In this document: positions 1 to 64,000 of the stretch, one piece after another
Layout of the letters: each line of letters starts with the position of its first letter
Numbering within the stretch: the first letter of the stretch is position 1
NCBI GenBank assembly: GCA_025060635.1
Contig: JANXBN010000007.1
Coordinates: forward strand, 62,001-126,000
DNA length: 64,000 bases
Origin: Candidatus Kryptonium sp.
GTDB lineage: Bacteria > Bacteroidota > Ignavibacteria > Kryptoniales > Kryptoniaceae
Direction: 5' to 3'
The notes under the pieces: model-generated
Told to the model about the DNA's origin: nothing
Databases searched by the model: none
Seen by the model: only the letters and a program-made list of their open reading frames with translations
Position numbers and translations under genes: made by a program

Positions 1-20
1 ACTACTTGAGGCTAAGATTA

Positions 21-863
21 ATGAGATTTTTCGTTTTAATTTTTACGCTCTTTTTCATTTTAAATCTATCTTTTGCTGGGTCTTCGGATGATTCTTCAAA
101 AGTTAATTTATATCGCCTTGGGATCGTCCTTGGAGTGACAGGTGCGATTTTAACAATAGCGCATATTCAGCAGTATAACTCATGGTGGAAAGGTGAATTA
201 ACATCTTTTCATTTTAGGGACGATCTCAATCAAGTTTTAAACGCTGATAAATTTGGCCATGCCTATTTTTCGTTTTTAGTTTCGGATTTGTTGGGCAGAT
301 CGCTTTGTTGGGCTGGGGTTGAGAAAAATTTATCTTTGATTTTTGGTGGCGTTGGAAGTTTGCTTTTTCAAACTTATGTTGAAATTGAAGACGGTTTTAG
401 ACCGAAACTTGGCTTCAGCATAAGCGATCAAATTTCAAATATCATAGGCGCGTTTTTACCGTATGCGAGAGAAAATTTTGAGTTCTTGAAATCTGTAAAT
501 TTTAAAATCAGTGTGTTTCCTTCAGAAAAGTTCAAATCCGGGGCTCACAGGTTCATTATTGATGATTATGAAAGTCTATATTTTTGGTTGTGCTTTGATG
601 TTTCCAAAATTTTAAATGTGGATGTTTTCAAAACTTGGTTTATTGATATTATTGATATTGCGGTCGGTTATAGCGTGAAGCAGATAAATTGGGACGGAAG
701 CGGGAAAAGGGAAATTTTTTTAGGGTTTGATTACGACTTGACGAAAATTCCGATAAAGATGCATCTATTCAAACAAATCATTAATCTTTTAAATTATTAT
801 CGCTTGCCAGCACCATCTGTGAGAATCGTCCCGAGATTCAGGTTTTATCTTATTAAATTTTAA
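21..863 (+). CDS. DUF2279-type membrane/periplasmic protein
   Basis: Protein of about 280 residues with an N-terminal hydrophobic segment (RFFVLIFTLFFILNLSFAG) that looks like a signal peptide or anchor. It then carries the pattern seen in DUF2279/YfiM-like proteins: an N-A-D-K-F-G-H-A-Y block, followed by E-I-E-D-G-F and G-F-S-I-S-D-Q-I-S-N. The family has no assigned reaction. I start it at ATG 21, which has GAGG at 7-10 in front, rather than the in-frame TTG at 6. The gene ends convergently with the receiver protein and overlaps it by 4 bases. Family assignment is by motif recall and is moderate. Confidence 0.7.
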   Translation: MRFFVLIFTLFFILNLSFAGSSDDSSKVNLYRLGIVLGVTGAILTIAHIQQYNSWWKGELTSFHFRDDLNQVLNADKFGHAYFSFLVSDLLGRSLCWAGVEKNLSLIFGGVGSLLFQTYVEIEDGFRPKLGFSISDQISNIIGAFLPYARENFEFLKSVNFKISVFPSEKFKSGAHRFIIDDYESLYFWLCFDVSKILNVDVFKTWFIDIIDIAVGYSVKQINWDGSGKREIFLGFDYDLTKIPIKMHLFKQIINLLNYYRLPAPSVRIVPRFRFYLIKF

Positions 864-1915
864 CCTTTTGGAAATTTAATTAAGAATGCAGTTCCAGTTC
901 CCTTTATAGGTTCAGCCCATATTTTCCCGTTGTGTGCTTCAACTATTATTCTGCTTATTGTAAGACCAAGATCGTTATATTTAGGCAACTTTTGGAAGAG
1001 CGCTTGTTTGTATCTGTCAAATAAATAGTCCGTTTCAGATTCCTCAATTTGAGTGGTTTTGTCAATTATTTTTATCAAATAGTTTGAGTCTTCCTCCGCT
1101 ATTGAAATTTCTATGTCCTTGCTACCGACATTTAGTATTGAACCAAGAACGAGTTCAAAAACTCTCGTTATCTTGCGCTTATCTGCATATATCTGAAGTG
1201 GAAGATCAGCAGGAAATGAAAGTGATATGCTGTAATTTTGCGAAGATTTGAATCGCTTAACGACATCAGTTATAATTTTACCGAGATCAGTTAGTTCCTT
1301 TGAGATTTTGTCAATGTTAAGTTCAAGTCGTGAAAGTTCAAGATATTCATTTAAAAGTTTAATGTGCTTGTTAATGGCGGTTTCAGCAACTTCAAGAATT
1401 AATTTTTGATCCTCTGAGAGTTCGTGTATTCTGTTTTTTAGGGCAAGTTCAAAGCTTGCTTTAATTACCGAGATCGTGTTTTTTAGATCTTGAATCAAAA
1501 GGTAAGTAAATTCGGAGCGTAGTTTTTTAAGTTCGTCGTTCGTTCTTTTGATTTTCAAGACAGTTGACACTCTTATCAATAGTTCCTCAATGTTTACCGG
1601 CTTTGCGATAAATTCAGCTGCCCCCGAGTCAAATGCTCTTTTTATGTTGTGTGGTTCGGAATTGGCAGAGATAATTATAACTGGAATCTGATTCGTTTCT
1701 GGGTTTGATTTCAGAATTCTTAACACTTCAAATCCGTCCATTATCGGCATTTGGATATCAAGAATTATAACATCTGGCTTCTCGCTCTTTGCGATCTCAA
1801 CGCACTCATAACCGTTTTCACAAGTTATCACATCATATCCGTCGTCTTTTAAAATCGTTGCAAATATGAACCGACTTGTCGGTTCATCTTCTGCAATTAA
1901 AATTTTACCGGGCAC
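860..1915 (-). CDS. Response-regulator receiver fused to a degenerate histidine-kinase-like domain
   Basis: 351 residues. Residues 1-120 form a canonical receiver domain: acidic pocket E9/D10, phospho-acceptor D53 in LDIQMP, and K105 in AKPVN. Residues 125-351 follow the layout of a HisKA plus HATPase_c module, but its catalytic features are eroded. The H-box position reads I-Q-D-L-K-N-T-I, with Gln142 where the phospho-histidine should be. The N-box (251-262) lacks its Asn. The G1 box keeps D285 but loses both glycines, and the G2 box is only NDLGL. It is probably a phosphorylation-responsive protein whose kinase part is an interaction domain. No partner kinase lies beside it. Confidence 0.85.
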   Translation of the reverse strand: MPGKILIAEDEPTSRFIFATILKDDGYDVITCENGYECVEIAKSEKPDVIILDIQMPIMDGFEVLRILKSNPETNQIPVIIISANSEPHNIKRAFDSGAAEFIAKPVNIEELLIRVSTVLKIKRTNDELKKLRSEFTYLLIQDLKNTISVIKASFELALKNRIHELSEDQKLILEVAETAINKHIKLLNEYLELSRLELNIDKISKELTDLGKIITDVVKRFKSSQNYSISLSFPADLPLQIYADKRKITRVFELVLGSILNVGSKDIEISIAEEDSNYLIKIIDKTTQIEESETDYLFDRYKQALFQKLPKYNDLGLTISRIIVEAHNGKIWAEPIKGTGTAFLIKFPKG

Positions 1916-2095
1916 TTCAAAAAATTGATTTTATTTCGTTATAGCTAAATTTTAAAACAAAATTTGGAAATTGGCAAGTTAATTATGTCGTTTTTCGCCT
2001 CGCCGATGATTTCAAACTACTTTTATAACTTTGACAATTTTGGCAAAACTTTTTATTTTAATCAAAAGTTTTGTTTAAGCAATTAGACAAAAAAT
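1916..2095. other. Intergenic region between divergent genes
   Basis: About 180 AT-rich bases separate the start of the receiver protein from the start of the redoxin gene. It should hold two divergent promoters, but I see no clear -35/-10 pair, terminator or structured RNA. Confidence 0.5.
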
Positions 2096-3121
2096 TTGCT
2101 TGCAATTATGTTTCTACAATTTTCGTTTTTCAACTGGATAGGAAGAAAAGCTCCAGAGCTAAATGGAGGAACTGGTTGGATAAATTCAAAGCCATTGAAA
2201 CTTAACGATCTTAGAGGTAAAGTTGTATTATTGGATTTTTTTGAATATACTTGTGTAAATTGTCTTCGCACTTTGCCTTATTTAAAGGAATGGCACAAAA
2301 GGTATTCTGATAAAGGTCTCATTATAATTGGGATACATACGCCAGAGTTTGACTTTTCCGCTGAGTTTGAAAATGTTGCCAACGCAGTCAAAGAACTTGG
2401 ACTTGAGTATCCTATCGTCGTTGATAGTAACTACGAAATATGGCGTGCGTTTAAAAATCAGTTTTGGCCGAGAAAATTTTTAGTTGATAAGGATGGAATA
2501 ATAAGATATGACCATGTTGGTGAAGGAGCTTATGGCAGAACGGAAGCAAAAATCCAGGAACTTTTGAGGCAAATAGAGCCAGAGGCGAAATTTCCTGATG
2601 TAATTGAATATATTCGTGATGAAGATAAACCAGGAGCTGTTTGCTATCCAAGGACGCCTGAAATGTATGCAGGTTATCTGCGTGGATATTTCACACAACA
2701 AATAAAACCAGATAAAGAAGAACATTACAAAGATAATGGATGCAAAGAAGCCCAATTAACGCTCAATGGTTGGTTCAAAGTTGAAGCGGATAAGATCGTT
2801 CACACAAGAAATAGCAATGAATTAACGGATTATATCGCTTTTAAATTTAGGGGGACTGAAGTAAACGCCGTCCTAAATTCCGTTGGAGGTTCTTATGATG
2901 TTTTCTTAACACTTGATGATAAACCGATCCCGAAATCTATGAAAGGAAAAGATGTTTCTTATGACGATTCTGGAAGAAGTTTTGTAAGGATTGATAAGGG
3001 CAGAATGTATAATTTAATTTTCGGTGAAAAATATGGGGTTTATACTTTGAAACTTTATACCAATTCCGATAAGTTTGCGCTTTATTCGTTTACATTTGGT
3101 TCTTGCGTGGTTAAAGAGTGA
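2096..3121 (+). CDS. Thioredoxin-fold redoxin with C-terminal extension (DipZ C-domain-like)
   Basis: Residues about 17-165 form an AhpC/TSA-type thioredoxin fold with the redox pair C53/C56 in Y-T-C-V-N-C-L-R-T, followed by IIGIHTPEFDF and a cis-Pro-like FWPRKFLVD segment. The extra 170 residues resemble the jelly-roll-like tail found in DipZ/TlpA-like proteins (GSYDVFLTLDD, YTLKLYTNSDKFALYSFTFG). No convincing signal peptide is visible. The first possible start is TTG 2096. ATG 2108, in frame, is equally plausible because neither has a good Shine-Dalgarno. It probably acts in thiol-disulfide exchange; the substrate is unknown. Confidence 0.8.
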   Translation: MLAIMFLQFSFFNWIGRKAPELNGGTGWINSKPLKLNDLRGKVVLLDFFEYTCVNCLRTLPYLKEWHKRYSDKGLIIIGIHTPEFDFSAEFENVANAVKELGLEYPIVVDSNYEIWRAFKNQFWPRKFLVDKDGIIRYDHVGEGAYGRTEAKIQELLRQIEPEAKFPDVIEYIRDEDKPGAVCYPRTPEMYAGYLRGYFTQQIKPDKEEHYKDNGCKEAQLTLNGWFKVEADKIVHTRNSNELTDYIAFKFRGTEVNAVLNSVGGSYDVFLTLDDKPIPKSMKGKDVSYDDSGRSFVRIDKGRMYNLIFGEKYGVYTLKLYTNSDKFALYSFTFGSCVVKE

Positions 3122-3143
3122 AAACAAATTGTGGAAACTTGTA

Positions 3144-3974
3144 ATGAATCTTGACAAGATTCAAAAGGAGATAAGAAAATATGAAGAGTTTATTGAAAAG
3201 AATCCCGATTCTCCTCTACTTGTTCGTCTTGCGTCGCTTTATCTTGAAATTGGGAATGTAGAAAAAGCAATAACTTTGTGTAATAGAGCGATACAAAAAT
3301 ATCCCGATTATTCTACTGCGCATCTTATAATGGCAAGATGTTATATAGAGATCAAGGCGTATTCCAAAGCTCTTGCTGAGTTAAACCGTGTTGTTGAGAT
3401 TTTGCCAGATTCAAAATTTGTAATTGATATGATTTCAAAAATTTCTCTAAAGCAGGGGAAAGAAGAAAGCATCAAAAAGATAGGGAAGTTGAAAACTGTA
3501 AAGGAAGATATCAAGATAAAAGAAGTTGAACTTCCGGAAGTTGATCTTCCAGAGGTTGGAAAGACACATAAAGAAATCTACTTTATTGATCAAAAGTTAA
3601 CAGACGAGCTCGGTGAAGAAATTTTTGAAATGCCTAAGGTTGAAACAGAGGTTGGAAAAGCTAAAGATGAAAATATACGGGCTGAGACACAAGCATCATA
3701 TCTTGATGAGCTCATAAAACGGCTTGAAGAGGCAAAAGGTAAGCAAAACATCAAAACAGAAACAGCAAAAGAACCAGCGATTGACTTTAAGGAAGAAAAT
3801 CTAAGCTATGAGGATATATCCATTGTCACTCCAGCTCTTGCCGAGATACTTACGAAGCAAGGGGCATATGATGAAGCAATAAAAGTTTATAGAAAGTTGA
3901 TTGAGCAACGCCCATCCGAGAAAGAAAAGTATGAAAGTGAGATAAGGAAACTTGAAGAGAAGCTTGGAAAGTAG
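3144..3974 (+). CDS. Tetratricopeptide-repeat protein
   Basis: About 276 residues with two clear TPR units near the N-terminus (PLLVRLASLYLEIGNVEKAI and AHLIMARCYIEIKAYSKAL), a charged low-complexity middle and a last TPR at the C-terminus (PALAEILTKQGAYDEAIKVY). This suggests a scaffold protein. The frame is open upstream into the redoxin gene, but ATG 3144 gives a sensible N-terminus (MNLDKIQKEIRKY) and avoids the overlap. It stops 2 bases before rsmA, so the two are probably co-transcribed. Partners are unknown. Confidence 0.75.
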   Translation: MNLDKIQKEIRKYEEFIEKNPDSPLLVRLASLYLEIGNVEKAITLCNRAIQKYPDYSTAHLIMARCYIEIKAYSKALAELNRVVEILPDSKFVIDMISKISLKQGKEESIKKIGKLKTVKEDIKIKEVELPEVDLPEVGKTHKEIYFIDQKLTDELGEEIFEMPKVETEVGKAKDENIRAETQASYLDELIKRLEEAKGKQNIKTETAKEPAIDFKEENLSYEDISIVTPALAEILTKQGAYDEAIKVYRKLIEQRPSEKEKYESEIRKLEEKLGK

Positions 3975-3976
3975 AA

Positions 3977-4801
3977 ATGTTAAGACCTGTAAAACATCTT
4001 GGACAGCATTTTTTGAGCGACAAAAATGTAGCGAAAAAAATTGCAGAGATGGTTGATCCGAAACCTGATGATGTAATAGTTGAGATCGGAGCTGGCGAGG
4101 GATTTTTAACTGAACAATTTGTTGGAAAAGTTAGAAAGGTTTTTGCAGTTGAGATTGATAAAAGAGCGGTTGATTTCTTGAAAGTAAGGTTTGGGGATGA
4201 AGAATTAATCAAAAATGATAAAATTGAGATTCTTCACCAGGATTTTTTGAAGGTTAACTTTGAAACCTTCAAAAACTTTGGCAAAATAAGATTGATAGGG
4301 AACATTCCATATAACATCACAAGCTCAATCATATTTAAGGCGATTGAGAATAGGGAATTCATAAAAGATTTAGTGATCATGGTTCAACTTGAAGTTGCTT
4401 TGAGAATCGTTTCAAAGCCAGGGGTGAAGGATTACAGCATACTTTCGGTGATGTGCCAGGCATATTCAAAGCCGGAAATTTTATTTAGGGTTTCTAGAAA
4501 TGTATTCTATCCTAAACCGAAGGTTTCATCTGCGGTGATACGGCTTGATTTTGAGAAAGGCGCCTTGTCCGAAAGAATAATTGATCACGATTTCTTCAAA
4601 AAAATTGTTAAGGTTGCTTTTAATAAACGAAGAAAAATTCTGAAAAATACGCTGAAGGAGCTATTTAGCGATGAGACATTATCCGAGGTGAATTTAGATT
4701 TAAGCAGGAGACCGGAGCAATTGACTGTTGAAGAATTCATAGATCTTTCAAACGCACTTTATAAAATCTATGCCGATAAAAACAAAATTGGCAGAGGATG
4801 A
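3977..4801 (+). CDS. rsmA: 16S rRNA (adenine-1518/1519-N6)-dimethyltransferase
   Basis: RsmA/KsgA dimethylates two adjacent adenines in the 3' terminal hairpin of 16S rRNA during small-subunit maturation. Visible features are the N-terminal LGQHFLSD signature, the SAM-binding V-E-I-G-A-G-E-G loop (about 35-42) and the catalytic N-I-P-Y motif (109-112, followed by NITSS). The C-terminal helical domain keeps F-Y-P-K-P-K-V-S-S and R-R-K. Length (274) is normal. The stop overlaps the next start by 4 bases (ATGA), indicating translational coupling. Confidence 0.97.
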   Translation: MLRPVKHLGQHFLSDKNVAKKIAEMVDPKPDDVIVEIGAGEGFLTEQFVGKVRKVFAVEIDKRAVDFLKVRFGDEELIKNDKIEILHQDFLKVNFETFKNFGKIRLIGNIPYNITSSIIFKAIENREFIKDLVIMVQLEVALRIVSKPGVKDYSILSVMCQAYSKPEILFRVSRNVFYPKPKVSSAVIRLDFEKGALSERIIDHDFFKKIVKVAFNKRRKILKNTLKELFSDETLSEVNLDLSRRPEQLTVEEFIDLSNALYKIYADKNKIGRG

Positions 4802-5751
4802 ACTACCTTGCTGGCTTACGTAATTTACACTTCGGTGATATTGTTAACATAGTTTTTTACTTATTTTTGATTTTTGTTTCACTCGTTTTTTCACATCAAA
4901 TGAAACTCTGGTGGTTGATAGTTCTATTTAATCTTTTGGTTATTTTTTTCGTCATATATGTCGCTGTAAGATGGGAGGGGTCGCGGAATCCAGAAATTTT
5001 CTCAGCGAGGCGCTTTGTGAGGGAATGGTATCTTGTGCCACTTATTCTCTTGACATTTAAAGAAATTTATTTCTTCATTAACTTTTTGAAACTGCCAGAT
5101 TATGATTGGATTTTGATGAAAATTGACTACATAATTTTTGGCGCGCATCCGACTCATGTTTTGGCAAAAATTAGCAATCCTGTTTTGACGGAATTTTTAC
5201 AAATTGTTTATTCTACTTTTTATTTCCTTCCGATAATTCTCGGTTATGACTTCTACCGCAGAGGCGATCTTGTGAGATATCGCTATGTCATATCAACAGT
5301 TGTGTATGGTTTTTATCTTTCATACATTGGTTATCTTCTTGTCCCAGCTATTGGTCCGCGGTTTATACTTCATGATTTTTCAAAGCTTGACGAAGAGCTA
5401 CCAGGGCTTTTGCTAACGAAGCCACTTCGTTGGATAATTAACACGGGTGAGTCAATTCCGCCTGGCGTTCCTAATCCAGCTGATTATGCTCAAAGGGATG
5501 TTTTTCCGAGCGGGCACACGCAACTTACGCTCGTTATTATATATCTTTCTATCGTGCTGAAATCAAAAACGAAGTATTTTCTGATCCCGAACGGTATTTT
5601 GTTAATTTTTTCAACCGTCTATCTTCGCTATCATTATGTAATTGATTTGATCGCTGGGTTTCTATTTGCTGCTTTTACAGTTGCAACTGCTCCGTATCTT
5701 TTCAATCAATGTGAAACAAAAATAGGGCGAAGGAATGCAGAAAAAATCTGA
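4798..5751 (+). CDS. PAP2-superfamily integral membrane phosphatase
   Basis: 317 residues with six or more hydrophobic segments. The C-terminal half has PAP2 active-site motifs: F-P-S-G-H-T-Q (motif C2) and R-Y-H-Y-V-I-D (motif C3, catalytic His plus Asp). The usual C1 lysine motif is not obvious, as in the inositolphosphotransferase-like PAP2_3 branch. It probably acts on a lipid phosphate or phospholipid headgroup in the inner membrane. It is coupled to rsmA by a 4-base overlap and overlaps the OPT transporter start by 17 bases. The exact substrate cannot be told. Confidence 0.85.
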   Translation: MNYLAGLRNLHFGDIVNIVFYLFLIFVSLVFSHQMKLWWLIVLFNLLVIFFVIYVAVRWEGSRNPEIFSARRFVREWYLVPLILLTFKEIYFFINFLKLPDYDWILMKIDYIIFGAHPTHVLAKISNPVLTEFLQIVYSTFYFLPIILGYDFYRRGDLVRYRYVISTVVYGFYLSYIGYLLVPAIGPRFILHDFSKLDEELPGLLLTKPLRWIINTGESIPPGVPNPADYAQRDVFPSGHTQLTLVIIYLSIVLKSKTKYFLIPNGILLIFSTVYLRYHYVIDLIAGFLFAAFTVATAPYLFNQCETKIGRRNAEKI

Positions 5752-7690
5752 TGTCAAGCCGTATGTTCCAGCTGAAACAAAATTAACAGAAATGACTTTA
5801 AGAGCAGTTTTAATCGGTGTAGTTATGGCGGTAGTGCTCGGCGCAGCGAATACATACATTGGTCTAAAAGCTGGGATGACTGTGTCAGCGACATTTCCAG
5901 CTGCAGTTGTTGCGATGGCAGTTATGAGAGTTATGCGTGGTTCAATACTTGAGGAAAACATCGCAAGGACAACCGCGTCGGTCGGTGAAGCACTCGCAGC
6001 AGGAGCAATTTTCACTGTGCCTGCTTTTGTAATTTCTGGTGTTTGGAGCGACTTTAACTATTGGGAAAGCACAGTGATAATGCTTGTTGGCGGACTTCTT
6101 GGAGTTTTATTCATAATTATTTTGAGAAGACCGCTTGTCAATGATCCCGAACTCCCTTATCCTGAGGGAGTTGCTTGCGCTGAAATGGTAAAAGCTGGAC
6201 AAAAAGGAGAAACAGGTGCAAAATATGTTTTTAGTATGATGGGCGTTTCGGCATTGGTTGAACTTTTTAAAAACGCAAGAGGAATAAAATTATTTGGGGA
6301 AACGATAAGTGGATTTGTTGAGTTTGGAAAGTATAAAATTCAACTTTTTTCAGGTGCAAATTCAGCAGTGAGCACTCAAACATATACTGGTGGAGTTTTT
6401 CTCTCTACTCCAGTCGCTTCTCCAGCGTTAATTGGAGTTGGATACATAATTGGACCGAGGTTATCGGCAATTGCGTTTTCAGGCGGGGTTCTCGGGTGGT
6501 GGTTATTTATTCCGCTCGTTATGTTTTTTAACACTGGAATTGGCGATATGCTTAAAAATGGGGTTAGTTGGGACGAATTAACTCATTCTGTGTGGTATTA
6601 TCAGGTAAGACCAATTGCCGTTGGAGCTATGATAGTTGGTGCATTTCATACGCTTTGGAAGATGAGAACACAACTTTTTCAAGGTATAGCAAAAGGGATA
6701 AGAGATGCATCTCAAGTTAGAAGTGGAAAAGTTGAATATTCAAGATTGGAGGATGATCTGCCTATGCCACTTGTGATCGGAGCTATTTTCTTGCTTGTCG
6801 TACCGATTACATTGATTTACTACTATTTCACGAAAAATTTGATCAGTGCTGTCATTGCAGCAATCGTTATGACATTAACAGGATTTTTGTTTTCAGCTGT
6901 CGCAGGTTATCTCATTGGAGTTATGGGGGGTTCAAATAATCCAATTTCTGGACTTACTCTTTCATCGCTTGTAATTGCAGCGGTTTTGATGGTTGCTCTC
7001 GGCGTTAAGGGGACTGCGGGTGTTGAGGTTGTCCTCGGCGTTGCTGCTGTTGTATGCACTGCGCTTGGAATTGCTGGCGATATGTTGCAAGATTTGAAAG
7101 TCGGGCAACTTCTTGGAGGAACGCCCAGAAAGATGCAAATTGCGGAAATTATCGGTGTCTCTTTTACTGCTTTCGTGCTTGTGTTTCCAATGTCAATTCT
7201 TCATAAAGGAACAGAAGGCGGAATTGGAGGTAAGTATTTACCAGCTCCGCAAGCAGGATTAATGAGCGTTATGTCAAAAGGAATTGTGAGCGGAGAGATT
7301 GCTTGGCCATTGATAATTTTTGGTGCCGTCCTTGCTTTTGTTTTAATTCTTCTTAAATCACCATCCCCAACTTTGATCGCTGTCGGAATGTATCTTCCTT
7401 TTGAGACAACTTCAGCTATATTCGTTGGCGGTTTAATAAAGTATGTTTTTGATTTGATCATAAAAAGAAAATCTTATTCGGAATCTGAACTTGTCCAAAT
7501 AGAAAATCGTGGAATACTTCTTGCCTCTGGACTTGTTGCAGGAGAGTCAATAATGGGTGTATTGCTTGCGGGCTTGTATCTTTTGAATGTTAATTTGCCA
7601 CATATATCTGAAAATCCATTCTTGGGGCTTTTGATATTTCCTCTTGTTGCGTTAATTTTAATTGCTATTCCGCTTAAAAAGTTGAAATAA
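5735..7690 (+). CDS. OPT-family oligopeptide transporter
   Basis: 651-residue polytopic membrane protein of the oligopeptide transporter (OPT) family, likely a proton-coupled symporter of peptides or metal-chelate-like substrates. Recognisable segments are LGAANTYIGLKAGMTVSATFP near the N-terminus, P-Y-P-E-G-V-A-C-A-E, the G-G-S-N-N-P-I-S-G-L block, and SPSPTLIAVGMYLPFE near the C-terminus. Length is normal for prokaryotic members. It starts inside the end of the PAP2 gene and is followed after 15 bases by the CARF-HEPN gene. The secreted peptidases encoded further on could supply peptides, but that link is inference. Confidence 0.93.
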   Translation: MQKKSDVKPYVPAETKLTEMTLRAVLIGVVMAVVLGAANTYIGLKAGMTVSATFPAAVVAMAVMRVMRGSILEENIARTTASVGEALAAGAIFTVPAFVISGVWSDFNYWESTVIMLVGGLLGVLFIIILRRPLVNDPELPYPEGVACAEMVKAGQKGETGAKYVFSMMGVSALVELFKNARGIKLFGETISGFVEFGKYKIQLFSGANSAVSTQTYTGGVFLSTPVASPALIGVGYIIGPRLSAIAFSGGVLGWWLFIPLVMFFNTGIGDMLKNGVSWDELTHSVWYYQVRPIAVGAMIVGAFHTLWKMRTQLFQGIAKGIRDASQVRSGKVEYSRLEDDLPMPLVIGAIFLLVVPITLIYYYFTKNLISAVIAAIVMTLTGFLFSAVAGYLIGVMGGSNNPISGLTLSSLVIAAVLMVALGVKGTAGVEVVLGVAAVVCTALGIAGDMLQDLKVGQLLGGTPRKMQIAEIIGVSFTAFVLVFPMSILHKGTEGGIGGKYLPAPQAGLMSVMSKGIVSGEIAWPLIIFGAVLAFVLILLKSPSPTLIAVGMYLPFETTSAIFVGGLIKYVFDLIIKRKSYSESELVQIENRGILLASGLVAGESIMGVLLAGLYLLNVNLPHISENPFLGLLIFPLVALILIAIPLKKLK

Positions 7691-7705
7691 AAGTTTGAAA
7701 ATTTT

Positions 7706-8935
7706 ATGGGGCAAGAAGCCAAAAAAGTTGTAATGTTTGTAACTGTTGGAACTGGTAGGGATAGAGCAGATATAGCTTCAGCAATTGTAAAGAGTATAAG
7801 ATCTTATAATCCTAACATTGTCGTATTTCTATGCACGGAAAAAAGCAAGCAGGAAACTTTGCCGATTATTGAAGAAGGGTTAGCTAAGGAAAACATTACT
7901 GTAGAGCAAGAAATTAAATTAATTAAAGATGAAAACGACCTTGAAGCGGTTAAGCAAATTTGTTCAAACGAGATGAGAAAATTTGAAAGGGATAGAAAGT
8001 TTGTTGAATACACTTCCGGGACGAAGGCGATGTCGGTTGGGCTTGTATTAGCTGGGTTGGAAAATGGAGCTGAAAAATTTTCTTATATTGCCGGCAATAG
8101 GGATGAAACGGGGCGTGTTATTCCTGGCACTGAAAGATTTATATCATTTGAACCAACCGTTATTTATGCAGAGGTGTTTTTCAAAAAAGCAATTGAATAT
8201 TTTAACGATGGTATGTATGGGAGCGCGAGCAAGATGTTTGAAAAATGCCTTGAAATTTATCGGGAAGAATCGTTTAAGAAAAAAGTTGAAACATTAAATA
8301 ACTTGTGCAAGGTATATCAAAATTGGGATTTGTTCAAGCATAAAGAAGCATTTGAAACCGCTAAAGAAATAGATTTGGATATTCTTGCTGAATTTGAAGC
8401 AAAACGAAAATTTGAGTCAAATCGTGATAGTTTGGCTTTTCTTAACAAAGAAAGCGTGTTTTCACCGCTAAAAGCCATAGACCTTTTAAGAAACGCTGAA
8501 CGAAGGATTGAAAGGGAGCGCTATGACGATGCAGTTGCAAGGTTGTATAGATTACTTGAATACATCATTCAAATTGGGATAGATAAACTAGGTCTATATT
8601 CCGAACCTGGAAAGATTGACCTTTCTAAACTTCCTGATGATTTAAAAGAGAAGTATCAGCGAAGTGAAATTGCGCTTGCAAAGTCTGCTGAATTGCTCAA
8701 TGATCTTGGGGACGAAATGGGGAAAGAATTGTATGAAAGCATAACACAGGGGAACTTGAAAAAAATTTTGAGTGCGAGGAATAATTCAATACTTGCTCAT
8801 GGATTTACACCTATTGATAAAGAAACAGCCGAGGAATTTCGTGATATTTTGAAGAAGATATTAGCGAAGTATTTCGGTTCTGATTTTGAGCGATGGTATG
8901 AGGATCTTGAGTTCGTCAAGTTGAAAGTTTTGTAA
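7706..8935 (+). CDS. CARF-HEPN protein of the Cas02710/Csm6-like group
   Basis: 409 residues. Residues 1-155 look like a CARF ligand-binding domain: strand 1 plus loop V-T-V-G-T-G-R-D (12-19) and the conserved E-Y-T-S-G-T-K-A-M-S block (101-110). The family (TIGR02710/Cas_Cas02710) normally senses cyclic oligoadenylate made by type III CRISPR complexes. The C-terminal helical domain contains R358-N-N-S-I-L-A-H365, an R-x6-H HEPN ribonuclease motif. The expected activity is ligand-activated RNA cleavage in the cytoplasm. No cas gene or CRISPR array is in the window; the gene sits 15 bases behind the OPT transporter. Family call is strong; activation by cOA is inference. Confidence 0.88.
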   Translation: MGQEAKKVVMFVTVGTGRDRADIASAIVKSIRSYNPNIVVFLCTEKSKQETLPIIEEGLAKENITVEQEIKLIKDENDLEAVKQICSNEMRKFERDRKFVEYTSGTKAMSVGLVLAGLENGAEKFSYIAGNRDETGRVIPGTERFISFEPTVIYAEVFFKKAIEYFNDGMYGSASKMFEKCLEIYREESFKKKVETLNNLCKVYQNWDLFKHKEAFETAKEIDLDILAEFEAKRKFESNRDSLAFLNKESVFSPLKAIDLLRNAERRIERERYDDAVARLYRLLEYIIQIGIDKLGLYSEPGKIDLSKLPDDLKEKYQRSEIALAKSAELLNDLGDEMGKELYESITQGNLKKILSARNNSILAHGFTPIDKETAEEFRDILKKILAKYFGSDFERWYEDLEFVKLKVL

Positions 8936-9022
8936 TAAAATGGATTAAAAACTCAAATTTTGAAAAGCAGTGTTTTTTTGTTAATTTTGAGTGCAAAATT
9001 TAAAATAAACTAACGAGAACCT
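8936..9022. other. Intergenic spacer with AT-rich inverted repeat
   Basis: The gap before the transhydrogenase operon holds 7-base arms ACTCAAA (8951-8957) and TTTGAGT (8986-8992) around a loop containing a T7 run. It may be a weak terminator for the CARF gene or part of the pnt promoter region; neither is convincing. Confidence 0.3.
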
Positions 9023-10168
9023 ATGATAAAAATAGGTGTTCCAAAAGAAACCTATCCAGGTGAAACGAGGGTAGCACTTATCCCAGCCAATATCCAACAG
9101 TTTAAAAAAGCAGGGGCTGAGGTTATAGTTCAATCAGGGGCGGGTGAAAAAGCAGGTTACCGAGATGAAGAGTATCTTGAAAAAGGGGCGCAAATTGTAA
9201 AATCTCGGGAGGAAGTTTTTGCAAATGCTGATGTTATCCTTCAGGTTAGAGCTCTTGGGGCAAACCCAGAAGAGGGCAAAAAGGATATCCAATTAATGAA
9301 AGAAGGGCAAATTCTAATTGGATTTCTTGAGCCATTTTTTGCGAAAGATTTAATTGAAGAAGTAGCGAAAAAGGGAGTTATTTCCTTCGCTCTTGAGTTA
9401 TTGCCGAGGACTTCAAGAGCTCAAAGTATGGATGTTTTATCTTCAATGGCCACTATAGCTGGATACAAGGCGGTTTTGCTTGCAGCGAGTTATTTACCAA
9501 GAATGTTTCCGATGCTTACGACCGCAGCTGGTACGGTTTTGCCTGCTAATGTTTTTGTCATAGGTGCTGGTGTTGCAGGGCTTCAAGCAATTGCAACGGC
9601 GAAAAGATTAGGCGCAGTTGTAAAAGCGTATGATATAAGACCAGCAACAAAGCAAGAAGTTGAAAGCTTGGGTGCAAAGTTCGTTGAACTTGGACTTGAA
9701 TCGCAGGAAGCTGAGGACAAGAGTGGATATGCAAAAGATATGGGTGAAGAATTTTACAAGAAACAAAGGGAAATGTTGACGAAGATAATTTCTGAAAGTG
9801 ATGTCGTGATTTCCACGGCAGCTGTTCCTGGTAAAAGAGCACCTGTTTTGATAACCGAAGATATGGTAAAAGGAATGAAACCAGGTTCTGTTATCGTTGA
9901 CCTTGCAGCTGAAAGAGGTGGGAATTGTGAATTGACGAAGGCTGGAGAAGTCGTTGAAAAATATGGAGTGATAATCATAGGTCCAGTTAATGTTCCAGCA
10001 ACAGTTCCATATCACGCAAGCCAGATGTATTCAAAAAACATTACAAACTTCTGTTCCCTTTTCATCAAGAATGGTGAGATAAACTTGAATTTAAACGACG
10101 ATATTTTAGCAAGCACATTGCTCACGAAAGACGGGAAACTTGTAAATTCAATTTTTGGTCAATCTTAA
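9023..10168 (+). CDS. pntAA: NAD(P) transhydrogenase, alpha subunit part 1 (NAD-binding domain I)
   Basis: 381 residues matching domain I of proton-translocating transhydrogenase, which binds NAD(H) and exchanges hydride with NADP(H) on PntB. It opens with M-I-K-I-G-V-P-K-E-T, as in the alanine-dehydrogenase-like fold. It contains R-A-Q-S-M-D-V-L-S-S and the Rossmann G-A-G-V-A-G-L-Q-A-I. Here the alpha subunit is split in two, a common arrangement. The next gene starts 24 bases downstream and pntB follows, forming one operon that makes NADPH using the proton gradient. Confidence 0.95.
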   Translation: MIKIGVPKETYPGETRVALIPANIQQFKKAGAEVIVQSGAGEKAGYRDEEYLEKGAQIVKSREEVFANADVILQVRALGANPEEGKKDIQLMKEGQILIGFLEPFFAKDLIEEVAKKGVISFALELLPRTSRAQSMDVLSSMATIAGYKAVLLAASYLPRMFPMLTTAAGTVLPANVFVIGAGVAGLQAIATAKRLGAVVKAYDIRPATKQEVESLGAKFVELGLESQEAEDKSGYAKDMGEEFYKKQREMLTKIISESDVVISTAAVPGKRAPVLITEDMVKGMKPGSVIVDLAAERGGNCELTKAGEVVEKYGVIIIGPVNVPATVPYHASQMYSKNITNFCSLFIKNGEINLNLNDDILASTLLTKDGKLVNSIFGQS

Positions 10169-10191
10169 AAACAAAACCTGAAGGAATTAAA

Positions 10192-10497
10192 ATGGATCCT
10201 TTCATTGCAGTATTAACAATTTTCGTCCTTGCGATGATAGTTGGCTTTGAGGTCATAACCAAAGTTCCTCCAATTCTTCATACCCCTTTAATGTCTGGTT
10301 CAAATGCGATCTCAGGAATTACAATTATTGGTTCAATCATAGCTGCTGGTGCAAAGTATACAACACTTGCTTCTATCTTGGGCGTAATTGCAGTTACATT
10401 TGCAACGATAAATGTAGTTGGTGGTTTCCTTGTAACTCATAGAATGCTTGAGATGTTTCAGAAACCGAAATCAGATCAAAAGGAGAAGAAATCATAA
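10192..10497 (+). CDS. pntAB: NAD(P) transhydrogenase, alpha subunit part 2 (membrane)
   Basis: 101 residues with three hydrophobic helices. It matches the short membrane piece of the alpha subunit: F-E-V-I-T-K-V-P-P-I-L-H-T-P-L-M-S-G-S-N-A-I-S-G is its hallmark. It joins PntB to form the proton channel (domain II). It lies between pntAA and pntB with gaps of 23 and 22 bases. Confidence 0.95.
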   Translation: MDPFIAVLTIFVLAMIVGFEVITKVPPILHTPLMSGSNAISGITIIGSIIAAGAKYTTLASILGVIAVTFATINVVGGFLVTHRMLEMFQKPKSDQKEKKS

Positions 10498-10519
10498 TTA
10501 AAACAAAACCGAATTTGCT

Positions 10520-11905
10520 ATGCCACAAGCACTTGTAAATGTCGCTTATTTAATTTCAGCTTTGTTATTCATCTTCGCTTTAAAAGGTTTATCACATCCA
10601 CGTACCGCAGTTAGGGGAAATCTTCTTGGTGCAACTGGAATGTTGATCGCAATTGTTGTAACACTGCTTGATAAATCAATTGTAAGTTATGAGCTCATCA
10701 TCCTTGGCCTTGTAATTGGCGCAGTCGCTGGGACTATTTCAGCTCTTAAAGTTCCAATGACATCAATGCCTCAGATGGTTGCGATATTTAATGGTTTCGG
10801 TGGAGGTGCATCTGCTCTCGTTGCTGCTGTTGCATTTATTGAGGCGCTGGAATTAAACAAAGTACTGGGTACACAGGAAACGGTTGCGACGGTAGCTTCG
10901 GGAATAATTGGCGCAGTGACATTTTGGGGAAGTATGGTTGCATTTGGTAAACTTGAAGGACTAATTGAAGAAAGACCGATAAGATATAAGGGCGAGCAAA
11001 TAGTTAAAGTTTTATTCGCACTTGCTTCAATTATACTTGGCGTTTACTTTGGAATTAGTAAAGAGATGAACTATTACTGGTATTTAATAATCACTGCATC
11101 CATTCTTGGTGTGCTTCTTACTATCCCGATTGGTGGTGCGGATATGCCAGTTGTAATTTCATTGCTTAACTCTTATTCTGGACTTGCGGCGTGTGCAACT
11201 GGTTTCGTTTTAAACAACAATGTCTTGATAATTTCTGGTTCGCTCGTTGGTGCATCTGGAATTATACTTACAAATCTAATGTGCAAGGCGATGAATAGGT
11301 CTTTGACTAATGTTCTGTTTGGAGGATTTGGTGAGATAGTTTCTGAAGCGGATGAGGATAAAATTTATGGTGGTAAGATAAAATCTGCTACCCCTGAAGA
11401 AGTAGCTATGCTTCTTGAAAATGCACGACGCGTTGTCATTGTTCCTGGTTATGGAATGGCCGTCTCACAAGCACAGTTTGCAGTTCGCGACTTGATGAAA
11501 GTTTTGGAGTCAAAAGGTGTTGAAGTTGAATTTGCAATTCACCCTGTTGCTGGACGAATGCCTGGGCATATGAATGTTTTGCTTGCCGAGGCGGATATAC
11601 CGTATGAAAAATTAAAAGATATGGATGAAATAAACCCAACATTTGAGCAAGTAGATGTGTCTATTGTAATTGGTGCGAATGATGTAGTAAATCCGCTTGC
11701 ACGAACTGATTCAAATAGCCCAATAGCAGGAATGCCAATTCTTGATGTTGATAAGTCAAAGACGGTGGTTGTTATAAAGCGAAGCTTGGCACCAGGATTT
11801 GCTGGGATACCAAATCCGCTTTTCGCAGCTGATAATACTTTGATGCTTTTCGGCGATGGGAAGAAAATGGTCCAAGAGTTAATAAATGCCTTGAAGGAAT
11901 CTTAA
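10520..11905 (+). CDS. pntB: NAD(P) transhydrogenase, beta subunit
   Basis: 461 residues. The N-terminal half is a bundle of membrane helices (domain II). The C-terminal 180 residues are the NADP-binding domain III with V-I-V-P-G-Y-G-M-A-V-S-Q-A-Q, H-P-V-A-G-R-M-P-G-H-M-N-V-L-L-A-E-A and G-A-N-D-V-V-N-P. It is the last gene of the pnt operon, with a strong terminator beginning 25 bases after the stop. Confidence 0.96.
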   Translation: MPQALVNVAYLISALLFIFALKGLSHPRTAVRGNLLGATGMLIAIVVTLLDKSIVSYELIILGLVIGAVAGTISALKVPMTSMPQMVAIFNGFGGGASALVAAVAFIEALELNKVLGTQETVATVASGIIGAVTFWGSMVAFGKLEGLIEERPIRYKGEQIVKVLFALASIILGVYFGISKEMNYYWYLIITASILGVLLTIPIGGADMPVVISLLNSYSGLAACATGFVLNNNVLIISGSLVGASGIILTNLMCKAMNRSLTNVLFGGFGEIVSEADEDKIYGGKIKSATPEEVAMLLENARRVVIVPGYGMAVSQAQFAVRDLMKVLESKGVEVEFAIHPVAGRMPGHMNVLLAEADIPYEKLKDMDEINPTFEQVDVSIVIGANDVVNPLARTDSNSPIAGMPILDVDKSKTVVVIKRSLAPGFAGIPNPLFAADNTLMLFGDGKKMVQELINALKES

Positions 11906-11930
11906 TAAAAACTTTTAATTCAGTTTTTAA

Positions 11931-11956
11931 GCCCCGACATTCGTCGGGGCTTTTTT
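11931..11956 (+). terminator. Rho-independent terminator of the pnt operon
   Basis: Perfect 8-bp GC-rich stem GCCCCGAC / GTCGGGGC (11931-11938 with 11943-11950), a 4-base loop ATTC, then six T. It is placed directly after pntB and is the clearest intrinsic terminator in the window. Confidence 0.95.
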
Positions 11957-12035
11957 GTTATGTCGTATAGTTATCTAACTCTTCGCACTTGAGGTATATC
12001 AAAGTGTTATTTCTAATGCGATGACTGTTTATTTG

Positions 12036-12767
12036 TTATTTTGAAATATCGCTCATGGAATCAAAAGATTTCGCAACTTTACGGAAAATTTCGTCAAACA
12101 TTTTTTCAGTTAACTTTCCTGTGAAGGTGTTCCTTTGGCTTGGATGGTAAGAGCAAATTAAGTTTATCATTTTCTCGTTTTGTGGATTAACAAATGTTAA
12201 TTCGTTCCCGTGGTAAAATTTCAAATTTCCGCTTGATTTTTCAAATTCAAAGTCAAACAATGTTTTCACAACCGTTGAAAACGCAAGTTGTCCGAGCGTG
12301 ATAATTATTTTTACATTTTTGAGAAGTTCAAATTCACTTTTCAAATATATATTGCAATTCTCAATCTCTTTTTTAGTCGGCTTATTTTCTGGCGGGGCGC
12401 AACGAACGATGGCTGTTATATAACAATTGTTAAGTTTTAAACCATCATCTCTTGATATTGATTCGGGTTGATTAGCGAAGCCGAATTTGAACAGCGCCCT
12501 ATAAAGCCATTCGCCACTTCTATCACCTGTGAACATTCTTCCAGTCCTGTTTCCACCATGTGCAGCAGGAGCAAGTCCAACAATCAAAATCTCAGCTTCT
12601 TCATCTCCGAAGCCTGGGACTGGTTTTCCCCAATAATCCCAGTTTTTAAATCTTGAAATTTTTTCCTTCGCAATTTTCTCACGCCATTTAACAAGTCGTA
12701 AGCATTTGCGGCAGTTTATAACTACATCGTTAAGTTCTTCAAACGATTTAAATTTCAATTTTGACAT
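12036..12767 (-). CDS. udgb: Type-5 uracil-DNA glycosylase (UDGb), Fe-S
   Basis: Removes uracil, and often hypoxanthine, from DNA; typical of thermophiles, where cytosine deamination is fast. Motif A reads G-L-A-P-A-A-H-G-G-N-R-T-G-R-M-F-T-G-D (64-82), the family-5 version without the catalytic Asp/Asn of other families. Motif B is H-P-S-Q-R-N. Four cysteines (C19, C22, C123, C138) are placed as expected for the 4Fe-4S cluster. 243 residues, usual length. Its start lies inside the end of the nucleotidyltransferase gene (20-base overlap), so it is translated with the HEPN/MNT pair. Confidence 0.92.
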   Translation of the reverse strand: MSKLKFKSFEELNDVVINCRKCLRLVKWREKIAKEKISRFKNWDYWGKPVPGFGDEEAEILIVGLAPAAHGGNRTGRMFTGDRSGEWLYRALFKFGFANQPESISRDDGLKLNNCYITAIVRCAPPENKPTKKEIENCNIYLKSEFELLKNVKIIITLGQLAFSTVVKTLFDFEFEKSSGNLKFYHGNELTFVNPQNEKMINLICSYHPSQRNTFTGKLTEKMFDEIFRKVAKSFDSMSDISK

Positions 12768-13098
12768 CTATCATCCTGTCATACCATTTTTCAAATTCAA
12801 CCGATGTCGCAAGGTGGATTTCCAATGGTGCGTTGAAATTATATCTTTCAAGAATTAGTTTTTTCAATTTAGCTCTGCCGATTAAATCTTTGGGGACTTC
12901 TTCGCTTACGATTAAAATATCAATGTCACTGAAAACATTCCAATTTCCTTTGACAACCGAGCCAAAGACGAAAACTCTGAAATCTTTAAAATATAATCTC
13001 AATAACTCCTTTATCTCCTTTGCGATCGTCATATAATTTTTGAAAAACGGCTCTTTTTCCTCTTTCATTCGCCTTAACATATCCATATAAGCGTTCAT
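12748..13098 (-). CDS. Minimal nucleotidyltransferase (MNT) domain protein
   Basis: 116 residues with the pol-beta-type signature G46-S47-x10-D58-I-D60 (FGSVVKGNWNVFSDIDI). The third carboxylate may be the Glu of the L-E-I-H-L strand. Such small proteins usually pair with a HEPN partner; characterised relatives AMPylate the partner or act as antitoxins. It overlaps the HEPN gene by 4 bases upstream and the UDG gene by 20 bases downstream. The substrate is unknown. Confidence 0.85.
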   Translation of the reverse strand: MNAYMDMLRRMKEEKEPFFKNYMTIAKEIKELLRLYFKDFRVFVFGSVVKGNWNVFSDIDILIVSEEVPKDLIGRAKLKKLILERYNFNAPLEIHLATSVEFEKWYDRMIDVKIEI

Positions 13099-13475
13099 GT
13101 TAACGACTCAACTATCTCTTTTATTTGATAAACTAACTTTTTCATTTTTTCAACTGGGGTTCTGTTGAACTGGACATCAAAATATCTGGTCGCAAGATAT
13201 GCTTCTTCAAGTAGAAAGATGGTTTCTGTTTCTTTTAGGTTCTCAAGTGTTTCAATTTTATCTTTTTGTTCAATTATTTTCGCACATTCATCTATCAATT
13301 TTAGCAAACTATGAGTTTTGGGATAATCACCAACCTTTTTCCATAGTAGGTACTTTAAAAACAATTGGGCTGATTGTTCGTAATTAAATGCTGCAAAGTT
13401 GAAATCTTCTTTTGAGAGAAGGTAATCTGCAATTTCCAAGAATTTCAATGCATTTTTTTTCAAAAACTCGCCCAT
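13095..13475 (-). CDS. HEPN-domain protein (PF05168-like)
   Basis: 126 residues, all helical. It has the HEPN family layout F-N-F-A-A-F-N-Y-E-Q-S-A-Q-L-F-L-K, then K-T-H-S-L-L-K-L, and an A-T-R-Y-F-D motif (95-100). There is no R-x4-6-H ribonuclease motif, so it is probably not an active HEPN RNase. It may bind nucleotide or be the target of the adjacent nucleotidyltransferase. It touches the end of kbl at position 13475, so it is probably transcribed from the tdh-kbl promoter. Confidence 0.82.
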   Translation of the reverse strand: MGEFLKKNALKFLEIADYLLSKEDFNFAAFNYEQSAQLFLKYLLWKKVGDYPKTHSLLKLIDECAKIIEQKDKIETLENLKETETIFLLEEAYLATRYFDVQFNRTPVEKMKKLVYQIKEIVESLT

Positions 13476-14689
13476 TAAATCACGCCGAGTTTTTTCCCTA
13501 CCTTTTTAAAAGCTTCCAATGCCCTATCAATGTCATTTTTTGATAAAGCAGCTGAAATTTGGGCTCTCAGCCTCGCTTCACCTTTCGGGACAACCGGATA
13601 CCATAGACCTTTGATATAAACTCCTTCTTTCAAAAGCTCCTCACTCATATCCATCGCAAGTGATGCTTCGCCAAGCATTATCGGGACGATCGGATGAATT
13701 CCATCAAGGATTTTGAAACCAAGATTTTTGATCTCGCGCCTGAAATACATCGTGTTTTCTCGCAATTTTTCAATAAGCGATGTATCTTCTTCAAGCATTT
13801 TAATTGCTTCAATAGTTGCTACTACGACAGCTGGAGGGAGGGAATTTGAAAATGTGTAAGGTCTTGATTTTTGTCTTAGGTATTCAATTAATTCTTTTTT
13901 ACCGCTGATGAATCCACCAGCTGCGCCACCTATTGCCTTGCCGAGCGTTCCAGAAATGACCTCAACTTGACCGAACACGCCAAGCTCTTCTGCCGTCCCT
14001 CGTCCAGTTTTTCCTATTACTCCAAGTCCATGCGAGTCATCAACAAATAAAATTGCGTTGTATTTTTTCGCAAGTTCAATAAGTTGAGGTAGTGGTGCCA
14101 TATCGCCTTCCATGCTGAAAACCCCATCAGTTGCAATTATCCTAAATCGGTAATCTTTATCCTTGTCCTCTTCAAGCATTTGTTCAAGTGCTTTCCAATC
14201 GCCGTGTGGATAAACTTTTTTATCAACGACTTCAGGTTTGCACAATCTTATGCCATCAATTATGCTTGCGTGGTTTAATCTATCGCTGTAAATCACATCT
14301 TTGTAGTTTTCATATCCAAGCGATTCATTCACAATTGAGGCGAAAAATCCCTCATTTGCTGCGAAACAAGATGAAAAAAGAATTGAATCTTCTGCTCCTA
14401 CGAATTCTGCGATCTTTTCCTCAAGTTGTTTATGAATTGACTGAGTTCCGCAGATAAACCTGACAGATGCAACTCCATATCCGTATTCTTTAATTCCACG
14501 AATTGCGGCTTCTTTAATTCTTGGATGCGATGCAAGTCCAAGGTAATTATTTGAGGCAAGCATTATAACTTCCCTTCCATCTACTCTAACGACTCCACCT
14601 TGTTCGCTTAAAAGTGGTATTTCTTTTTTGAATGTTTTTGTCGCATGTAATCTGTTAAGTTCGTTTGTTAAAACTTGTGTGTAGTTCAT
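13475..14689 (-). CDS. kbl: Glycine C-acetyltransferase (2-amino-3-ketobutyrate CoA ligase)
   Basis: PLP enzyme of the alpha-oxoamine synthase family, 404 residues. It shows N-N-Y-L-G-L near the N-terminus, [10 protein letters not shown] for PLP ring contact, and the Schiff-base lysine in [11 protein letters not shown]. Related members (AONS, ALAS, SPT) share the fold. The neighbouring threonine dehydrogenase makes KBL the best call: the pair turns threonine into glycine plus acetyl-CoA. The gap to tdh is 22 bases. Confidence 0.9.
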
Positions 14690-14711
14690 TTTATTTTCAG
14701 TGATTTTGTTT

Positions 14712-15965
14712 TTAAGGTTTTAAAATTACCTTTAATCCGTCACCATTTTTTATTGCGTTGAAACCTTCTTCAAATTTTTCAAGCGGTAGCTGATGAGTTA
14801 TAAATCCAGTTTCAAGGATTTTATCCGCAAGACCACTTTTCAACAGAGCACGCATTATTTCCCATGTCTCAAAAACTTTCCTTCCAATTATCCCATGAAT
14901 TGTGATCCCTTTGAAAATTACATTCTTTGAAAAATCAATTTTAAAGTCACCTTCTGGAAGACCAAGTAGTGAAATTGTCCCGCCCATTCTTATGACTTCA
15001 AATGCGTCCTGGTAAGCTTTATAATTTCCAGACATTTCAAATACTACATCAACACCTGTTCCGCCAGTTTCAGATTTGACGGTTTTTATAAATCTTTCTC
15101 TTTCTTCCGGAATTGCCACATCAAAGCAATAATCTGCGCCAAATTTTTTCGCTATTGAAAATCTTTTTTCAACGATTTTTTCATGAGTTGCTCCTGTTCC
15201 AGGTTTTGATGCGTCTGTGACGAAAATTTTAGATGCACCACTCATTTTCGCAATTGCGGTTGCCATAAGTCCTTGGACTCCGCATCCGAGGATCGCAACT
15301 GTTTGTCCCATCAAGTTAACGGATTGAGCAGTGTGAACCGCGTTTCCAATTGCATCCATAAATGCGATTATTTCAACCGGAAGCTCGCCGTTCTTAAAAA
15401 GCACTATGTTTTCCGCTGGCACTTTTGCATATTTAGTGAAAATTCCATCTTCATGAATTCCCTTTATCTTTGTGTTTTGACAGACATGTTTTTGACCCAT
15501 GCGACACTGATGGCATCTTCCACAAGTTATGTGCATTTCAGCAGAGATTATGAAATTTTCCCTTAACACCTCAATTAAATCTGGATCTTTAGCGAGCTCA
15601 TCAATCGTTCTTTTCCCGACAAAATTGCTAAGAGTTTCATCCTCATATGATTTTTCAATCAAAAGACCTGCTAAATGTTTTCTTGCAATATCTCCGGCGT
15701 CAACAATTTTGCCTGCAAACTCATGTCCTACGATGACATAAGGTGTTGTGTTTAAGAGCATTTCGTCTTTTAGAGATTGCTTGCTGTTGTAAATTCCAAC
15801 ATCTGTTCCACATATTGCTGCTGAAACAACTTCAATTTTTACTTCCCTTGGATCGGTTATCTCAGGTACTGGAACCTCGGTGAGGATAAGTCCTTTTTCC
15901 CATTCCTTATCTGGATGGGGGGTTGGTTTGATGACGGCTTTCATAGTGTTGTTTTTGGTGTGCAT
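14712..15965 (-). CDS. tdh: Zinc-dependent L-threonine 3-dehydrogenase-like enzyme
   Basis: MDR-family alcohol dehydrogenase, 417 residues. Catalytic zinc ligands are in A-I-C-G-T-D and G-H-E-F-A-G. The structural zinc has four cysteines in [15 protein letters not shown], and the NAD site is G-C-G-V-Q-G. It is longer than typical Tdh (about 340). An insertion of roughly 50 residues, after V-D-A-G and before the structural zinc, accounts for the difference. Position beside kbl supports threonine oxidation to 2-amino-3-ketobutyrate. The start could also be the Met eight codons in (MKAVIKP). A sorbitol-type dehydrogenase is the alternative. Confidence 0.85.
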
Positions 15966-16324
15966 TTAAATGTCCTTATTTCTTTTTGTTAAACCGATTT
16001 TATCGGTTCAAGTGTAAATATAACCAAAAGATTTTTTTAGTTCAATTAGAATAAACCATACTTTGTCCTCAAGTAGTTTTATTAAGCCTTACTTTTAACT
16101 TTGCTTGTGTGAAATCAAAAATTTTCCAGTTTGGGGCATCTCGTTGGGAAATACCCAAATTTGATAATTTAAATTGTGCGGATTAAATTTTAACAAAAGT
16201 TCCTCTTTTTTGCTTTATGGTTTAAAAACGCTTCTTAGGTTTTCTATCTGTAGTTATTGAAATCGCGAGAAAAACAACTAATTTAGATGATCAAAAAATT
16301 ACTGCCTTAGCAAAGTTTGAATTT
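15966..16324. other. 359-bp non-coding region between divergent tdh and the CorC-like gene
   Basis: No ORF of note. It contains a perfect 7-bp inverted repeat AACCGAT-TTT-ATCGGTT (15992-16008) just upstream of tdh and a second one, TTGGG-AAATA-CCCAA (16144-16158). It should hold the promoters for the tdh-kbl-HEPN-MNT-UDG run and for the CorC-like gene, but no standard box pair is convincing. Confidence 0.6.
15992..16008. promoter_or_regulatory. Inverted repeat upstream of tdh (candidate operator)
   Basis: AACCGAT and ATCGGTT are perfect 7-bp arms around TTT, starting 27 bases upstream of the tdh ATG. On the minus strand it would lie in the 5' leader or promoter. It could be a repressor site or an RNA hairpin. 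There is no T-run directly following on the minus strand, so a terminator is unlikely. Confidence 0.4.
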
Positions 16325-17524
16325 ATGTCATTTATATTCTCTCTTTTTCTAATTTTAACTGGAATCTTGATCTCGGCGCTTGAAACTGCGATAATGACGC
16401 TTGAGGGAGAGGAAAAACTTAAACGCATATTGTTTAGTAGAATACATCTTTTCAAGCGAAATCCCGATCGTTTTAAATTTGTCAGCTCTTGCTTTAAAAC
16501 TTTCCTTTTTATTTCAGCCTTTGTTTTACTTGGGGTGTGGTCAGAAGGTAAGATGACTTTGCTGTTTATCGTTTTTGTGGTTGCAATGTTTTCAATTTAT
16601 CTGCTTCAGTTGGCGCAGAATTTTTCTGAGAAAAATCCTGATTTAGTTGTCAAAAGATTAGAAATTTTGATTCATTTTATTTTTTATCTTTTCAAGCTTT
16701 CATTTCTTCTTCCGAAGAAACTTATTATGTTTTCCGGGAGAAGCGTGGATATTGTAAAGCGTGAGTTTGAATTTTTAATCCACGGCATTGAAACAGATGA
16801 AAATCCAGATGAAAATTTGCTTCTTAAAAATGTGTTTGAATTCAACGATAAGACGGTCCGAGAGATAATGGTTCCGAGAACGAAGGTTGTTGCTCTTGAT
16901 ATAAACGCACCACGCGAGAAAGTAATAAAAATTGTGCTTAATGAAGGATATTCACGGCTTCCAGTTTATAGAGATACGATTGATAATATAATTGGTGTGA
17001 TTTATGCAAAAGATTTGATAAACTACATTGAGGAGCCAAATCTATTTGTCCTTTACGATCTTTTGAGACCCGCATATTTTGTCCCCGAAACTAAGAAGAT
17101 AAGTGAACTGTTAAAAGAATTACAAAAAAACAAAATTCATATCGCTATCGTTGTAGATGAATTCGGAGGGTTTCAGGGAATCGTCACACTTGAAGATATA
17201 CTTGAGGAAATAGTGGGCGAGATTCACGATGAATATGATCAGGTTGAAAAAAGCTATGAGGTTCTAAACGATGGCTCAATCGTCGTTGATGCCGGAATGC
17301 TTGTGAGCGATTTCAATAGGAAATTCGGTGAGGATATTCCGGAGGGGACTGATTATGAAAGCATCGGTGGTTTCGTATCAAAACTTGCTGGACGAATTCC
17401 AAATGAAGGTGAGAAGATTAAGTTCAGAAACATTGTTTTTGAGGTTCTTAAAAAATCAAAAAGAAAAATAATTGAACTAAAAATAACCAGAGCAGACAAA
17501 TGGGCTTTCTTGAGAAAATCGTGA
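16325..17524 (+). CDS. CorC/HlyC-type CBS-domain membrane protein
   Basis: 399 residues: N-terminal DUF21-like hydrophobic region with about three or four membrane segments, then a pair of CBS domains (E-I-M-V-P-R-T-K-V to V-D-E-F-G-G-F-Q-G-I-V-T-L-E-D-I-L-E-E-I-V-G-E-I), then a CorC_HlyC C-terminal domain. Members are linked to Mg/Co efflux or membrane integrity; the older name hemolysin is misleading. The stop overlaps the trpC-like start by 25 bases. Confidence 0.9.
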   Translation: MSFIFSLFLILTGILISALETAIMTLEGEEKLKRILFSRIHLFKRNPDRFKFVSSCFKTFLFISAFVLLGVWSEGKMTLLFIVFVVAMFSIYLLQLAQNFSEKNPDLVVKRLEILIHFIFYLFKLSFLLPKKLIMFSGRSVDIVKREFEFLIHGIETDENPDENLLLKNVFEFNDKTVREIMVPRTKVVALDINAPREKVIKIVLNEGYSRLPVYRDTIDNIIGVIYAKDLINYIEEPNLFVLYDLLRPAYFVPETKKISELLKELQKNKIHIAIVVDEFGGFQGIVTLEDILEEIVGEIHDEYDQVEKSYEVLNDGSIVVDAGMLVSDFNRKFGEDIPEGTDYESIGGFVSKLAGRIPNEGEKIKFRNIVFEVLKKSKRKIIELKITRADKWAFLRKS

Positions 17525-18306
17525 AAAGCAAATTAGCAGAAGTTGAAAGATCCAAAGAGATACTACAGTTGAAAGATCTAAGAAAACTTATTGACCATCC
17601 AATGTATAAACATTTTAGCTTGTCCGCATCATTGAGAAAGGAAAAACAATTGAAGATAATCGCAGAGATAAAAAATATATCTACATATTCCGGAGCTTTG
17701 AACTCTGATAATTTTTCTCTGGCTGCGATTGCTAAGGAATACGAAATGGCTGGGGCGAGTGCAATTTCTGTTCCGACTGATTTTAAGTTTTTGGGTGGGA
17801 GAAAACAACATTTATCGCAGGTAAAAAGCAGTGTGAATATTCCCGTTTTAAGAAAAGATTTCATCATTGACGAGTACCAAATTTATGAGACGAAATATAT
17901 TGGAGCGGATGCTGTTCTCTTGATTGTAAAGATAATTGATGATGTTCAACTTGAAGATTATTTACAACTTGCGAAGGAGATTGGGCTTGATGTCCTTGTT
18001 GAGGTTTTTGATAAACATGATATCGCGCGGGTTTTGAAAGTTTCACCATATCCAAAGTTGATTGGAATAAATAACAGAGATCCTGAAACATTTGAAGCGA
18101 ATATAAATAAGTCAATTGATTTTTGTAAATTTCTTCCAGATGATGTTATAAAAGTTAGCGAAGGTGGAATCAGCGAAAGGGAAGATGTCCTCAAAATTTT
18201 AGACGCAGGTTTTGATGCCATTCTTCTTGATGAGGTTTTAATGAAGGCGGAAAATAAAATCGCGAAAATTTACGAATTAATCGGTGAAAGTTCGGGAAAA
18301 GCTTGA
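17500..18306 (+). CDS. trpC: Indole-3-glycerol-phosphate synthase-like protein, divergent
   Basis: 268-residue TIM barrel matching TrpC along its length. Conserved: E56/K58 (IIAEIK), K119 in L-R-K-D-F, E168 in V-E-V-F, G-I-N-N-R-D (189-194) and E221. Altered: the phosphate/anthranilate loop normally reading K-R-x-S-P-S-x-G is K-N-I-S-T-Y-S-G here, and the usual E-S-G-I is E-G-G-I. No other trp gene is in the window. It overlaps the CorC-like gene by 25 bases. Tryptophan synthesis is the default role, but substrate use may differ. Confidence 0.8.
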   Translation: MGFLEKIVKSKLAEVERSKEILQLKDLRKLIDHPMYKHFSLSASLRKEKQLKIIAEIKNISTYSGALNSDNFSLAAIAKEYEMAGASAISVPTDFKFLGGRKQHLSQVKSSVNIPVLRKDFIIDEYQIYETKYIGADAVLLIVKIIDDVQLEDYLQLAKEIGLDVLVEVFDKHDIARVLKVSPYPKLIGINNRDPETFEANINKSIDFCKFLPDDVIKVSEGGISEREDVLKILDAGFDAILLDEVLMKAENKIAKIYELIGESSGKA

Positions 18307-18453
18307 TTATGGAAATTTTCAGATCTAGGCAATGGAACGGAAATCATCTTTATCGTCAAATATGTAGAATCTGATAAGAGTTTTGAAATTGCATCCGAGG
18401 CGAAAAAAAGCGAAATTATAAGTGTGAATTATTTATCTATGAAAGAACCTTGA
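18307..18453 (+). pseudogene. Possible remnant ORF following trpC in the same frame
   Basis: The frame of trpC stays open for 48 codons after its TGA (18304-18306) until TGA 18451. The reading looks protein-like (NGTEIIFIVKYVESDKSFE, then IASEAKKSEIISV). It has no start codon of its own in that frame. An ATG at 18309 lies in another frame and would join it with a single shift. It could be decayed coding DNA or chance; I do not recognise the family. Confidence 0.3.
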
Positions 18454-18474
18454 AAAACAAAAGAGGATCTATAG

Positions 18475-18993
18475 ATGGAAACTATATCTGGGCTTTTGTA
18501 TAAGGAGGAGCAAACTTTCCCAACATGGTTTTATTTTCTTTTTTTCAGTTGGATTCCTTTCATAGTTGCTCTGTTTTTTATGAATCCCGAGCTCATTGAG
18601 AAAAGTGAGGTTGTCCTTGCAATTTTAGGTGCTCTTTTGTTTGAAGTTTTGATAATTGGTTTTATAGGTAAAATGACAGTTATTGTAAGATGGAATGAGT
18701 TGGTGGTAAAACTTGGTTTCTTTGGAAAAACGATGACTAAGATTAAAAAGGTTGAGATCAAAAATGTCAGAGTCGTTGAGGAAAAGTTGTGGAAGAAATA
18801 TGGTGGCTGGGGAATGAGAGGAACATTTGGGACTATTGCTTATGTCTATTATGGTGATAAGGGCGTTGAGATTGAACTACAGGAAAATTATCCACGAGGC
18901 GGGGGATTGCGGAAGCTTATAAGTCTTGAAAAAGTCGTGATTTCAAGCAAAAATCCAAATCGCCTCGCAGACGCCATAATGTCAATGAGTTAA
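18475..18993 (+). CDS. Two-helix membrane protein with PH-like C-terminal region, unknown function
   Basis: 172 residues: two transmembrane helices (about 17-36 and 44-67) followed by a cytoplasmic domain. That domain resembles bacterial PH-like proteins, with strands VRWNELVVKLG and KKVEIKNVRVVEE, the G-G-W-G-M-R-G-T-F-G-T motif, and a final V-I-S-S-K-N-P-N-R-L-A-D-A-I. I do not recognise a characterised relative. It precedes the next gene by 21 bases and probably shares a transcript through nadD. Confidence 0.7.
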   Translation: METISGLLYKEEQTFPTWFYFLFFSWIPFIVALFFMNPELIEKSEVVLAILGALLFEVLIIGFIGKMTVIVRWNELVVKLGFFGKTMTKIKKVEIKNVRVVEEKLWKKYGGWGMRGTFGTIAYVYYGDKGVEIELQENYPRGGGLRKLISLEKVVISSKNPNRLADAIMSMS

Positions 18994-19014
18994 AATAAAA
19001 ATTTTTTATAACTT

Positions 19015-19698
19015 ATGTTTCAAACAGAAAAAGCGCTTATAATTTTGCCAGCAAGGATAAGTGATTTAAAAGTGGACGATAGCTTTTCTTTTGAGGAAAA
19101 ACTTGAAATCTACAAGGCTATTCTCCACGATACAAGCGAATATTATGTTCAAAGGAGCAGAAATACTAATGTTTATGTTTATTTTCCCGATTATGAGACA
19201 TGTGATCTCTTGGTTCAGGTTTTCCCGCTTCGCGTTAGAGCATCAATAGTTGAAGGCAACGGCAACATTTATTTTGAAAGCATTTCAAGGGCGTTTAAAG
19301 AAGAGCGTAAATTTGTGGTTTTGCTTGAAATTTCAAGTTTCATTTATCCAATACCGTGGATAAACAATGCTTATGAGGTTATGACTCATAAATACGATGT
19401 CATAGTTACATCAATTTATAGAGATAATCCGAACAAGTTGATTGGTTTAAAGAAGATGCATGAAAGATTTTTGATGGGATTAGAAAATGAGTGTGATGAG
19501 CTTAACATATTAAAATTTGCAAGTGAGATTGATGTTCTTTATGTCCCGTTGAGGAGAATTGAGTATGCGTTTGATATTGAATCTTTAAAAAAGGTTTTTT
19601 CTCAAGTTATAAATTATAGCAAGGATGACGATTTCAAAAGGACGAGGTTGGCTATTTTAAATCTTTTGAAGAAAAGAAAAATAACGGTTTTTGACTGA
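19015..19698 (+). CDS. Protein of unknown function, weakly like a GT-A (DUF2064) fold
   Basis: 227 residues. The opening (ALIILPARISDLKVDD, then EEKLEIYKAILHDTSEYYVQ) recalls the start of DUF2064/TIGR04282 glycosyltransferase-like proteins, but their A-K-x-P-x-x-G-x-V-K-T-R-L signature is missing. No other motif is visible. The TGA stop abuts the nadD ATG without a gap, so the two are translationally coupled. Treat it as a hypothetical protein. Confidence 0.65.
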   Translation: MFQTEKALIILPARISDLKVDDSFSFEEKLEIYKAILHDTSEYYVQRSRNTNVYVYFPDYETCDLLVQVFPLRVRASIVEGNGNIYFESISRAFKEERKFVVLLEISSFIYPIPWINNAYEVMTHKYDVIVTSIYRDNPNKLIGLKKMHERFLMGLENECDELNILKFASEIDVLYVPLRRIEYAFDIESLKKVFSQVINYSKDDDFKRTRLAILNLLKKRKITVFD

Positions 19699-20283
19699 AT
19701 GAAGGTTGGAATTTTGGGAGGCACTTTTAATCCGCCACACATTGGGCACCTGATCATAGCGGAGATCATAAGAGATGAAGCGAATCTTGACAAGATTATT
19801 TTTATTCCGTGTGCAAGTCCACCGCACAAACAAACGCGGGAATATCTATCACAAATTGCAAGTCCACAACATAGATTTGAAATGGTAAAACTCTCAATAA
19901 AAGGTAATTCTTTCTTTGAGGTTTCGGATATTGAAATAAAACGAGGTGGAATTTCTTACACGGTTGAGACAGTAAATTATTTAGTTGAAAATTTTCCGGA
20001 AAATAGTTTTTATCTTTTGATTGGTGCGGATCAGTTCAGAGAGTTTCACACTTGGAGAGAACCGAACGAGATCGTCAAAAAAGCACATCTTCTCGTTTTC
20101 AATCGTTTTGGTTATACTATTCCGACTTCGGAATTTTCTAACTTTGCGACATTTATCACAGTGCCAAACATAGAAATTTCGGCGTCGGCAATAAGAAGGA
20201 GGGTTAAATTAGGAAAATCAATAAGATACCTCGTCGTTCCAGAAGTTGAAGAATATATTTATAAAAACGGCTTATATAGGTAG
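19699..20283 (+). CDS. nadD: Nicotinate-nucleotide adenylyltransferase
   Basis: Joins nicotinate mononucleotide and ATP to form deamido-NAD. 194 residues, normal length. The nucleotidyltransferase motif G-G-T-F-N-P-P-H-I-G-H is at residues 7-17, the substrate loop P-P-H-K is present, and I-S-A-S-A-I-R-R-R-V is the C-terminal phosphate-binding motif (usually ISSTxIR). Start ATG directly follows the stop of the upstream gene. It ends convergently with a methyltransferase, 37 bases away. Confidence 0.96.
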   Translation: MKVGILGGTFNPPHIGHLIIAEIIRDEANLDKIIFIPCASPPHKQTREYLSQIASPQHRFEMVKLSIKGNSFFEVSDIEIKRGGISYTVETVNYLVENFPENSFYLLIGADQFREFHTWREPNEIVKKAHLLVFNRFGYTIPTSEFSNFATFITVPNIEISASAIRRRVKLGKSIRYLVVPEVEEYIYKNGLYR

Positions 20284-20320
20284 TTTGTGCGAGGTTGGGA
20301 TGTTAATTTTGTAAGTTGGT

Positions 20321-21103
20321 TTATTCGCCTAACTTTTGAAAAACCACGACGGTTCGCTCACCTAAATAGTTAAATGGAAAATAATGATTGATAGAGTTTT
20401 CAATTTTTTGAAGGAATTTGAAAAGTTTCTCTGGCAATCGTTCTTGTGGTTTTAAATAAGCTGGTGGCAATAGAAATGGCAAGGCGTAAACTTTCTTTAT
20501 TGCGAAGTAATTTTCAGAAAATTTCTTTATATCTTTTAGCGAATAAAATCTTGCGCTCACATCATACTCCTTGCCGTCAAGTGTGATGTATCCCCAACCT
20601 TTTAATCGTTTCTTCAGATAGTTTGTTATCCCAAGTGTGAAAAATATGAAATCACCCCAATACCAGCGATTTATAAACGAAGCGATGAAAAATGAACCAG
20701 GTTTTAAAATTTTGTGAAGTTTTTTGAAGAACAAGGGCACATCAGAAAGACAATTTAAAACTCCAAATGAAGAGTATGCACCATCAAATTGAATCTTGAA
20801 TGAATCAATGTATTCTGCGGGCAAATTTAATAACTTAGCGTTTGAATCAACTTTAGTTTTAGCAACTTTCAGCATCTCAATAGATAAATCTGTAAGAACA
20901 AGCTTACAGCCGTGTTTTATCATCTCTTTTGCTTCTTCCCCTGTGCCACAGCCAATCTCAATAAGGTTTTGTCCAGGCTGAAAATATCGCTTCAAAATTT
21001 TCAGATTCGTAGTTCTTAAGTATTCCTCCGGTTTTCTGTTATTGTCGTAAATTGGGGCGTAGAGATTCCAGAAAAATTTATGTTTCAAGATATTGTCTTT
21101 CAT
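20321..21103 (-). CDS. Class I SAM-dependent methyltransferase
   Basis: 260 residues. SAM motif I reads L-I-E-I-G-C-G-T-G-E-E (about 44-54), followed by the acidic T-D-L-S. A hydrophobic patch near 150-170 and a C-terminal tail rich in Pro/Leu follow. It is coupled by a 4-base overlap to the upstream B12-type radical SAM gene, so it probably acts in the same modification pathway, perhaps of a lipid or small molecule. The substrate is unknown. Confidence 0.82.
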   Translation of the reverse strand: MKDNILKHKFFWNLYAPIYDNNRKPEEYLRTTNLKILKRYFQPGQNLIEIGCGTGEEAKEMIKHGCKLVLTDLSIEMLKVAKTKVDSNAKLLNLPAEYIDSFKIQFDGAYSSFGVLNCLSDVPLFFKKLHKILKPGSFFIASFINRWYWGDFIFFTLGITNYLKKRLKGWGYITLDGKEYDVSARFYSLKDIKKFSENYFAIKKVYALPFLLPPAYLKPQERLPEKLFKFLQKIENSINHYFPFNYLGERTVVVFQKLGE

Positions 21104-22581
21104 CTACCTTCTGCTGGTTGAAATTGAACTATATTTGAATTAGATGTCTTTGCCATTAAATCAACGATCGCTCTTGAAAGAATTAGTTCAACTTTATTTC
21201 TAAATTTTTCAACAATTGACGCTTTTTTTCCTGCCTGAAACCAAGCATCTTTCCATTCTCTATGAAACCATCTTATAACCCATTTATAGAATTTGGTGTC
21301 GTATTTCTCGCGCCTGAATAAAAGTTTGTTCTCCGCCGTATAATCCCAGTCAATCATCCAATCTTGCGATTCAAACATCAACCTATCTCTAACTTGTTCA
21401 TAGAATTTTGTGCCTGGTAATGGATAAGCAATGGTTGTGCTGAATTGATCTGGGAGTGTTTCTCTTAAAAGTTTTACCGAAAGTTGTAAATCTTCAAGGT
21501 CCTCGCCTGGATAGCCGACCATCATAAAGAAATATGTTTTGATGCCGAGTTTTTTACAAATTTCGGATGCTTTATAGATTTGTCCTACGGTTATTCCTTT
21601 TTCCATCGCATCAAGAACTTTTTGAGAACCTGATTCAGCACCGAAATAAATTTTTTCGCAACCCATATCTTTTAGTGCTTTAAGCATGTCTTCTGAAGCA
21701 AGATTTACCCTTGTGAGACACTCAAATGGTATGACAGCATCTCTTTTTATAACTTCTTCACTCCACTTTAAAACCCAATTTTTTTGCACCCCTGTTATAT
21801 CGTCAACTACTCTAATGAAATCAGGGGCATATGTTTCTTTCAAAAGTTTCATTTCCTCAGCTGAATTAGCTGGAGTTCTGACTCTGTATTTTCTTCCAAA
21901 AACCGCCTTTTGACACCATGAACAATGATAAGGACAACCCCTGCTGTTTATGATTGTAAGAGACCAATATCCATGTTTCTTTTTCCATGCCTTTCTATAA
22001 TCGTCCATATCAACGAGGTCTCTCGCTGGGAAAGGAATTGAATCAAGGTTTTGGATTAATTCTCTCGGTTTTGTTGAAATTATATTGCCGGTTTTGTCAC
22101 GCAATCTTAAGCCCGGAATTTCCCTTATATCATCTGGAAAGTTATCTTTTTTGAAGTAAAAGTTTGCGAGTTCAAGCATTGTAATTTCTCCCTCGTCAAA
22201 TACAACTACATCAACAGGGAAATCGTTATTTGTTCCCTTGTAAAGTAAATATCTTTCTGGCAGAGCTGTTGGATCCGGACCCCCAAGAATTACCTTTGCG
22301 CCATATCTATGTGCTATGTCTGCAATGATTAAGGCATTTCTGCGGATTGTGATTAGTGAGGTGATCCCAACAACCTTTGGCTTTCGTGTTTTCATATAAT
22401 TTTCAAATTCGTTAAAATCCTTTCTGAATGTGCAGTCAAATAGTTCAACTTCATAACCATTGTTTCGTAAAACGGAAGCAAGGTACATCAATCCGAGTGG
22501 GAAATAGGGAGTCATAATTTTTTTCTCAACAGGATCTTTCTCAATAAAAAGAGGATGGACGAGTGTGATATCTATTGCCAT
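21100..22581 (-). CDS. B12-binding-domain radical SAM protein
   Basis: 493 residues. Residues 1-160 form a cobalamin-binding-like Rossmann domain (PYFPLGLMYLASVLRNNGYEV minus its ends; G-G-P-D-P-T-A-L-P-E). It is followed by a radical SAM barrel with the 4Fe-4S cysteines C216, C220 and C223 in C-P-Y-H-C-S-W-C. The C-terminal 120 residues are an extra domain. Members of this class (like BchE, HpnP and many methylases) modify lipids, hopanoids, tetrapyrroles or natural products. The adjacent methyltransferase overlaps it by 4 bases. No specific product can be named. Confidence 0.88.
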   Translation of the reverse strand: MAIDITLVHPLFIEKDPVEKKIMTPYFPLGLMYLASVLRNNGYEVELFDCTFRKDFNEFENYMKTRKPKVVGITSLITIRRNALIIADIAHRYGAKVILGGPDPTALPERYLLYKGTNNDFPVDVVVFDEGEITMLELANFYFKKDNFPDDIREIPGLRLRDKTGNIISTKPRELIQNLDSIPFPARDLVDMDDYRKAWKKKHGYWSLTIINSRGCPYHCSWCQKAVFGRKYRVRTPANSAEEMKLLKETYAPDFIRVVDDITGVQKNWVLKWSEEVIKRDAVIPFECLTRVNLASEDMLKALKDMGCEKIYFGAESGSQKVLDAMEKGITVGQIYKASEICKKLGIKTYFFMMVGYPGEDLEDLQLSVKLLRETLPDQFSTTIAYPLPGTKFYEQVRDRLMFESQDWMIDWDYTAENKLLFRREKYDTKFYKWVIRWFHREWKDAWFQAGKKASIVEKFRNKVELILSRAIVDLMAKTSNSNIVQFQPAEGR

Positions 22582-22651
22582 TTCGTTTTTTCTTTAGTTG
22601 TTTGTAAAGAAAATAATTCTCTAAAAAATTCACTAATTTCAGGCAAGCGAA

Positions 22652-23698
22652 TTATCCGAAGAAAACCTCAGCTATTTCAAATAGCTCAGGATCTACGGTT
22701 TTCAAACCGCCAACCACTTCATAAAGTTCAACATCTGTGATTTCGTTGCCGTGAAGAGCTGTCATCACTCCAAATTTTTTCTCGTTTATCAATTCAACGG
22801 CTTTTATGCCGAATCTTGTTGCAAGTATTCTATCAAATGCAGTTGGGGAGCCACCGCGCTGTATGTGTCCAAGAATTGTTGCTCTTGCTTCCATACCTGT
22901 TCTTTTTTCAATCTGATCTGCGACAAGGTTTCCAATTCCACCAAGCCGAACATGACCGAATTCATCAACCCTGAGGTCTTGGACAATCAAAGTTCCGTCT
23001 TTATCAATATGTTCTTGAACTTTAAATTTAGCCCCTTCCGCTACAACAACTATGCTAAAGTTTTTTCCGCGAGCATGTCGTTTTTCAATAACTTGACAAA
23101 CTTGCTCAATATCAAATGGTTTTTCAGGAATCAAAATAACATCAGCTCCACCAGCAAGACCCGAATACAAAGCTATCCATCCAGTATGGCGACCCATGAC
23201 TTCAACTACTGCAACACGATTATGACTTTCAGCAGTTGTATGTATTCTATCAATTGCTTCCATAGCAATGTTAACTGCTGTATCAAATCCAATTGAGTAA
23301 TCCGTTCCTCTTACATCGTTGTCAATTGTTTTTGGTATTCCGACGACATTTACCCCAGCTTTGTGAAGTTTATACGCAACACTTAAAGTATCTTCGCCAC
23401 CAATTGCAACAAGTGCATCTATTTTTTCTTTTTCAAGGTTTTCAATGATTGTCTTTTCTCCATCAGGATGTTTGTATGGGTTTGTCCTTGAGGTACCAAG
23501 AATTGTCCCACCGCGTGGAAGGATCCCAGATATGTTATTTAAATCAAGAGGGAAAAACTCAGATGTCAATAATCCTTTCCATCCATACTTTATGCCTATT
23601 GTTTCGTGTTCAAAGGCAAGCGCCTTACGAACGATAGATCTTATCGCAGCATTTAATCCAGGGCAATCTCCACCGCCCGTTAAAATCCCTATTCTCAT
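22652..23698 (-). CDS. pfp: Phosphofructokinase, probably pyrophosphate-dependent
   Basis: 348 residues. It interconverts fructose-6-phosphate and fructose-1,6-bisphosphate. T-G-G-G-D-C-P-G-L-N opens the fold. The two residues that tell donor use are visible: G-G-E-D-T (D103, where ATP enzymes have Gly) and P-K-T-I-D-N-D (K123, where ATP enzymes have Gly). Both point to PPi as phosphoryl donor, as in group III PFKs. A Shine-Dalgarno (GGAGGTG on the minus strand) precedes the ATG. The thioredoxin-fold gene lies 15 bases upstream. Confidence 0.93.
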   Translation of the reverse strand: MRIGILTGGGDCPGLNAAIRSIVRKALAFEHETIGIKYGWKGLLTSEFFPLDLNNISGILPRGGTILGTSRTNPYKHPDGEKTIIENLEKEKIDALVAIGGEDTLSVAYKLHKAGVNVVGIPKTIDNDVRGTDYSIGFDTAVNIAMEAIDRIHTTAESHNRVAVVEVMGRHTGWIALYSGLAGGADVILIPEKPFDIEQVCQVIEKRHARGKNFSIVVVAEGAKFKVQEHIDKDGTLIVQDLRVDEFGHVRLGGIGNLVADQIEKRTGMEARATILGHIQRGGSPTAFDRILATRFGIKAVELINEKKFGVMTALHGNEITDVELYEVVGGLKTVDPELFEIAEVFFG

Positions 23699-23713
23699 TT
23701 TGAATTCACCTCC

Positions 23714-24091
23714 CTATATTATTTCTTTTAATTTCGCTTCAAGTTTTGGATATTCTTCTGGTTTAGTGATTTTCAGCACTGGATTACCTTCTTTGTCAAA
23801 TAGAATAACGACTGGGACATCAAATATGAGATAATTTTCGGCTATCCTGTAATCTCTTATGGCGTTAAAATTCAAAACTTTTACGCTTCCTTTGAAATCA
23901 TTTTTTATTTTGTCCATCATTGAATTCATATCTCTACAAGGTTGATTATCAACCCAGAAAAAAACAATCGTTGGTTTTCCGTTTATAAATTCAGGTAAAA
24001 GTTTTTTCTTTTTTTGACTTATGCTTAGAACCAGCCATATCCCAGTTATAAGAACGAAAGCAAAAAGAATTAGCAGCAGGGAGCTTAGCAA
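23714..24091 (-). CDS. Membrane-anchored thioredoxin-fold protein with a single active-site cysteine
   Basis: 125 residues: one N-terminal transmembrane helix (LLLILFAFVLITGIWLVLSI), a Lys-rich linker, then a thioredoxin fold (PTIVFFW, and cis-Pro in V-P-V-V-I-L-F-D). The active-site stretch is W-V-D-N-Q-P-C-R-D: the resolving Cys is present and the nucleophilic Cys of W-C-G-P-C is Asn or missing. It cannot be a normal dithiol oxidoreductase. The domain probably faces the cytoplasm or periplasm depending on the anchor orientation, which is not certain. Confidence 0.75.
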   Translation of the reverse strand: MLSSLLLILFAFVLITGIWLVLSISQKKKKLLPEFINGKPTIVFFWVDNQPCRDMNSMMDKIKNDFKGSVKVLNFNAIRDYRIAENYLIFDVPVVILFDKEGNPVLKITKPEEYPKLEAKLKEII

Positions 24092-24202
24092 TTTTCAAAG
24101 TGAAATTTATTTTCAAAATTATCAACAGAGCAAAAGCAGATTTCGTTTCAAAGTTATGAAATCGTCGGTTCATAGTCAAGAAAAATCTACTATTTTTAAG
24201 GT

Positions 24203-25006
24203 GTGCTTTTAAAAAGCGACTTGCTAAGTTACTGGGGCTTTCGTTTGATTAGATTTTTTTCCGTCATTTGGGTTTATTATTTTTTAATTAAGATCTATCA
24301 CAAAGTCCAGAAAGCAAGGTTGAGAGCAATTTTTATAGATGTCCCAGGACTATCTGAATATGAGAAAATTTGGGATTTGCAAAAGCGAATTCACAGTTTG
24401 AGAGTCAAAAAAGTTATTTATGATGTTTTGATCTTTACTGAGCATGGGCATGTCTATACAATAGGAAAGGCGGGAGATGAGAGCGATTTAAAAATTGGTG
24501 AGAATTTTTTAAAACATCTTGGTATAAAGTTTTTTAAAATTGATCGTGGGGGCAAGATAACATATCATGGACCTGGGCAAATTGTAGGATATCCTGTTTT
24601 TCATCTTGAAGAATTAGGAATTGATGTTCACTCTTACTTGCGAATGATTGAAGAAGTTATAATTCTTACTCTTTCTGATTTCGGGATAAAGAGCGAGCGC
24701 AGGAGCAATTTGACAGGGGTTTGGGTTGGGGAAGATAAAATCGCGTCAATTGGGATCAAGGTGAGTCATTGGGTTACGATGCATGGGTTTGCTTTAAATG
24801 TTAATACTGATTTGAAATATTTTGATTTTATCTTTCCGTGTGGACTACGCGATGTTAAGATGACATCAATGCAAAGAATTCTCGGACGCGAGGTTGATAT
24901 TGGCGAGGTGAAGAAGGTTTTAAGAGAAAAGTTTGAAAATGTTTTTGGCTTTGAATTTATTGAGACCGATTTAGAAATTTTTGAAAAGAAGCGAGAAATT
25001 TTTTAA
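24203..25006 (+). CDS. lipB: Octanoyltransferase, lipoate biosynthesis
   Basis: Transfers octanoyl from ACP to lipoyl domains. Signature R-G-G-K-I-T-Y-H-G-P-G-Q-I-V-G-Y-P, the catalytic Lys in K-I-A-S-I-G-I-K and the catalytic Cys in F-P-C-G-L-R-D are all present. As read from the first start, the protein has about 39 extra residues at the N-terminus, mostly hydrophobic. A later in-frame TTG at 24320 would give a normal-length enzyme (267 versus about 228). It lies 29 bases before the E1 gene, whose partner E2 carries the lipoyl domain. Confidence 0.92.
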   Translation: MLLKSDLLSYWGFRLIRFFSVIWVYYFLIKIYHKVQKARLRAIFIDVPGLSEYEKIWDLQKRIHSLRVKKVIYDVLIFTEHGHVYTIGKAGDESDLKIGENFLKHLGIKFFKIDRGGKITYHGPGQIVGYPVFHLEELGIDVHSYLRMIEEVIILTLSDFGIKSERRSNLTGVWVGEDKIASIGIKVSHWVTMHGFALNVNTDLKYFDFIFPCGLRDVKMTSMQRILGREVDIGEVKKVLREKFENVFGFEFIETDLEIFEKKREIF

Positions 25007-25035
25007 AATAGAAAAAACAAAAATTAGAAATCGCT

Positions 25036-27108
25036 ATGCGTAAAAATTTGACCAAACAGGTCAATCGTATTGTGGAGGCAGAAGGGGGGATTGAAACAGC
25101 GGTTGAAATAAAACCAGATATGTTGATTCAAGGGTTAAAATCAATGTATGTTGCCAGACAGATAGATAACAAAGCGATGACACTTTTAAAGCAAGGTAAA
25201 GTTTTCTTTCATATTGGTGTATCTGGGCATGAAGCTATTCAAGTGGCAAGCGCAATGAATTTCCGTCCTGGTTATGATTGGTTTTATCCGTATTACAGAG
25301 ACTGGGCGTTTGTTTATCAACTTGGTGTTACGCTTGAGGAGCTTTTTTACAGTGTCTTTGGCAGAGCTGATTGTCCTGCAACAGGCGGGAGGCAAATGCC
25401 AGCTCATTTTGGTAAAAAGGAATTGAGAATAGTTACACAATCAAGTCCAACTGGAACTCAATATCTTCAGGCAGTTGGCACAGCAATGGGTTGTGTAAGA
25501 GATGGAACAGATGAAGTTGTTTATGTTTCAGGCGGTGATGGTTCAACAAGTGAAGGTGAGTTTCATGAGGCATTGAATTGGGCAAGTAAAGATAAATTGC
25601 CAGTTATTTTTGTTATTCAAAATAATAGATATGCTATATCTGTGCCAATTTTTGAGCAGACGGCTGGCGCATCCGTTGCAAAGATAGGACAGGGATTTTG
25701 GGGGCTTGAGGTATATGAAATAGATGGCACGGATTTCATTCAAAGTTATCAAACCGTGAAAAAAGCAGTAGAAAGGGCACGAGCAGGGTTAGGTCCTACA
25801 ATGATAGTCGCAAATGTCGTAAGGTTGATACCACATTCGTCTTCCGATGATCATAGAAAATATAGAGATCCCGAAGAGCTTGAGAAAGATAGATTAAACG
25901 ATCCAATTTTAAGGATGGAAGAAATTTTGATCAGAGAAGAAATTTTAACGAAAGAGGAAATTAACAGAATTTATTCAGATCTTGATGTTGAGATTGAAAA
26001 AGCGGTTGAAAACGCAGAAAAGAAAAATTATGCAAGTCCTGATACCGTTTTGCTTCATGTTTATGCTCCAGAAAACACAAGACTGTTAAATTACGAAGCA
26101 ACGATCCCATCTGGAAAGCCAATCGTGATGGTTGATGCAATAAACCATGCGCTACACGAGGAGATGGAACTAAATCCGAAAATGCTTGTATATGGTGAAG
26201 ATGTAGCGGATCCTAAAGGTGGTGTTTTCACTGCGACGAAAGGTTTAACAATGAAATTTGGAAAAGAGAGAGCTTTTAACTCGCCTCTTGCAGAAGCCAG
26301 CATCGTCGGCACAGCAATTGGACTCGCAATCAAGGGATATAAACCTGTCGTTGAGATACAATTTGGAGATTACATTTGGCCTGCGATGATGCAAATAAGA
26401 GATGAGCTTGCTACATTAAGATATAGATCCAACGGAAATTGGGCAGCTCCAGTTGTGATAAGAGTACCTGTCGGCGGATATATTCATGGTGGACATTATC
26501 ATAGCCAAAATATTGAAGGATTCTTTGCCCATCTTCCTGGAATTTTTATCGCTTATCCATCAAACGCAGCCGACGCAAAAGGACTTCTAAAAACAGCATG
26601 TCGGATTGAAGATCCTGTTCTTTTCCTTGAGCATAAAGCACTATATCGCTCTCCTCAAGCAATGTCTCCTGAGCCTGATAAAGATTATTTGCTTCCATTT
26701 GGAAAAGCTCAAGTCAAAAAACAAGGTAAAGATGCAACGATTATAACTTGGGGATTGATGGTTTATAAATCTCTTGAAGCGGTTAAGTTAATTGAACAAA
26801 AATATGGTGTTGAAATTGAAATAATTGACATAAGGACGATAAATCCGCTTGATAAGGAAACAATTTTAAATTCTGTGAAAAAAACAAGCAGAGTTTTGAT
26901 AGTTCATGAAGATACTTTGACAGCTGGATTCGGTGCTGAAATTTCAGCGATCATCGCGGAAGAAGCATTTGAATATCTTGATGCGCCTGTTAAAAGAGTA
27001 GCTGGTCTTGATGTCCCTGGGATTCCTTATGCTCCAACTCTTGAAGAAGCAGCTCTTCCACAGACCGATTGGATTGTGAGGGCACTTGAAGAGTTAATAA
27101 AGTATTAA
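25036..27108 (+). CDS. 2-oxoacid dehydrogenase E1, fused alpha-beta chain
   Basis: 690 residues. Residues 1-350 are the E1 alpha half with the TPP/Mg motif G-D-G-S (167-170) through N-N (196-197). Residues about 365-690 are the beta half (VDAINHALHEEMELNPKMLVYGEDVA; GGHYHSQNIEGFFAHLPG). It decarboxylates pyruvate or branched-chain 2-oxoacids and acetylates the E2 lipoyl arm. A single-chain E1 of this type is common in Bacteroidota. Substrate (pyruvate versus branched-chain) is not decidable here. E2 lies 440 bases downstream; no E3 in the window. Confidence 0.93.
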   Translation: MRKNLTKQVNRIVEAEGGIETAVEIKPDMLIQGLKSMYVARQIDNKAMTLLKQGKVFFHIGVSGHEAIQVASAMNFRPGYDWFYPYYRDWAFVYQLGVTLEELFYSVFGRADCPATGGRQMPAHFGKKELRIVTQSSPTGTQYLQAVGTAMGCVRDGTDEVVYVSGGDGSTSEGEFHEALNWASKDKLPVIFVIQNNRYAISVPIFEQTAGASVAKIGQGFWGLEVYEIDGTDFIQSYQTVKKAVERARAGLGPTMIVANVVRLIPHSSSDDHRKYRDPEELEKDRLNDPILRMEEILIREEILTKEEINRIYSDLDVEIEKAVENAEKKNYASPDTVLLHVYAPENTRLLNYEATIPSGKPIVMVDAINHALHEEMELNPKMLVYGEDVADPKGGVFTATKGLTMKFGKERAFNSPLAEASIVGTAIGLAIKGYKPVVEIQFGDYIWPAMMQIRDELATLRYRSNGNWAAPVVIRVPVGGYIHGGHYHSQNIEGFFAHLPGIFIAYPSNAADAKGLLKTACRIEDPVLFLEHKALYRSPQAMSPEPDKDYLLPFGKAQVKKQGKDATIITWGLMVYKSLEAVKLIEQKYGVEIEIIDIRTINPLDKETILNSVKKTSRVLIVHEDTLTAGFGAEISAIIAEEAFEYLDAPVKRVAGLDVPGIPYAPTLEEAALPQTDWIVRALEELIKY

Positions 27109-27130
27109 AAAACCTGTAGGAGGGCAAGAA

Positions 27131-27527
27131 ATGTTAGTTATAACTATTCCAAAGCCACTTAGAGAAAAACTTGGAGATGAAGCTTCTGATTCGCTCGTTG
27201 AGTTATTGAATAAAGTTTATCAAACGACAAAGGAGAATATAATTGAATTGTCAGCGGACAAGTTTGAGAAAAAAACTTGTGTCAGAGATGTCGGAATTGG
27301 ATAAAAAGGTTGGAAATGAAATTTCACGCTTGGAGCAAAAGATAATAGAATTAGAGCAGAAGATGATGAGAGAAATTTCACGCTTGGAGCAAAAGATGAT
27401 AGATGAAGTTTCAAAGTTGCGTGTTGAAATGGCAAGAAATCATGCGTCATTAATTCGGTGGATGTTTATTCTCTGGATTGGGCAAATAGGTGCTATAATC
27501 GGAATTTTACTTGCTTTCTTCAAATGA
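27131..27527 (+). pseudogene. Frameshifted (or slippage-decoded) small coiled-coil membrane protein
   Basis: A strong Shine-Dalgarno (GGAGG, 27119-27123) precedes ATG 27131. The first frame encodes MLVITIPKPLREKLGDEASD and on to ADKFEKK, then stops at 27302. The second frame continues the same protein from an A7 run at 27269-27275: K-L-V-S-E-M-S-E-L-D-K-K, a heptad coiled coil, then a C-terminal helix (WMFILWIGQIGAIIGILLAF), ending at 27527. The joined product of about 130 residues matches the DUF1640/CCDC90-like family layout. One A fewer in the run restores the frame. It could be real slippage, a disabled gene or a sequence error. It sits between E1 and E2. Confidence 0.85.
27318..27397 (+). 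repeat. 26-base direct repeat inside the coiled-coil gene
   Basis: The same 26 bases occur at 27318-27343 and 27372-27397, exactly 18 codons apart, encoding E-I-S-R-L-E-Q-K. This is an internal duplication of coiled-coil heptads and a possible site of copy-number change. Confidence 0.8.
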
Positions 27528-27548
27528 AAACAAATTTACGATAATAAT

Positions 27549-28853
27549 ATGAGAGTAGAAGTCATAATGCCGAAAATGGGCGAAAGCTTACAAGAGGGAA
27601 CAATTTTAAAGTGGCATAAAAAACCAGGCGATAGAGTTCAAAAGGACGAAATTTTGCTTGAAATAAGCACTGATAAAGTTGATACTGAAATTCCGTCTCC
27701 TGCAAGTGGAATTTTGACTGAGATTTTATTCAAAGAAAACGAAACGATCGCTGTTGGCACTGTTATTGCATACATAGAGACAGAAGTCTCAGAGGAAACT
27801 GTAAAAACAATCACAGCAAGAGAAGAAAAAATTGAACCTATTGCTGAAAAGAAAACCGAAGAAGAATTTAAGAGGTTTGAAAACTTCGTTTATGAAGAGA
27901 TACCTATTAGGACAAAAAGGTTTTATTCACCAGTTGTGCGGGAGATCGCAAGGCGTGAGGGGATAACTATTGATGAGCTTGAAAAAATACCAGGCACAGG
28001 GCACGGTGGTAGATTAACTAAAAATGATCTTTTAAACTATATAGAAGCGAAGAAGAAAAAGGCTAAAGTTGAACAGATGGTGAAAAGAGCCGAAGAAATT
28101 GAAAAAGTGGAAATACCAACTCCAAAGTATGAAGTTTATCCAGAAGGTAAAGTTGAAATAATTGAAATGAGCCATGTTATAAAAGCAATGGCGGAGCATA
28201 TGGTTCGGAGTGTGAGGACATCGCCACATGTTTCAGCGATCTCTGAATGTGATATGACGGAGATTATGAACTTCATCAATAAAAACGCTGATGAATTTCA
28301 AAAGAGAGAAGGATTTAAACTTACTTTAACACCATTTATTGTTGATGCTGTTGTTAGGGCTTTGAAGGAGTTTCCACTTATAAATAGCAGTATTGATGGC
28401 GATAAGATCATAGTTAAAAAATATATAAACATCGGAATTGCAGTTGCCACAGATTACGGGCTAATAGTTCCAGTGATAAAGAACGCTGACGAGAAGAATT
28501 TCATCGGGCTTGCAAGAGCTGTTAATGACATCGTCGTAAGAGCAAGAAACAAAAAATTAACACCTGATGATATTCAAGGTGGAACATTTAGCATCACGAA
28601 TTACGGTGTTTTTGGTAATATAATTGGAACTCCGATCATAAATCAACCGCAAGTTGCGATTCTTGGGGTTGGCGCAGTAAAAAAACGCCCCGTAGTGATA
28701 ACTAAAAATGGCGAAGATTATATCGCAATTCGTTCAATTGCTTTTCTGACTTTATCTTTTGATCACAGGATCATTGATGGAGCTCTTGGCGGAAGATTTC
28801 TTGAGAGGGTAGTTTATTATCTTGAAAATTTTGATTTCAAAGGGATAATTTAA
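27549..28853 (+). CDS. 2-oxoacid dehydrogenase E2, dihydrolipoyl acyltransferase
   Basis: 434 residues: one lipoyl domain with the modified lysine K43 in S-T-D-K-V-D-T-E, a charged linker, a peripheral-subunit-binding domain (about 125-160: SPVVREIARREGITIDELE), then the catalytic acyltransferase domain ending in D-H-R-I-I-D-G with catalytic H406 and D410. It accepts the acyl group from E1 and passes it to CoA, forming the core of the complex. LipB, encoded upstream, would install the octanoyl precursor of lipoate. Confidence 0.94.
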   Translation: MRVEVIMPKMGESLQEGTILKWHKKPGDRVQKDEILLEISTDKVDTEIPSPASGILTEILFKENETIAVGTVIAYIETEVSEETVKTITAREEKIEPIAEKKTEEEFKRFENFVYEEIPIRTKRFYSPVVREIARREGITIDELEKIPGTGHGGRLTKNDLLNYIEAKKKKAKVEQMVKRAEEIEKVEIPTPKYEVYPEGKVEIIEMSHVIKAMAEHMVRSVRTSPHVSAISECDMTEIMNFINKNADEFQKREGFKLTLTPFIVDAVVRALKEFPLINSSIDGDKIIVKKYINIGIAVATDYGLIVPVIKNADEKNFIGLARAVNDIVVRARNKKLTPDDIQGGTFSITNYGVFGNIIGTPIINQPQVAILGVGAVKKRPVVITKNGEDYIAIRSIAFLTLSFDHRIIDGALGGRFLERVVYYLENFDFKGII

Positions 28854-28876
28854 ACCAAAAATAAACTTGACGAAAA

Positions 28877-30070
28877 ATGCGTAAGGTATTGCTTTTTCTG
28901 TTGACGCTATTTTTGACCGCATGTGCACAAAAGGAAAATCCAAATCACGATAAAATTGATTATTTGAAACTCCATTACGATGCAATTGTTGCGGATACGC
29001 ACAACGATGTCCTCCTTCGCGCAATGAGTGGTGAAGATATAACGGTTGAAACAAAGAATGGACATTCCGATTTGGTAAGGTTGAAAAAAGGTGGGGTTGA
29101 TGTGCAAGTTTTTGCTATATGGGTCGATCCAATTGCTTTTGAAAAAAATCCATTTAAAAGAGCAAATGATATGATTGACACGCTTTATTCAATTGTGAAA
29201 CGAAACAGCGATAAAATTGCCATTGTCACTAACTTTGCAGAACTTGAGAAAGCCATAAACGATGGGAAAATTTGTGCATTAATTGGAATTGAGGGTGCGC
29301 ATCCAATAGAAAACAGCATTGAGAAACTTGAACAGCTATATAAGCGAGGGGCAAGATATCTCGGCTTGACCTGGGAAAACAGCTTGGATTGGGTTACATC
29401 AGCACGAGATGAGGTTATGAATCCAAATCTCAAAAGAAAAGGTTTAAGTGAGTTCGGAAAAGAGGTTATCCAGAAAATGAACGAACTTGGGATGTTAATA
29501 GATGTTTCACATCTTGGTGAACAAGCTTTTTGGGATGTCATAAAGATAACTAAAAAACCTGTCATAGCCTCACATTCGAGTGTCTATAAACTTTGTCCAC
29601 ACTACAGAAATTTGAAGGATGAACAAATCAAAGCGATTGCGCAAACGGGCGGAGTCGTATTTGTTAATTTCTACGCTGAATATATTGATTCAACATTTAA
29701 CACGAAGCGGAAAAAACTTGAGGAAAAATACAAAGCGCAATTTGATTCAATTAAAGCATTATATGAAAACAATCCTCAAGAATATCGCAGGGCAAGACGT
29801 CAGCTTATTTTGAAAATTGCAGATGAACTTCGTCCACCGCTTGATGTTTTAATTGATCATATAGATTATATTGCAAAGTTGGTAGGTGTTGATCATGTTG
29901 GACTTGGTTCTGATTTTGACGGGATAAGCATCACGCCACTTGAGATGGATGATGTCACATTTCTACCGAACATAACGAGGAAACTTCTTGAGAGGGGATA
30001 TTCAGTTGAAGATGTAAAGAAAATTTTAGGGGGAAATTTCCTAAGGGTTTTTAAACAGGTCTGCGGATAA
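28877..30070 (+). CDS. Membrane dipeptidase (M19), lipoprotein
   Basis: 397 residues. The N-terminus MRKVLLFLLTLFLTACAQ is a lipoprotein signal with lipobox L-T-A-C. The mature part is an amidohydrolase-fold M19 dipeptidase: D-T-H-N-D (first zinc ligands), E-G-A-H-P (bridging Glu), D-V-S-H, S-H-S-S and G-S-D-F-D-G. It cleaves dipeptides, including some with a D-residue, outside the inner membrane. The next gene, an M24 aminopeptidase, starts 22 bases on, giving a peptide-scavenging pair. Confidence 0.92.
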   Translation: MRKVLLFLLTLFLTACAQKENPNHDKIDYLKLHYDAIVADTHNDVLLRAMSGEDITVETKNGHSDLVRLKKGGVDVQVFAIWVDPIAFEKNPFKRANDMIDTLYSIVKRNSDKIAIVTNFAELEKAINDGKICALIGIEGAHPIENSIEKLEQLYKRGARYLGLTWENSLDWVTSARDEVMNPNLKRKGLSEFGKEVIQKMNELGMLIDVSHLGEQAFWDVIKITKKPVIASHSSVYKLCPHYRNLKDEQIKAIAQTGGVVFVNFYAEYIDSTFNTKRKKLEEKYKAQFDSIKALYENNPQEYRRARRQLILKIADELRPPLDVLIDHIDYIAKLVGVDHVGLGSDFDGISITPLEMDDVTFLPNITRKLLERGYSVEDVKKILGGNFLRVFKQVCG

Positions 30071-30092
30071 AAATAAAAATTGGGAATGCAAA

Positions 30093-31538
30093 ATGAGAAT
30101 CATAAAAACATTTTTGATCGTTGCTTTTTTCAGCTCTCTTGTGTTGTCTCAAGGTAGCGAATTTTTACCTGCGTCTTTTTTTAAGGCAAATAGAGAAGAG
30201 TTTATGAAACAAATCGGCAACGAAGCGGTTGCAGTTTTTTATTCAAATTCTCCGAAGATAAGATCAAATAATGTTGAATACAGGTTTAAGCAAGATAACA
30301 ACTTCTTTTATCTAACTGGTCTTGAAGAACCAGACGCTGTGCTTGTCCTTGTCCCGGTCGGATTTGCTCCATCTGTTTTAAAGCTTGCAACGAGAGCAAC
30401 GGGGAAATACTATGATTTCACACTTGATACAATAAAAGCTGATGTTAAAATTCGTGAAGTTTTATTTTTAAAGGAAAGGGATTCACTTCGTGAAATATGG
30501 ACGGGACGAACTCTTGGCACGAAAGGAGCGATGGAAAAACTCGGAATTCAACTCGCTTTACCGATAGAAGAATTTAAAAATGTGATACGAGCCATTATAT
30601 TTGCTTCAAGAGCTAAAATACTTTATTTCCCATATCCAACGGGTTGTAATGATGGAAGCACAAGAGAAATCGTTAGTGTTCTTGAATCCATCGTTAGCTC
30701 GCAACGAGGCAGGTTGCAATTTTCAGATCCTACTGCAATCGTTGCAAGGATGAGAATGAAGAAGAAACCAGAGGAAATAGAACTTATCAAAAAAGCAGTT
30801 GACATAACTGTTAAGGCACACCGTCAGGTCATGATGTCGTGTGAGCCGGGAATGTATGAATATGAACTTCAAGCGATAGCGGAATATGTCTTTACGAAAC
30901 TTGGTGCTGGATATCCAGCTTTTCCATCAATTATAGGTTCCGGTGAAAATTCCGTGATACTACACTATAACTCAAACAGGAAAAAAATTAACAATGGTGA
31001 AGTAATCGTAGTTGATATTGGTGCAGAATATGGCAATTACTGCGCAGATGTCACGAGGACAATTCCAGCAAATGGTAAATTTACACCAGAGCAAAGGGAA
31101 ATTTACGAAATCGTCCTCAAAGCGCAAGAAGAAACGATAAAAATGGTTAGACCAGGTGTAAGCTTTGTTGATCTTCAATTGAAGGCTTCAGATGTGATCG
31201 CTGAAGGATTATTAAAGCTTGGAATTATAAAAGATAAAAGCGAAGTCAGAAAATACTTCATGCATGGCGTTACTCATTACCTTGGGCTTGATGTCCATGA
31301 TGTTGGTACGCCAGGAAACCTTGAACCTGGAATGGTTATAACAATTGAACCTGGAATTTACATACCTGCTGGCTCTGAATGTGATCCTAAATATTGGAAC
31401 ATTGGCGTTAGAATTGAAGATGATATTCTCGTTACGGATGGAGGTTATCTCATTCTTTCTTCTGGAGCTCCTAAAACAGTTGATGAAATTGAACGACTTA
31501 TGAGGAGAAAGGGAGTTGGAAACGAGCCTGTTGATTGA
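30093..31538 (+). CDS. Exported Xaa-Pro aminopeptidase (M24B)
   Basis: 481 residues with a signal peptide (IIKTFLIVAFFSSLVLSQG), unlike the cytoplasmic PepP of E. coli. An aminopeptidase-P N-domain (residues about 25-160) precedes the pita-bread catalytic domain. Metal ligands can be read: D-I-G-A-E-Y and D-V-T-R-T (two Asp), H in H-G-V-T-H-Y-L-G-L-D-V-H-D, E in T-I-E-P-G-I-Y and E in R-I-E-D-D. It removes N-terminal residues before proline from peptides outside the cytoplasm. Confidence 0.92.
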   Translation: MRIIKTFLIVAFFSSLVLSQGSEFLPASFFKANREEFMKQIGNEAVAVFYSNSPKIRSNNVEYRFKQDNNFFYLTGLEEPDAVLVLVPVGFAPSVLKLATRATGKYYDFTLDTIKADVKIREVLFLKERDSLREIWTGRTLGTKGAMEKLGIQLALPIEEFKNVIRAIIFASRAKILYFPYPTGCNDGSTREIVSVLESIVSSQRGRLQFSDPTAIVARMRMKKKPEEIELIKKAVDITVKAHRQVMMSCEPGMYEYELQAIAEYVFTKLGAGYPAFPSIIGSGENSVILHYNSNRKKINNGEVIVVDIGAEYGNYCADVTRTIPANGKFTPEQREIYEIVLKAQEETIKMVRPGVSFVDLQLKASDVIAEGLLKLGIIKDKSEVRKYFMHGVTHYLGLDVHDVGTPGNLEPGMVITIEPGIYIPAGSECDPKYWNIGVRIEDDILVTDGGYLILSSGAPKTVDEIERLMRRKGVGNEPVD

Positions 31539-31626
31539 TTTTCAATAAGTTTTTCTTTGCTTTTTTGGATTTTGTGATTTAAATTTGAATGCTCTTTGTT
31601 CAGGCAAAATAAAATTTTTCGTTTTT

Positions 31627-32940
31627 ATGAAGCCGTTTTATCTGATAATGCCAGATGGAACAGTGAAACAGATTAATCCCTTTACGGAAAGCGAAGTATG
31701 GTCAGTGCCTGGAAGAAATCATAAACCAATAGCGAATGAAGTTCCAGAAACAGCTAAACCTCTTGAAGTACATCATCCTGAAGATTACTGTTCATTTTGT
31801 CAAACAAGGTATTACGAGGTTCCCCCAGAGAAATCGCGACTTATTAAACTACCAGATGGAAGTTATAAACGAATTGATTATTTAGCGCCAGACAAATACT
31901 TTGATACTGTCGCTGAATTTAGGAGGGTTGGAAATCTTTTTGAGATCGTCACACTTGATTACTGGCGAAAAAACTATGAATACAGATTCACAAAAGAGAA
32001 AGAAGAGTGGAAAAGATCCTATCTTGAAAATCCAGCTGGGATGAAACATGTGCTTGAGTTGATTAACTATAAATTGCGCATGATGGGGAAAACCCCGGAG
32101 GAGATAAATTCAATTCCAACTGATGAAAAATTGAAAATCGCTGATAGTTTTTTTGGTGGTTGTCACGAGATAATAATTGCGAAAAAGCATTATATTGATG
32201 AAGCGAAGTGGACAAGCGATTTGTGTTCGTCGGGAGAGTTAACACAAGAGGAGCATTATCAGTACTTTAAGTTCACAATTGATGCCATGGTTGACATAAT
32301 GAGGTCAAATCGCTATGTCAGATATATTGCTATTTTTCAAAACTGGCTTAGACCAGCTGGTGCTTCGTTTGATCATCTTCATAAGCAGCTTGTCGGGCTT
32401 GACGATTGGGGCGCAACAATAGAAAAGCAAATAGCAATGGTTAGAGAAAATCCGAATGTATATAATGAATACGCTGTCAATTTTGCAGGATATCATAATC
32501 TTGTTTTTGCTGAAAATGAGAATGCTGTTGCTTTTGCAGGTTTCGGGCATCGTTTCCCAACTATCTCAATTTACTCAAAATCAAGAGCAGGGAGACCTTT
32601 TGAATTAAGTGAAGAAGAACTCCGTGATATGAGCGACCTCGTTCACGCAATTCATGCAGCTATGGGAAACCAAATTCCATGTAATGAAGAATGGTATTAT
32701 ACTCCTTTTGACTCCGTCTATAAAATGCCTTGGCATGTTTTAATAAAATGGCGAATAAATGTCCCAGCTGGATTTGAAGGCGGAACAAACATTTACATAA
32801 ACCCAATTACACCTATTGAGTTAAGAGATAAACTTGTCCCACGATTGTTTGAGTTGAGAGACAAAGGTAAAATTTCAAATCTTCTAATTGCTGAAGAGTG
32901 TAAAGTTGAACCAAATCCATTGAAGTATTATCTACATTAA
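31627..32940 (+). CDS. DUF4921 family protein, GalT/HIT-like nucleotidyltransferase fold
   Basis: About 437 residues. It shows features of the galactose-1-phosphate uridylyltransferase branch of the HIT superfamily: a zinc-type C55-S-F-C58, a G-C-H-E-I-I-I segment (about 178-184) and the nucleotidyl-transfer motif H250-L-H252-K-Q254 (H-x-H-x-Q). A second HIT-like half follows (HDLV-like AVAFAGFGHRFP, and W-H-V-L-I-K-W). DUF4921 has no assigned substrate. ATG 31627 is preferred to the in-frame ATG at 31585, whose extra 14 residues look unlike the family. Its stop shares a base with the radical SAM start. Confidence 0.85.
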   Translation: MKPFYLIMPDGTVKQINPFTESEVWSVPGRNHKPIANEVPETAKPLEVHHPEDYCSFCQTRYYEVPPEKSRLIKLPDGSYKRIDYLAPDKYFDTVAEFRRVGNLFEIVTLDYWRKNYEYRFTKEKEEWKRSYLENPAGMKHVLELINYKLRMMGKTPEEINSIPTDEKLKIADSFFGGCHEIIIAKKHYIDEAKWTSDLCSSGELTQEEHYQYFKFTIDAMVDIMRSNRYVRYIAIFQNWLRPAGASFDHLHKQLVGLDDWGATIEKQIAMVRENPNVYNEYAVNFAGYHNLVFAENENAVAFAGFGHRFPTISIYSKSRAGRPFELSEEELRDMSDLVHAIHAAMGNQIPCNEEWYYTPFDSVYKMPWHVLIKWRINVPAGFEGGTNIYINPITPIELRDKLVPRLFELRDKGKISNLLIAEECKVEPNPLKYYLH

Positions 32941-34241
32941 TGACGGCGATGAGACGAGTTCCTAATCTTGTTTATAGCGATGGTAGAGGGAATATATATG
33001 ATGTTCCTGAAATTGAAATGGCAGGAAGAACGGGATTTAACTTTGTTAAGATAGATCCCAAAGATTTAATCCCACTTCCAGAGGGAAGTCAATTGTTTGA
33101 ACTTCCAGGGAGAAAACCAATTGGTTTTGATAGAAAAACTGGGAAAAAAGTTGTGTTTGATGATGGCTGGGCTGTTGCCGCTTTCATTGCACCCGCTCAC
33201 ACTCAATTGTTCTTATCCGCATATGAGAAGGAAAATAAAGCTCCTATTCTTCCACTTTTCGCATATACAGCAGTTGGATGGCTTGATGGAAAATTTTATG
33301 TCCCAGCTATAAGAATTGACCCAGATAGAAGACAGGATTGCGATCAATTTGATCATAATTTAGTTATTGAAAATGTGAACAAGAAGTTGAAACAATATCC
33401 CCGAAATCGTTTGATTCATCACCTTGGTGAGAATTGCGCGCTTCGTTATCTTTGCCCAGCTGCAAGAAATTATTTTCTCGGTAGATGGGAAGCACCAATT
33501 CCAACTTCACCCGGGTGTAATGCTAATTGTATTGGTTGTATTTCATATCAGCCGCAGGAAAGTGGCGTTCCAAATACTCAAGACAGATTAACATTCATTC
33601 CGACAGTTGAAGAAATCGTTGAGGTTGCTGTCCCGCATCTTGAAAATGCTCCCAGACCTGTTGTTAGCTTCGGGCAAGGTTGCGAGGGTGAACCACTTCT
33701 TGTGTGGGAAGTTATCCGAGATGCGATAAAAGAAATAAGAAAGAAAACAAAAAGAGGAATTATCAATATAAACACAAATGCAAGCAAACCAGATGCAATT
33801 CAAGAACTATGCAAAGCTGGACTTGACAGTGTCAGAGTTAGCATGAACAGCGTAATCCCAGAAATCTACCACAGATATTATAGACCAAATAACTACTCAT
33901 TTGATGATGTGGTTGAGTCAATCAAAATAGCGAGGAAGTTTAATTGCTGGGTTTCAATAAATTACTTTGTTTTTCCAGGGATGACCGATTGGATTGAAGA
34001 ATATCAAGAATTGGTGAAGTTTATAGAAAAAACAGACATTTCAATGATACAATGGCGAAATTTTAACATTGATCCCGATTGGTATCTTGAATTAATTGGG
34101 GTTAACGGTAACGGCAAAGTGCTTGGTGTCGGCACCGTGATGAAACTAATTAGAAAAAAATTTCCGCACATTGCTTACGGTTATTTTAATCCTCCTCTTG
34201 AGGTAATGAGAAAATATCACAAAATGAGAAAGACAAATTAA
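32940..34241 (+). CDS. Radical SAM protein paired with DUF4921
   Basis: 433 residues. A 190-residue N-terminal region containing three further cysteines (C134, C166, C172) precedes the radical SAM motif C193-N-A-N-C197-I-G-C200. The barrel continues with INTNASKPDAI, V-R-V-S-M-N-S-V and YFVFPGMTDW, as in molecules of the SPASM/activase style but without an evident C-terminal SPASM cluster. It begins at the last base of the DUF4921 stop, so the two form one translation unit. The reaction is unknown; the extra cysteines could hold a second cluster. Confidence 0.85.
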   Translation: MTAMRRVPNLVYSDGRGNIYDVPEIEMAGRTGFNFVKIDPKDLIPLPEGSQLFELPGRKPIGFDRKTGKKVVFDDGWAVAAFIAPAHTQLFLSAYEKENKAPILPLFAYTAVGWLDGKFYVPAIRIDPDRRQDCDQFDHNLVIENVNKKLKQYPRNRLIHHLGENCALRYLCPAARNYFLGRWEAPIPTSPGCNANCIGCISYQPQESGVPNTQDRLTFIPTVEEIVEVAVPHLENAPRPVVSFGQGCEGEPLLVWEVIRDAIKEIRKKTKRGIININTNASKPDAIQELCKAGLDSVRVSMNSVIPEIYHRYYRPNNYSFDDVVESIKIARKFNCWVSINYFVFPGMTDWIEEYQELVKFIEKTDISMIQWRNFNIDPDWYLELIGVNGNGKVLGVGTVMKLIRKKFPHIAYGYFNPPLEVMRKYHKMRKTN

Positions 34242-34966
34242 AACAAACTTTCTTGTTCTGGTTTTTCCCATTTTCCTGGTTTTATCTCACCGCGACGCAA
34301 GGCATTGACAAGTATATGTGCTTGCCGAGTTGGTTCGGGAATTCTATAGTTGCGAATCATCTGCATTATTAGTTTGATTGATTCATCAAGCGTTATTTTA
34401 TGCCCAACGGAAACGAAAACCGGTTGAACATTATCTCTTGTTCTAAGCACAGCTCCTATTATCTCCCCAGAATCATAAAGATATGAATAGCTCCCTGCTT
34501 TATTGGCTGGTTCTTCGTATTTGCCAATGAGCAAGCTTTTTGCGCATCCTATCGTTGGTTTATCAATCAATACTCCAAAATGTGAAGCAATTCCGAACCT
34601 TCTTGGATGAGCGATTCCTTGTCCGTCAATAACAACAAGGTCTGGGATATTTTTGATCTTTTCCCATGCCTTGATCAAAGCTGGGGATTCCCTAAAGGAA
34701 AGAAGACCAGGGATATATGGAAAATTAACCTCGGTTATCAAAAGCGAGTGTTCTATTTCCTCAAGCTCTGGGAATTTCAAAATAACTATGCCTGCGTAAA
34801 CTATATTTGAACCTTTGTCAAACGAGATATCTGCTCCAGCGATATAGCGAATTTTTTCGCTTAATTGTTCAATCTTCACAAGACCTCGTAATTGATTTTG
34901 TATTTTAATTGCATCTTCAATTGAGACATCCCAAGGATGTAAAGTTCTATAATTTGCCATTTGCAA
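34238..34966 (-). CDS. nfi: Endonuclease V
   Basis: Cuts DNA (and inosine RNA in some lineages) one nucleotide 3' of hypoxanthine, the deamination product of adenine. 242 residues. Catalytic Asp in G-A-D-I-S-F, the P-Y-I-P-G wedge motif, F-R-E, D-G-Q-G-I-A-H-P-R-R and S-V-G-H-K are all present. It converges on the radical SAM gene with a 4-base overlap. With the UDGb gene in the window, both major deamination repair starters are covered, fitting high temperature life. Confidence 0.95.
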   Translation of the reverse strand: MQMANYRTLHPWDVSIEDAIKIQNQLRGLVKIEQLSEKIRYIAGADISFDKGSNIVYAGIVILKFPELEEIEHSLLITEVNFPYIPGLLSFRESPALIKAWEKIKNIPDLVVIDGQGIAHPRRFGIASHFGVLIDKPTIGCAKSLLIGKYEEPANKAGSYSYLYDSGEIIGAVLRTRDNVQPVFVSVGHKITLDESIKLIMQMIRNYRIPEPTRQAHILVNALRRGEIKPGKWEKPEQESLF

Positions 34967-34996
34967 ATTGATTTTTTAATTTAAATTGCGCTTTGC

Positions 34997-35010
34997 GCGA
35001 AAATTTTCGC
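34997..35010. promoter_or_regulatory. 14-bp perfect palindrome between divergent genes
   Basis: GCGAAAATTTTCGC is fully self-complementary and sits in the 63-base gap between nfi and the M28 peptidase gene, 20 bases before the latter's ATG. It is a possible dimeric repressor site. No regulator is adjacent. Confidence 0.4.
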
Positions 35011-35029
35011 AAGAAATAATACTTTGAAA

Positions 35030-35980
35030 ATGTCAAGAGTTCTGCCATTAATTTTGTTAATTTTTATCCTAAGTTGCAATACTCAAAAAAAAGAACAGCA
35101 GCCGAAACCTGAAAGTGAAGTCGGTGTTCAGATTCCAGATTTTGATGAAAATATAGCTTTTGAATATCTAAAAAAGCAAGTTGCTTTCGGTCCCCGCGTC
35201 CCCAATTCCCCAGCTCATGAGGAATGTAAGAACTTTCTCGTCAGCGAAATCTCAAAATATGCTGACGCCGTGAATGTGCAAGAGTTCACTCATTCTTATC
35301 TTGGAAAAACTTTTAAATTATCAAACATAATTGCTTCGTTTAATTTGAATGAGGGTTTTAGAATATTGCTTTGTGCCCACTGGGATTCAAGACCTTATGC
35401 TGATGAGGAAAAGGAAGCATCAAAGAAAATTATGCCTGTTCCTGGAGCAAATGATGGCGCAAGTGGTGTCGCTGTGCTACTTGAAATTGCGAGAGTTTTA
35501 AAAAATAATCCTCCACCGATAGGGATTGATATAATTTTCTTTGATGGTGAAGATTACGGACTCTCGGGTGATTTGGAAAATTTTTGCATAGGTTCAAAAC
35601 ATTTTGCTAAGAATAAGCCACCGAATTACAATCCTCAATTTGGTATTTTACTTGACATGGTTGGAGACAAAGATTTACAAATTTACAAGGAGGGAAATTC
35701 AGTTAGATATGCTCCTGATATTGTTAGCTATGTTTGGGGCATTGCTCGTGAACTTGGGATCTACGAATTTAAAGATGAGATCAAATATGATGTCTACGAT
35801 GATCATATTCCTTTAAACGAAGTTGGGGTAAGAACGATCAACATAATTGATTTTGATTATCCTTACTGGCACACGATTGAGGACACGCCTGATAAATGCT
35901 CTCCAAAGTCGCTTGATAAGGTTGGCACAGTTGTTCTAAATGTAATTTACAGAACTAAACCTAAAATTGCAGAAAAATAA
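35030..35980 (+). CDS. M28 family zinc peptidase / glutaminyl-cyclase-like lipoprotein
   Basis: About 316 residues. MSRVLPLILLIFILSC is a lipoprotein signal with lipobox ending in Cys. The body has the M28 co-catalytic zinc motifs: C-A-H-W-D-S-R, G-A-N-D-G-A-S-G, F-D-G-E-D-Y-G, a metal Asp in L-D-M-V-G-D and the late His in Y-W-H-T-I-E-D-T. This motif spacing is that of glutaminyl-peptide cyclotransferase-like members, so aminopeptidase or cyclase activity are both possible. ATG 35030 is used instead of the in-frame TTG at 35024. Confidence 0.87.
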   Translation: MSRVLPLILLIFILSCNTQKKEQQPKPESEVGVQIPDFDENIAFEYLKKQVAFGPRVPNSPAHEECKNFLVSEISKYADAVNVQEFTHSYLGKTFKLSNIIASFNLNEGFRILLCAHWDSRPYADEEKEASKKIMPVPGANDGASGVAVLLEIARVLKNNPPPIGIDIIFFDGEDYGLSGDLENFCIGSKHFAKNKPPNYNPQFGILLDMVGDKDLQIYKEGNSVRYAPDIVSYVWGIARELGIYEFKDEIKYDVYDDHIPLNEVGVRTINIIDFDYPYWHTIEDTPDKCSPKSLDKVGTVVLNVIYRTKPKIAEK

Positions 35981-36016
35981 GTTTGACAATCTCATAAACA
36001 AATGGTGTAAGAAACA

Positions 36017-37660
36017 ATGACAGCGGATTTAAAAGAACTGAAAAAAATCTGGGAAGACAAATTTTTAAACTCTGGAAAGTTCAAAGAAACAAAAAAATCG
36101 TTTCAAACTGATTCAGGGATTGAAATAGAAAGATTTTACCTCCCTGATGAAAACTTTGATTACATGGCGAAGCTTGGTTTTCCTGGTGATTATCCATATA
36201 CTCGTGGGGTTTATCCTACTATGTATCGTGGGCGTCTTTGGACGATGCGTCAGTATGCTGGGTTTGGGACAGCTGAAGAGACAAACAAACGCTTTAAATA
36301 TCTTCTTGAACATGGTCAAATGGGGCTTTCAGTTGCTTTTGATCTTCCGACGCAAATGGGTTATGACTCAGATCATCCAATGGCTGAAGGAGAAGTTGGG
36401 CGTGTCGGTGTCGCTATTGACTCACTCCAAGATATGGAAATCTTGTTTGATGGGATAAATCTTGAAAAGATCACAACTTCAATGACTATAAATGCAACTG
36501 CTGCAATCTTGCTTGCTATGTATGTTGCTGTTGCAAAAAAACAGGGCGCTGATTTGAAAAAAATCTCTGGAACAATACAGAACGATATTTTAAAAGAATA
36601 CATAGCAAGAGGCACATACATTTATCCACCTGAACAATCAATGAAGCTGATTGTTGATATATTTCAATGGTGCAATGAAAACCTTCCGAAATGGAATGTA
36701 ATCTCAATTAGTGGTTATCATATTCGTGAAGCTGGGGCGAACGCAGTTCAAGAACTTGCGTTCACATTTGCAAATGCTATTGAATATGTAAGATCGGCTA
36801 TAAAAGCAGGTCTTGATGTCAACAAGTTTGGCGAGCAGCTTTCGTTCTTCTTTAATGCTCATAATAATTTCTTTGAGGAAATCGCAAAGTTTAGAGCTGC
36901 ACGAAGGATGTGGGCAAGGATTATGAAAGAAAAGTTTGGGGTGACAAATCCAGAGGCAATGAAACTCAGATTCCACGCACAAACTGGCGGTTCTACGCTC
37001 ACAGCTCAACAAATTGAAAATAACATCGTTAGAGTAACAATTCAAGCGCTTGCCGCAGTCCTCGGTGGATGCCAATCGCTACATACGAATTCAAAAGACG
37101 AAGCTTTGGCGTTGCCAACTGAAGAGTCAGCTAGAACTGCTCTCAGGACTCAACAGATAATTGCTTATGAAAGTGGCGTGACCGATACGATTGATCCATT
37201 AGCTGGAAGTTATTTTGTTGAGTATTTAACTGACGAGATTGAAAAAAGGGCTTGGGAATACATTGAAAGAATTGAAGCGATGGGCGGGGCTGTGAAAGCA
37301 ATTGAAGCTGGGTTCATGCAAAGTGAAATAGCTAGAAGCGCATATGAGTATCAAATGAAAATTGAGAGAAAGGAGAAGATAATCGTCGGTGTAAATGAAT
37401 TTAGAACCGATGAGAAACAAAAAGTGGAAATTTTCAAATTGAATGAAGAAGCCATCAAAAAGCAGATTGAAAGATTAAGAAAATTAAGATGCGAAAGAGA
37501 TAACGATAAAGTAAAGTCAACGCTGAAAAGATTGCGAGAAAGCGCATTGAGCGGAGAAAATTTAATCCCACCGATAATTGAATGCGTTGAAGCTTACGCA
37601 ACGATTGGCGAAATTTCGGATACCTTAAGAGAGATCTGGGGAGAATACAAGGAAAATTGA
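36017..37660 (+). CDS. Methylmalonyl-CoA mutase, large (alpha) catalytic domain
   Basis: 547 residues, the catalytic TIM barrel without the C-terminal cobalamin domain, which must be a separate subunit outside the window. Recognisable are [48 protein letters not shown] and [14 protein letters not shown]. It interconverts methylmalonyl-CoA and succinyl-CoA. A biotin carboxylase of propionyl-CoA carboxylase length is 1.4 kb downstream on the opposite strand, suggesting a propionate branch. Confidence 0.94.
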
Positions 37661-37661
37661 A

Positions 37662-38468
37662 ATGAAAATAAGCAAGCAAAAGTACTCACAACTTCAACTT
37701 CTGAGAAACAAAAAATATAGATACAAAACTGGTCTTTTCGTCCTTGAAGGAGAAAGAATTATAAGAGATGCAATCAAATTTGGCGCTGAATTGTCTTTCG
37801 TTGCATATTCAAAAAAATTTTTGAACTCCAAGCAATCTCAAGAATTTCTAAATTACCTGAAAAACCGAAAAATTGAAGTTTATGAGATTGAAGAAAACGA
37901 CCTTCAAAAAATTTCGGAACTTGAAACATCACAAGGAATTATTGCGGTTGCAAAGATGTTTGAATATAACTCGGATGATGTTTTAAAAAGCATTCAACGA
38001 AAGAGTTATTCAACCGTTGTTGCTCTTGATAGAATTTCGGAGCCGGGAAATCTGGGGGCGATTTTCAGGGTTTGCGATTGGTTTAAAGTTGATCTCATCC
38101 TTGTGTCAAGCATGAGCGTTGATGTTTTCAATCCAAAAACATTGCGCGGAACGATGGGGTCGGTTTTCAATGTCCCATTTCTTCAGGAAGTTGATTTGAA
38201 ATCTCATCTTTTGAAGTTGAAAGATTTCGGATTTAAAATTTATGCAACATCTCCGTATGGTAAAATTGATTTCCACGAATTAAAAAACCAAAACAAAGTA
38301 GCAATAATTTTCGGAAGCGAAGCCCATGGTGTTAGCTCTGAACTCGTTAAAATTTCAGATGCAACAATTAGAATAAAAAAGTTCGGCAAAGCCGAATCTC
38401 TAAATGTCGCTGTCTCGGCTGGAATAATCCTCTCCGAAAGAGCTTATTCTATTTTTGAGCAACGATGA
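37662..38468 (+). CDS. SpoU/TrmH-family RNA 2'-O-methyltransferase
   Basis: 268 residues: an N-terminal L30e-like substrate-binding domain, then the knotted SPOUT catalytic domain. Motif 1 is D-R-I-S-E-P-G-N-L-G-A-I-F-R, motif 2 is I-F-G-S-E-A-H-G-V-S, motif 3 is I-R-I-K-K-F-G-K-A-E-S-L-N-V-A-V-S-A-G-I. The target is a ribose 2'-OH in rRNA or tRNA, not determinable here. It starts one base after the mutase stop and overlaps the convergent methyltransferase by 20 bases. Confidence 0.92.
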   Translation: MKISKQKYSQLQLLRNKKYRYKTGLFVLEGERIIRDAIKFGAELSFVAYSKKFLNSKQSQEFLNYLKNRKIEVYEIEENDLQKISELETSQGIIAVAKMFEYNSDDVLKSIQRKSYSTVVALDRISEPGNLGAIFRVCDWFKVDLILVSSMSVDVFNPKTLRGTMGSVFNVPFLQEVDLKSHLLKLKDFGFKIYATSPYGKIDFHELKNQNKVAIIFGSEAHGVSSELVKISDATIRIKKFGKAESLNVAVSAGIILSERAYSIFEQR

Positions 38469-39108
38469 AAATACCGGGATAAAGAAAAAGATTCTCTGGA
38501 AACATCTCAATGATTTTGAAACCTGCTTTCGTGAGAATAGATTCAAACTCCGATGGAGTAATGTAGTTAAGCTCTGGTTTTACATTCTTCCCGTAAACCT
38601 TCAACTTAGTCTTTATTTTTTCTTCAAAGTTCGTGTATTTGAACCTGAAAGAGTTTGATTTCAATGTGTCCTTTATGAAAACGATGCCGTTAGTTTCAAG
38701 CGATTCATAGATTCTTTTAAGCAAGTTGATCTTTTCCTCGTGTTTTAAAAAGATGAGAACATCAATTAGCAAAGCAAGTTTCAAATCGTCAAATTCAAAA
38801 CTTTGAAGGTTATCTGTAAATTCAATTCCTTTGTCTATCGCTGATTTTTTCGCTTCATTTATTCTTGTCGTTGAGATATCAAAGCCAATTATTTTAAGAT
38901 TTGGGTTTTTCATTTTTAAGTAGTTTGAAAAAATTCCATATCCACAGCCATAGTCAAGAACAGTTCCAGAATCGGGGATATAACGATCAAGATGTTTTTT
39001 TATTTGGTTGAAGTTGAAAATTATCCTCGCATAGATTTTCAGTTTTTCTGGTAATGTTGCGTTTTTGTAAAGTTTCAGTATGGCTAATTGTTCATCTGAA
39101 AGCTTCAT
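38449..39108 (-). CDS. Class I SAM-dependent methyltransferase
   Basis: 219 residues. SAM motif I is V-L-D-Y-G-C-G-Y-G (about 48-56) and the acidic loop is I-I-G-F-D-I-S. Motif 3-like L-L-I-D-V-L-I-F-L follows. The tail ends in a typical F-K-I-I-E-M-F-P-E-N-L-F-L-Y. It overlaps the biotin carboxylase end upstream by 17 bases, so it belongs to that transcript. Substrate unknown. Confidence 0.8.
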   Translation of the reverse strand: MKLSDEQLAILKLYKNATLPEKLKIYARIIFNFNQIKKHLDRYIPDSGTVLDYGCGYGIFSNYLKMKNPNLKIIGFDISTTRINEAKKSAIDKGIEFTDNLQSFEFDDLKLALLIDVLIFLKHEEKINLLKRIYESLETNGIVFIKDTLKSNSFRFKYTNFEEKIKTKLKVYGKNVKPELNYITPSEFESILTKAGFKIIEMFPENLFLYPGIFIVAQK

Positions 39109-40624
39109 ACCTTTTTAGTTTCCATCTATTTACGCTTCTCTTTAAATCCCTTGATTTTGATGGCGAAGTAGTTGGTGCAAATGTTTGTGGCTTTCTTTCA
39201 AGGTTCAAAATTCCAGATGCGATGGCAGCTGCTATCTCCGTAGATATAGAACCATCGGTTGAAATTTCCAATTCCTTTTTCATCTCTGCTGGATTGAAAT
39301 GATTTTTAATGAAATGAGTGTCATATTTACCTTGTCGGAAGAATTCATTTTTCATAACCCATAGACAGAAAGGTATTGTCGTTTTTACTCCATAGATTTT
39401 ATATTCGCTCAAAGCCACTTTCATTCTTTCAATTGCCTCTATTCTATCTTTCCCCCAGGTTACCAGTTTTGAAATCATCGGGTCGTAGTGAATTGTGATT
39501 TCGTTGCCGGCTTCAATTCCAGCGTCAACTCTGACCCACGGACCGCTTGGTTGTTTTATCTCCGTTATCTTCCCAGTTGACGGAAGGAAATTGTTAAGTG
39601 GATCTTCTGCGTAAATTCTGCATTCAATTGCATGACCGCGAGGTTTGATATCTTCTTGCGAAAAACTTAACTTGTTTCCAAATGCGACTTTTATTTGCTC
39701 TGCGACAATGTCAATTCCTGTGACCATTTCAGTTATCGGATGTTCAACCTGAAGGCGTGTGTTCATTTCAAGAAAGTAGAAGTTCCTGTTTTTGTCAACG
39801 ATAAATTCAACTGTTCCAGCGTTTTCATAATTTACCGCTTTTGAAATTTTGATAGCCGATTCAAAAAGTTTTTGTCTTAGCTCGGGCGTTACAATTGGTG
39901 ATGGTGTTTCTTCTATTACCTTTTGATGTCTTCTTTGGATTGAACATTCCCTTTCTCCGAGCGCAACTACATTTCCAAATTTATCTGCGATAATTTGCAC
40001 TTCAATATGGTGAGGTTCTTCTACATATTTTTCAATGTAAACTCTATCGTCACCGAAAGCGAACTTCGCTTCGTTTTTAGCACCTCTTATTGCAGATTCA
40101 AGTTCACTTTCTTCATAAACAATTCTCATTCCTTTTCCACCACCACCTGCGGCAGCTTTGATTAGTATCGGGAAACCTATTTTTTTAGCAATTTCAACAG
40201 CTTCTTCCACGCTTGATATAGGACTTTCTGAACCGGGGACTATTGGGGCACCGGCAATTTTTGCGATCTCTCTTGCTTCAAGTTTATCTCCCATCTTTTT
40301 TATTGCATCTGGAGATGGGCCGATAAAAATTATACCATTATCTTGAACAAGCTTTGCGAAATCTTCATTTTCGGATAGGAAACCATATCCAGGATGGATT
40401 GCGTCTGCTCTTAGTTTCTTTGCAACGTTTACTATTTTCTCCATATTTAGATAGGTGTCAGCTGGATTTGCTTCACCGATACATTCAGCATAGTCAGCCA
40501 TTGCGACGAATGGTTTATCTTTGTCAACTTCAGAATAAACTGCTATCGTTTCAAAACCAAGCATTTTGCAAGTCCGCATAACTCTTACTGCGATTTCTCC
40601 GCGATTTGCGATTAAGATTCGCAT
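39092..40624 (-). CDS. accC: Biotin carboxylase subunit (acetyl/propionyl-CoA carboxylase)
   Basis: ATP-grasp enzyme that carboxylates biotin on a carrier protein. 510 residues: start M-R-I-L-I-A-N-R-G-E-I-A-V-R, glycine-rich loop K-A-A-A-G-G-G-G-K-G-M-R, and M-N-T-R-L-Q-V-E-H-P-I-T-E. It is about 60 residues longer than E. coli AccC. The extra C-terminal tail (past residue 450) is like stand-alone propionyl-CoA carboxylase BC chains. No biotin carrier or carboxyltransferase gene is in the window. The nearby methylmalonyl-CoA mutase favours propionyl-CoA as the final acceptor. Confidence 0.92.
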   Translation of the reverse strand: MRILIANRGEIAVRVMRTCKMLGFETIAVYSEVDKDKPFVAMADYAECIGEANPADTYLNMEKIVNVAKKLRADAIHPGYGFLSENEDFAKLVQDNGIIFIGPSPDAIKKMGDKLEAREIAKIAGAPIVPGSESPISSVEEAVEIAKKIGFPILIKAAAGGGGKGMRIVYEESELESAIRGAKNEAKFAFGDDRVYIEKYVEEPHHIEVQIIADKFGNVVALGERECSIQRRHQKVIEETPSPIVTPELRQKLFESAIKISKAVNYENAGTVEFIVDKNRNFYFLEMNTRLQVEHPITEMVTGIDIVAEQIKVAFGNKLSFSQEDIKPRGHAIECRIYAEDPLNNFLPSTGKITEIKQPSGPWVRVDAGIEAGNEITIHYDPMISKLVTWGKDRIEAIERMKVALSEYKIYGVKTTIPFCLWVMKNEFFRQGKYDTHFIKNHFNPAEMKKELEISTDGSISTEIAAAIASGILNLERKPQTFAPTTSPSKSRDLKRSVNRWKLKRYEAFR

Positions 40625-40667
40625 GGTGCTTTTTACTTTTTATTTTTGAATTTGAATTAATTTATGT

Positions 40668-43010
40668 TTAATCAACATTAAGTTCAACTATCGTGACACC
40701 ATCGCCTCCTTCCTCCCAACTACCAAGGCGAAATGACTTGACATTCGGATGTCTCTTTAAAAATTCAGCGATTTCTCTTTTTAATTTACCTGTTCCTCTA
40801 CCATGAATTATCTCAATGCGTTTCAATCTATATAAAAAGCTCGTGTCAATAAACTTATCAATTGCATTTATCGCTTCGTCCGCTCTCATCCCTCTAACAT
40901 CAATTTTGGTTGAAACAGGCGCAAACAGATCGGTCGTTATAATTGGCTTTTTAACCTCTTTTTGTTCAACTTTTTCAAGCGAATCTGCTTTCAGGAGCAT
41001 CTTTACAGCGCCAAATGCCACTACTACATTTGAACCATCTATTTGTATTATCTCTCCAATTTGCGTTCCGTCTTTCATTTTAACGAAATCGCCAGGTTTG
41101 AGATCAATAGTTTTAGTTTGTTCTTCTTCAAGTTGTTTTGATATTTCATAAAATTGATTCTCTATGTGTTCAACGACTTTGTGAGCTTGTCTTATGCTTT
41201 CCTTTGAAGCATTTGTTTCTTTTATTTTTCGTATCGCTTCTTCAATCCTTGATCTTGCATTTTCAACTATTTCTCTGAACTCAGCGAGAGCTTCTTTTTT
41301 CACTTTCTTCCTTTCTCGTTCAATTTCAGCAAGTTTTTGTTTGTATTCAGAAATCATTTTATTGAGATTTTCGTCCTTTTGCTTTAATTCGTTTACGAGT
41401 TTTCTATGTTCAATTTCAAGTGATTCAAGCCGTGATAAAATCTCTTCTACTTTGACTTGTGATTTCTCAAGGTTTTGTTTCGCGATGTTTATTATTTCTT
41501 CATCAAAACCGAGTCGCCTTGCGATTTCAAAAGCGTAACTGCTTCCCGGAATTCCTGTCCTCAATCTGTAAGTTGGTGCAAGTGTTTGATGATCAAATTC
41601 CATTGCTCCGCTTTCAATTTCTGGATTATTGTAAGCGTAAAATTTTAGTGTGCTGTTGTGGGTTGTTACGATCACGAACGAGCCCTTTCTTTTCAACTTT
41701 TCAATTATAGCAATTCCAAGTGCTCCGCCTTCAGCTGGGTCTGTTCCAGAACCGAGCTCGTCAAGAAGAACGAGAGTTTTATTATCCGACTCCGAAATTA
41801 TTTTCTTCAAATTTTTAATATGTGAGCCGAAGGAAGAAAGATCCTTTTCAACAGATTGTTCATCCCCAATGTCAATAAAAACTTTTTTAAAAATCCTCAA
41901 TTTGCTTGATTCTTTTAACGGTACTGGAATCCCAGCCTGAGCCATAAGTGTTAACAATCCAACGGTTTTAAGAACAACTGTTTTCCCTCCTGAATTAGGT
42001 CCAGAAATAACGAAAACAGACGAACCATTTCCAAGTTTAAAATCAAGTGGCACAACTTTATTTTTACCATGCCTTAACAAAAGAATAGGATGATATGCAG
42101 TATTTAAAACTATCGGGCCGTCATCAGAGATTTCTGGAGCGTTTCCATCTATTTGAAGAGCAAATTTCGCTTTTGCATATATTAGATCAATTTTCGCCAA
42201 GATGCTAACATTAGTTTGTAGATATTGCAAGTTTTCTCTTACCTTGTTGGTCAGCTCGCGGAGTATCCTTTCAATCTCTTTTTGCTCTTGAAATTGCAAT
42301 TGTAGAATTTCATTATTCAATTCAACGATTTCAGCTGGCTCAATGAAAACCGTTAATCCAGTTGATGAAGTTCCATGGACAACTCCCGAGACATGTCTTT
42401 TGTGCTCAACCTTCACAGGTATTACAAGGCGTCCATCTCTTTGGGGAATTATATCATCTTGTGTATAATCTTTTTCCGAGATTTGTTTCAAAATTGCGTA
42501 TAATCTTTTTCGCACATGATCTTGCTTTCTTAAAATTTCCTCGCGAATTTTTCTAAGCTCTGGGCTTGCGTTATCTTTTACATTTCCGGTTTCGTCAATG
42601 ATTTCATCTATGTTGTATTCAAGAACTCTGTTGACGAATATGTTTTTTGCGAGATCCCACAAATGCGGATACTTTTGAACTCTCTTGTTAAGATATTCTC
42701 TTATCAACCTTGAAACCGAAAGGACAGATTTTATATCAAGAAAATCTGGCGGGAACAGAAAGCTTTCTTCAATCTCACATCTTCTCAAGGCAATTCGTAT
42801 GTCTTTGATCCCATCAATTGGAAATGGATCATCATAAGCGAGAATCTCTTTCATCTCAATTGTTAATTTAAGCTCCCTTTCAATTATATTTTTGCTGGTC
42901 AAGGGCGAGAGGTTTTCTATAAGCTCAGCACCAAGCTGTGATGTTGCAAAAGCTATGATTTGTTGTTTTATTCTATCAAATTCAAGTTTATTTAATGTCT
43001 CGCTGTTCAC
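40668..43010 (-). CDS. mutS2: MutS2 (RqcU-type) ATPase with Smr domain
   Basis: 780 residues. Clamp/lever helices occupy 1-300, and the ATPase Walker A G-P-N-S-G-G-K-T is at 337-344. The D-E-L-G-S-G-T-D-P-A-E-G signature follows. A long coiled coil (about 520-620) separates it from a KOW-like strand and the C-terminal Smr domain (D-V-R-G-M; I-H-G-R-G-T-G). Family members act on recombination intermediates and, in Bacillus, on collided ribosomes. Its start overlaps the end of the CvpA gene by 23 bases. Confidence 0.95.
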   Translation of the reverse strand: MNSETLNKLEFDRIKQQIIAFATSQLGAELIENLSPLTSKNIIERELKLTIEMKEILAYDDPFPIDGIKDIRIALRRCEIEESFLFPPDFLDIKSVLSVSRLIREYLNKRVQKYPHLWDLAKNIFVNRVLEYNIDEIIDETGNVKDNASPELRKIREEILRKQDHVRKRLYAILKQISEKDYTQDDIIPQRDGRLVIPVKVEHKRHVSGVVHGTSSTGLTVFIEPAEIVELNNEILQLQFQEQKEIERILRELTNKVRENLQYLQTNVSILAKIDLIYAKAKFALQIDGNAPEISDDGPIVLNTAYHPILLLRHGKNKVVPLDFKLGNGSSVFVISGPNSGGKTVVLKTVGLLTLMAQAGIPVPLKESSKLRIFKKVFIDIGDEQSVEKDLSSFGSHIKNLKKIISESDNKTLVLLDELGSGTDPAEGGALGIAIIEKLKRKGSFVIVTTHNSTLKFYAYNNPEIESGAMEFDHQTLAPTYRLRTGIPGSSYAFEIARRLGFDEEIINIAKQNLEKSQVKVEEILSRLESLEIEHRKLVNELKQKDENLNKMISEYKQKLAEIERERKKVKKEALAEFREIVENARSRIEEAIRKIKETNASKESIRQAHKVVEHIENQFYEISKQLEEEQTKTIDLKPGDFVKMKDGTQIGEIIQIDGSNVVVAFGAVKMLLKADSLEKVEQKEVKKPIITTDLFAPVSTKIDVRGMRADEAINAIDKFIDTSFLYRLKRIEIIHGRGTGKLKREIAEFLKRHPNVKSFRLGSWEEGGDGVTIVELNVD

Positions 43011-43527
43011 TTTTTATTGATTCAATTGTTTTCTGTATTTGTTCTTTGAATTTTATTTTTGAGCCGAGATTTTTTTCAATGAAATCGTAAAGCCCGATTG
43101 TCGCTTTCGTTACAGGTTTGTAAAATTTTGATTGAATTCTTGTTTCTTCAGATGGTAGATTTAAAGAAGCAAGGAAAATAAGAAAAACACCAAGTATTAA
43201 AATACCTTCAACAAGTCCGAGGACAGCTCCAAGTATGTTATCAGTTAGTTCAACAAAAACAGAAACATTTCTTAAAAACCTCGCAAACAATGTCGCTGTT
43301 ATGATAGATGTCAGAAAAATAAGAAACATCGCAAGATATGGTGAGAGTTCTGCATTTACACCTATATTGTTTAAAATTTGAGCGACTTTTAGGTTATGCT
43401 TTACGCCAAGCCATATCCCAAGGATGACGCCAGCAAGACCAAGCGCTCTTGTGATGAAACCTTTTCTAAAACCGCGATAGACAAAAATCCCAAGAATGGC
43501 AAGTATTACATAATCAAGCCAGTTCAC
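42988..43527 (-). CDS. cvpA: CvpA family membrane protein
   Basis: 179 residues with four transmembrane helices. It begins M-N-W-L-D-Y-V-I-L-A-I-L-G-I-F-V-Y-R-G-F-R-K-G, the classic CvpA opening (short segment: LDYVILAILG). The helix F-V-E-L-T-D-N-I-L-G-A-V-L-G-L-V-E-G is also typical. Function is loosely linked to colicin V export and envelope stress. It is coupled to yqeY upstream (4-base overlap) and to mutS2 downstream, as in many Bacteroidota and Firmicutes genomes. Confidence 0.88.
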   Translation of the reverse strand: MNWLDYVILAILGIFVYRGFRKGFITRALGLAGVILGIWLGVKHNLKVAQILNNIGVNAELSPYLAMFLIFLTSIITATLFARFLRNVSVFVELTDNILGAVLGLVEGILILGVFLIFLASLNLPSEETRIQSKFYKPVTKATIGLYDFIEKNLGSKIKFKEQIQKTIESIKSEQRDIK

Positions 43528-43982
43528 TGAGCTTGAAGTTTTTCTTTTACAATTTTTTGAACGAGAGCTCCGTCGGCTTTACCGCGAAGTTCTTTCATTA
43601 CAGCGCCCATCACCTTTCCAACATCCTTAGGTCCACTCGCCCCGATTTCGTTTATAACTTTTTCAACAAATTTTTCTATTTCTTCCTCGGACATTTGTTC
43701 GGGTAGATATTCGTTTAAGATCTCAAGCTCTTTCTTTTCTTTTTCAGCGAGATCAGATCTTCCTCCTTTTTCAAAAAGTTCAATGGCTTCTTTTCTTTTT
43801 TTGATTTCAGATTTTACAACTTGAATTTCATCTTCTTCGGTTAGTTCCTTTCCTTCCCCTTTTCTTTCAATTTCTTTTCTTCTTATCATGGTTTGAAGCA
43901 TTCTCACGACCTCAAGCCGAATTTTATCACCTGATTTCATGGCGTTTTTAAGATCTTCCGCAAGTTTTTCTCTTAGTCCCAT
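43524..43982 (-). CDS. yqeY: YqeY-like GatB/Yqey-domain protein
   Basis: 152 residues. It opens L-R-E-K-L-A-E-D-L-K-N-A-M-K-S-G-D-K. The middle is E-L-E-I-L-N-E-Y-L-P-E-Q-M-S-E-E-E-I, and the end G-K-V-M-G-A-V-M-K-E-L-R-G-K-A-D-G is the tRNA-contact motif shared with the GatB tail. It is thought to bind tRNA or affect tRNA-dependent amidation. First gene of the yqeY-cvpA-mutS2 run. Confidence 0.92.
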   Translation of the reverse strand: MGLREKLAEDLKNAMKSGDKIRLEVVRMLQTMIRRKEIERKGEGKELTEEDEIQVVKSEIKKRKEAIELFEKGGRSDLAEKEKKELEILNEYLPEQMSEEEIEKFVEKVINEIGASGPKDVGKVMGAVMKELRGKADGALVQKIVKEKLQAQ

Positions 43983-44012
43983 TTTGAAGTTGATTTTTTA
44001 TTTTAAAAAAAT

Positions 44013-44036
44013 AAAAAGGCAGGACAACTGCCTGCC
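44013..44036 (-). terminator. Rho-independent terminator of the exbB-exbD operon
   Basis: Read on the minus strand, a GGCAGG / CCTGCC stem with a 7-base loop (44018-44036) is followed by TTTTTATTTT. It lies about 70 bases after the last exbD stop and just upstream of yqeY, separating the two minus-strand transcripts. Confidence 0.85.
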
Positions 44037-44105
44037 TTCTCGTTTAAGTGAAACTTGTGCTCATTTTTAACGGAACTTTTAAAAAATTTTTTGCATCAAA
44101 GCACA

Positions 44106-44519
44106 TTACAACTTTTGCAAAGTTGAGTAGTTAATTCTTAGCGCGTCCGCTTTTCTTAATCTTTGCTGGATATCAATTACAATTCCCATTTTGGAATCTC
44201 TGTCAATTCTAAGCGAAACGATCACATTAGGATTTTCTTGTCGCTTTCTGTACATTATGTCAACGATGTCATCAAGTTGAACTATGTTATCATCAATTTG
44301 AATTCTTCCATCTTTTCCTACCCAGATATAAGAGATAAGTCGTTTGTTTTCAATTTTTTCAATCGCAGCTGCCTCAGGTAAAATATATCTTACTTTAACA
44401 TCAAATACTTTAATTGTCGTCGTAACCATGAAAAACAACAACATCATGAAGATGATATCCGGCAAAGATGCTGTTGGAACGCGTGGTTTAGTCTGTCCGA
44501 ATTTCTTCTGAAATTTCAT
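44106..44519 (-). CDS. exbD: ExbD/TolR family biopolymer transport protein (second copy)
   Basis: 137 residues: short cytoplasmic N-terminus, one transmembrane helix holding the functional Asp (S-L-P-D-I-I-F-M-M-L-L-F-F-M-V), then a periplasmic domain. It forms the proton-driven energiser with the ExbB protein. It follows the first exbD-like gene by 16 bases. A promoter-distal position next to the terminator marks the end of the operon. Confidence 0.9.
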   Translation of the reverse strand: MKFQKKFGQTKPRVPTASLPDIIFMMLLFFMVTTTIKVFDVKVRYILPEAAAIEKIENKRLISYIWVGKDGRIQIDDNIVQLDDIVDIMYRKRQENPNVIVSLRIDRDSKMGIVIDIQQRLRKADALRINYSTLQKL

Positions 44520-44535
44520 TATTTATCACCTCGGT

Positions 44536-45042
44536 TTATTTAACTTCCTCTGGTTCGGCTATTGAGATACGAATCGGAATTTCTTTCTTTACTTCTTCCT
44601 GTTGCTCTCTTGTTAAATCTCGGTATGATTTCCCAAATGTTTTAAGTGAATATTCCTCGCGTAGATCGTTATAGGCAAGTTTCAGCTCATCAAGCACTTC
44701 AATGTATCTGCTATAGTTTGTCTCACGATCTGTTTTGATTGAGATGATAAGTTTGGGATTTGCTTTAATCTTATTTTTTATTAGCTCTCGGATTTGTTGA
44801 ACAGTTATTAATTCACCATCAAGCAGAACCTCACCAGCTGCGTTTACAAGTAATTTAGCTATATCGCTTTGCTTAACTTTTACTTGCTCGGTTGTTTCAG
44901 CAGCAGGTGGAAGTACAAGACCGATACCCGTATCAACATCAAATGTCGTTGCAACGAGGAAAAAGATTAGCAATTCAAACGCTATATCAGCCATTGAAGC
45001 GGAGGGGATTTCCGCTTCGGCTCTTCTTCTTCTTTTAAACAT
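44536..45042 (-). CDS. exbD: ExbD/TolR family biopolymer transport protein (first copy)
   Basis: 168 residues, with the transmembrane Asp in S-M-A-D-I-A-F-E-L-L-I-F-F-L-V-A-T-T. The periplasmic region is longer than in the second copy, and the tail is charged (LTREQQEEVKKEIP). Two different ExbD chains per ExbB is a frequent Bacteroidota layout. The partner TonB-like protein is not in the window. Confidence 0.9.
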   Translation of the reverse strand: MFKRRRRAEAEIPSASMADIAFELLIFFLVATTFDVDTGIGLVLPPAAETTEQVKVKQSDIAKLLVNAAGEVLLDGELITVQQIRELIKNKIKANPKLIISIKTDRETNYSRYIEVLDELKLAYNDLREEYSLKTFGKSYRDLTREQQEEVKKEIPIRISIAEPEEVK

Positions 45043-45057
45043 GGCTTTTGAAAAATT

Positions 45058-45786
45058 TTATTTTGTTGTGTTTTTCACTTCGGTTTCGTTTATTTTCTTA
45101 CCCTGCTGCATCATCGCAAGAGCATCAATTAATTCAATTGAGCTCTCTTCCATATCAATGACTATTCTATCAACCTTTGAGACGAAATAGTTATAGAATG
45201 TTTGAAGAATTATAGCAACAATTAAACCGAACAAAGTTGTCAAGAGAGCTATTGAGATACCACCGGCAACGATTTCAGGTGAGATGTTCTTTGCTTCTTT
45301 AATTGAGTCAAAAGCAACGATCATTCCTTGAACTGTTCCTGTAAATCCAAGAAGCGGAGCAAGAGATATAAACAATGAAAGCCATACGAGTCCTCTTTCA
45401 AGGAAAGCCATTTCAATTCCACCATATGCTATAATTGCTTTTTCAGCTGCTTCAATTCCTTCTTTTGCTCTGAGGAGTCCTGCCTGGAATATGCTGGCAA
45501 CGGGACCTGGGGTTTTCTGGCAAACTTCAAGCGCCTTTTCAACACCGCCCTCGTCAAGGGCTTTCTTAACTTCGGCAAGGAATTTCTTTGTGTTGACGCT
45601 TGCTTTGGCAAGTGAAATCCACTTCGCAATTGAAAGAGCTAAACCAATAATTAAAATCGCAAGAATTGGATGCATGAAAAATCCACCCTCAATATACTTC
45701 TCAACAAGGATATTGGTTATTTGCTCCACTAATCCTTTCTGTTGCGCTTGAAGCAAGAAGGCAAACACGCCTTGTGATAAGACCAT
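45058..45786 (-). CDS. exbB: MotA/TolQ/ExbB family proton channel protein
   Basis: 242 residues from the preferred start. Three transmembrane helices: about 35-55, then two in the conserved core G-L-V-W-L-S-L-F-I-S-L-A-P-L-L-G-F-T-G-T-V-Q-G-M and G-I-S-I-A-L-L-T-T-L-F-G-L-I-V-A-I. It forms the stator pore energising TonB or Tol-type work. An upstream in-frame ATG at 45927 adds 47 unlike residues. ATG 45786 (M-V-L-S-Q-G) is chosen because GGAGG lies 9-13 bases before it on the minus strand. Confidence 0.92.
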   Translation of the reverse strand: MVLSQGVFAFLLQAQQKGLVEQITNILVEKYIEGGFFMHPILAILIIGLALSIAKWISLAKASVNTKKFLAEVKKALDEGGVEKALEVCQKTPGPVASIFQAGLLRAKEGIEAAEKAIIAYGGIEMAFLERGLVWLSLFISLAPLLGFTGTVQGMIVAFDSIKEAKNISPEIVAGGISIALLTTLFGLIVAIILQTFYNYFVSKVDRIVIDMEESSIELIDALAMMQQGKKINETEVKNTTK

Positions 45787-45830
45787 ATTTTTAACCTCCA
45801 AAGTTTTAGTTTTTATTTCATTGAAAATAA

Positions 45831-45842
45831 TGCACTTGTGCA
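45831..45842. promoter_or_regulatory. 12-bp palindrome upstream of exbB
   Basis: TGCACTTGTGCA (TGCAC-TT-GTGCA) sits 45 bases before the chosen exbB start. On the minus strand a TTGTCA and an AT-rich block lie just upstream, so it could overlap the promoter. Candidate operator only. Confidence 0.35.
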
Positions 45843-46031
45843 AATAATAATAAATAAATTTGACAAAATCAAGAAAAGAGAGCATCTTATTTTTCAGGTT
45901 CGGATGTAGCGTGGCAAACGACGGCATGAAATCACCTTCCGATTGTTTACAAATAATTTTTGAAAAAGCAAAATTGATTTTTATTTAACTTGTTCGTATT
46001 TTTAAAACTGAAAATTTAAAACCGTTTCGCA

Positions 46032-47309
46032 ATGGAACAGCGCATTCTAAGCAAAATTGACGAATTTCTTGATGAAATAGACAAGGCACTAAAAGAAGAA
46101 TTAGGAATAAATTTATCTACCTTAACGCGGGAGGATGTAGAGAAAATTCATCGGATTTTGATAAAGTATATTCACCGTGTAATTGAACTTGCTAAAAAGG
46201 GACGCTCTATTCATGAAAGGGTTTTGCAATCAATTATTCAAAACTACTCCGATGCGGTGATCGCGCTTGACAATGATTATAAGATTTTTTTCTGGAACAA
46301 AGGAGCGGAAAGGATTTTCGGTTACACTGCGGAAGAGATGATTGGCAAAACAGTTGACCCAATTATCCCATCTGATCTTAAGGAGAAGGGAGAAATGGAG
46401 TGGTTGTTCGCGGAAACATTGAGAAGGGGATATATTGAGAATTATGAGACAGAGAGAATCACTAAAGACGGAAGAAGAATTATTGTTAATCTATCCAGAA
46501 GCTTGATAAAAGATGAGAATGGTGAAATCCTTGGAAGCATTGCCATTGTCAGAGATGTGACAAAAGTTAAAGAACTTGAAAAGCAAATTCAACATTCCGA
46601 TAAACTTGCTCTAATTGGACAAATAGCTGCTGGGATTGCTCATGAAATCGGAACACCGCTTAATGTGATATCGGGAAACGCTGAATATATAATAATGGAA
46701 ATGGGCGAAGATAATCAGTATAAAGAAGAGCTGGAGACGATAATTTCGCAAGCAGAAAGAATTGCCAATCTTATAAAGCAATTGCTTGAGTTCGCAAGAC
46801 CAAGGAAGCCAAACTATACGAAAGTAAATGTTAATCGTGAGCTCTCGCATGTTGTTGAGCTTTTAAAACATCAATTTGAAAGGTCAAATATAAAACTAAA
46901 TCTCAAATTCAGTGAGAATATCCCGAACATATATGCTGACTGCTCACAAATTCATCAGGTTTTTTTGAATATAATTGTAAATGCGATACAGGCAATAAAT
47001 CAAAATGGTTTGATAGAGATTGAAACATTTGCAAAGGATGGCTATGTGAATATAAAGTTCAAAGACAATGGAGTTGGGATATTACCTGAACATATTGATA
47101 AGATTTTTGAGCCATTCTTCACAACTAAAGAAGCTGGAAAAGGAACTGGGCTTGGTCTTGCAGTAAGCAAGAGGATAATTGATGAACATAATGGTAAAAT
47201 TGAAGTTGAAAGCACGCCAGGAAAAGGGACGACATTCACAGTTAAGTTTCCAACATACATAACAAAAGAAGATGATGAGGATGGCGGAGGAAAATCAGAA
47301 AACATATAA
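46032..47309 (+). CDS. PAS-domain sensor histidine kinase
   Basis: 425 residues, no membrane segment seen, so a soluble kinase. A helical N-terminus (1-65) precedes a PAS domain (about 66-180: VIALDNDYKIFFWNKGAERI, then F-G-Y-T-A-E-E-M-I-G-K). The HisKA motif is G-I-A-H-E-I-G-T-P-L with the phospho-His intact. N-box, D-N-G-V-G-I and G-K-G-T-G-L-G-L follow. It overlaps the next gene, an NtrC-type regulator, by 38 bases, so they form a two-component pair. The signal is unknown. Confidence 0.94.
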   Translation: MEQRILSKIDEFLDEIDKALKEELGINLSTLTREDVEKIHRILIKYIHRVIELAKKGRSIHERVLQSIIQNYSDAVIALDNDYKIFFWNKGAERIFGYTAEEMIGKTVDPIIPSDLKEKGEMEWLFAETLRRGYIENYETERITKDGRRIIVNLSRSLIKDENGEILGSIAIVRDVTKVKELEKQIQHSDKLALIGQIAAGIAHEIGTPLNVISGNAEYIIMEMGEDNQYKEELETIISQAERIANLIKQLLEFARPRKPNYTKVNVNRELSHVVELLKHQFERSNIKLNLKFSENIPNIYADCSQIHQVFLNIIVNAIQAINQNGLIEIETFAKDGYVNIKFKDNGVGILPEHIDKIFEPFFTTKEAGKGTGLGLAVSKRIIDEHNGKIEVESTPGKGTTFTVKFPTYITKEDDEDGGGKSENI

Positions 47310-48702
47310 TATCAAAATCCTCGTCGTTGATGACGATGTCAAGATGTTGGAACTTTTGAAAAAGGTGCTTTCAAAGCGCGGATACACAGTTGAGGTATCA
47401 TCAAAACCTAATGAAGCACTTGAGAAATTTAACAGAGATGAGTTTGACATAGTTGTGACTGATATAAATATGCCAGAGATGAACGGACTTGAAATTTTAA
47501 AGCAGATCAAATCAAGTTCTCCAGATACCATAGTAATTATGATAACGGCGTTTGCTACGGTTAGCTCCGCTGTTGAGTCAATGAAATTAGGTGCTTACGA
47601 TTACATCATAAAGCCATTCAACATGGAAGAATTTAGTTTGATAATTGAGCGAGCTGCGGAACAGATTTATTTGAAAAAAGAAGTTGAATTTTTAAGAAGG
47701 GAAGTTCAACAAAGATATTCATTTGGTAATATCATTGGGAAAAGCTCGCAAATGCAAAAGGTGTTTCAACTTATAAAACAAGTTGCAAATACAAATAGCA
47801 ATGTCATAATTTACGGAAAAAGTGGAACAGGCAAGGAGCTCGTTGCGAGAGCAATCCATTACAATAGCCCAAGGAAAGATAAACCATTTATCGCTGTAAA
47901 TTGTAGCGCTATTCCCGAAAGTTTGTTGGAGTCAGAGCTTTTTGGACATGAAAAGGGAGCTTTCACAGGGGCGATAAGCTCAAGAAAAGGGCTTTTTGAG
48001 GAAGCTAACGGTGGGACGATTTTCCTTGACGAAGTTGGAGATATGTCTCTTGCGATGCAAGCGAAACTTTTAAGAGTCCTTGAGGAAAAAGAGATTAGAG
48101 CCGTTGGTAGCGATAAGCCCAAAAAGGTTGATGTAAGAGTAATTGCAGCAACCCACAAAGACCTTGAAAAAGCAGTCAAAGAAGGGACATTCCGTGAGGA
48201 TTTGTTTTATAGATTAAATGTCATACCAATTTACCTTCCAGAGCTAAGAGAAAGAATTGAAGATATACCGCTTTTGGTTGAGTATTTTTTGAAAAAATAT
48301 GGCGAGGAAGCAGGGAGACCAAATATAAAGATCTCAAGGGAAGCGCTTGCGTGCTTGATGAAATACTCTTGGCCCGGAAATGTCAGGGAGCTTGAAAATT
48401 TGATTGAACGACTTGTTGTGCTTTCAACAGATGATGAGATAAAAGTTGATGACCTTCCGGAGCATATAAGGGTGTGTAAGGCGGAGAATATAGTTGAAGA
48501 ACTTACGCTTGGGGAGAGGATAACTCTTGAGGAACTTGAAAAAAGATATATTTTGAAGGTTCTTCGTGAAACTGGCTGGCATAAGTCAAACGCAGCGAAA
48601 ATCCTTGGTATTGATAGACGCACACTTTACAGAAAAATAGAAGAATATCAACTTGAAGAACCTGAAAATGCAACCGATGATGAAACCGAAAACATTGATT
48701 GA
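47272..48702 (+). CDS. NtrC-family sigma-54-dependent response regulator
   Basis: 476 residues. Receiver domain (about 14-130) with phospho-Asp in V-V-T-D-I-N-M-P. The AAA+ domain has Walker A Y-G-K-S-G-T-G-K-E, the sigma-54-contact loop G-A-F-T-G-A, and L-D-E-V-G-D for Walker B. A Fis-type helix-turn-helix closes the protein (NAAKILGIDRRTLYRKIEEY). It activates sigma-54 RNA polymerase from distant sites. Start could be nine bases later (M-A-E-E-N). The UbiA gene begins inside its last 50 bases. A sigma-54 promoter is present at the right edge of the window. Confidence 0.95.
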   Translation: MMRMAEENQKTYNIKILVVDDDVKMLELLKKVLSKRGYTVEVSSKPNEALEKFNRDEFDIVVTDINMPEMNGLEILKQIKSSSPDTIVIMITAFATVSSAVESMKLGAYDYIIKPFNMEEFSLIIERAAEQIYLKKEVEFLRREVQQRYSFGNIIGKSSQMQKVFQLIKQVANTNSNVIIYGKSGTGKELVARAIHYNSPRKDKPFIAVNCSAIPESLLESELFGHEKGAFTGAISSRKGLFEEANGGTIFLDEVGDMSLAMQAKLLRVLEEKEIRAVGSDKPKKVDVRVIAATHKDLEKAVKEGTFREDLFYRLNVIPIYLPELRERIEDIPLLVEYFLKKYGEEAGRPNIKISREALACLMKYSWPGNVRELENLIERLVVLSTDDEIKVDDLPEHIRVCKAENIVEELTLGERITLEELEKRYILKVLRETGWHKSNAAKILGIDRRTLYRKIEEYQLEEPENATDDETENID

Positions 48703-49552
48703 GAAGGTATTAACTTATGGAAGAATGATAAGATTTTCCCATACTCTTTTCGCCCTTCCGTTTGCTTTATCCAGCGTGGTTTTTTCTTCGCTTTTTCATA
48801 AGGTGACACTTGAAAAGCTTTTATGGATACTTGTCGCTATGGTTAGTGCAAGAAGCTCAGCGATGGGTTTTAATAGAATTGTAGATAAAAAGATAGATGC
48901 TTTAAATCCAAGGACAAGTACCAGAGAACTGCCAAGTGGTAGAATTTCAACTTTTGAAGCGAGCATTTTTGTGGTTTTCTTTTCTATGATTTTTATTTAC
49001 GCATCATATAATCTCAATGAACTTTGTTTTTATCTTTCCCCTGTTGCGCTTGTTGTTATATTTTTCTATTCATTTACAAAAAGATTCACTTGGCTTTCGC
49101 ACTTTTTCCTTGGAATATCTCTTGGTCTTGCTCCAGTTGGAGCTTGGCTTGCAATTGCTGGAAAATTTGAACTACCTCCAATCATCCTTGGGCTCGGTGT
49201 TTTAACTTGGATTGCAGGTTCAGATATAATTTACGCTTGTCAAGATTATGAGTTTGATACTAAATATGGATTATATTCAATTCCGCAAAGATTTGGAGTG
49301 GAAAATGCCTTGAGGATATCAGCAATAATTCACTTGTTAAGTTTTATATCGTTCGTCTCTTTGAAATTTCTACTTGATCTTGGGATGATTTACACGATTG
49401 GTCTGATTTTGATGGGTGTTCTTTTGATTTATCAACACATGATAGTCAAACCTAATGATTTGACGAGGATAAATTTTGCTTTCAACACTGTCAATAGTTT
49501 AGTTAGCACAAGCTACTTTGTTTTTTCATCATTTGATGTGGTGTTCTTTTGA
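48653..49552 (+). CDS. UbiA-family prenyltransferase, probably MqnP-like (menaquinone)
   Basis: 299 residues with about eight membrane helices. The two Asp-rich motifs are [11 protein letters not shown] (prenyl-PP and Mg binding) and C-Q-D-Y-E-F-D. The block [12 protein letters not shown] is typical of the 4-hydroxybenzoate/futalosine-pathway branch. It prenylates an aromatic quinone precursor. Several starts are possible (48653, 48668, 48677, 48680, 48725). The first overlaps the NtrC stop; the last lies past it. The C-terminus overlaps ilvN on the opposite strand by 40 bases. Confidence 0.87.
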
Positions 49553-50085
49553 GCCTGTTTCGCTTTTCTTTTTATCGCCTTTATCTCTTTTGAATCGTAA
49601 ACTTCGCCTTTGAACTCTCTCTTCAATGCTACCACACCTGTCCTTGCTAGCTCAACTATGCCGTAAGGAGCGAGCATATTTATCATCGCTGTTATCTTAT
49701 CGCTTCTGCCCGTGACTTCAACGGTTAATGTTGTTGGTCCAATGTCAACTACTTTTGCTCTGAATATATCGGAAATCTCAATCACATCGCTTCGTGTGTA
49801 AGAATTGACTTTTACTTTAATAAGTGCAAGTTCTCTCTCAACAAATGGTTCATTTGTTAAGTCAACCACTTTCAAAATGTCTATCAGTTTGTTCAATTGT
49901 TTTATAATTTGTTCAATTTGGTCATCATCTCCATTCGTGACGATTGTCATTCTTGAGATGGTTGGATCTTCGGTCGGACCGACAGATATGCTTTCAATGT
50001 TGTAACCTTTTGCGCTGAAGAGTCCTGCGATCCTTGTTAGAACTCCAAACTTGTTTTCAACAAGTATTGAAATCGTGTGTTTCAT
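49513..50085 (-). CDS. ilvN: Acetolactate synthase small (regulatory) subunit
   Basis: 190 residues. ACT domain at the N-terminus ([29 protein letters not shown]), followed by the ALS_ss C-domain ([16 protein letters not shown]). It binds valine-type effectors and stimulates the catalytic chain. It lies 16 bases downstream of ilvB and is the last gene of the transcript. Its final 13 codons lie antisense to the end of the UbiA gene. Confidence 0.94.
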
Positions 50086-50101
50086 TTTTACTCCCTAATT
50101 T

Positions 50102-51823
50102 TTAATGTTCAATTATATCTTTTACTGATCCGCCCGGCGGAATATAGGGATAGACATTTTCTTCATAAGCTGTTTTGAATTCAATTATAACGGGTTTATC
50201 TCTTAACGCTAATGCTTTCTTCAAGATTGGTTCAACATCATAAGTCGTTTCAACTCTGAAAGATTGAATTCCATATGCTTCCGCAATTTTCATAAAATCG
50301 GGGCAAGCTTTGTCAATTAAGATTTCGTCAAAAGTTCTTTTCCAATGAAGTTCCTGCCACTGCCTTGTGATGTCAATATGTCCATCGTTGAAAATTAAAA
50401 TTTTTATGGGAAGATTATATGCTGAAATGGTCGCAATCTCTTGAATATTCATTTGAACTCCTCTGTTTCCGTTAAGTGAGATTACAGGTCTATCTTTTAC
50501 TGCTGTTGCGACACCAATTGAGGCGGGGAGGGAAAATCCCATCGTTCCAAGCCCACCGCTTGTTATGTGAGTTCTGGGATAGAGAAATTTGAAGAATTGA
50601 GCAGTCCACATTTGGAACTGCCCAACATCAGTTACGAGAATAGCATTTCCGCCAGTTAATTCCCGAAGTTTCTCTATGACATATTGAACCTTTATCTCTT
50701 TGCTTTGTTGGTATTTAATTGGATGTTCAATTTTCCATTTTTTTATTTTTTGAAGCCATTCTTCTGTGTTCAAGGTTTTAACAAGAGGGATTAATTTTTT
50801 TAACGCGTCTTTCACATCGCCGACGATCGGTACATCAACCTTAACATTTTTGCTGATTGAGGCTGGATCAATATCAATATGAATTTTCTTTGCGTTGGGG
50901 GCGAACTTGGTTGTGTCTCCAGTTATTCTTTCGTCAAATCTTGAACCAATCGCGATAATACAATCAGATTCGTTTACAGCCATATTTGCATACCATGTCC
51001 CATGCATTCCAAGCATACCAAGTGATAGTGGATCATCTTCTGGGTATGTGCCTTGCCCCATTAATGTTGTCGTGATTGGAGCGTTTATCTTTCTCACAAG
51101 CTCGCGAAGTTCTCCGGACGCATTGCTTGCGATGACTCCGCCACCAGCTATTATCACGGGTCTTGACGAGTTATTAATTATTTCCGCTGCTCTTTTTATT
51201 TGTCCTGCGTGAGCTGAATACACTGGATTGTATCCGCGAAGATTAACGCTATCCGGATAATTAAAAATGAATTTTTCTGACATAACATCCCTTGGCAAGT
51301 CAACAAGCACAGGTCCAGGTCTTCCCGTAGTCGCAATGTAAAATGCTGATTTTATTGTCTCCATAAGCTCGCTTATCTTTGTAACAAGAAAATTATGTTT
51401 TGTTATAGGTCTTGTTATTCCAACTATGTCAACTTCTTGAAAGGTTTCGTTTCCTATTAACTTTGTAGGAACTTGTGCTGTAAAGACGACAAGTGGGATT
51501 GAATCCATATTTGCATCTGCTATTCCAGTAACGACATTTGAAGCCCCGGGGCCAGATGAAACAATCAAAACTCCTGGTTTTCCGGTTGCCCTTGCGTATC
51601 CGCTGGCAGATAAAACTGCTCCAGCTTCATGGCGTGAAAATATGATCTTTATTGAATTTCCAGCTATTTCCATCAATGCGTCAAATATACCAAGCACTGC
51701 ATTTCCTGGACAGCCAAACACTACTTCAACATTTTCTTCTATAAGCGATCTGACAAAAATTTCAATACCTGATAAATTTTTCCCGTAAAAATCTTTGTTC
51801 AAATTGTGCTTCGCTTTTTCCAT
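50102..51823 (-). CDS. ilvB: Acetolactate synthase large subunit-like TPP enzyme, unusual metal motif
   Basis: 573 residues, full length. Conserved: TPP-activating Glu in S-R-H-E-A-G-A, Q-V-P-T-K-L-I-G-N-E-T-F-Q-E, the central L-G-M-L-G-M-H-G-T, G-L-G-T-M-G-F-S-L-P and substrate-side R-Q-W-Q-E-L. Unusual: the Mg/TPP motif G-D-G...N-N is L-N-G-N-R-G here, with N-D 27 residues later. The two metal-contacting side chains, Asp and Asn, have exchanged places. Neighbouring ilvN supports acetolactate formation, yet no ilvC or ilvD lies nearby. Confidence 0.88.
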   Translation of the reverse strand: MEKAKHNLNKDFYGKNLSGIEIFVRSLIEENVEVVFGCPGNAVLGIFDALMEIAGNSIKIIFSRHEAGAVLSASGYARATGKPGVLIVSSGPGASNVVTGIADANMDSIPLVVFTAQVPTKLIGNETFQEVDIVGITRPITKHNFLVTKISELMETIKSAFYIATTGRPGPVLVDLPRDVMSEKFIFNYPDSVNLRGYNPVYSAHAGQIKRAAEIINNSSRPVIIAGGGVIASNASGELRELVRKINAPITTTLMGQGTYPEDDPLSLGMLGMHGTWYANMAVNESDCIIAIGSRFDERITGDTTKFAPNAKKIHIDIDPASISKNVKVDVPIVGDVKDALKKLIPLVKTLNTEEWLQKIKKWKIEHPIKYQQSKEIKVQYVIEKLRELTGGNAILVTDVGQFQMWTAQFFKFLYPRTHITSGGLGTMGFSLPASIGVATAVKDRPVISLNGNRGVQMNIQEIATISAYNLPIKILIFNDGHIDITRQWQELHWKRTFDEILIDKACPDFMKIAEAYGIQSFRVETTYDVEPILKKALALRDKPVIIEFKTAYEENVYPYIPPGGSVKDIIEH

Positions 51824-51842
51824 TTTTTAAGTCAATTAATTT

Positions 51843-52601
51843 TTATCCGCATAGAACGGAACCACCGTTTACACTTATCGTTGCCCCTGTTATCCAGTTA
51901 GCAAGGTCCGAGGCTAAAAAGAGAATTGGTCCTGCAATTTCTTCAGGTTCAGGAATTCTTCCAAGTGGGATCGTGCTTTTAACTTGTTCAACGAAAGCGG
52001 GGTCCTTGAAAACTTCAGCGCACATATCAGTATTGACCCAACCAGGGGCAACACAATTTACAAGGATGTTGTATTTCGCAAGTTCAACAGCGAGTGATTT
52101 TGTGAAAGCAATAATTGCTCCCTTTGATGCTGCATAATGTGAATGAAATGCCTCGCCCCGCTGTCCCGCCGTTGAAGAGATGTTTATTATTCTTCCCCAT
52201 CTTTGCTTTTTCATTATCGGAACAACTTCATTTGTAAAAAGATAAACTCCTTTCAAGTTGACATCCATTGTCTCATCCCATATTTCTTCTGGCATTTCCC
52301 CTATGGCGCCGTATGTCCAAATCCCCGCGTTATTGACGAGCACATCAATTTTACCAAAGTAATCAAGAACTTCATTGACCATTCTTTTTACATCCGAACT
52401 TTTACCAACATTTCCTTTTACAGCAATTGCTCTTCTTCCTAAACTTTTGATCTCTTCAACGACGGAATTTGCAGCTTTATCATTCAAATTGTATGTAATA
52501 GCAACATCAGCGTTTGCCTTTGCAAATAAAATTGCAGTTGCTCTACCTATACCTCTTGAACCTCCGGTAATAAGTGCAATGCGACCTTTAAGATCAATCA
52601 T
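51843..52601 (-). CDS. Short-chain dehydrogenase/reductase (FabG-like)
   Basis: 252 residues. Cofactor motif T-G-G-S-R-G-I-G, N-N-A-G, catalytic S and Y-A-A-S-K, and the tail W-I-T-G-A-T-I-S-V-N-G-G. Basic residues after the second strand suggest NADPH. The sequence resembles 3-oxoacyl-ACP reductase, but the gene leads the ilvB-ilvN transcript (19-base gap). A role reducing an acetolactate-derived or other keto compound is conceivable. Substrate not decidable. Confidence 0.88.
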   Translation of the reverse strand: MIDLKGRIALITGGSRGIGRATAILFAKANADVAITYNLNDKAANSVVEEIKSLGRRAIAVKGNVGKSSDVKRMVNEVLDYFGKIDVLVNNAGIWTYGAIGEMPEEIWDETMDVNLKGVYLFTNEVVPIMKKQRWGRIINISSTAGQRGEAFHSHYAASKGAIIAFTKSLAVELAKYNILVNCVAPGWVNTDMCAEVFKDPAFVEQVKSTIPLGRIPEPEEIAGPILFLASDLANWITGATISVNGGSVLCG

Positions 52602-52725
52602 GGGTTCCTTTTTTAATTTAAATTAAAAAAATTTAGGGGCAATTGTCAAGGGAAAATTTTCCGATGTGGACAATCTTTAAAATTTTCACGGAGGAAAGAT
52701 CATGAAAAGCTCTATCAAGTGAAGT
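52602..52725. other. Intergenic region with dyads and an orphan ribosome-binding site
   Basis: Contains a 22-bp A/T palindrome (52609-52630), a 12-bp palindrome GGAAAATTTTCC flanked by ATTGTC and GACAAT arms (about 52641-52676), and on the plus strand GGAGG followed by ATG 52702 and a six-codon ORF ending in TGA 52720-52722. It separates the SDR promoter from the end of pyrB. Confidence 0.5.
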
Positions 52726-53649
52726 TTAGAAAACCATAGTTAATAAGGCCATTCTTATAAGAAGACCATTTCTCGTTTGCTTGAAATACACAGCTCTTGG
52801 ATCCGAATCAACTTCTGGCGAGATCTCGTTCAATCTCGGGAGCGGATGCATTATTATCGCTTTTTGCTTCATTTTTGAGACAAGATCGCTGTCAATAAAA
52901 TAATTTTTAACTGTTTCATCATAAATGTCAACTTTGTCGCCAAATCTTTCTTTTTCAATTCGCGTGACATAGACGACATCAACTTCGGATATAACTTTAT
53001 CCAAATTGTTCTCAAGCGTAAACCAAACATTGTGTCTGGTTAAGTAATCTTGAATATCTTCTCTTATTTGGAGAAAATCTGGAGCGATAAAATAGAGCAT
53101 AACTCTTTCAAACTTGCCAAGTAAATAAGCGAGGGATCTAACTGTGCGACCTTGATCAAGATCACCAATAAATGCAATCTTCAAGCCATCAATGTAGCCA
53201 AGTTCTTTGTAAATCGTATAAAGATCAAGCAAAGCTTGAGTTGGATGTTGTCCACCTTTACCATCTCCAGCATTTATGACAGGAACTGAAGAAACAAGGG
53301 ATGCTCTTTTCGCTGCCCCAACTTCTGTGTGTCTTAGGACAATCACATCACAAAAATTTGAAACAACTCTTATTGTATCTTCAAGTGTTTCACCACCGAT
53401 GACAGAGGAAAAAAGATGCGCTTGCTCAGTTGATATAACTTTTCCACCGAGTCGGAACATAGCTGATTCAAATGAAAATCTCGTTCTCGTTGAAGGAGCA
53501 TAAAAGAGCGATGCCATGATCTTGTTTTGGTAATCAAGCGTTCCACCGCGCTCAAGTATTTTTTCCATTTGATCGGCAATTTGAAAAAGTTCATGAATTA
53601 ACGGAAGCGTGAATTGCTGTGCTTCAATAACATGCTGTAATTTTGGCAT
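52726..53649 (-). CDS. pyrB: Aspartate carbamoyltransferase catalytic chain
   Basis: 307 residues. Carbamoyl-phosphate loop S-T-R-T-R, L-R-H-T-E, H-P-T-Q-A-L-L-D and M-H-P-L-P-R are all as in PyrB. It forms carbamoyl-aspartate for pyrimidines. No pyrI or other pyr gene is beside it. Instead it ends an operon of ornithine carbamoyltransferase and carbamate kinase (8-base gap to the latter), so all three share carbamoyl phosphate. Confidence 0.94.
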   Translation of the reverse strand: MPKLQHVIEAQQFTLPLIHELFQIADQMEKILERGGTLDYQNKIMASLFYAPSTRTRFSFESAMFRLGGKVISTEQAHLFSSVIGGETLEDTIRVVSNFCDVIVLRHTEVGAAKRASLVSSVPVINAGDGKGGQHPTQALLDLYTIYKELGYIDGLKIAFIGDLDQGRTVRSLAYLLGKFERVMLYFIAPDFLQIREDIQDYLTRHNVWFTLENNLDKVISEVDVVYVTRIEKERFGDKVDIYDETVKNYFIDSDLVSKMKQKAIIMHPLPRLNEISPEVDSDPRAVYFKQTRNGLLIRMALLTMVF

Positions 53650-53657
53650 CTTTTGAT

Positions 53658-54599
53658 TTAGTTTTTTGATTTTACAATCTTTGTTCCGGCATTTCCGAAA
53701 ATTGCCTCAGTTAAATTTTCAGGTGAAGTTATAATTGCACATTCTCCGCCGTTTTCAATAAAGTCAATAACTGCTTCAACCTTTGGTCCCATACTTCCAG
53801 GCGGAAAATGCCCTTCTTGATAAAATTTTTTGATCTCATCAACTGTGACAAGATCAAGGGCTTTTTGATCAGGTTTTCTATAGTTTAGATAAACCTTATC
53901 GGCATCCGTTGATATTATAAAATAATCAACCTCAAGATATTTTGCCAAAACTGCTGAAGCTCTGTCTTTATCAATAACTGCTTCAACACCTATGTATTCG
54001 CCATTTTTTTTAATTACTGGGATTCCACCGCCACCGACCGCAATCACTATCATTCCGTTTTTGATGCATTCTCTTATGGCTTCCTTTTCAACTATATCAA
54101 TGGGTTTTGGTGACGGTACGACTCTGCGATAACCTCTACCTGCGTCTTCAATTATTTCCCAACCGAGTTGTCGTTTCTTTTCCGCTTCTTCTTTTGTGTA
54201 GAAAGGTCCAACCGGTTTGGTTGGTTTTTTGAACGCTGGATCATCTTCATTTACAACAACTTGAGTTACTATTGTGATCACTGGATTTTTTATCCCGTTT
54301 TTCCACAGTGCTTTTTGAAGTGAATTTTGAAGTATATAACCAATTTCACCTTGCGTCATCGCAACGCATACATCAAGCGGCATTGAATAAACTTGACCGG
54401 AGGCAATTTCGGATCTTATGAGTTGAGCTCCAACTTGTGGACCGTTTCCGTGAGTTATAACAAGGTTGAATCCTTTTTGTATAAGTTGAGCGATATATTC
54501 AGCTGTTTTGTAGGCGTTTTCAAATTGTTCTTCAATTGTTCCCCTTTGGCCGGCTCTTATTAAAGAATTCCCACCAATTGCAAGTAAAATTGTTTTCAT
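53658..54599 (-). CDS. arcC: Carbamate kinase
   Basis: 313 residues. Opens with L-L-A-I-G-G-N-S-L. Contains T-H-G-N-G-P-Q-V-G, a V-A-V-G-G-G-G-I-P loop, D-K-D-R-A-S-A and the C-terminal G-S-M-G-P-K-V-E-A. It interconverts carbamoyl phosphate + ADP with carbamate + ATP. In catabolism it harvests ATP; in some thermophiles the same fold makes carbamoyl phosphate. With OTC upstream and pyrB downstream, either direction is possible. No arginine deiminase is visible. Confidence 0.94.
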   Translation of the reverse strand: MKTILLAIGGNSLIRAGQRGTIEEQFENAYKTAEYIAQLIQKGFNLVITHGNGPQVGAQLIRSEIASGQVYSMPLDVCVAMTQGEIGYILQNSLQKALWKNGIKNPVITIVTQVVVNEDDPAFKKPTKPVGPFYTKEEAEKKRQLGWEIIEDAGRGYRRVVPSPKPIDIVEKEAIRECIKNGMIVIAVGGGGIPVIKKNGEYIGVEAVIDKDRASAVLAKYLEVDYFIISTDADKVYLNYRKPDQKALDLVTVDEIKKFYQEGHFPPGSMGPKVEAVIDFIENGGECAIITSPENLTEAIFGNAGTKIVKSKN

Positions 54600-54623
54600 T
54601 TGAATTTCAAAGGTTTGATTTTA

Positions 54624-55547
54624 TTATTTGTCTCGCATAAGTTCATACATTATTGCCTTCTGCACATGCAAGCGATTTTCAGCTTCGTCAAAGACAACAC
54701 TGTTAGGTGAATCTATTACATCGTTCGTTACTTCTTCGCCGCGATGAGCTGGAAGACAATGCATAAAGAGAGCGTCTGGTTTTGCAAGTGAGAATAATTT
54801 CTTGTTCACTTGATATGGTTGAAAGATCTTTTTCCTAATTTCCGCTTCGCTTTCCTGTCCCATGCTCGCCCAGACATCGGTGTAAACTACATCTGCATCT
54901 TTTACAGCTTCTTCTGGATCGTTTGTGATGTTTATTTTTGCTCCGGTTATTTTTGCGTCTTCAATTGCAAGTTCGTAAATCTCCTTTTTAGGTTCATATC
55001 CTTTTGGAGTAGCGGCCCAGAAGTTGACACCAAGTTTTGCAGCGCCTTGCATCAAGGAGTGACATACATTGTTTCCATCGCCAACGAAAACAACTTTCAA
55101 ATTTTTTAAATCTCCTTTCTTCTCAAGCATCGTGAAATAATCAGCCATTGCCTGACATGGATGCAAAAGATCGGTTAATCCATTGATCACTGGGATTTTA
55201 ACCGCTTTGGCAAGTTCAAGCACAATGTCGTGACCAAAGGTTCTTATCATTATTCCATCAACCATTCTTTCAAGTGTTTTTCCTACATCATAAACTGATT
55301 CTCTTTTGCCCATTTGGATATCAGATGGAGCAAGGTAAATCGCATCGCCACCAAGTTGCCTTATACCAACTTCAAAACTAACTCTTGTTCTTAAAGATGG
55401 TTTTTCAAAAATAAGGGCGAGTATTTTACCTTCAAGTGATTTTGAAAATTTTTTCGGGTTCGCTTTCATTTCCTTTGTAAGCTCAAAAATTTGGTGAACT
55501 TCCTCAACTGTTAAATCTTGAATTGAGATGAAATCCTTGTTTCGCAT
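54624..55547 (-). CDS. argF: Ornithine carbamoyltransferase
   Basis: 307 residues. Carbamoyl-phosphate loop S-L-R-T-R, I-R-T-F-G-H, H-P-C-Q-A, the ornithine-binding D-V-W-A-S-M-G loop and the active-site H-C-L-P. The last two are OTC-specific, so it is not a second ATCase. It runs anabolically to citrulline or catabolically to ornithine plus carbamoyl phosphate. The carbamate kinase gene 24 bases downstream favours the catabolic sense. Confidence 0.93.
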   Translation of the reverse strand: MRNKDFISIQDLTVEEVHQIFELTKEMKANPKKFSKSLEGKILALIFEKPSLRTRVSFEVGIRQLGGDAIYLAPSDIQMGKRESVYDVGKTLERMVDGIMIRTFGHDIVLELAKAVKIPVINGLTDLLHPCQAMADYFTMLEKKGDLKNLKVVFVGDGNNVCHSLMQGAAKLGVNFWAATPKGYEPKKEIYELAIEDAKITGAKINITNDPEEAVKDADVVYTDVWASMGQESEAEIRKKIFQPYQVNKKLFSLAKPDALFMHCLPAHRGEEVTNDVIDSPNSVVFDEAENRLHVQKAIMYELMRDK

Positions 55548-55628
55548 ATTAAGTTTTTCTTTTTGTTTTAAGGATGTCTGTTTTCAAAGATGTCAAATCT
55601 TTTATTTGCTGTCGGAGTAAAAAACTTT

Positions 55629-56963
55629 TTACTTTATAAGTTTTTTAGACCTCGCAAATGATGTCAATATATCAGTTAGATCTGGTTTTCCAATCTCTTG
55701 CAACTCGTATTTGACGCGAACTGCTGGTTTGTTAAGTTTTAAGACGCGTCTTAAGTCAATCGGGGTTCCAATTACGACCACATCAGCTGGGGTTCGGTTG
55801 ATCGTTTTTTCAAGCTCTTTCATTTGTTCTTTTCCATATCCTACCGCTGGAAGCAGATTTTTTATTTGAGTGTATTTTTCAAAAGTTTCTTTTATTGAAC
55901 CGATAGCATATGGGCGCGGATCAATTAATTCTTTCGCTCCAAATTTTTGTGCAGCAAGAACCGCAGCGCCATATTCCATTTCACCATGTGTGAGAGTTGG
56001 TCCGTCTTCAACGGCAAGCACTCTCTTACCACGAATTATAGATCCATCCTCAACGAAAATCGGTGACGCTGCTTCAACTATGATCGCTCTTGGATTTACA
56101 CTTCTTATGTTATTTCTTACTGTTTCAACATTTTCAGGTCTTGCAGAATCAACTTTATTTATCACGACGACATCTGCGATTCTTAAATTGGAACTCCCAG
56201 GATAGTAAGTTAACTCATGCCCTGGTCTATGTGGATCAGTGACCACGATTGTTAAATCAGGTCTGAAAAACGGCATATCGTTATTTCCGCCATCCCATAT
56301 TATAACATCTGCTTCTTCTTCCGCCTTACGAAGTATTTTTGCATAATCAACACCGGCATAGACAACACCACCGTTAACAATATGAGGTTCATATTCTTCC
56401 ATTTCTTCAATGGTGCAATTTTGTCGGTGCATGTCTTCTATAGAGGCAAACCTTTGAACTTCTTGTTTTCTTAAATCTCCATATGGCATCGGATGTCTTA
56501 CAACTACAACTTTTAAACCCATTTCTCTTAGCAATCTCGCAACTTTTCTTGATGTTTGGCTTTTCCCGCATCCAGTTCTAACAGCGACGACCGCAACCAC
56601 TGGCACTTTGCTTTCAAGCATAGTTTGATTAAGCCCAAGGAGACGGAAGCTTGCCCCAGCCGAGATGACCCTTGAGGCTCTTTCCATAACATATTGATGT
56701 GAGACATCTGAATATGAAAAAACAACTTCATCAACATTGAATTTTTTTATGAGTTCTTCAAGTTTCTCCTCTGGATAAATTGGTATTCCTTTTGGATAAA
56801 GCTTTCCTGCAAGTTCAGGTGGATATTTTCTATTTTCAATGTTTGGTATTTGAGTGGCTGTGAAAGCAACAACTTCATAATCTTTGTCATCGCGATAATA
56901 CATGTTGAAGTTATGAAAATCTCTACCTGCAGCGCCCATAATTATAACTCTTTTTCTGCTCAT
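55629..56963 (-). CDS. Cyclic 2,3-diphosphoglycerate synthetase-like P-loop GTPase/ATPase
   Basis: 444 residues. N-terminal Rossmann-like region (I-I-M-G-A-A-G-R-D-F-H-N-F-N, 7-20), then a P-loop R-T-G-C-G-K-S (129-135), D-P-H-R-P-G-H-E and V-V-I-N-K-V-D (nucleotide-base motif). The family is named after the archaeal cDPG synthetase, but most bacterial members are untested. It heads the operon OTC-arcC-pyrB, separated by 81 bases from OTC. A Shine-Dalgarno GGAGG lies at 56968-56972. A role linked to carbamoyl phosphate is an inference from context. Confidence 0.8.
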   Translation of the reverse strand: MSRKRVIIMGAAGRDFHNFNMYYRDDKDYEVVAFTATQIPNIENRKYPPELAGKLYPKGIPIYPEEKLEELIKKFNVDEVVFSYSDVSHQYVMERASRVISAGASFRLLGLNQTMLESKVPVVAVVAVRTGCGKSQTSRKVARLLREMGLKVVVVRHPMPYGDLRKQEVQRFASIEDMHRQNCTIEEMEEYEPHIVNGGVVYAGVDYAKILRKAEEEADVIIWDGGNNDMPFFRPDLTIVVTDPHRPGHELTYYPGSSNLRIADVVVINKVDSARPENVETVRNNIRSVNPRAIIVEAASPIFVEDGSIIRGKRVLAVEDGPTLTHGEMEYGAAVLAAQKFGAKELIDPRPYAIGSIKETFEKYTQIKNLLPAVGYGKEQMKELEKTINRTPADVVVIGTPIDLRRVLKLNKPAVRVKYELQEIGKPDLTDILTSFARSKKLIK

Positions 56964-57233
56964 AAAACCTCCAGATATGTTTTAAATTTTAAAAATGCAA
57001 ACAAAGAATGAGACATAAAGTGGGAGAAATGATGAGTGTTTAAGTTTGAAGGGAATACTAAGTTTTGTGGTCTTTCGGCGGTAAACCTGAAGGATTATTT
57101 GTGACCTTTGGGAGCATAAACGACCTTGAAAGTTGCTTAAAAACTCAATAATTCTTAAATTTTCACAAAGCAAATTTAGTCAAAAAAGCGAAAAAAACAA
57201 AATTGAAAAATTTTAAACAAAGGAGGTGTAAAT
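56964..57233. other. 270-bp divergent intergenic region
   Basis: Separates the cDPGS-like operon from the aldolase gene. A GC-richer patch at about 57060-57130 contains GGTC near 57071 and GACC near 57098 and 57121, which could fold. I could not match it to any riboswitch I know. The plus-strand end holds the strong GGAGGTG (57222-57228) for the aldolase. Confidence 0.45.
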
Positions 57234-58574
57234 ATGTTCAAGGACTCAATTGAATTGAAAAACTATCTTGCTGGTATAGTTGAGTTTGATGGCGATGTGA
57301 ATGTAATTGACCCTATAAAGTTGAGAGATAAAGCGATTGATGAACTTGTTTATAACGCAGTATTCAATCCGGATGAAAATTTAAAAATGGAAATACGAAA
57401 CCTAATTCGTAAAATAGCCCGAAAGCTCGGCGCTGTTCCTGCTTCAATACAATCTTTCTATGAAGCGATGGGAAGGGGGGAAGTTGGTGGATTTACAGTT
57501 CCAGCAGTTAACATTCGCGGTTTGACATACGATGTCGCAAGGGCTTATGTCAGAGCCGCAAAAAATAATAATGTCGGTGCTTTCATATTTGAAATCGCAA
57601 AGTCGGAAATTGGTTATACTTTCCAACGCCCAAGTGAATATACTGCCTGCGTTCTTGCAGCGTGTATAAAAGAAGGCTATCAGGGTCCTGTCTTTATCCA
57701 AGGTGATCATGTCCAAGTTAGCGCTAAAAAATACCTTGAAAACCCAGAAAAAGAAATTGAAGCGTTGAAAGCTCTAGTTAAGGAAGAGATAGAAGCTGAT
57801 TTTTACAACATTGATATTGACAGTTCAACTCTAGTTGATTTGAGCAAACCAACGCTTGATGAACAGCAAAGACCAAACTACGAAGTTGCCGCTGAAATGA
57901 CAGAATATATAAGAAAACTTCAACCTGAAGGAATTGAGATCTCTATTGGTGGTGAAATCGGTGAAGTTGGTGGGAAAAATAGCACTCCCGAAGAGTTAAG
58001 AGCTTATATGGCAGGTTACCTTAAACTTCTTGCTGAGAAAGGAAATTATAAAGGAATAAGCAAAATTAGTGTTCAAACTGGAACAACCCACGGTGGAGTT
58101 CCACTTCCAGATGGGACAATAGCTCAAGTCAAAATTGATTTTGAAACTTTGCGTATTCTTTCAGAAGTTGCAAGAAAAGAGTATGGTCTTTCTGGCGCGG
58201 TTCAACACGGTGCATCAACTCTGCCTGAGGAACTCTTTGATAAATTCCCACAAGTTGGAACTGCAGAAATTCATCTCGCAACAGAATTTCAAAACATGAT
58301 CTATTCAATGCTTCCTAATGAATTCAAGCATGAGATTTATGAATTTTTGAAGAAAGAGTTTAAAGACGAATGGAAATCCGGAGATACGGAGGAACAATTC
58401 ATTTACAAAACAAGAAAGAAGGGATTCGGTCCGTTTAAGAAAGAATTTTGGGATCTACCGAGTTCACTGAAAGAAGAGATCGGAAACGCGCTTGAAAGGA
58501 AGTTCAATTTGCTTCTGCAAAAATTGAATGTTGTTAATACTTACGATCTCGTGCGAAAATATGTTAAGGTGTAA
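57234..58574 (+). CDS. fba: Class II fructose-bisphosphate aldolase family, long form
   Basis: 446 residues, longer than E. coli Fba (359). Zinc ligands are in F-I-Q-G-D-H-V-Q (Asp/His), G-E-I-G-E-V-G-G-K and V-Q-T-G-T-T-H-G-G; the late motif A-V-Q-H-G-A-S-T-L-P-E completes the site. It cleaves or forms fructose-1,6-bisphosphate, though tagatose-bisphosphate use is possible. The start is fixed by GGAGGTG five bases upstream. The gene ends in an inverted repeat. Confidence 0.88.
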   Translation: MFKDSIELKNYLAGIVEFDGDVNVIDPIKLRDKAIDELVYNAVFNPDENLKMEIRNLIRKIARKLGAVPASIQSFYEAMGRGEVGGFTVPAVNIRGLTYDVARAYVRAAKNNNVGAFIFEIAKSEIGYTFQRPSEYTACVLAACIKEGYQGPVFIQGDHVQVSAKKYLENPEKEIEALKALVKEEIEADFYNIDIDSSTLVDLSKPTLDEQQRPNYEVAAEMTEYIRKLQPEGIEISIGGEIGEVGGKNSTPEELRAYMAGYLKLLAEKGNYKGISKISVQTGTTHGGVPLPDGTIAQVKIDFETLRILSEVARKEYGLSGAVQHGASTLPEELFDKFPQVGTAEIHLATEFQNMIYSMLPNEFKHEIYEFLKKEFKDEWKSGDTEEQFIYKTRKKGFGPFKKEFWDLPSSLKEEIGNALERKFNLLLQKLNVVNTYDLVRKYVKV

Positions 58575-58598
58575 GTTATAAATTTCTTGTTTTAAAAA

Positions 58599-58623
58599 CC
58601 CTCCCTCTTAAGTTGGGGGAGGG
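58599..58623. terminator. Inverted repeat after the aldolase gene, probable terminator
   Basis: CCCTCCC and GGGAGGG arms (58599-58605 with 58617-58623, plus two more inner pairs) begin 25 bases after the fba stop. Downstream on the plus strand the T-tract is weak (AACTTTCT). On the minus strand a TTTTTAAAA run follows, so the hairpin would work best in that direction. Confidence 0.6.
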
Positions 58624-58658
58624 AACTTTCTAAAATTTTAAGTTTTCTCACCATCGGG

Positions 58659-61397
58659 ATGAAACAGGTATATCAATTTTTGCTTCTTCTTTCTTTTTTC
58701 GGCTGGATAGCAAATTCACAAGAAAAACTGCAAATAAAATTTTATGATAAGAACGGGGCTTATCATATTGTAAACTACGAAATTAAGCAACCTAAAATCG
58801 CACTTGTTTTAAGTGGTGGGGGAGCAAGGGGACTAAGCCATATCGGAGTTTTAAAAGTTTTTGAAAAGTATGGAATCAAGGTTGATTGTATAATTGGAAC
58901 AAGTATGGGGAGCATAGTTGGTGGCTTATATTCCGCCGGATTAAGAGCTGATGAAATTGAGAAGATCGCGCTCACAACGAATTGGAGCGGTATAATAACA
59001 CTTGGTGAGAAAGAAGACAGATCTAACTTGTTTTTTGACAGGAAATATCTGATTGAGAAAAGTTTTATTTATTTCCGTTTCAGAGGTCTGAAACCACTTA
59101 TCCCATCATATGTAATTTCAGGACAAAGCATAACTGAGGAACTTTTAAAAATTTTTTTAAAAACACCATTCCACTATATAACCGATTACGAAAAACTGAA
59201 ACCAAGATTTTATACTGTTGCGACAGATCTTGTAACTGGAAAGAGAATTATTTTTTCAAACGGAAATATCGTTTATTCTGTTAAGGCAAGTTCCACTATC
59301 CCTCTTGTTTTTCAACCTGTATTTTTAGATTCGCTTGTCCTTGTTGATGGTGGTTTGATTTCTAACATACCTGCGGATGTGGCAAGGGAACTTGGATGTG
59401 ATATAGTGATAACAGTTGATGCGACAAGTCCCTTAAGAAGCCCCCAAGATATTCAACTTCCGTGGAACACGGCTGATCAAATCGTGGGGATAATGATGCA
59501 ACTTTCAAATAAATTTCAAATTGAAAAATCAGACATCGTCTTGAAACCAGAACTTGAAGGAGTTAGCCCATCTGATTTTGATAAAGTGGAACTGATAATA
59601 AAAAGTGGTGAAAAAGTAGCGGAGGAGAAAATTGATGAAATAATTTCGCTTATAGAATCAAAAATCAAAATTTTAGGCGATTCCGAGGAGCGAAAGTTAA
59701 GCGAATACCGACTTAAACTCTACGGCGATGGTCTGCCTGCAGATGCGATCAATTCAATTATTTGGAAAGAAGTCACTGATAAAGATATCGTTAATCTTTT
59801 GTATAAGATATTATCGCAGGGGGAATATGCAAGAATTGATGTGGAAGTGCACCAAGGAGCAAGAGACACTGAAATTGTTTTCAATACAAAACTGAATCCA
59901 GATATAAAAAAAGTTAATGTGTATCCTCAATCTTCAGATGGTTTTCAGATAGATTTTTCAAGGTTTTTAGGAGGATTATTTGCTTCGTTTGAGGTTTTGG
60001 ATACTTGCGTTGCTTTTTATCCAAGCAATGAGATTTATTTTTCAGAAAGAAATGTTTATGAAATTTCTCGGGAAATTTTGCGAATTTTCCACGCCTTCGG
60101 TTATTCGTTCGCTACTATAAAAAAAATTGAATTTGACGAGTTCAATCGTGAAATTAACATCTATTTGAACGATGGCTATGTATCGGAGATAAAAATTCAC
60201 GGCAACATCAAGACAAGGAATTTTGTTATCTTTCGTGACATTATGTTCAGGGAAGGGGAGATATTAACTGAAAGAAAAGTTTTGGAAACTTTAAGAAATC
60301 TGTGGGCTACCGATCTTTTCTCGCAGATAAAGCTTGATTATATTGTTGAAGATAGTGTTCGGGTTGCGATCCATCTTCAAGAATCAGCATCGCAGTTTTT
60401 GAGAATGGGTCTGAGAATTGATAACGAGCGGGGGGGACAGTTCTTTTCTGATTTCCGCAATGAAAATACATTTGGCTTTAACGATAACTTTGGATTAACT
60501 TTTCAAGGTGGGATGAGAAACTTGATGTTGAAACTTGAATATAAAGTTGACAGGTTATTTCAAACAATTTTCACATACAAGTTTAACCTTTACCATTCCG
60601 AAAGGAAAGTTCATACTTACAAAACTATTTTAAGTGATAGGAGTTTTTCGCTCAAGAACGAAGGAGAAATTAAGTTCTCTTACATTGGCTTTGATTTATC
60701 CGCAGGTGGACAATTTGAAAAACTCGGGAATGCTCTAATAAGGTATCAGGTTGAACGAGCATTTGTTAAAAATGTTTCAAGAATTGAGTTCAAAGAAGAA
60801 AGGAATTTGCTTGCGAAGTTACAGCTGAATATAAATGTTGATTCAAGAGACAAAGCTTATTTTCCCAATCGTGGGGTTTATATGAATGCCTACTATGAAA
60901 TGTCGCAAAAGTTTCTTGGTTCAGATGTCGCTTATTCAAAAATTTTCTTCTCGTACGAAAACTACAACACATATTTTAAATATGGTGCTTTGAAGTTGAA
61001 GTTTTTGTTTGGTTTATGTGATGATTCAACTCCGTTGTCACAGCAGTTTTTTATCGGCTCGGTTACAGGTTTAAATTCATTTTCTGGGATGAAAGAAGAT
61101 GAAATGTATGGAAGACAGGTTATCCTTGGAGGAGTAGAGGCGAGATTTAGAAGCCCTATAAAAGTTTTTTTTGAAAGTTTTTTATCATTACGATATGATG
61201 TCGGTTCCGCATGGGAAAAATTTGAGGCAATTAGATGGAAAGATCTAAGACAGGGCATTGGAATTGAACTCGGCTTTGATACACCAATTGGTGCCTTAAG
61301 AATCAATGTCGGTAAAAGTTTTCTGGTGAGAGCGGTAAAACAAGAAGGATTGATTTGGGGTCCGACGATCTTTTACTTTTCGCTTGGATTTGAGTGA
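58659..61397 (+). CDS. Patatin-like phospholipase fused to POTRA/Omp85 outer-membrane barrel
   Basis: 912 residues with a signal peptide (QVYQFLLLLSFFGWIANSQ). The patatin domain (about 45-330) has the oxyanion loop G-G-G-A-R-G (53-58), nucleophile S82 in G-T-S-M-G and the catalytic Asp in V-D-G-G-L-I-S. One or more POTRA-like repeats follow (EIKIHGNIKTRNFVIFRDIM). The last 350 residues form an Omp85/D15 barrel ending in Phe-Glu (GPTIFYFSLGFE). The layout matches type Vd-like PlpD proteins, in which the lipase is delivered across the outer membrane. Confidence 0.92.
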   Translation: MKQVYQFLLLLSFFGWIANSQEKLQIKFYDKNGAYHIVNYEIKQPKIALVLSGGGARGLSHIGVLKVFEKYGIKVDCIIGTSMGSIVGGLYSAGLRADEIEKIALTTNWSGIITLGEKEDRSNLFFDRKYLIEKSFIYFRFRGLKPLIPSYVISGQSITEELLKIFLKTPFHYITDYEKLKPRFYTVATDLVTGKRIIFSNGNIVYSVKASSTIPLVFQPVFLDSLVLVDGGLISNIPADVARELGCDIVITVDATSPLRSPQDIQLPWNTADQIVGIMMQLSNKFQIEKSDIVLKPELEGVSPSDFDKVELIIKSGEKVAEEKIDEIISLIESKIKILGDSEERKLSEYRLKLYGDGLPADAINSIIWKEVTDKDIVNLLYKILSQGEYARIDVEVHQGARDTEIVFNTKLNPDIKKVNVYPQSSDGFQIDFSRFLGGLFASFEVLDTCVAFYPSNEIYFSERNVYEISREILRIFHAFGYSFATIKKIEFDEFNREINIYLNDGYVSEIKIHGNIKTRNFVIFRDIMFREGEILTERKVLETLRNLWATDLFSQIKLDYIVEDSVRVAIHLQESASQFLRMGLRIDNERGGQFFSDFRNENTFGFNDNFGLTFQGGMRNLMLKLEYKVDRLFQTIFTYKFNLYHSERKVHTYKTILSDRSFSLKNEGEIKFSYIGFDLSAGGQFEKLGNALIRYQVERAFVKNVSRIEFKEERNLLAKLQLNINVDSRDKAYFPNRGVYMNAYYEMSQKFLGSDVAYSKIFFSYENYNTYFKYGALKLKFLFGLCDDSTPLSQQFFIGSVTGLNSFSGMKEDEMYGRQVILGGVEARFRSPIKVFFESFLSLRYDVGSAWEKFEAIRWKDLRQGIGIELGFDTPIGALRINVGKSFLVRAVKQEGLIWGPTIFYFSLGFE

Positions 61398-61509
61398 AAT
61401 TGTTAGCTTTGCTACGGAAGCAAGGAAATAAATGGAACTTGATTTTTTTTAAATGTTTTATAAATTATAGACGAAAAAGTAAAAACAAAGGCTGTTAAAT
61501 TTAGAAGAT
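61398..61509. other. Intergenic region before hflX
   Basis: AT-rich, with a short hairpin TTGCT-ACGGA-AGCAA (about 61413-61427) lacking a T-run. TTGATT (about 61440) and a TATAAATTATAG stretch (about 61460-61471) could be promoter elements for hflX. Weak evidence. Confidence 0.3.
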
Positions 61510-62775
61510 TTGGTAAATTACGAAAAGGAGCGAGAGAAAGCGATTATAGTTGGAGTGATCTTCCCTCATCAAACGAGAGCTCAAGTTGAGGAATACCTTG
61601 ATGAATTGGAACTTCTTGCTGATACGGCGGGGGCTGATGTGGTTTGCAGAGTTTATCAAGAAAGAGAAAGTCCTGATCCCGCATTTTTCATAGGGCGTGG
61701 TAAAGCTGAACAAATAGCTAAAATCGTTGAGGATGAGAAAATAGACATTGTGATATTTGATGACGACTTATCGGGTGTTCAAGTCAGAAATCTTGAGGAT
61801 ATAATTAATTGTAAAGTTATAGATCGGACGACTCTAATACTTGATATATTTGCCTCGCATGCGAGGACGGCACCAGCCAAAATTCAAGTTGAACTTGCCC
61901 AACTTGAGTATCTCTTGCCAAGATTGACTGGCAGATGGAGACACTTGTCAAAGCAATATGGTGGAATCGGAACAAAAGGACCAGGTGAAACTCAACTTGA
62001 AACAGACAGACGACTTGTCAAAAGGAAGATCGCTATTTTAAGAAGAAAGTTAAATGAAATTGATAATCAAAGAAAGGTCCAGCGAAAGGGACGAAGAGAT
62101 ATATTTAGAGTTGCACTTGTCGGTTATACGAACGCAGGCAAATCAACTCTTTTGAATGTGTTGGCTGATGCAAATGTTTATGTTGAAGACAAACTTTTCG
62201 CAACCCTTGATGCAACGACTCGTGTTGTGAAACTTTCTCCAACGAGGAAAATTCTTCTAACTGACACAGTTGGTTTCATAAGAAAACTTCCACATCATCT
62301 CATCGCATCCTTTAAGTCAACGCTTGATGAGATCGTTGAAGCAGATATATTGCTTCATGTTGTTGATATATCAGCTCCGAACTTTAAAGAACAAATAAAA
62401 GTTGTTGAGGAAACGCTCGGGGAACTTAACTCGCTTGATAAGCCCACAATTCTTGTATTTAACAAAATTGACAAATTACAAGATAGAAATTTAATCTATT
62501 CAATCGCAAACGAATATAAAAATGCTGTTTTCATATCGGCAGCTCGTGGTTTAAACATCCAAGCTTTAAAAGATAAAATCAGTCAAATTATAGACGATCA
62601 TTATGTTGAGATAACTGGAAAAATTGATGTTTCAAATTCGGAGGCGATGTCGCTCATATACAAGTTGGGTGAAGTTCTTGATGTGAGATATGATGATGAC
62701 AATTACTTGACGCTTAAATTCAAAATTGAAAAAAGACACCTTCCCAAAATTTCTTCATATATTTTGATGACTTGA
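61510..62775 (+). CDS. hflX: HflX GTPase
   Basis: 421 residues. N-terminal HflX domain with I-G-R-G-K-A-E-Q-I and the G-G-I-G-T-K-G-P-G-E-T-Q-L-E-T-D-R linker signature. The G-domain has Walker A G-Y-T-N-A-G-K-S-T (205-213), D-T-V-G-F-I-R and F-N-K-I-D. It splits stalled ribosomes, notably after heat stress. The start is TTG 61510. The frame is open a little further upstream (LNLEDLVNY), so a few more residues are possible. Confidence 0.95.
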   Translation: MVNYEKEREKAIIVGVIFPHQTRAQVEEYLDELELLADTAGADVVCRVYQERESPDPAFFIGRGKAEQIAKIVEDEKIDIVIFDDDLSGVQVRNLEDIINCKVIDRTTLILDIFASHARTAPAKIQVELAQLEYLLPRLTGRWRHLSKQYGGIGTKGPGETQLETDRRLVKRKIAILRRKLNEIDNQRKVQRKGRRDIFRVALVGYTNAGKSTLLNVLADANVYVEDKLFATLDATTRVVKLSPTRKILLTDTVGFIRKLPHHLIASFKSTLDEIVEADILLHVVDISAPNFKEQIKVVEETLGELNSLDKPTILVFNKIDKLQDRNLIYSIANEYKNAVFISAARGLNIQALKDKISQIIDDHYVEITGKIDVSNSEAMSLIYKLGEVLDVRYDDDNYLTLKFKIEKRHLPKISSYILMT

Positions 62776-63816
62776 TCATTTCCAACTGTTGTGTTCAACT
62801 GTGCACCACGCTTCATCATCAACATAAAGTTCATGCGTTGATTTTAAGCGAGGAAGTTTTTTTAATTTGATTTTGTCATACGCCTCCACTCTAAAAAACG
62901 AGGACCGAAACCAATTTGTGTTCGGTATCCCTATTTTAAGCTTTTTGTTGATTAAATAGTGGTTGTAGTTTTCAATCCATTGATTTTCATCTTCTGGGTA
63001 ATAAGAGAAATCGCGAATTATGTCGGTAATGACCATTCCGGTTGAAAGTATAAACTTTTGAATATGATGCCACTTTTCAAGGTTTGCTTCAATGTGCGTG
63101 AGTCCAAAATATCCAGCGGAATTTTTCTTTTTAAGCGCTTGCATACATCTGTATATGAAAAGAATGAAACCTTGAAGTGTTTCAACGGGGTCAGTTAAAA
63201 ATGTATCATATTTGTTCATTTCTTTCTTCGGGAAAGAATCAATCACATCGTGATTTATTGTTTTGATATTTAAGTTGTATTCTTTTGACACATCGTTTAT
63301 GAAGTCAATTAGTCTCTTGTCAATTTCAAGGACTGTTATTTTTTGAGCAACGCCGAGAAGACCGATCGCTATGCTTACAAGATCATCGTCCCCAAGTATA
63401 AAAATTGCTTTGTTTTCTATGTCGCCTCTCTCATACATAAAAATTGCCCTTCTTACAGCATCTTCAGAACTTATGAATCCTTGGTCATATTCAACCGATG
63501 GGAGAGGTCGGTTTTTTACGATAGATTTATATATTTGAAGAATCTTTTCGTATTCACCTTTGATTTGAACTCCCCCGCGACAATGCTCGCATCTCGGGTC
63601 AGGATAGGATTTAATTTGAATCCGATCGTTTAAGTAAAACTTTTCACCTTCTCTTTTTATGATGTTATTTTTCATTAGCTTGTTCAAGGTGAGATAAAGT
63701 TCTTTCAATGTCCCATCTTGTCTGTTAAATATCTCCCAAAAAGTTTTCGGTCCAGAAGAAAGCGAGTGTATCACCTGATTTCTTATCCTATCGTTGCTCA
63801 TTGTTTTTTCTGCCAC
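62776..63816 (-). CDS. bpsA: N4-bis(aminopropyl)spermidine synthase (branched-chain polyamine)
   Basis: 346 residues. A winged-helix-like N-terminus (10-60) and a zinc-type C76-E-H-C79 precede the aminopropyltransferase core: Y-D-Q-G-F-I-S-S-E-D-A-V-R-R-A (110-124), the catalytic G-D-D-D motif (142-145) and T-D-P-V-E-T-L-Q-G. BpsA adds two aminopropyl groups from decarboxylated SAM to spermidine, making a quaternary or branched polyamine that protects nucleic acids in (hyper)thermophiles. The start may be five codons later (M-S-N-D-R). Convergent with hflX. Confidence 0.95.
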   Translation of the reverse strand: MAEKTMSNDRIRNQVIHSLSSGPKTFWEIFNRQDGTLKELYLTLNKLMKNNIIKREGEKFYLNDRIQIKSYPDPRCEHCRGGVQIKGEYEKILQIYKSIVKNRPLPSVEYDQGFISSEDAVRRAIFMYERGDIENKAIFILGDDDLVSIAIGLLGVAQKITVLEIDKRLIDFINDVSKEYNLNIKTINHDVIDSFPKKEMNKYDTFLTDPVETLQGFILFIYRCMQALKKKNSAGYFGLTHIEANLEKWHHIQKFILSTGMVITDIIRDFSYYPEDENQWIENYNHYLINKKLKIGIPNTNWFRSSFFRVEAYDKIKLKKLPRLKSTHELYVDDEAWCTVEHNSWK

Positions 63817-63935
63817 GCTTTTAATTTTTTAAATAAATTTACAATTTGGCTTGTTAATTTCAAAACCGATAAATTTTGTGCAGGTTAATTTGCGAGTGTG
63901 TCATTTTTGGACAATTTTCAAATCCTGATTTTATT

Positions 63936-63956
63936 TTTTGGCAAATTTAGCCAAAA
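63936..63956. promoter_or_regulatory. Inverted repeat beside the sigma-54 promoter (candidate activator site)
   Basis: TTTTGGC and GCCAAAA are perfect 7-bp arms around AAATTTA, ending six bases before the -24 element. It could bind an enhancer protein, although such sites normally lie further upstream, or a repressor. Confidence 0.4.
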
Positions 63957-63961
63957 TTTAT

Positions 63962-63978
63962 TTGGCATAGTGTTTGCT
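63962..63978 (+). promoter_or_regulatory. Sigma-54 (-24/-12) promoter
   Basis: TTGGCATAGTGTTTGCT fits the consensus TGGCAC-N5-TTGC closely: GG at 63964-63965 and GC at 63976-63977 are exactly 10 bases apart. Transcription would start near 63989 and run off the right end of the window, away from bpsA. An NtrC-type activator is encoded at 47272-48702. Confidence 0.8.
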
Positions 63979-64000
63979 TTTTTGTTAAAATGAAGATAAA

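What the first reader, a model, noticed from the sequence alone, without database searches (positions are those of the whole stretch)
7706..8935. Orphan CARF-HEPN ribonuclease attached to an oligopeptide-transporter operon
The CARF signature (VGTGRD, YTSGTKAM) and the R358-x6-H365 HEPN motif are both intact, so the protein should be a ligand-gated RNase. Such proteins usually sit by type III CRISPR genes, yet here it follows an OPT transporter by 15 bases after rsmA and a PAP2 gene, with no cas gene in 64 kb. Either it serves a distant type III locus in trans, or it senses another nucleotide in a different stress circuit.
Basis: partly seen in the sequence, partly recalled or inferred. Interest (0 to 1): 0.65.

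Follow-up and report, generated by a model that had tools for sequence, protein, structure and literature searches.

The report
Relocated Csm6-type CRISPR RNase, working in trans
A bacterial gene that looked like a CRISPR alarm-triggered RNA cutter with no CRISPR nearby is a normal member of the known Csm6/TIGR02710 family that was inserted behind an unrelated transporter gene, while the same genome carries CRISPR arrays and part of a type III CRISPR system on other contigs that could supply its trigger.

Summary
ORF 7706-8935 (409 aa) is an intact CARF-6H-HEPN protein of NCBIfam TIGR02710 / Pfam Cas_Cas02710 (Csm6), 15 bp after an OPT gene, with no cas gene in the window. The puzzle mostly dissolves on a genome-wide view. 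The genome has about 800 CRISPR repeats and a 15 kb contig (C12) with a type I-B operon, two CARF sensor genes, cmr1 and the first 395 aa of Cmr2/Cas10, cut off by the contig end. The gene is absent from six congeners. The nearest of them has the empty site (OPT, 75 bp, pntA), so the OPT neighbourhood is incidental. Of 28 relatives with at least 5 kb of flank on both sides, 27 lie beside cas genes. The one other clear orphan belongs to a genome whose type III-A locus, on another contig, has a GGDD cas10 and no recognised effector. A characterised homologue, TTHB144, is a cA4-activated RNase that also degrades cA4, and its key residues align with K107 and R358/H365. Best reading: a horizontally gained type III effector RNase acting in trans, probably on cA4 made by the III-B Cmr complex. 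The Cas10 cyclase half is not in the assembly, so the signal source is inferred. New member of a known kind.

The parts
7706..8935 (+). CARF-HEPN ribonuclease gene (TIGR02710 / Csm6 family), 409 aa
7727..8170 (+). CARF sensor domain, about residues 8-155 (Rossmann alternation E8-14 H21-34 E38-43 ... E144-148)
   Evidence: PF23400 over residues 35-133 above cut-off; model secondary structure; profile matches to the CARF ring nuclease Sso2081, Cam1 and Card1
7745..7762 (+). VGTGRD loop, residues 14-19; T16-G17 align with T10-T11 of TTHB144
   Evidence: alignment of 87 family members
8009..8032 (+). YTSGTKAM, residues 102-109; K107 aligns with the cA4-binding K94 of TTHB144
   Evidence: PMC6599890. 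The scan used this peptide as a seed, so its conservation in the set is biased
8165..8377 (+). Csm6 6H linker domain, residues 154-224
   Evidence: PF22205 35.6 bits, cut-off 27.6; 43 of the 50 aligned family members match
8477..8860 (+). HEPN RNase domain, residues 258-385
   Evidence: PF09670 102 bits; all 50 aligned family members match
8777..8800 (+). HEPN catalytic motif R358-N-N-S-I-L-A-H365 (R-x6-H); aligns with R361/H368 of TTHB144
   Evidence: R and H kept in 86 of 87 aligned rows, the other row having a gap
5735..7690 (+). OPT oligopeptide transporter; conserved left neighbour, incidental to the RNase
   Evidence: PF03169; rsmA-PAP2-OPT order kept in congeners with the intact block, with different genes to the right of OPT
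9023..10168 (+). pntA-like gene, right border of the insertion; directly follows OPT in congener G004

Best explanation
The gene encodes a homodimeric Csm6-type effector. The N-terminal CARF pair binds a cyclic oligoadenylate, most likely cA4. Binding opens the paired HEPN R-x6-H site, which then cuts single-stranded RNA without sequence guidance, and the CARF site probably also cuts cA4 slowly, so the enzyme switches itself off. It is a recent single-gene gain in this species, inserted between OPT and the pntA-pntB operon, and not part of a transport operon. Its signal would come in trans from the type III-B (Cmr) complex on contig C12, fed by the many CRISPR arrays. This lineage has deleted the genus-typical III-A (csm) module, leaving the first codons of csm1. 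Shown: family membership, motifs, model fold, empty site in the closest congener, presence of cmr1 and of the N-terminal part of Cmr2, CRISPR arrays, scar of the III-A loss. Inferred: gain rather than repeated loss, ligand identity, dimer, RNase and ring-nuclease activity, an intact Cas10 cyclase, signalling in trans, transcription by read-through from OPT.
For: Family, domain and residue matches. Model fold closest to TtCsm6 and EiCsm6. The homologue TTHB144 (TTH_RS10730, 28.6% identity, beside cas1/cas10/csm genes) is a cA4-activated RNase that degrades cA4, needing K94 and H368 (PMC6599890). The gene is absent from 6 congeners and congener G004 has the empty site. Own genome: Cas10b/Cmr2 N-terminus, Cmr1, Cas6, two CARF genes and a I-B operon on C12, and 803 repeat matches against 0 for the reversed control. 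Relatives: 69 of 80 loci have cas genes in reach; with at least 5 kb on both sides, 27 of 28 do. Sister L088 (47% identity, support 0.98) follows csm5 in a III-A operon. The family sits beside complete III-B (cmr) operons in several genomes. Of 13 genomes searched, nearly all chosen because no cas10 lay near their family gene, 10 carry a cas10 palm domain. Orphan L089 coexists with a GGDD cas10 locus without a recognised effector.
Against: The palm domain of Cas10 and Cmr3-Cmr6 are not in this 97%-complete, 154-contig assembly. The contig ends inside cmr2, so an assembly gap and a decayed locus cannot be told apart. C12 carries two other CARF proteins that could already be the effectors of this locus. 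No expression or activity data exist. Ligand size is extrapolated from a homologue of only about 29% identity.
Confidence: 0.78

Rival explanations
1. Stranded effector: the gene arrived without a working signal source. The Cmr locus is a remnant with no active cyclase, so the RNase is idle or kept only by chance.
For: No Cas10 palm domain and no Cmr3-Cmr6 in the assembly. The III-A module of the genus was deleted in this genome. The gene is found in one species of its genus only.
Against: All catalytic and CARF residues are intact with no frameshift. cmr2 is open to the very end of the contig, as expected for an assembly break. About 800 repeats and a I-B adaptation set (cas1, cas4, a cas2-like frame) suggest living CRISPR immunity.
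Confidence: 0.14
2. Non-CRISPR circuit: the protein senses a nucleotide made by another enzyme and acts as a stress RNase linked to peptide transport or membrane lipid metabolism.
For: Tight spacing to OPT (15 bp). CARF domains outside CRISPR exist, for example RtcR (PMC9650030, PMC7790460; abstracts).
Against: The closest congener has the same operon without the gene. No OPT gene in 85 relative loci. The family is overwhelmingly cas-linked. The genome has type III genes and CRISPR arrays. The cA4-binding lysine is kept.
Confidence: 0.05
3. Old family of dedicated stand-alone CARF-HEPN RNases: the window gene and L089 are a clade that left cas operons long ago.
For: L089 is also an orphan and falls in the same 4-member clade (support 0.99).
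Against: The other two members of that clade, L088 and L090, lie in type III operons, and L088 is the sister of the window gene. The two orphans have different neighbours (OPT/pntA against galU), which points to separate relocations.
Confidence: 0.03

Closest known systems
TTHB144 of Thermus thermophilus HB8 (TIGR02710; PMC6599890)
   Same: Same family and length, aligned over 92% of the query; K94, R361 and H368 align with K107, R358 and H365.
   Different: TTHB144 lies beside cas1/cas2/cas10/csm genes; the window gene is alone. 28.6% identity.
TtCsm6 (TTHB152; PDB 5FSH, 8JH1) and EiCsm6 (PDB 6TUG)
   Same: CARF-6H-HEPN order; best fold and profile matches.
   Different: About 21% (TtCsm6) and 16-17% (EiCsm6) identity in the structural alignments; EiCsm6 is the cA6-type enzyme; both are CRISPR-linked.
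L088, bacterium SKW194 (MAG), Csm6-like gene after csm5
   Same: Closest relative found, 47% identity, sister in the tree.
   Different: Sits at the end of a III-A operon.
L089, Candidatus Calescibacterium orphan CARF-HEPN
   Same: 47% identity, also no cas gene within 10 kb on either side; its genome has a GGDD cas10 elsewhere.
   Different: Lies after galU, not OPT; probably an independent relocation.
Effector-lacking type III loci with proposed inter-locus signalling (PMC11229360)
   Same: The concept: cOA made at one locus activates effectors encoded elsewhere.
   Different: That survey treats loci that lack effectors; this is the mirror image, an effector lacking a locus.

Membership tests
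TIGR02710 / Cas_Cas02710 (Csm6 subfamily of CARF-HEPN effectors) | Score above the curated family cut-offs | tested here: met
   TIGR02710 195.1 bits (cut-off 83.9); PF09670 102.2 bits (27)
TIGR02710 / Cas_Cas02710 (Csm6 subfamily of CARF-HEPN effectors) | N-terminal CARF domain with the ligand-pocket lysine | tested here: met
   PF23400 above cut-off; profile of 50 family members matches Sso2081, Cam1 and Card1 CARF chains; K107 aligns with TTHB144 K94
TIGR02710 / Cas_Cas02710 (Csm6 subfamily of CARF-HEPN effectors) | HEPN R-x4-6-H catalytic motif | tested here: met
   R358-x6-H365; conserved in 86 of 87 rows
TIGR02710 / Cas_Cas02710 (Csm6 subfamily of CARF-HEPN effectors) | cOA-activated RNase activity and CARF ring-nuclease activity | not testable with these tools
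   Known for TTHB144 (PMC6599890); needs an assay for this protein
Type III CRISPR accessory effector | Encoded beside type III cas genes | tested here: not met
   No cas profile match in the 64 kb window
Type III CRISPR accessory effector | Type III interference genes in the same genome | tested here: met
   cmr1 and the N-terminal 395 aa of Cmr2/Cas10b on contig C12
Type III CRISPR accessory effector | Cas10 with an intact GGDD cyclase in the same genome | tested here: inconclusive
   Contig ends inside cmr2; no palm domain elsewhere in the assembly. Related Cmr2 of congeners G002 and G003 keep GGDD
OPT transport operon component | Association with OPT conserved in relatives | tested here: not met
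   Absent from all six congeners; no OPT gene in 85 relative loci

The most novel reading that the evidence does not exclude
A type III system reorganised into a dispersed signalling network: the lineage deleted its genus-typical III-A module, now has III-B, kept two CARF sensors on C12 (one a CARF-sigma54 activator fusion), and recruited an unlinked Csm6 by single-gene transfer, so that cA4 from one Cas10 drives both RNA decay and sigma54-dependent transcription in trans.
Probability: 0.25. Interest if true: 0.5.

Novelty: new member of a known kind. Interest (0 to 1): 0.3.

Why it matters
It is a clean natural example of an effector unlinked from its signal source, with an empty site in a sister species as evidence of the insertion. 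That makes in-trans sharing of cyclic oligoadenylate signals, proposed from surveys, directly testable. Surveys that count effectors only inside cas loci will miss such genes. The protein itself is an ordinary family member.

Tried and rejected
(1) PF22335 (Cas10 palm) on the own genome: no match, which alone would have suggested 'no type III'. The RAMP, Cas1 and Cas10b searches then found C12, so that inference was dropped. (2) An old specialised relation to OPT: rejected. (3) Phage origin: no match in 50,697 phage records. (4) Plasmid hits are distant (29% identity or less) and mostly Thermus, so no direct donor was found. (5) Base composition does not mark the gene as foreign (GC 0.36, GC3 0.32, like its neighbours), so gain rests on the empty site, the absence from all congeners and the tree; loss in all six congeners remains formally possible. 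(7) In the script the family query row carried gap signs and that step was wrong; it was redone. The letters printed beside the positions come from the same fault and were not used. (8) A Pfam scan of a 46-residue probe typed in to look up Cas10 model names gave nothing. (9) A literature search on TIGR02710 returned only unrelated 'CARF' papers.

Full report
Observation. The ORF at 7706-8935 (+) is real and intact: 409 aa, ATG start, 15 bp after the OPT stop at 7690. It scores far above the curated cut-offs of TIGR02710 and PF09670 (Csm6 HEPN) and above those of PF22205 (Csm6 6H) and PF23400 (Card1 CARF). PADLOC calls it CARF1-CARF_HEPN. A profile of 50 family members finds Thermus Csm6 chains (E about 1e-19) and, with the N-terminal part, the CARF ring nuclease Sso2081, Cam1 and Card1. 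The AlphaFold2 model (mean pLDDT 95) has a Rossmann-type N-terminal domain, a helical linker and a helical HEPN domain; its best PDB matches are TtCsm6, then Csm6' and EiCsm6.

Residues. In 87 aligned rows R358 and H365 are kept in 86, with a gap in the other. K107 is kept in all, but the scan seeded on YTSGTKAM, so that number is biased. K107, R358 and H365 fall on K94, R361 and H368 of TTHB144. TTHB144 is a cA4-activated, non-specific RNase that slowly degrades cA4 in its CARF domain; K94A abolishes both activities and H368A only the RNase (PMC6599890). The most likely ligand is therefore cA4. This is an inference across about 29% identity.

Insertion. None of six congeners has the gene. The rsmA-PAP2-OPT order is conserved in the five congeners with the block assembled, at 84-87% identity for OPT; in G005 only a fragment of OPT was recovered. 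The gene to the right of OPT differs: a porin-like gene in G001, a peroxiredoxin-like gene in G002, ABC transporters in G006 (read from the translations); in G003 OPT ends at the contig end. In G004, the closest by OPT, OPT is followed after 75 bp by the same pntA-pntA2-pntB-uracil-DNA-glycosylase order as in the window: an empty site. No transposase gene or obvious repeat was seen at the junctions. Base composition matches the neighbours. A gain in this species is the simplest reading.

Where relatives live. One scan of 84,980 species genomes gave 80 loci. 69 contain cas genes in the fetched stretch and 53 contain cas10. Among the 28 with at least 5 kb on both sides of the gene, 27 have cas genes. 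The usual place is after csm5 or cmr6 and before cas1/cas2. The sister of the window gene, L088 (47% identity, support 0.98), follows csm5. The one well-flanked exception, L089 from Candidatus Calescibacterium, lies after galU. Its genome has cas10 on another contig with GGDD and csm genes; the flanking genes tested matched no PADLOC effector model. It looks like a second, independent case of the same arrangement.

Own genome. Contig C12 (15,085 bp) carries, from its first base, the N-terminal 395 aa of Cmr2/Cas10b running off the contig end, then cmr1, and divergently cas6, a CARF7 gene, a CARF5-sigma54-activator-HTH gene, cas8b, cas7b, a cas5-like gene, cas3, cas4 and cas1, followed by a cas2-like frame. 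The repeat common to the genus matches 803 places with up to two mismatches, against none for the reversed control, and arrays lie at or near the ends of contigs such as C4 and C5. No palm domain and no RAMP other than cmr1 is in the assembly. In G001 and G004 the stretch between cas6 and CARF7 holds a III-A module with a GGDD cas10. In the window's genome that module is gone, and about 20 bases matching the start of csm1 remain after cas6. The I-B/III-A composite locus of the congeners matches the one described for Candidatus Kryptonia (PMC4737851), so the organism is probably a Kryptonia-type thermophile; this identification is my inference, not a tool result.

Mechanism. The best-supported explanation is a CARF-HEPN RNase acting in trans for the III-B complex. 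It is consistent with the proposal that type III loci may signal to effectors encoded elsewhere (PMC11229360). The missing step is proof that Cmr2 in this species is whole and cyclase-active. If it is not, the gene is a stranded effector. A non-CRISPR circuit has no positive evidence here.

Verdict. The sequence observation is confirmed; the OPT attachment is incidental; the protein is an ordinary member of a known family in an unusual place. Modest interest.

Noticed in passing
L071 4492-6210 (G000 contig C12): CARF5 (Cas_NE0113) domain fused to a sigma54-interaction AAA domain and a Fis-type HTH; conserved in congeners at the same place (59-68% identity). The genome encodes sigma54. A candidate cOA-controlled sigma54 activator.
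   Followed up: partly
L071 3401-3800: Scar of a deleted type III-A module: about 20 bases matching the start of csm1 remain between cas6 and the CARF7 gene.
   Followed up: yes
G000 contigs C4, C5, C9 and others: About 800 CRISPR repeats in a 2.5 Mb genome, with arrays at or near contig ends.
   Followed up: partly
L071 1-1187 and L183 (G006:C2) 49-510: In two species cmr2 is cut by a contig start, leaving only an N-terminal part; chance or a common cause of assembly breaks is unknown.
   Followed up: no
window 12748-13475 (-): HEPN-domain gene followed by an NTP_transf_2 (MNT) gene, overlapping by 4 bp: a HEPN-MNT toxin-antitoxin type pair, just past the pnt operon.
   Followed up: no
L180 11357-13740 (Calescibacterium cas10): The cas10 HD part and the GGDD palm part lie in two separate reading frames (246 and 526 aa): a split gene or a frameshift.
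   Followed up: no
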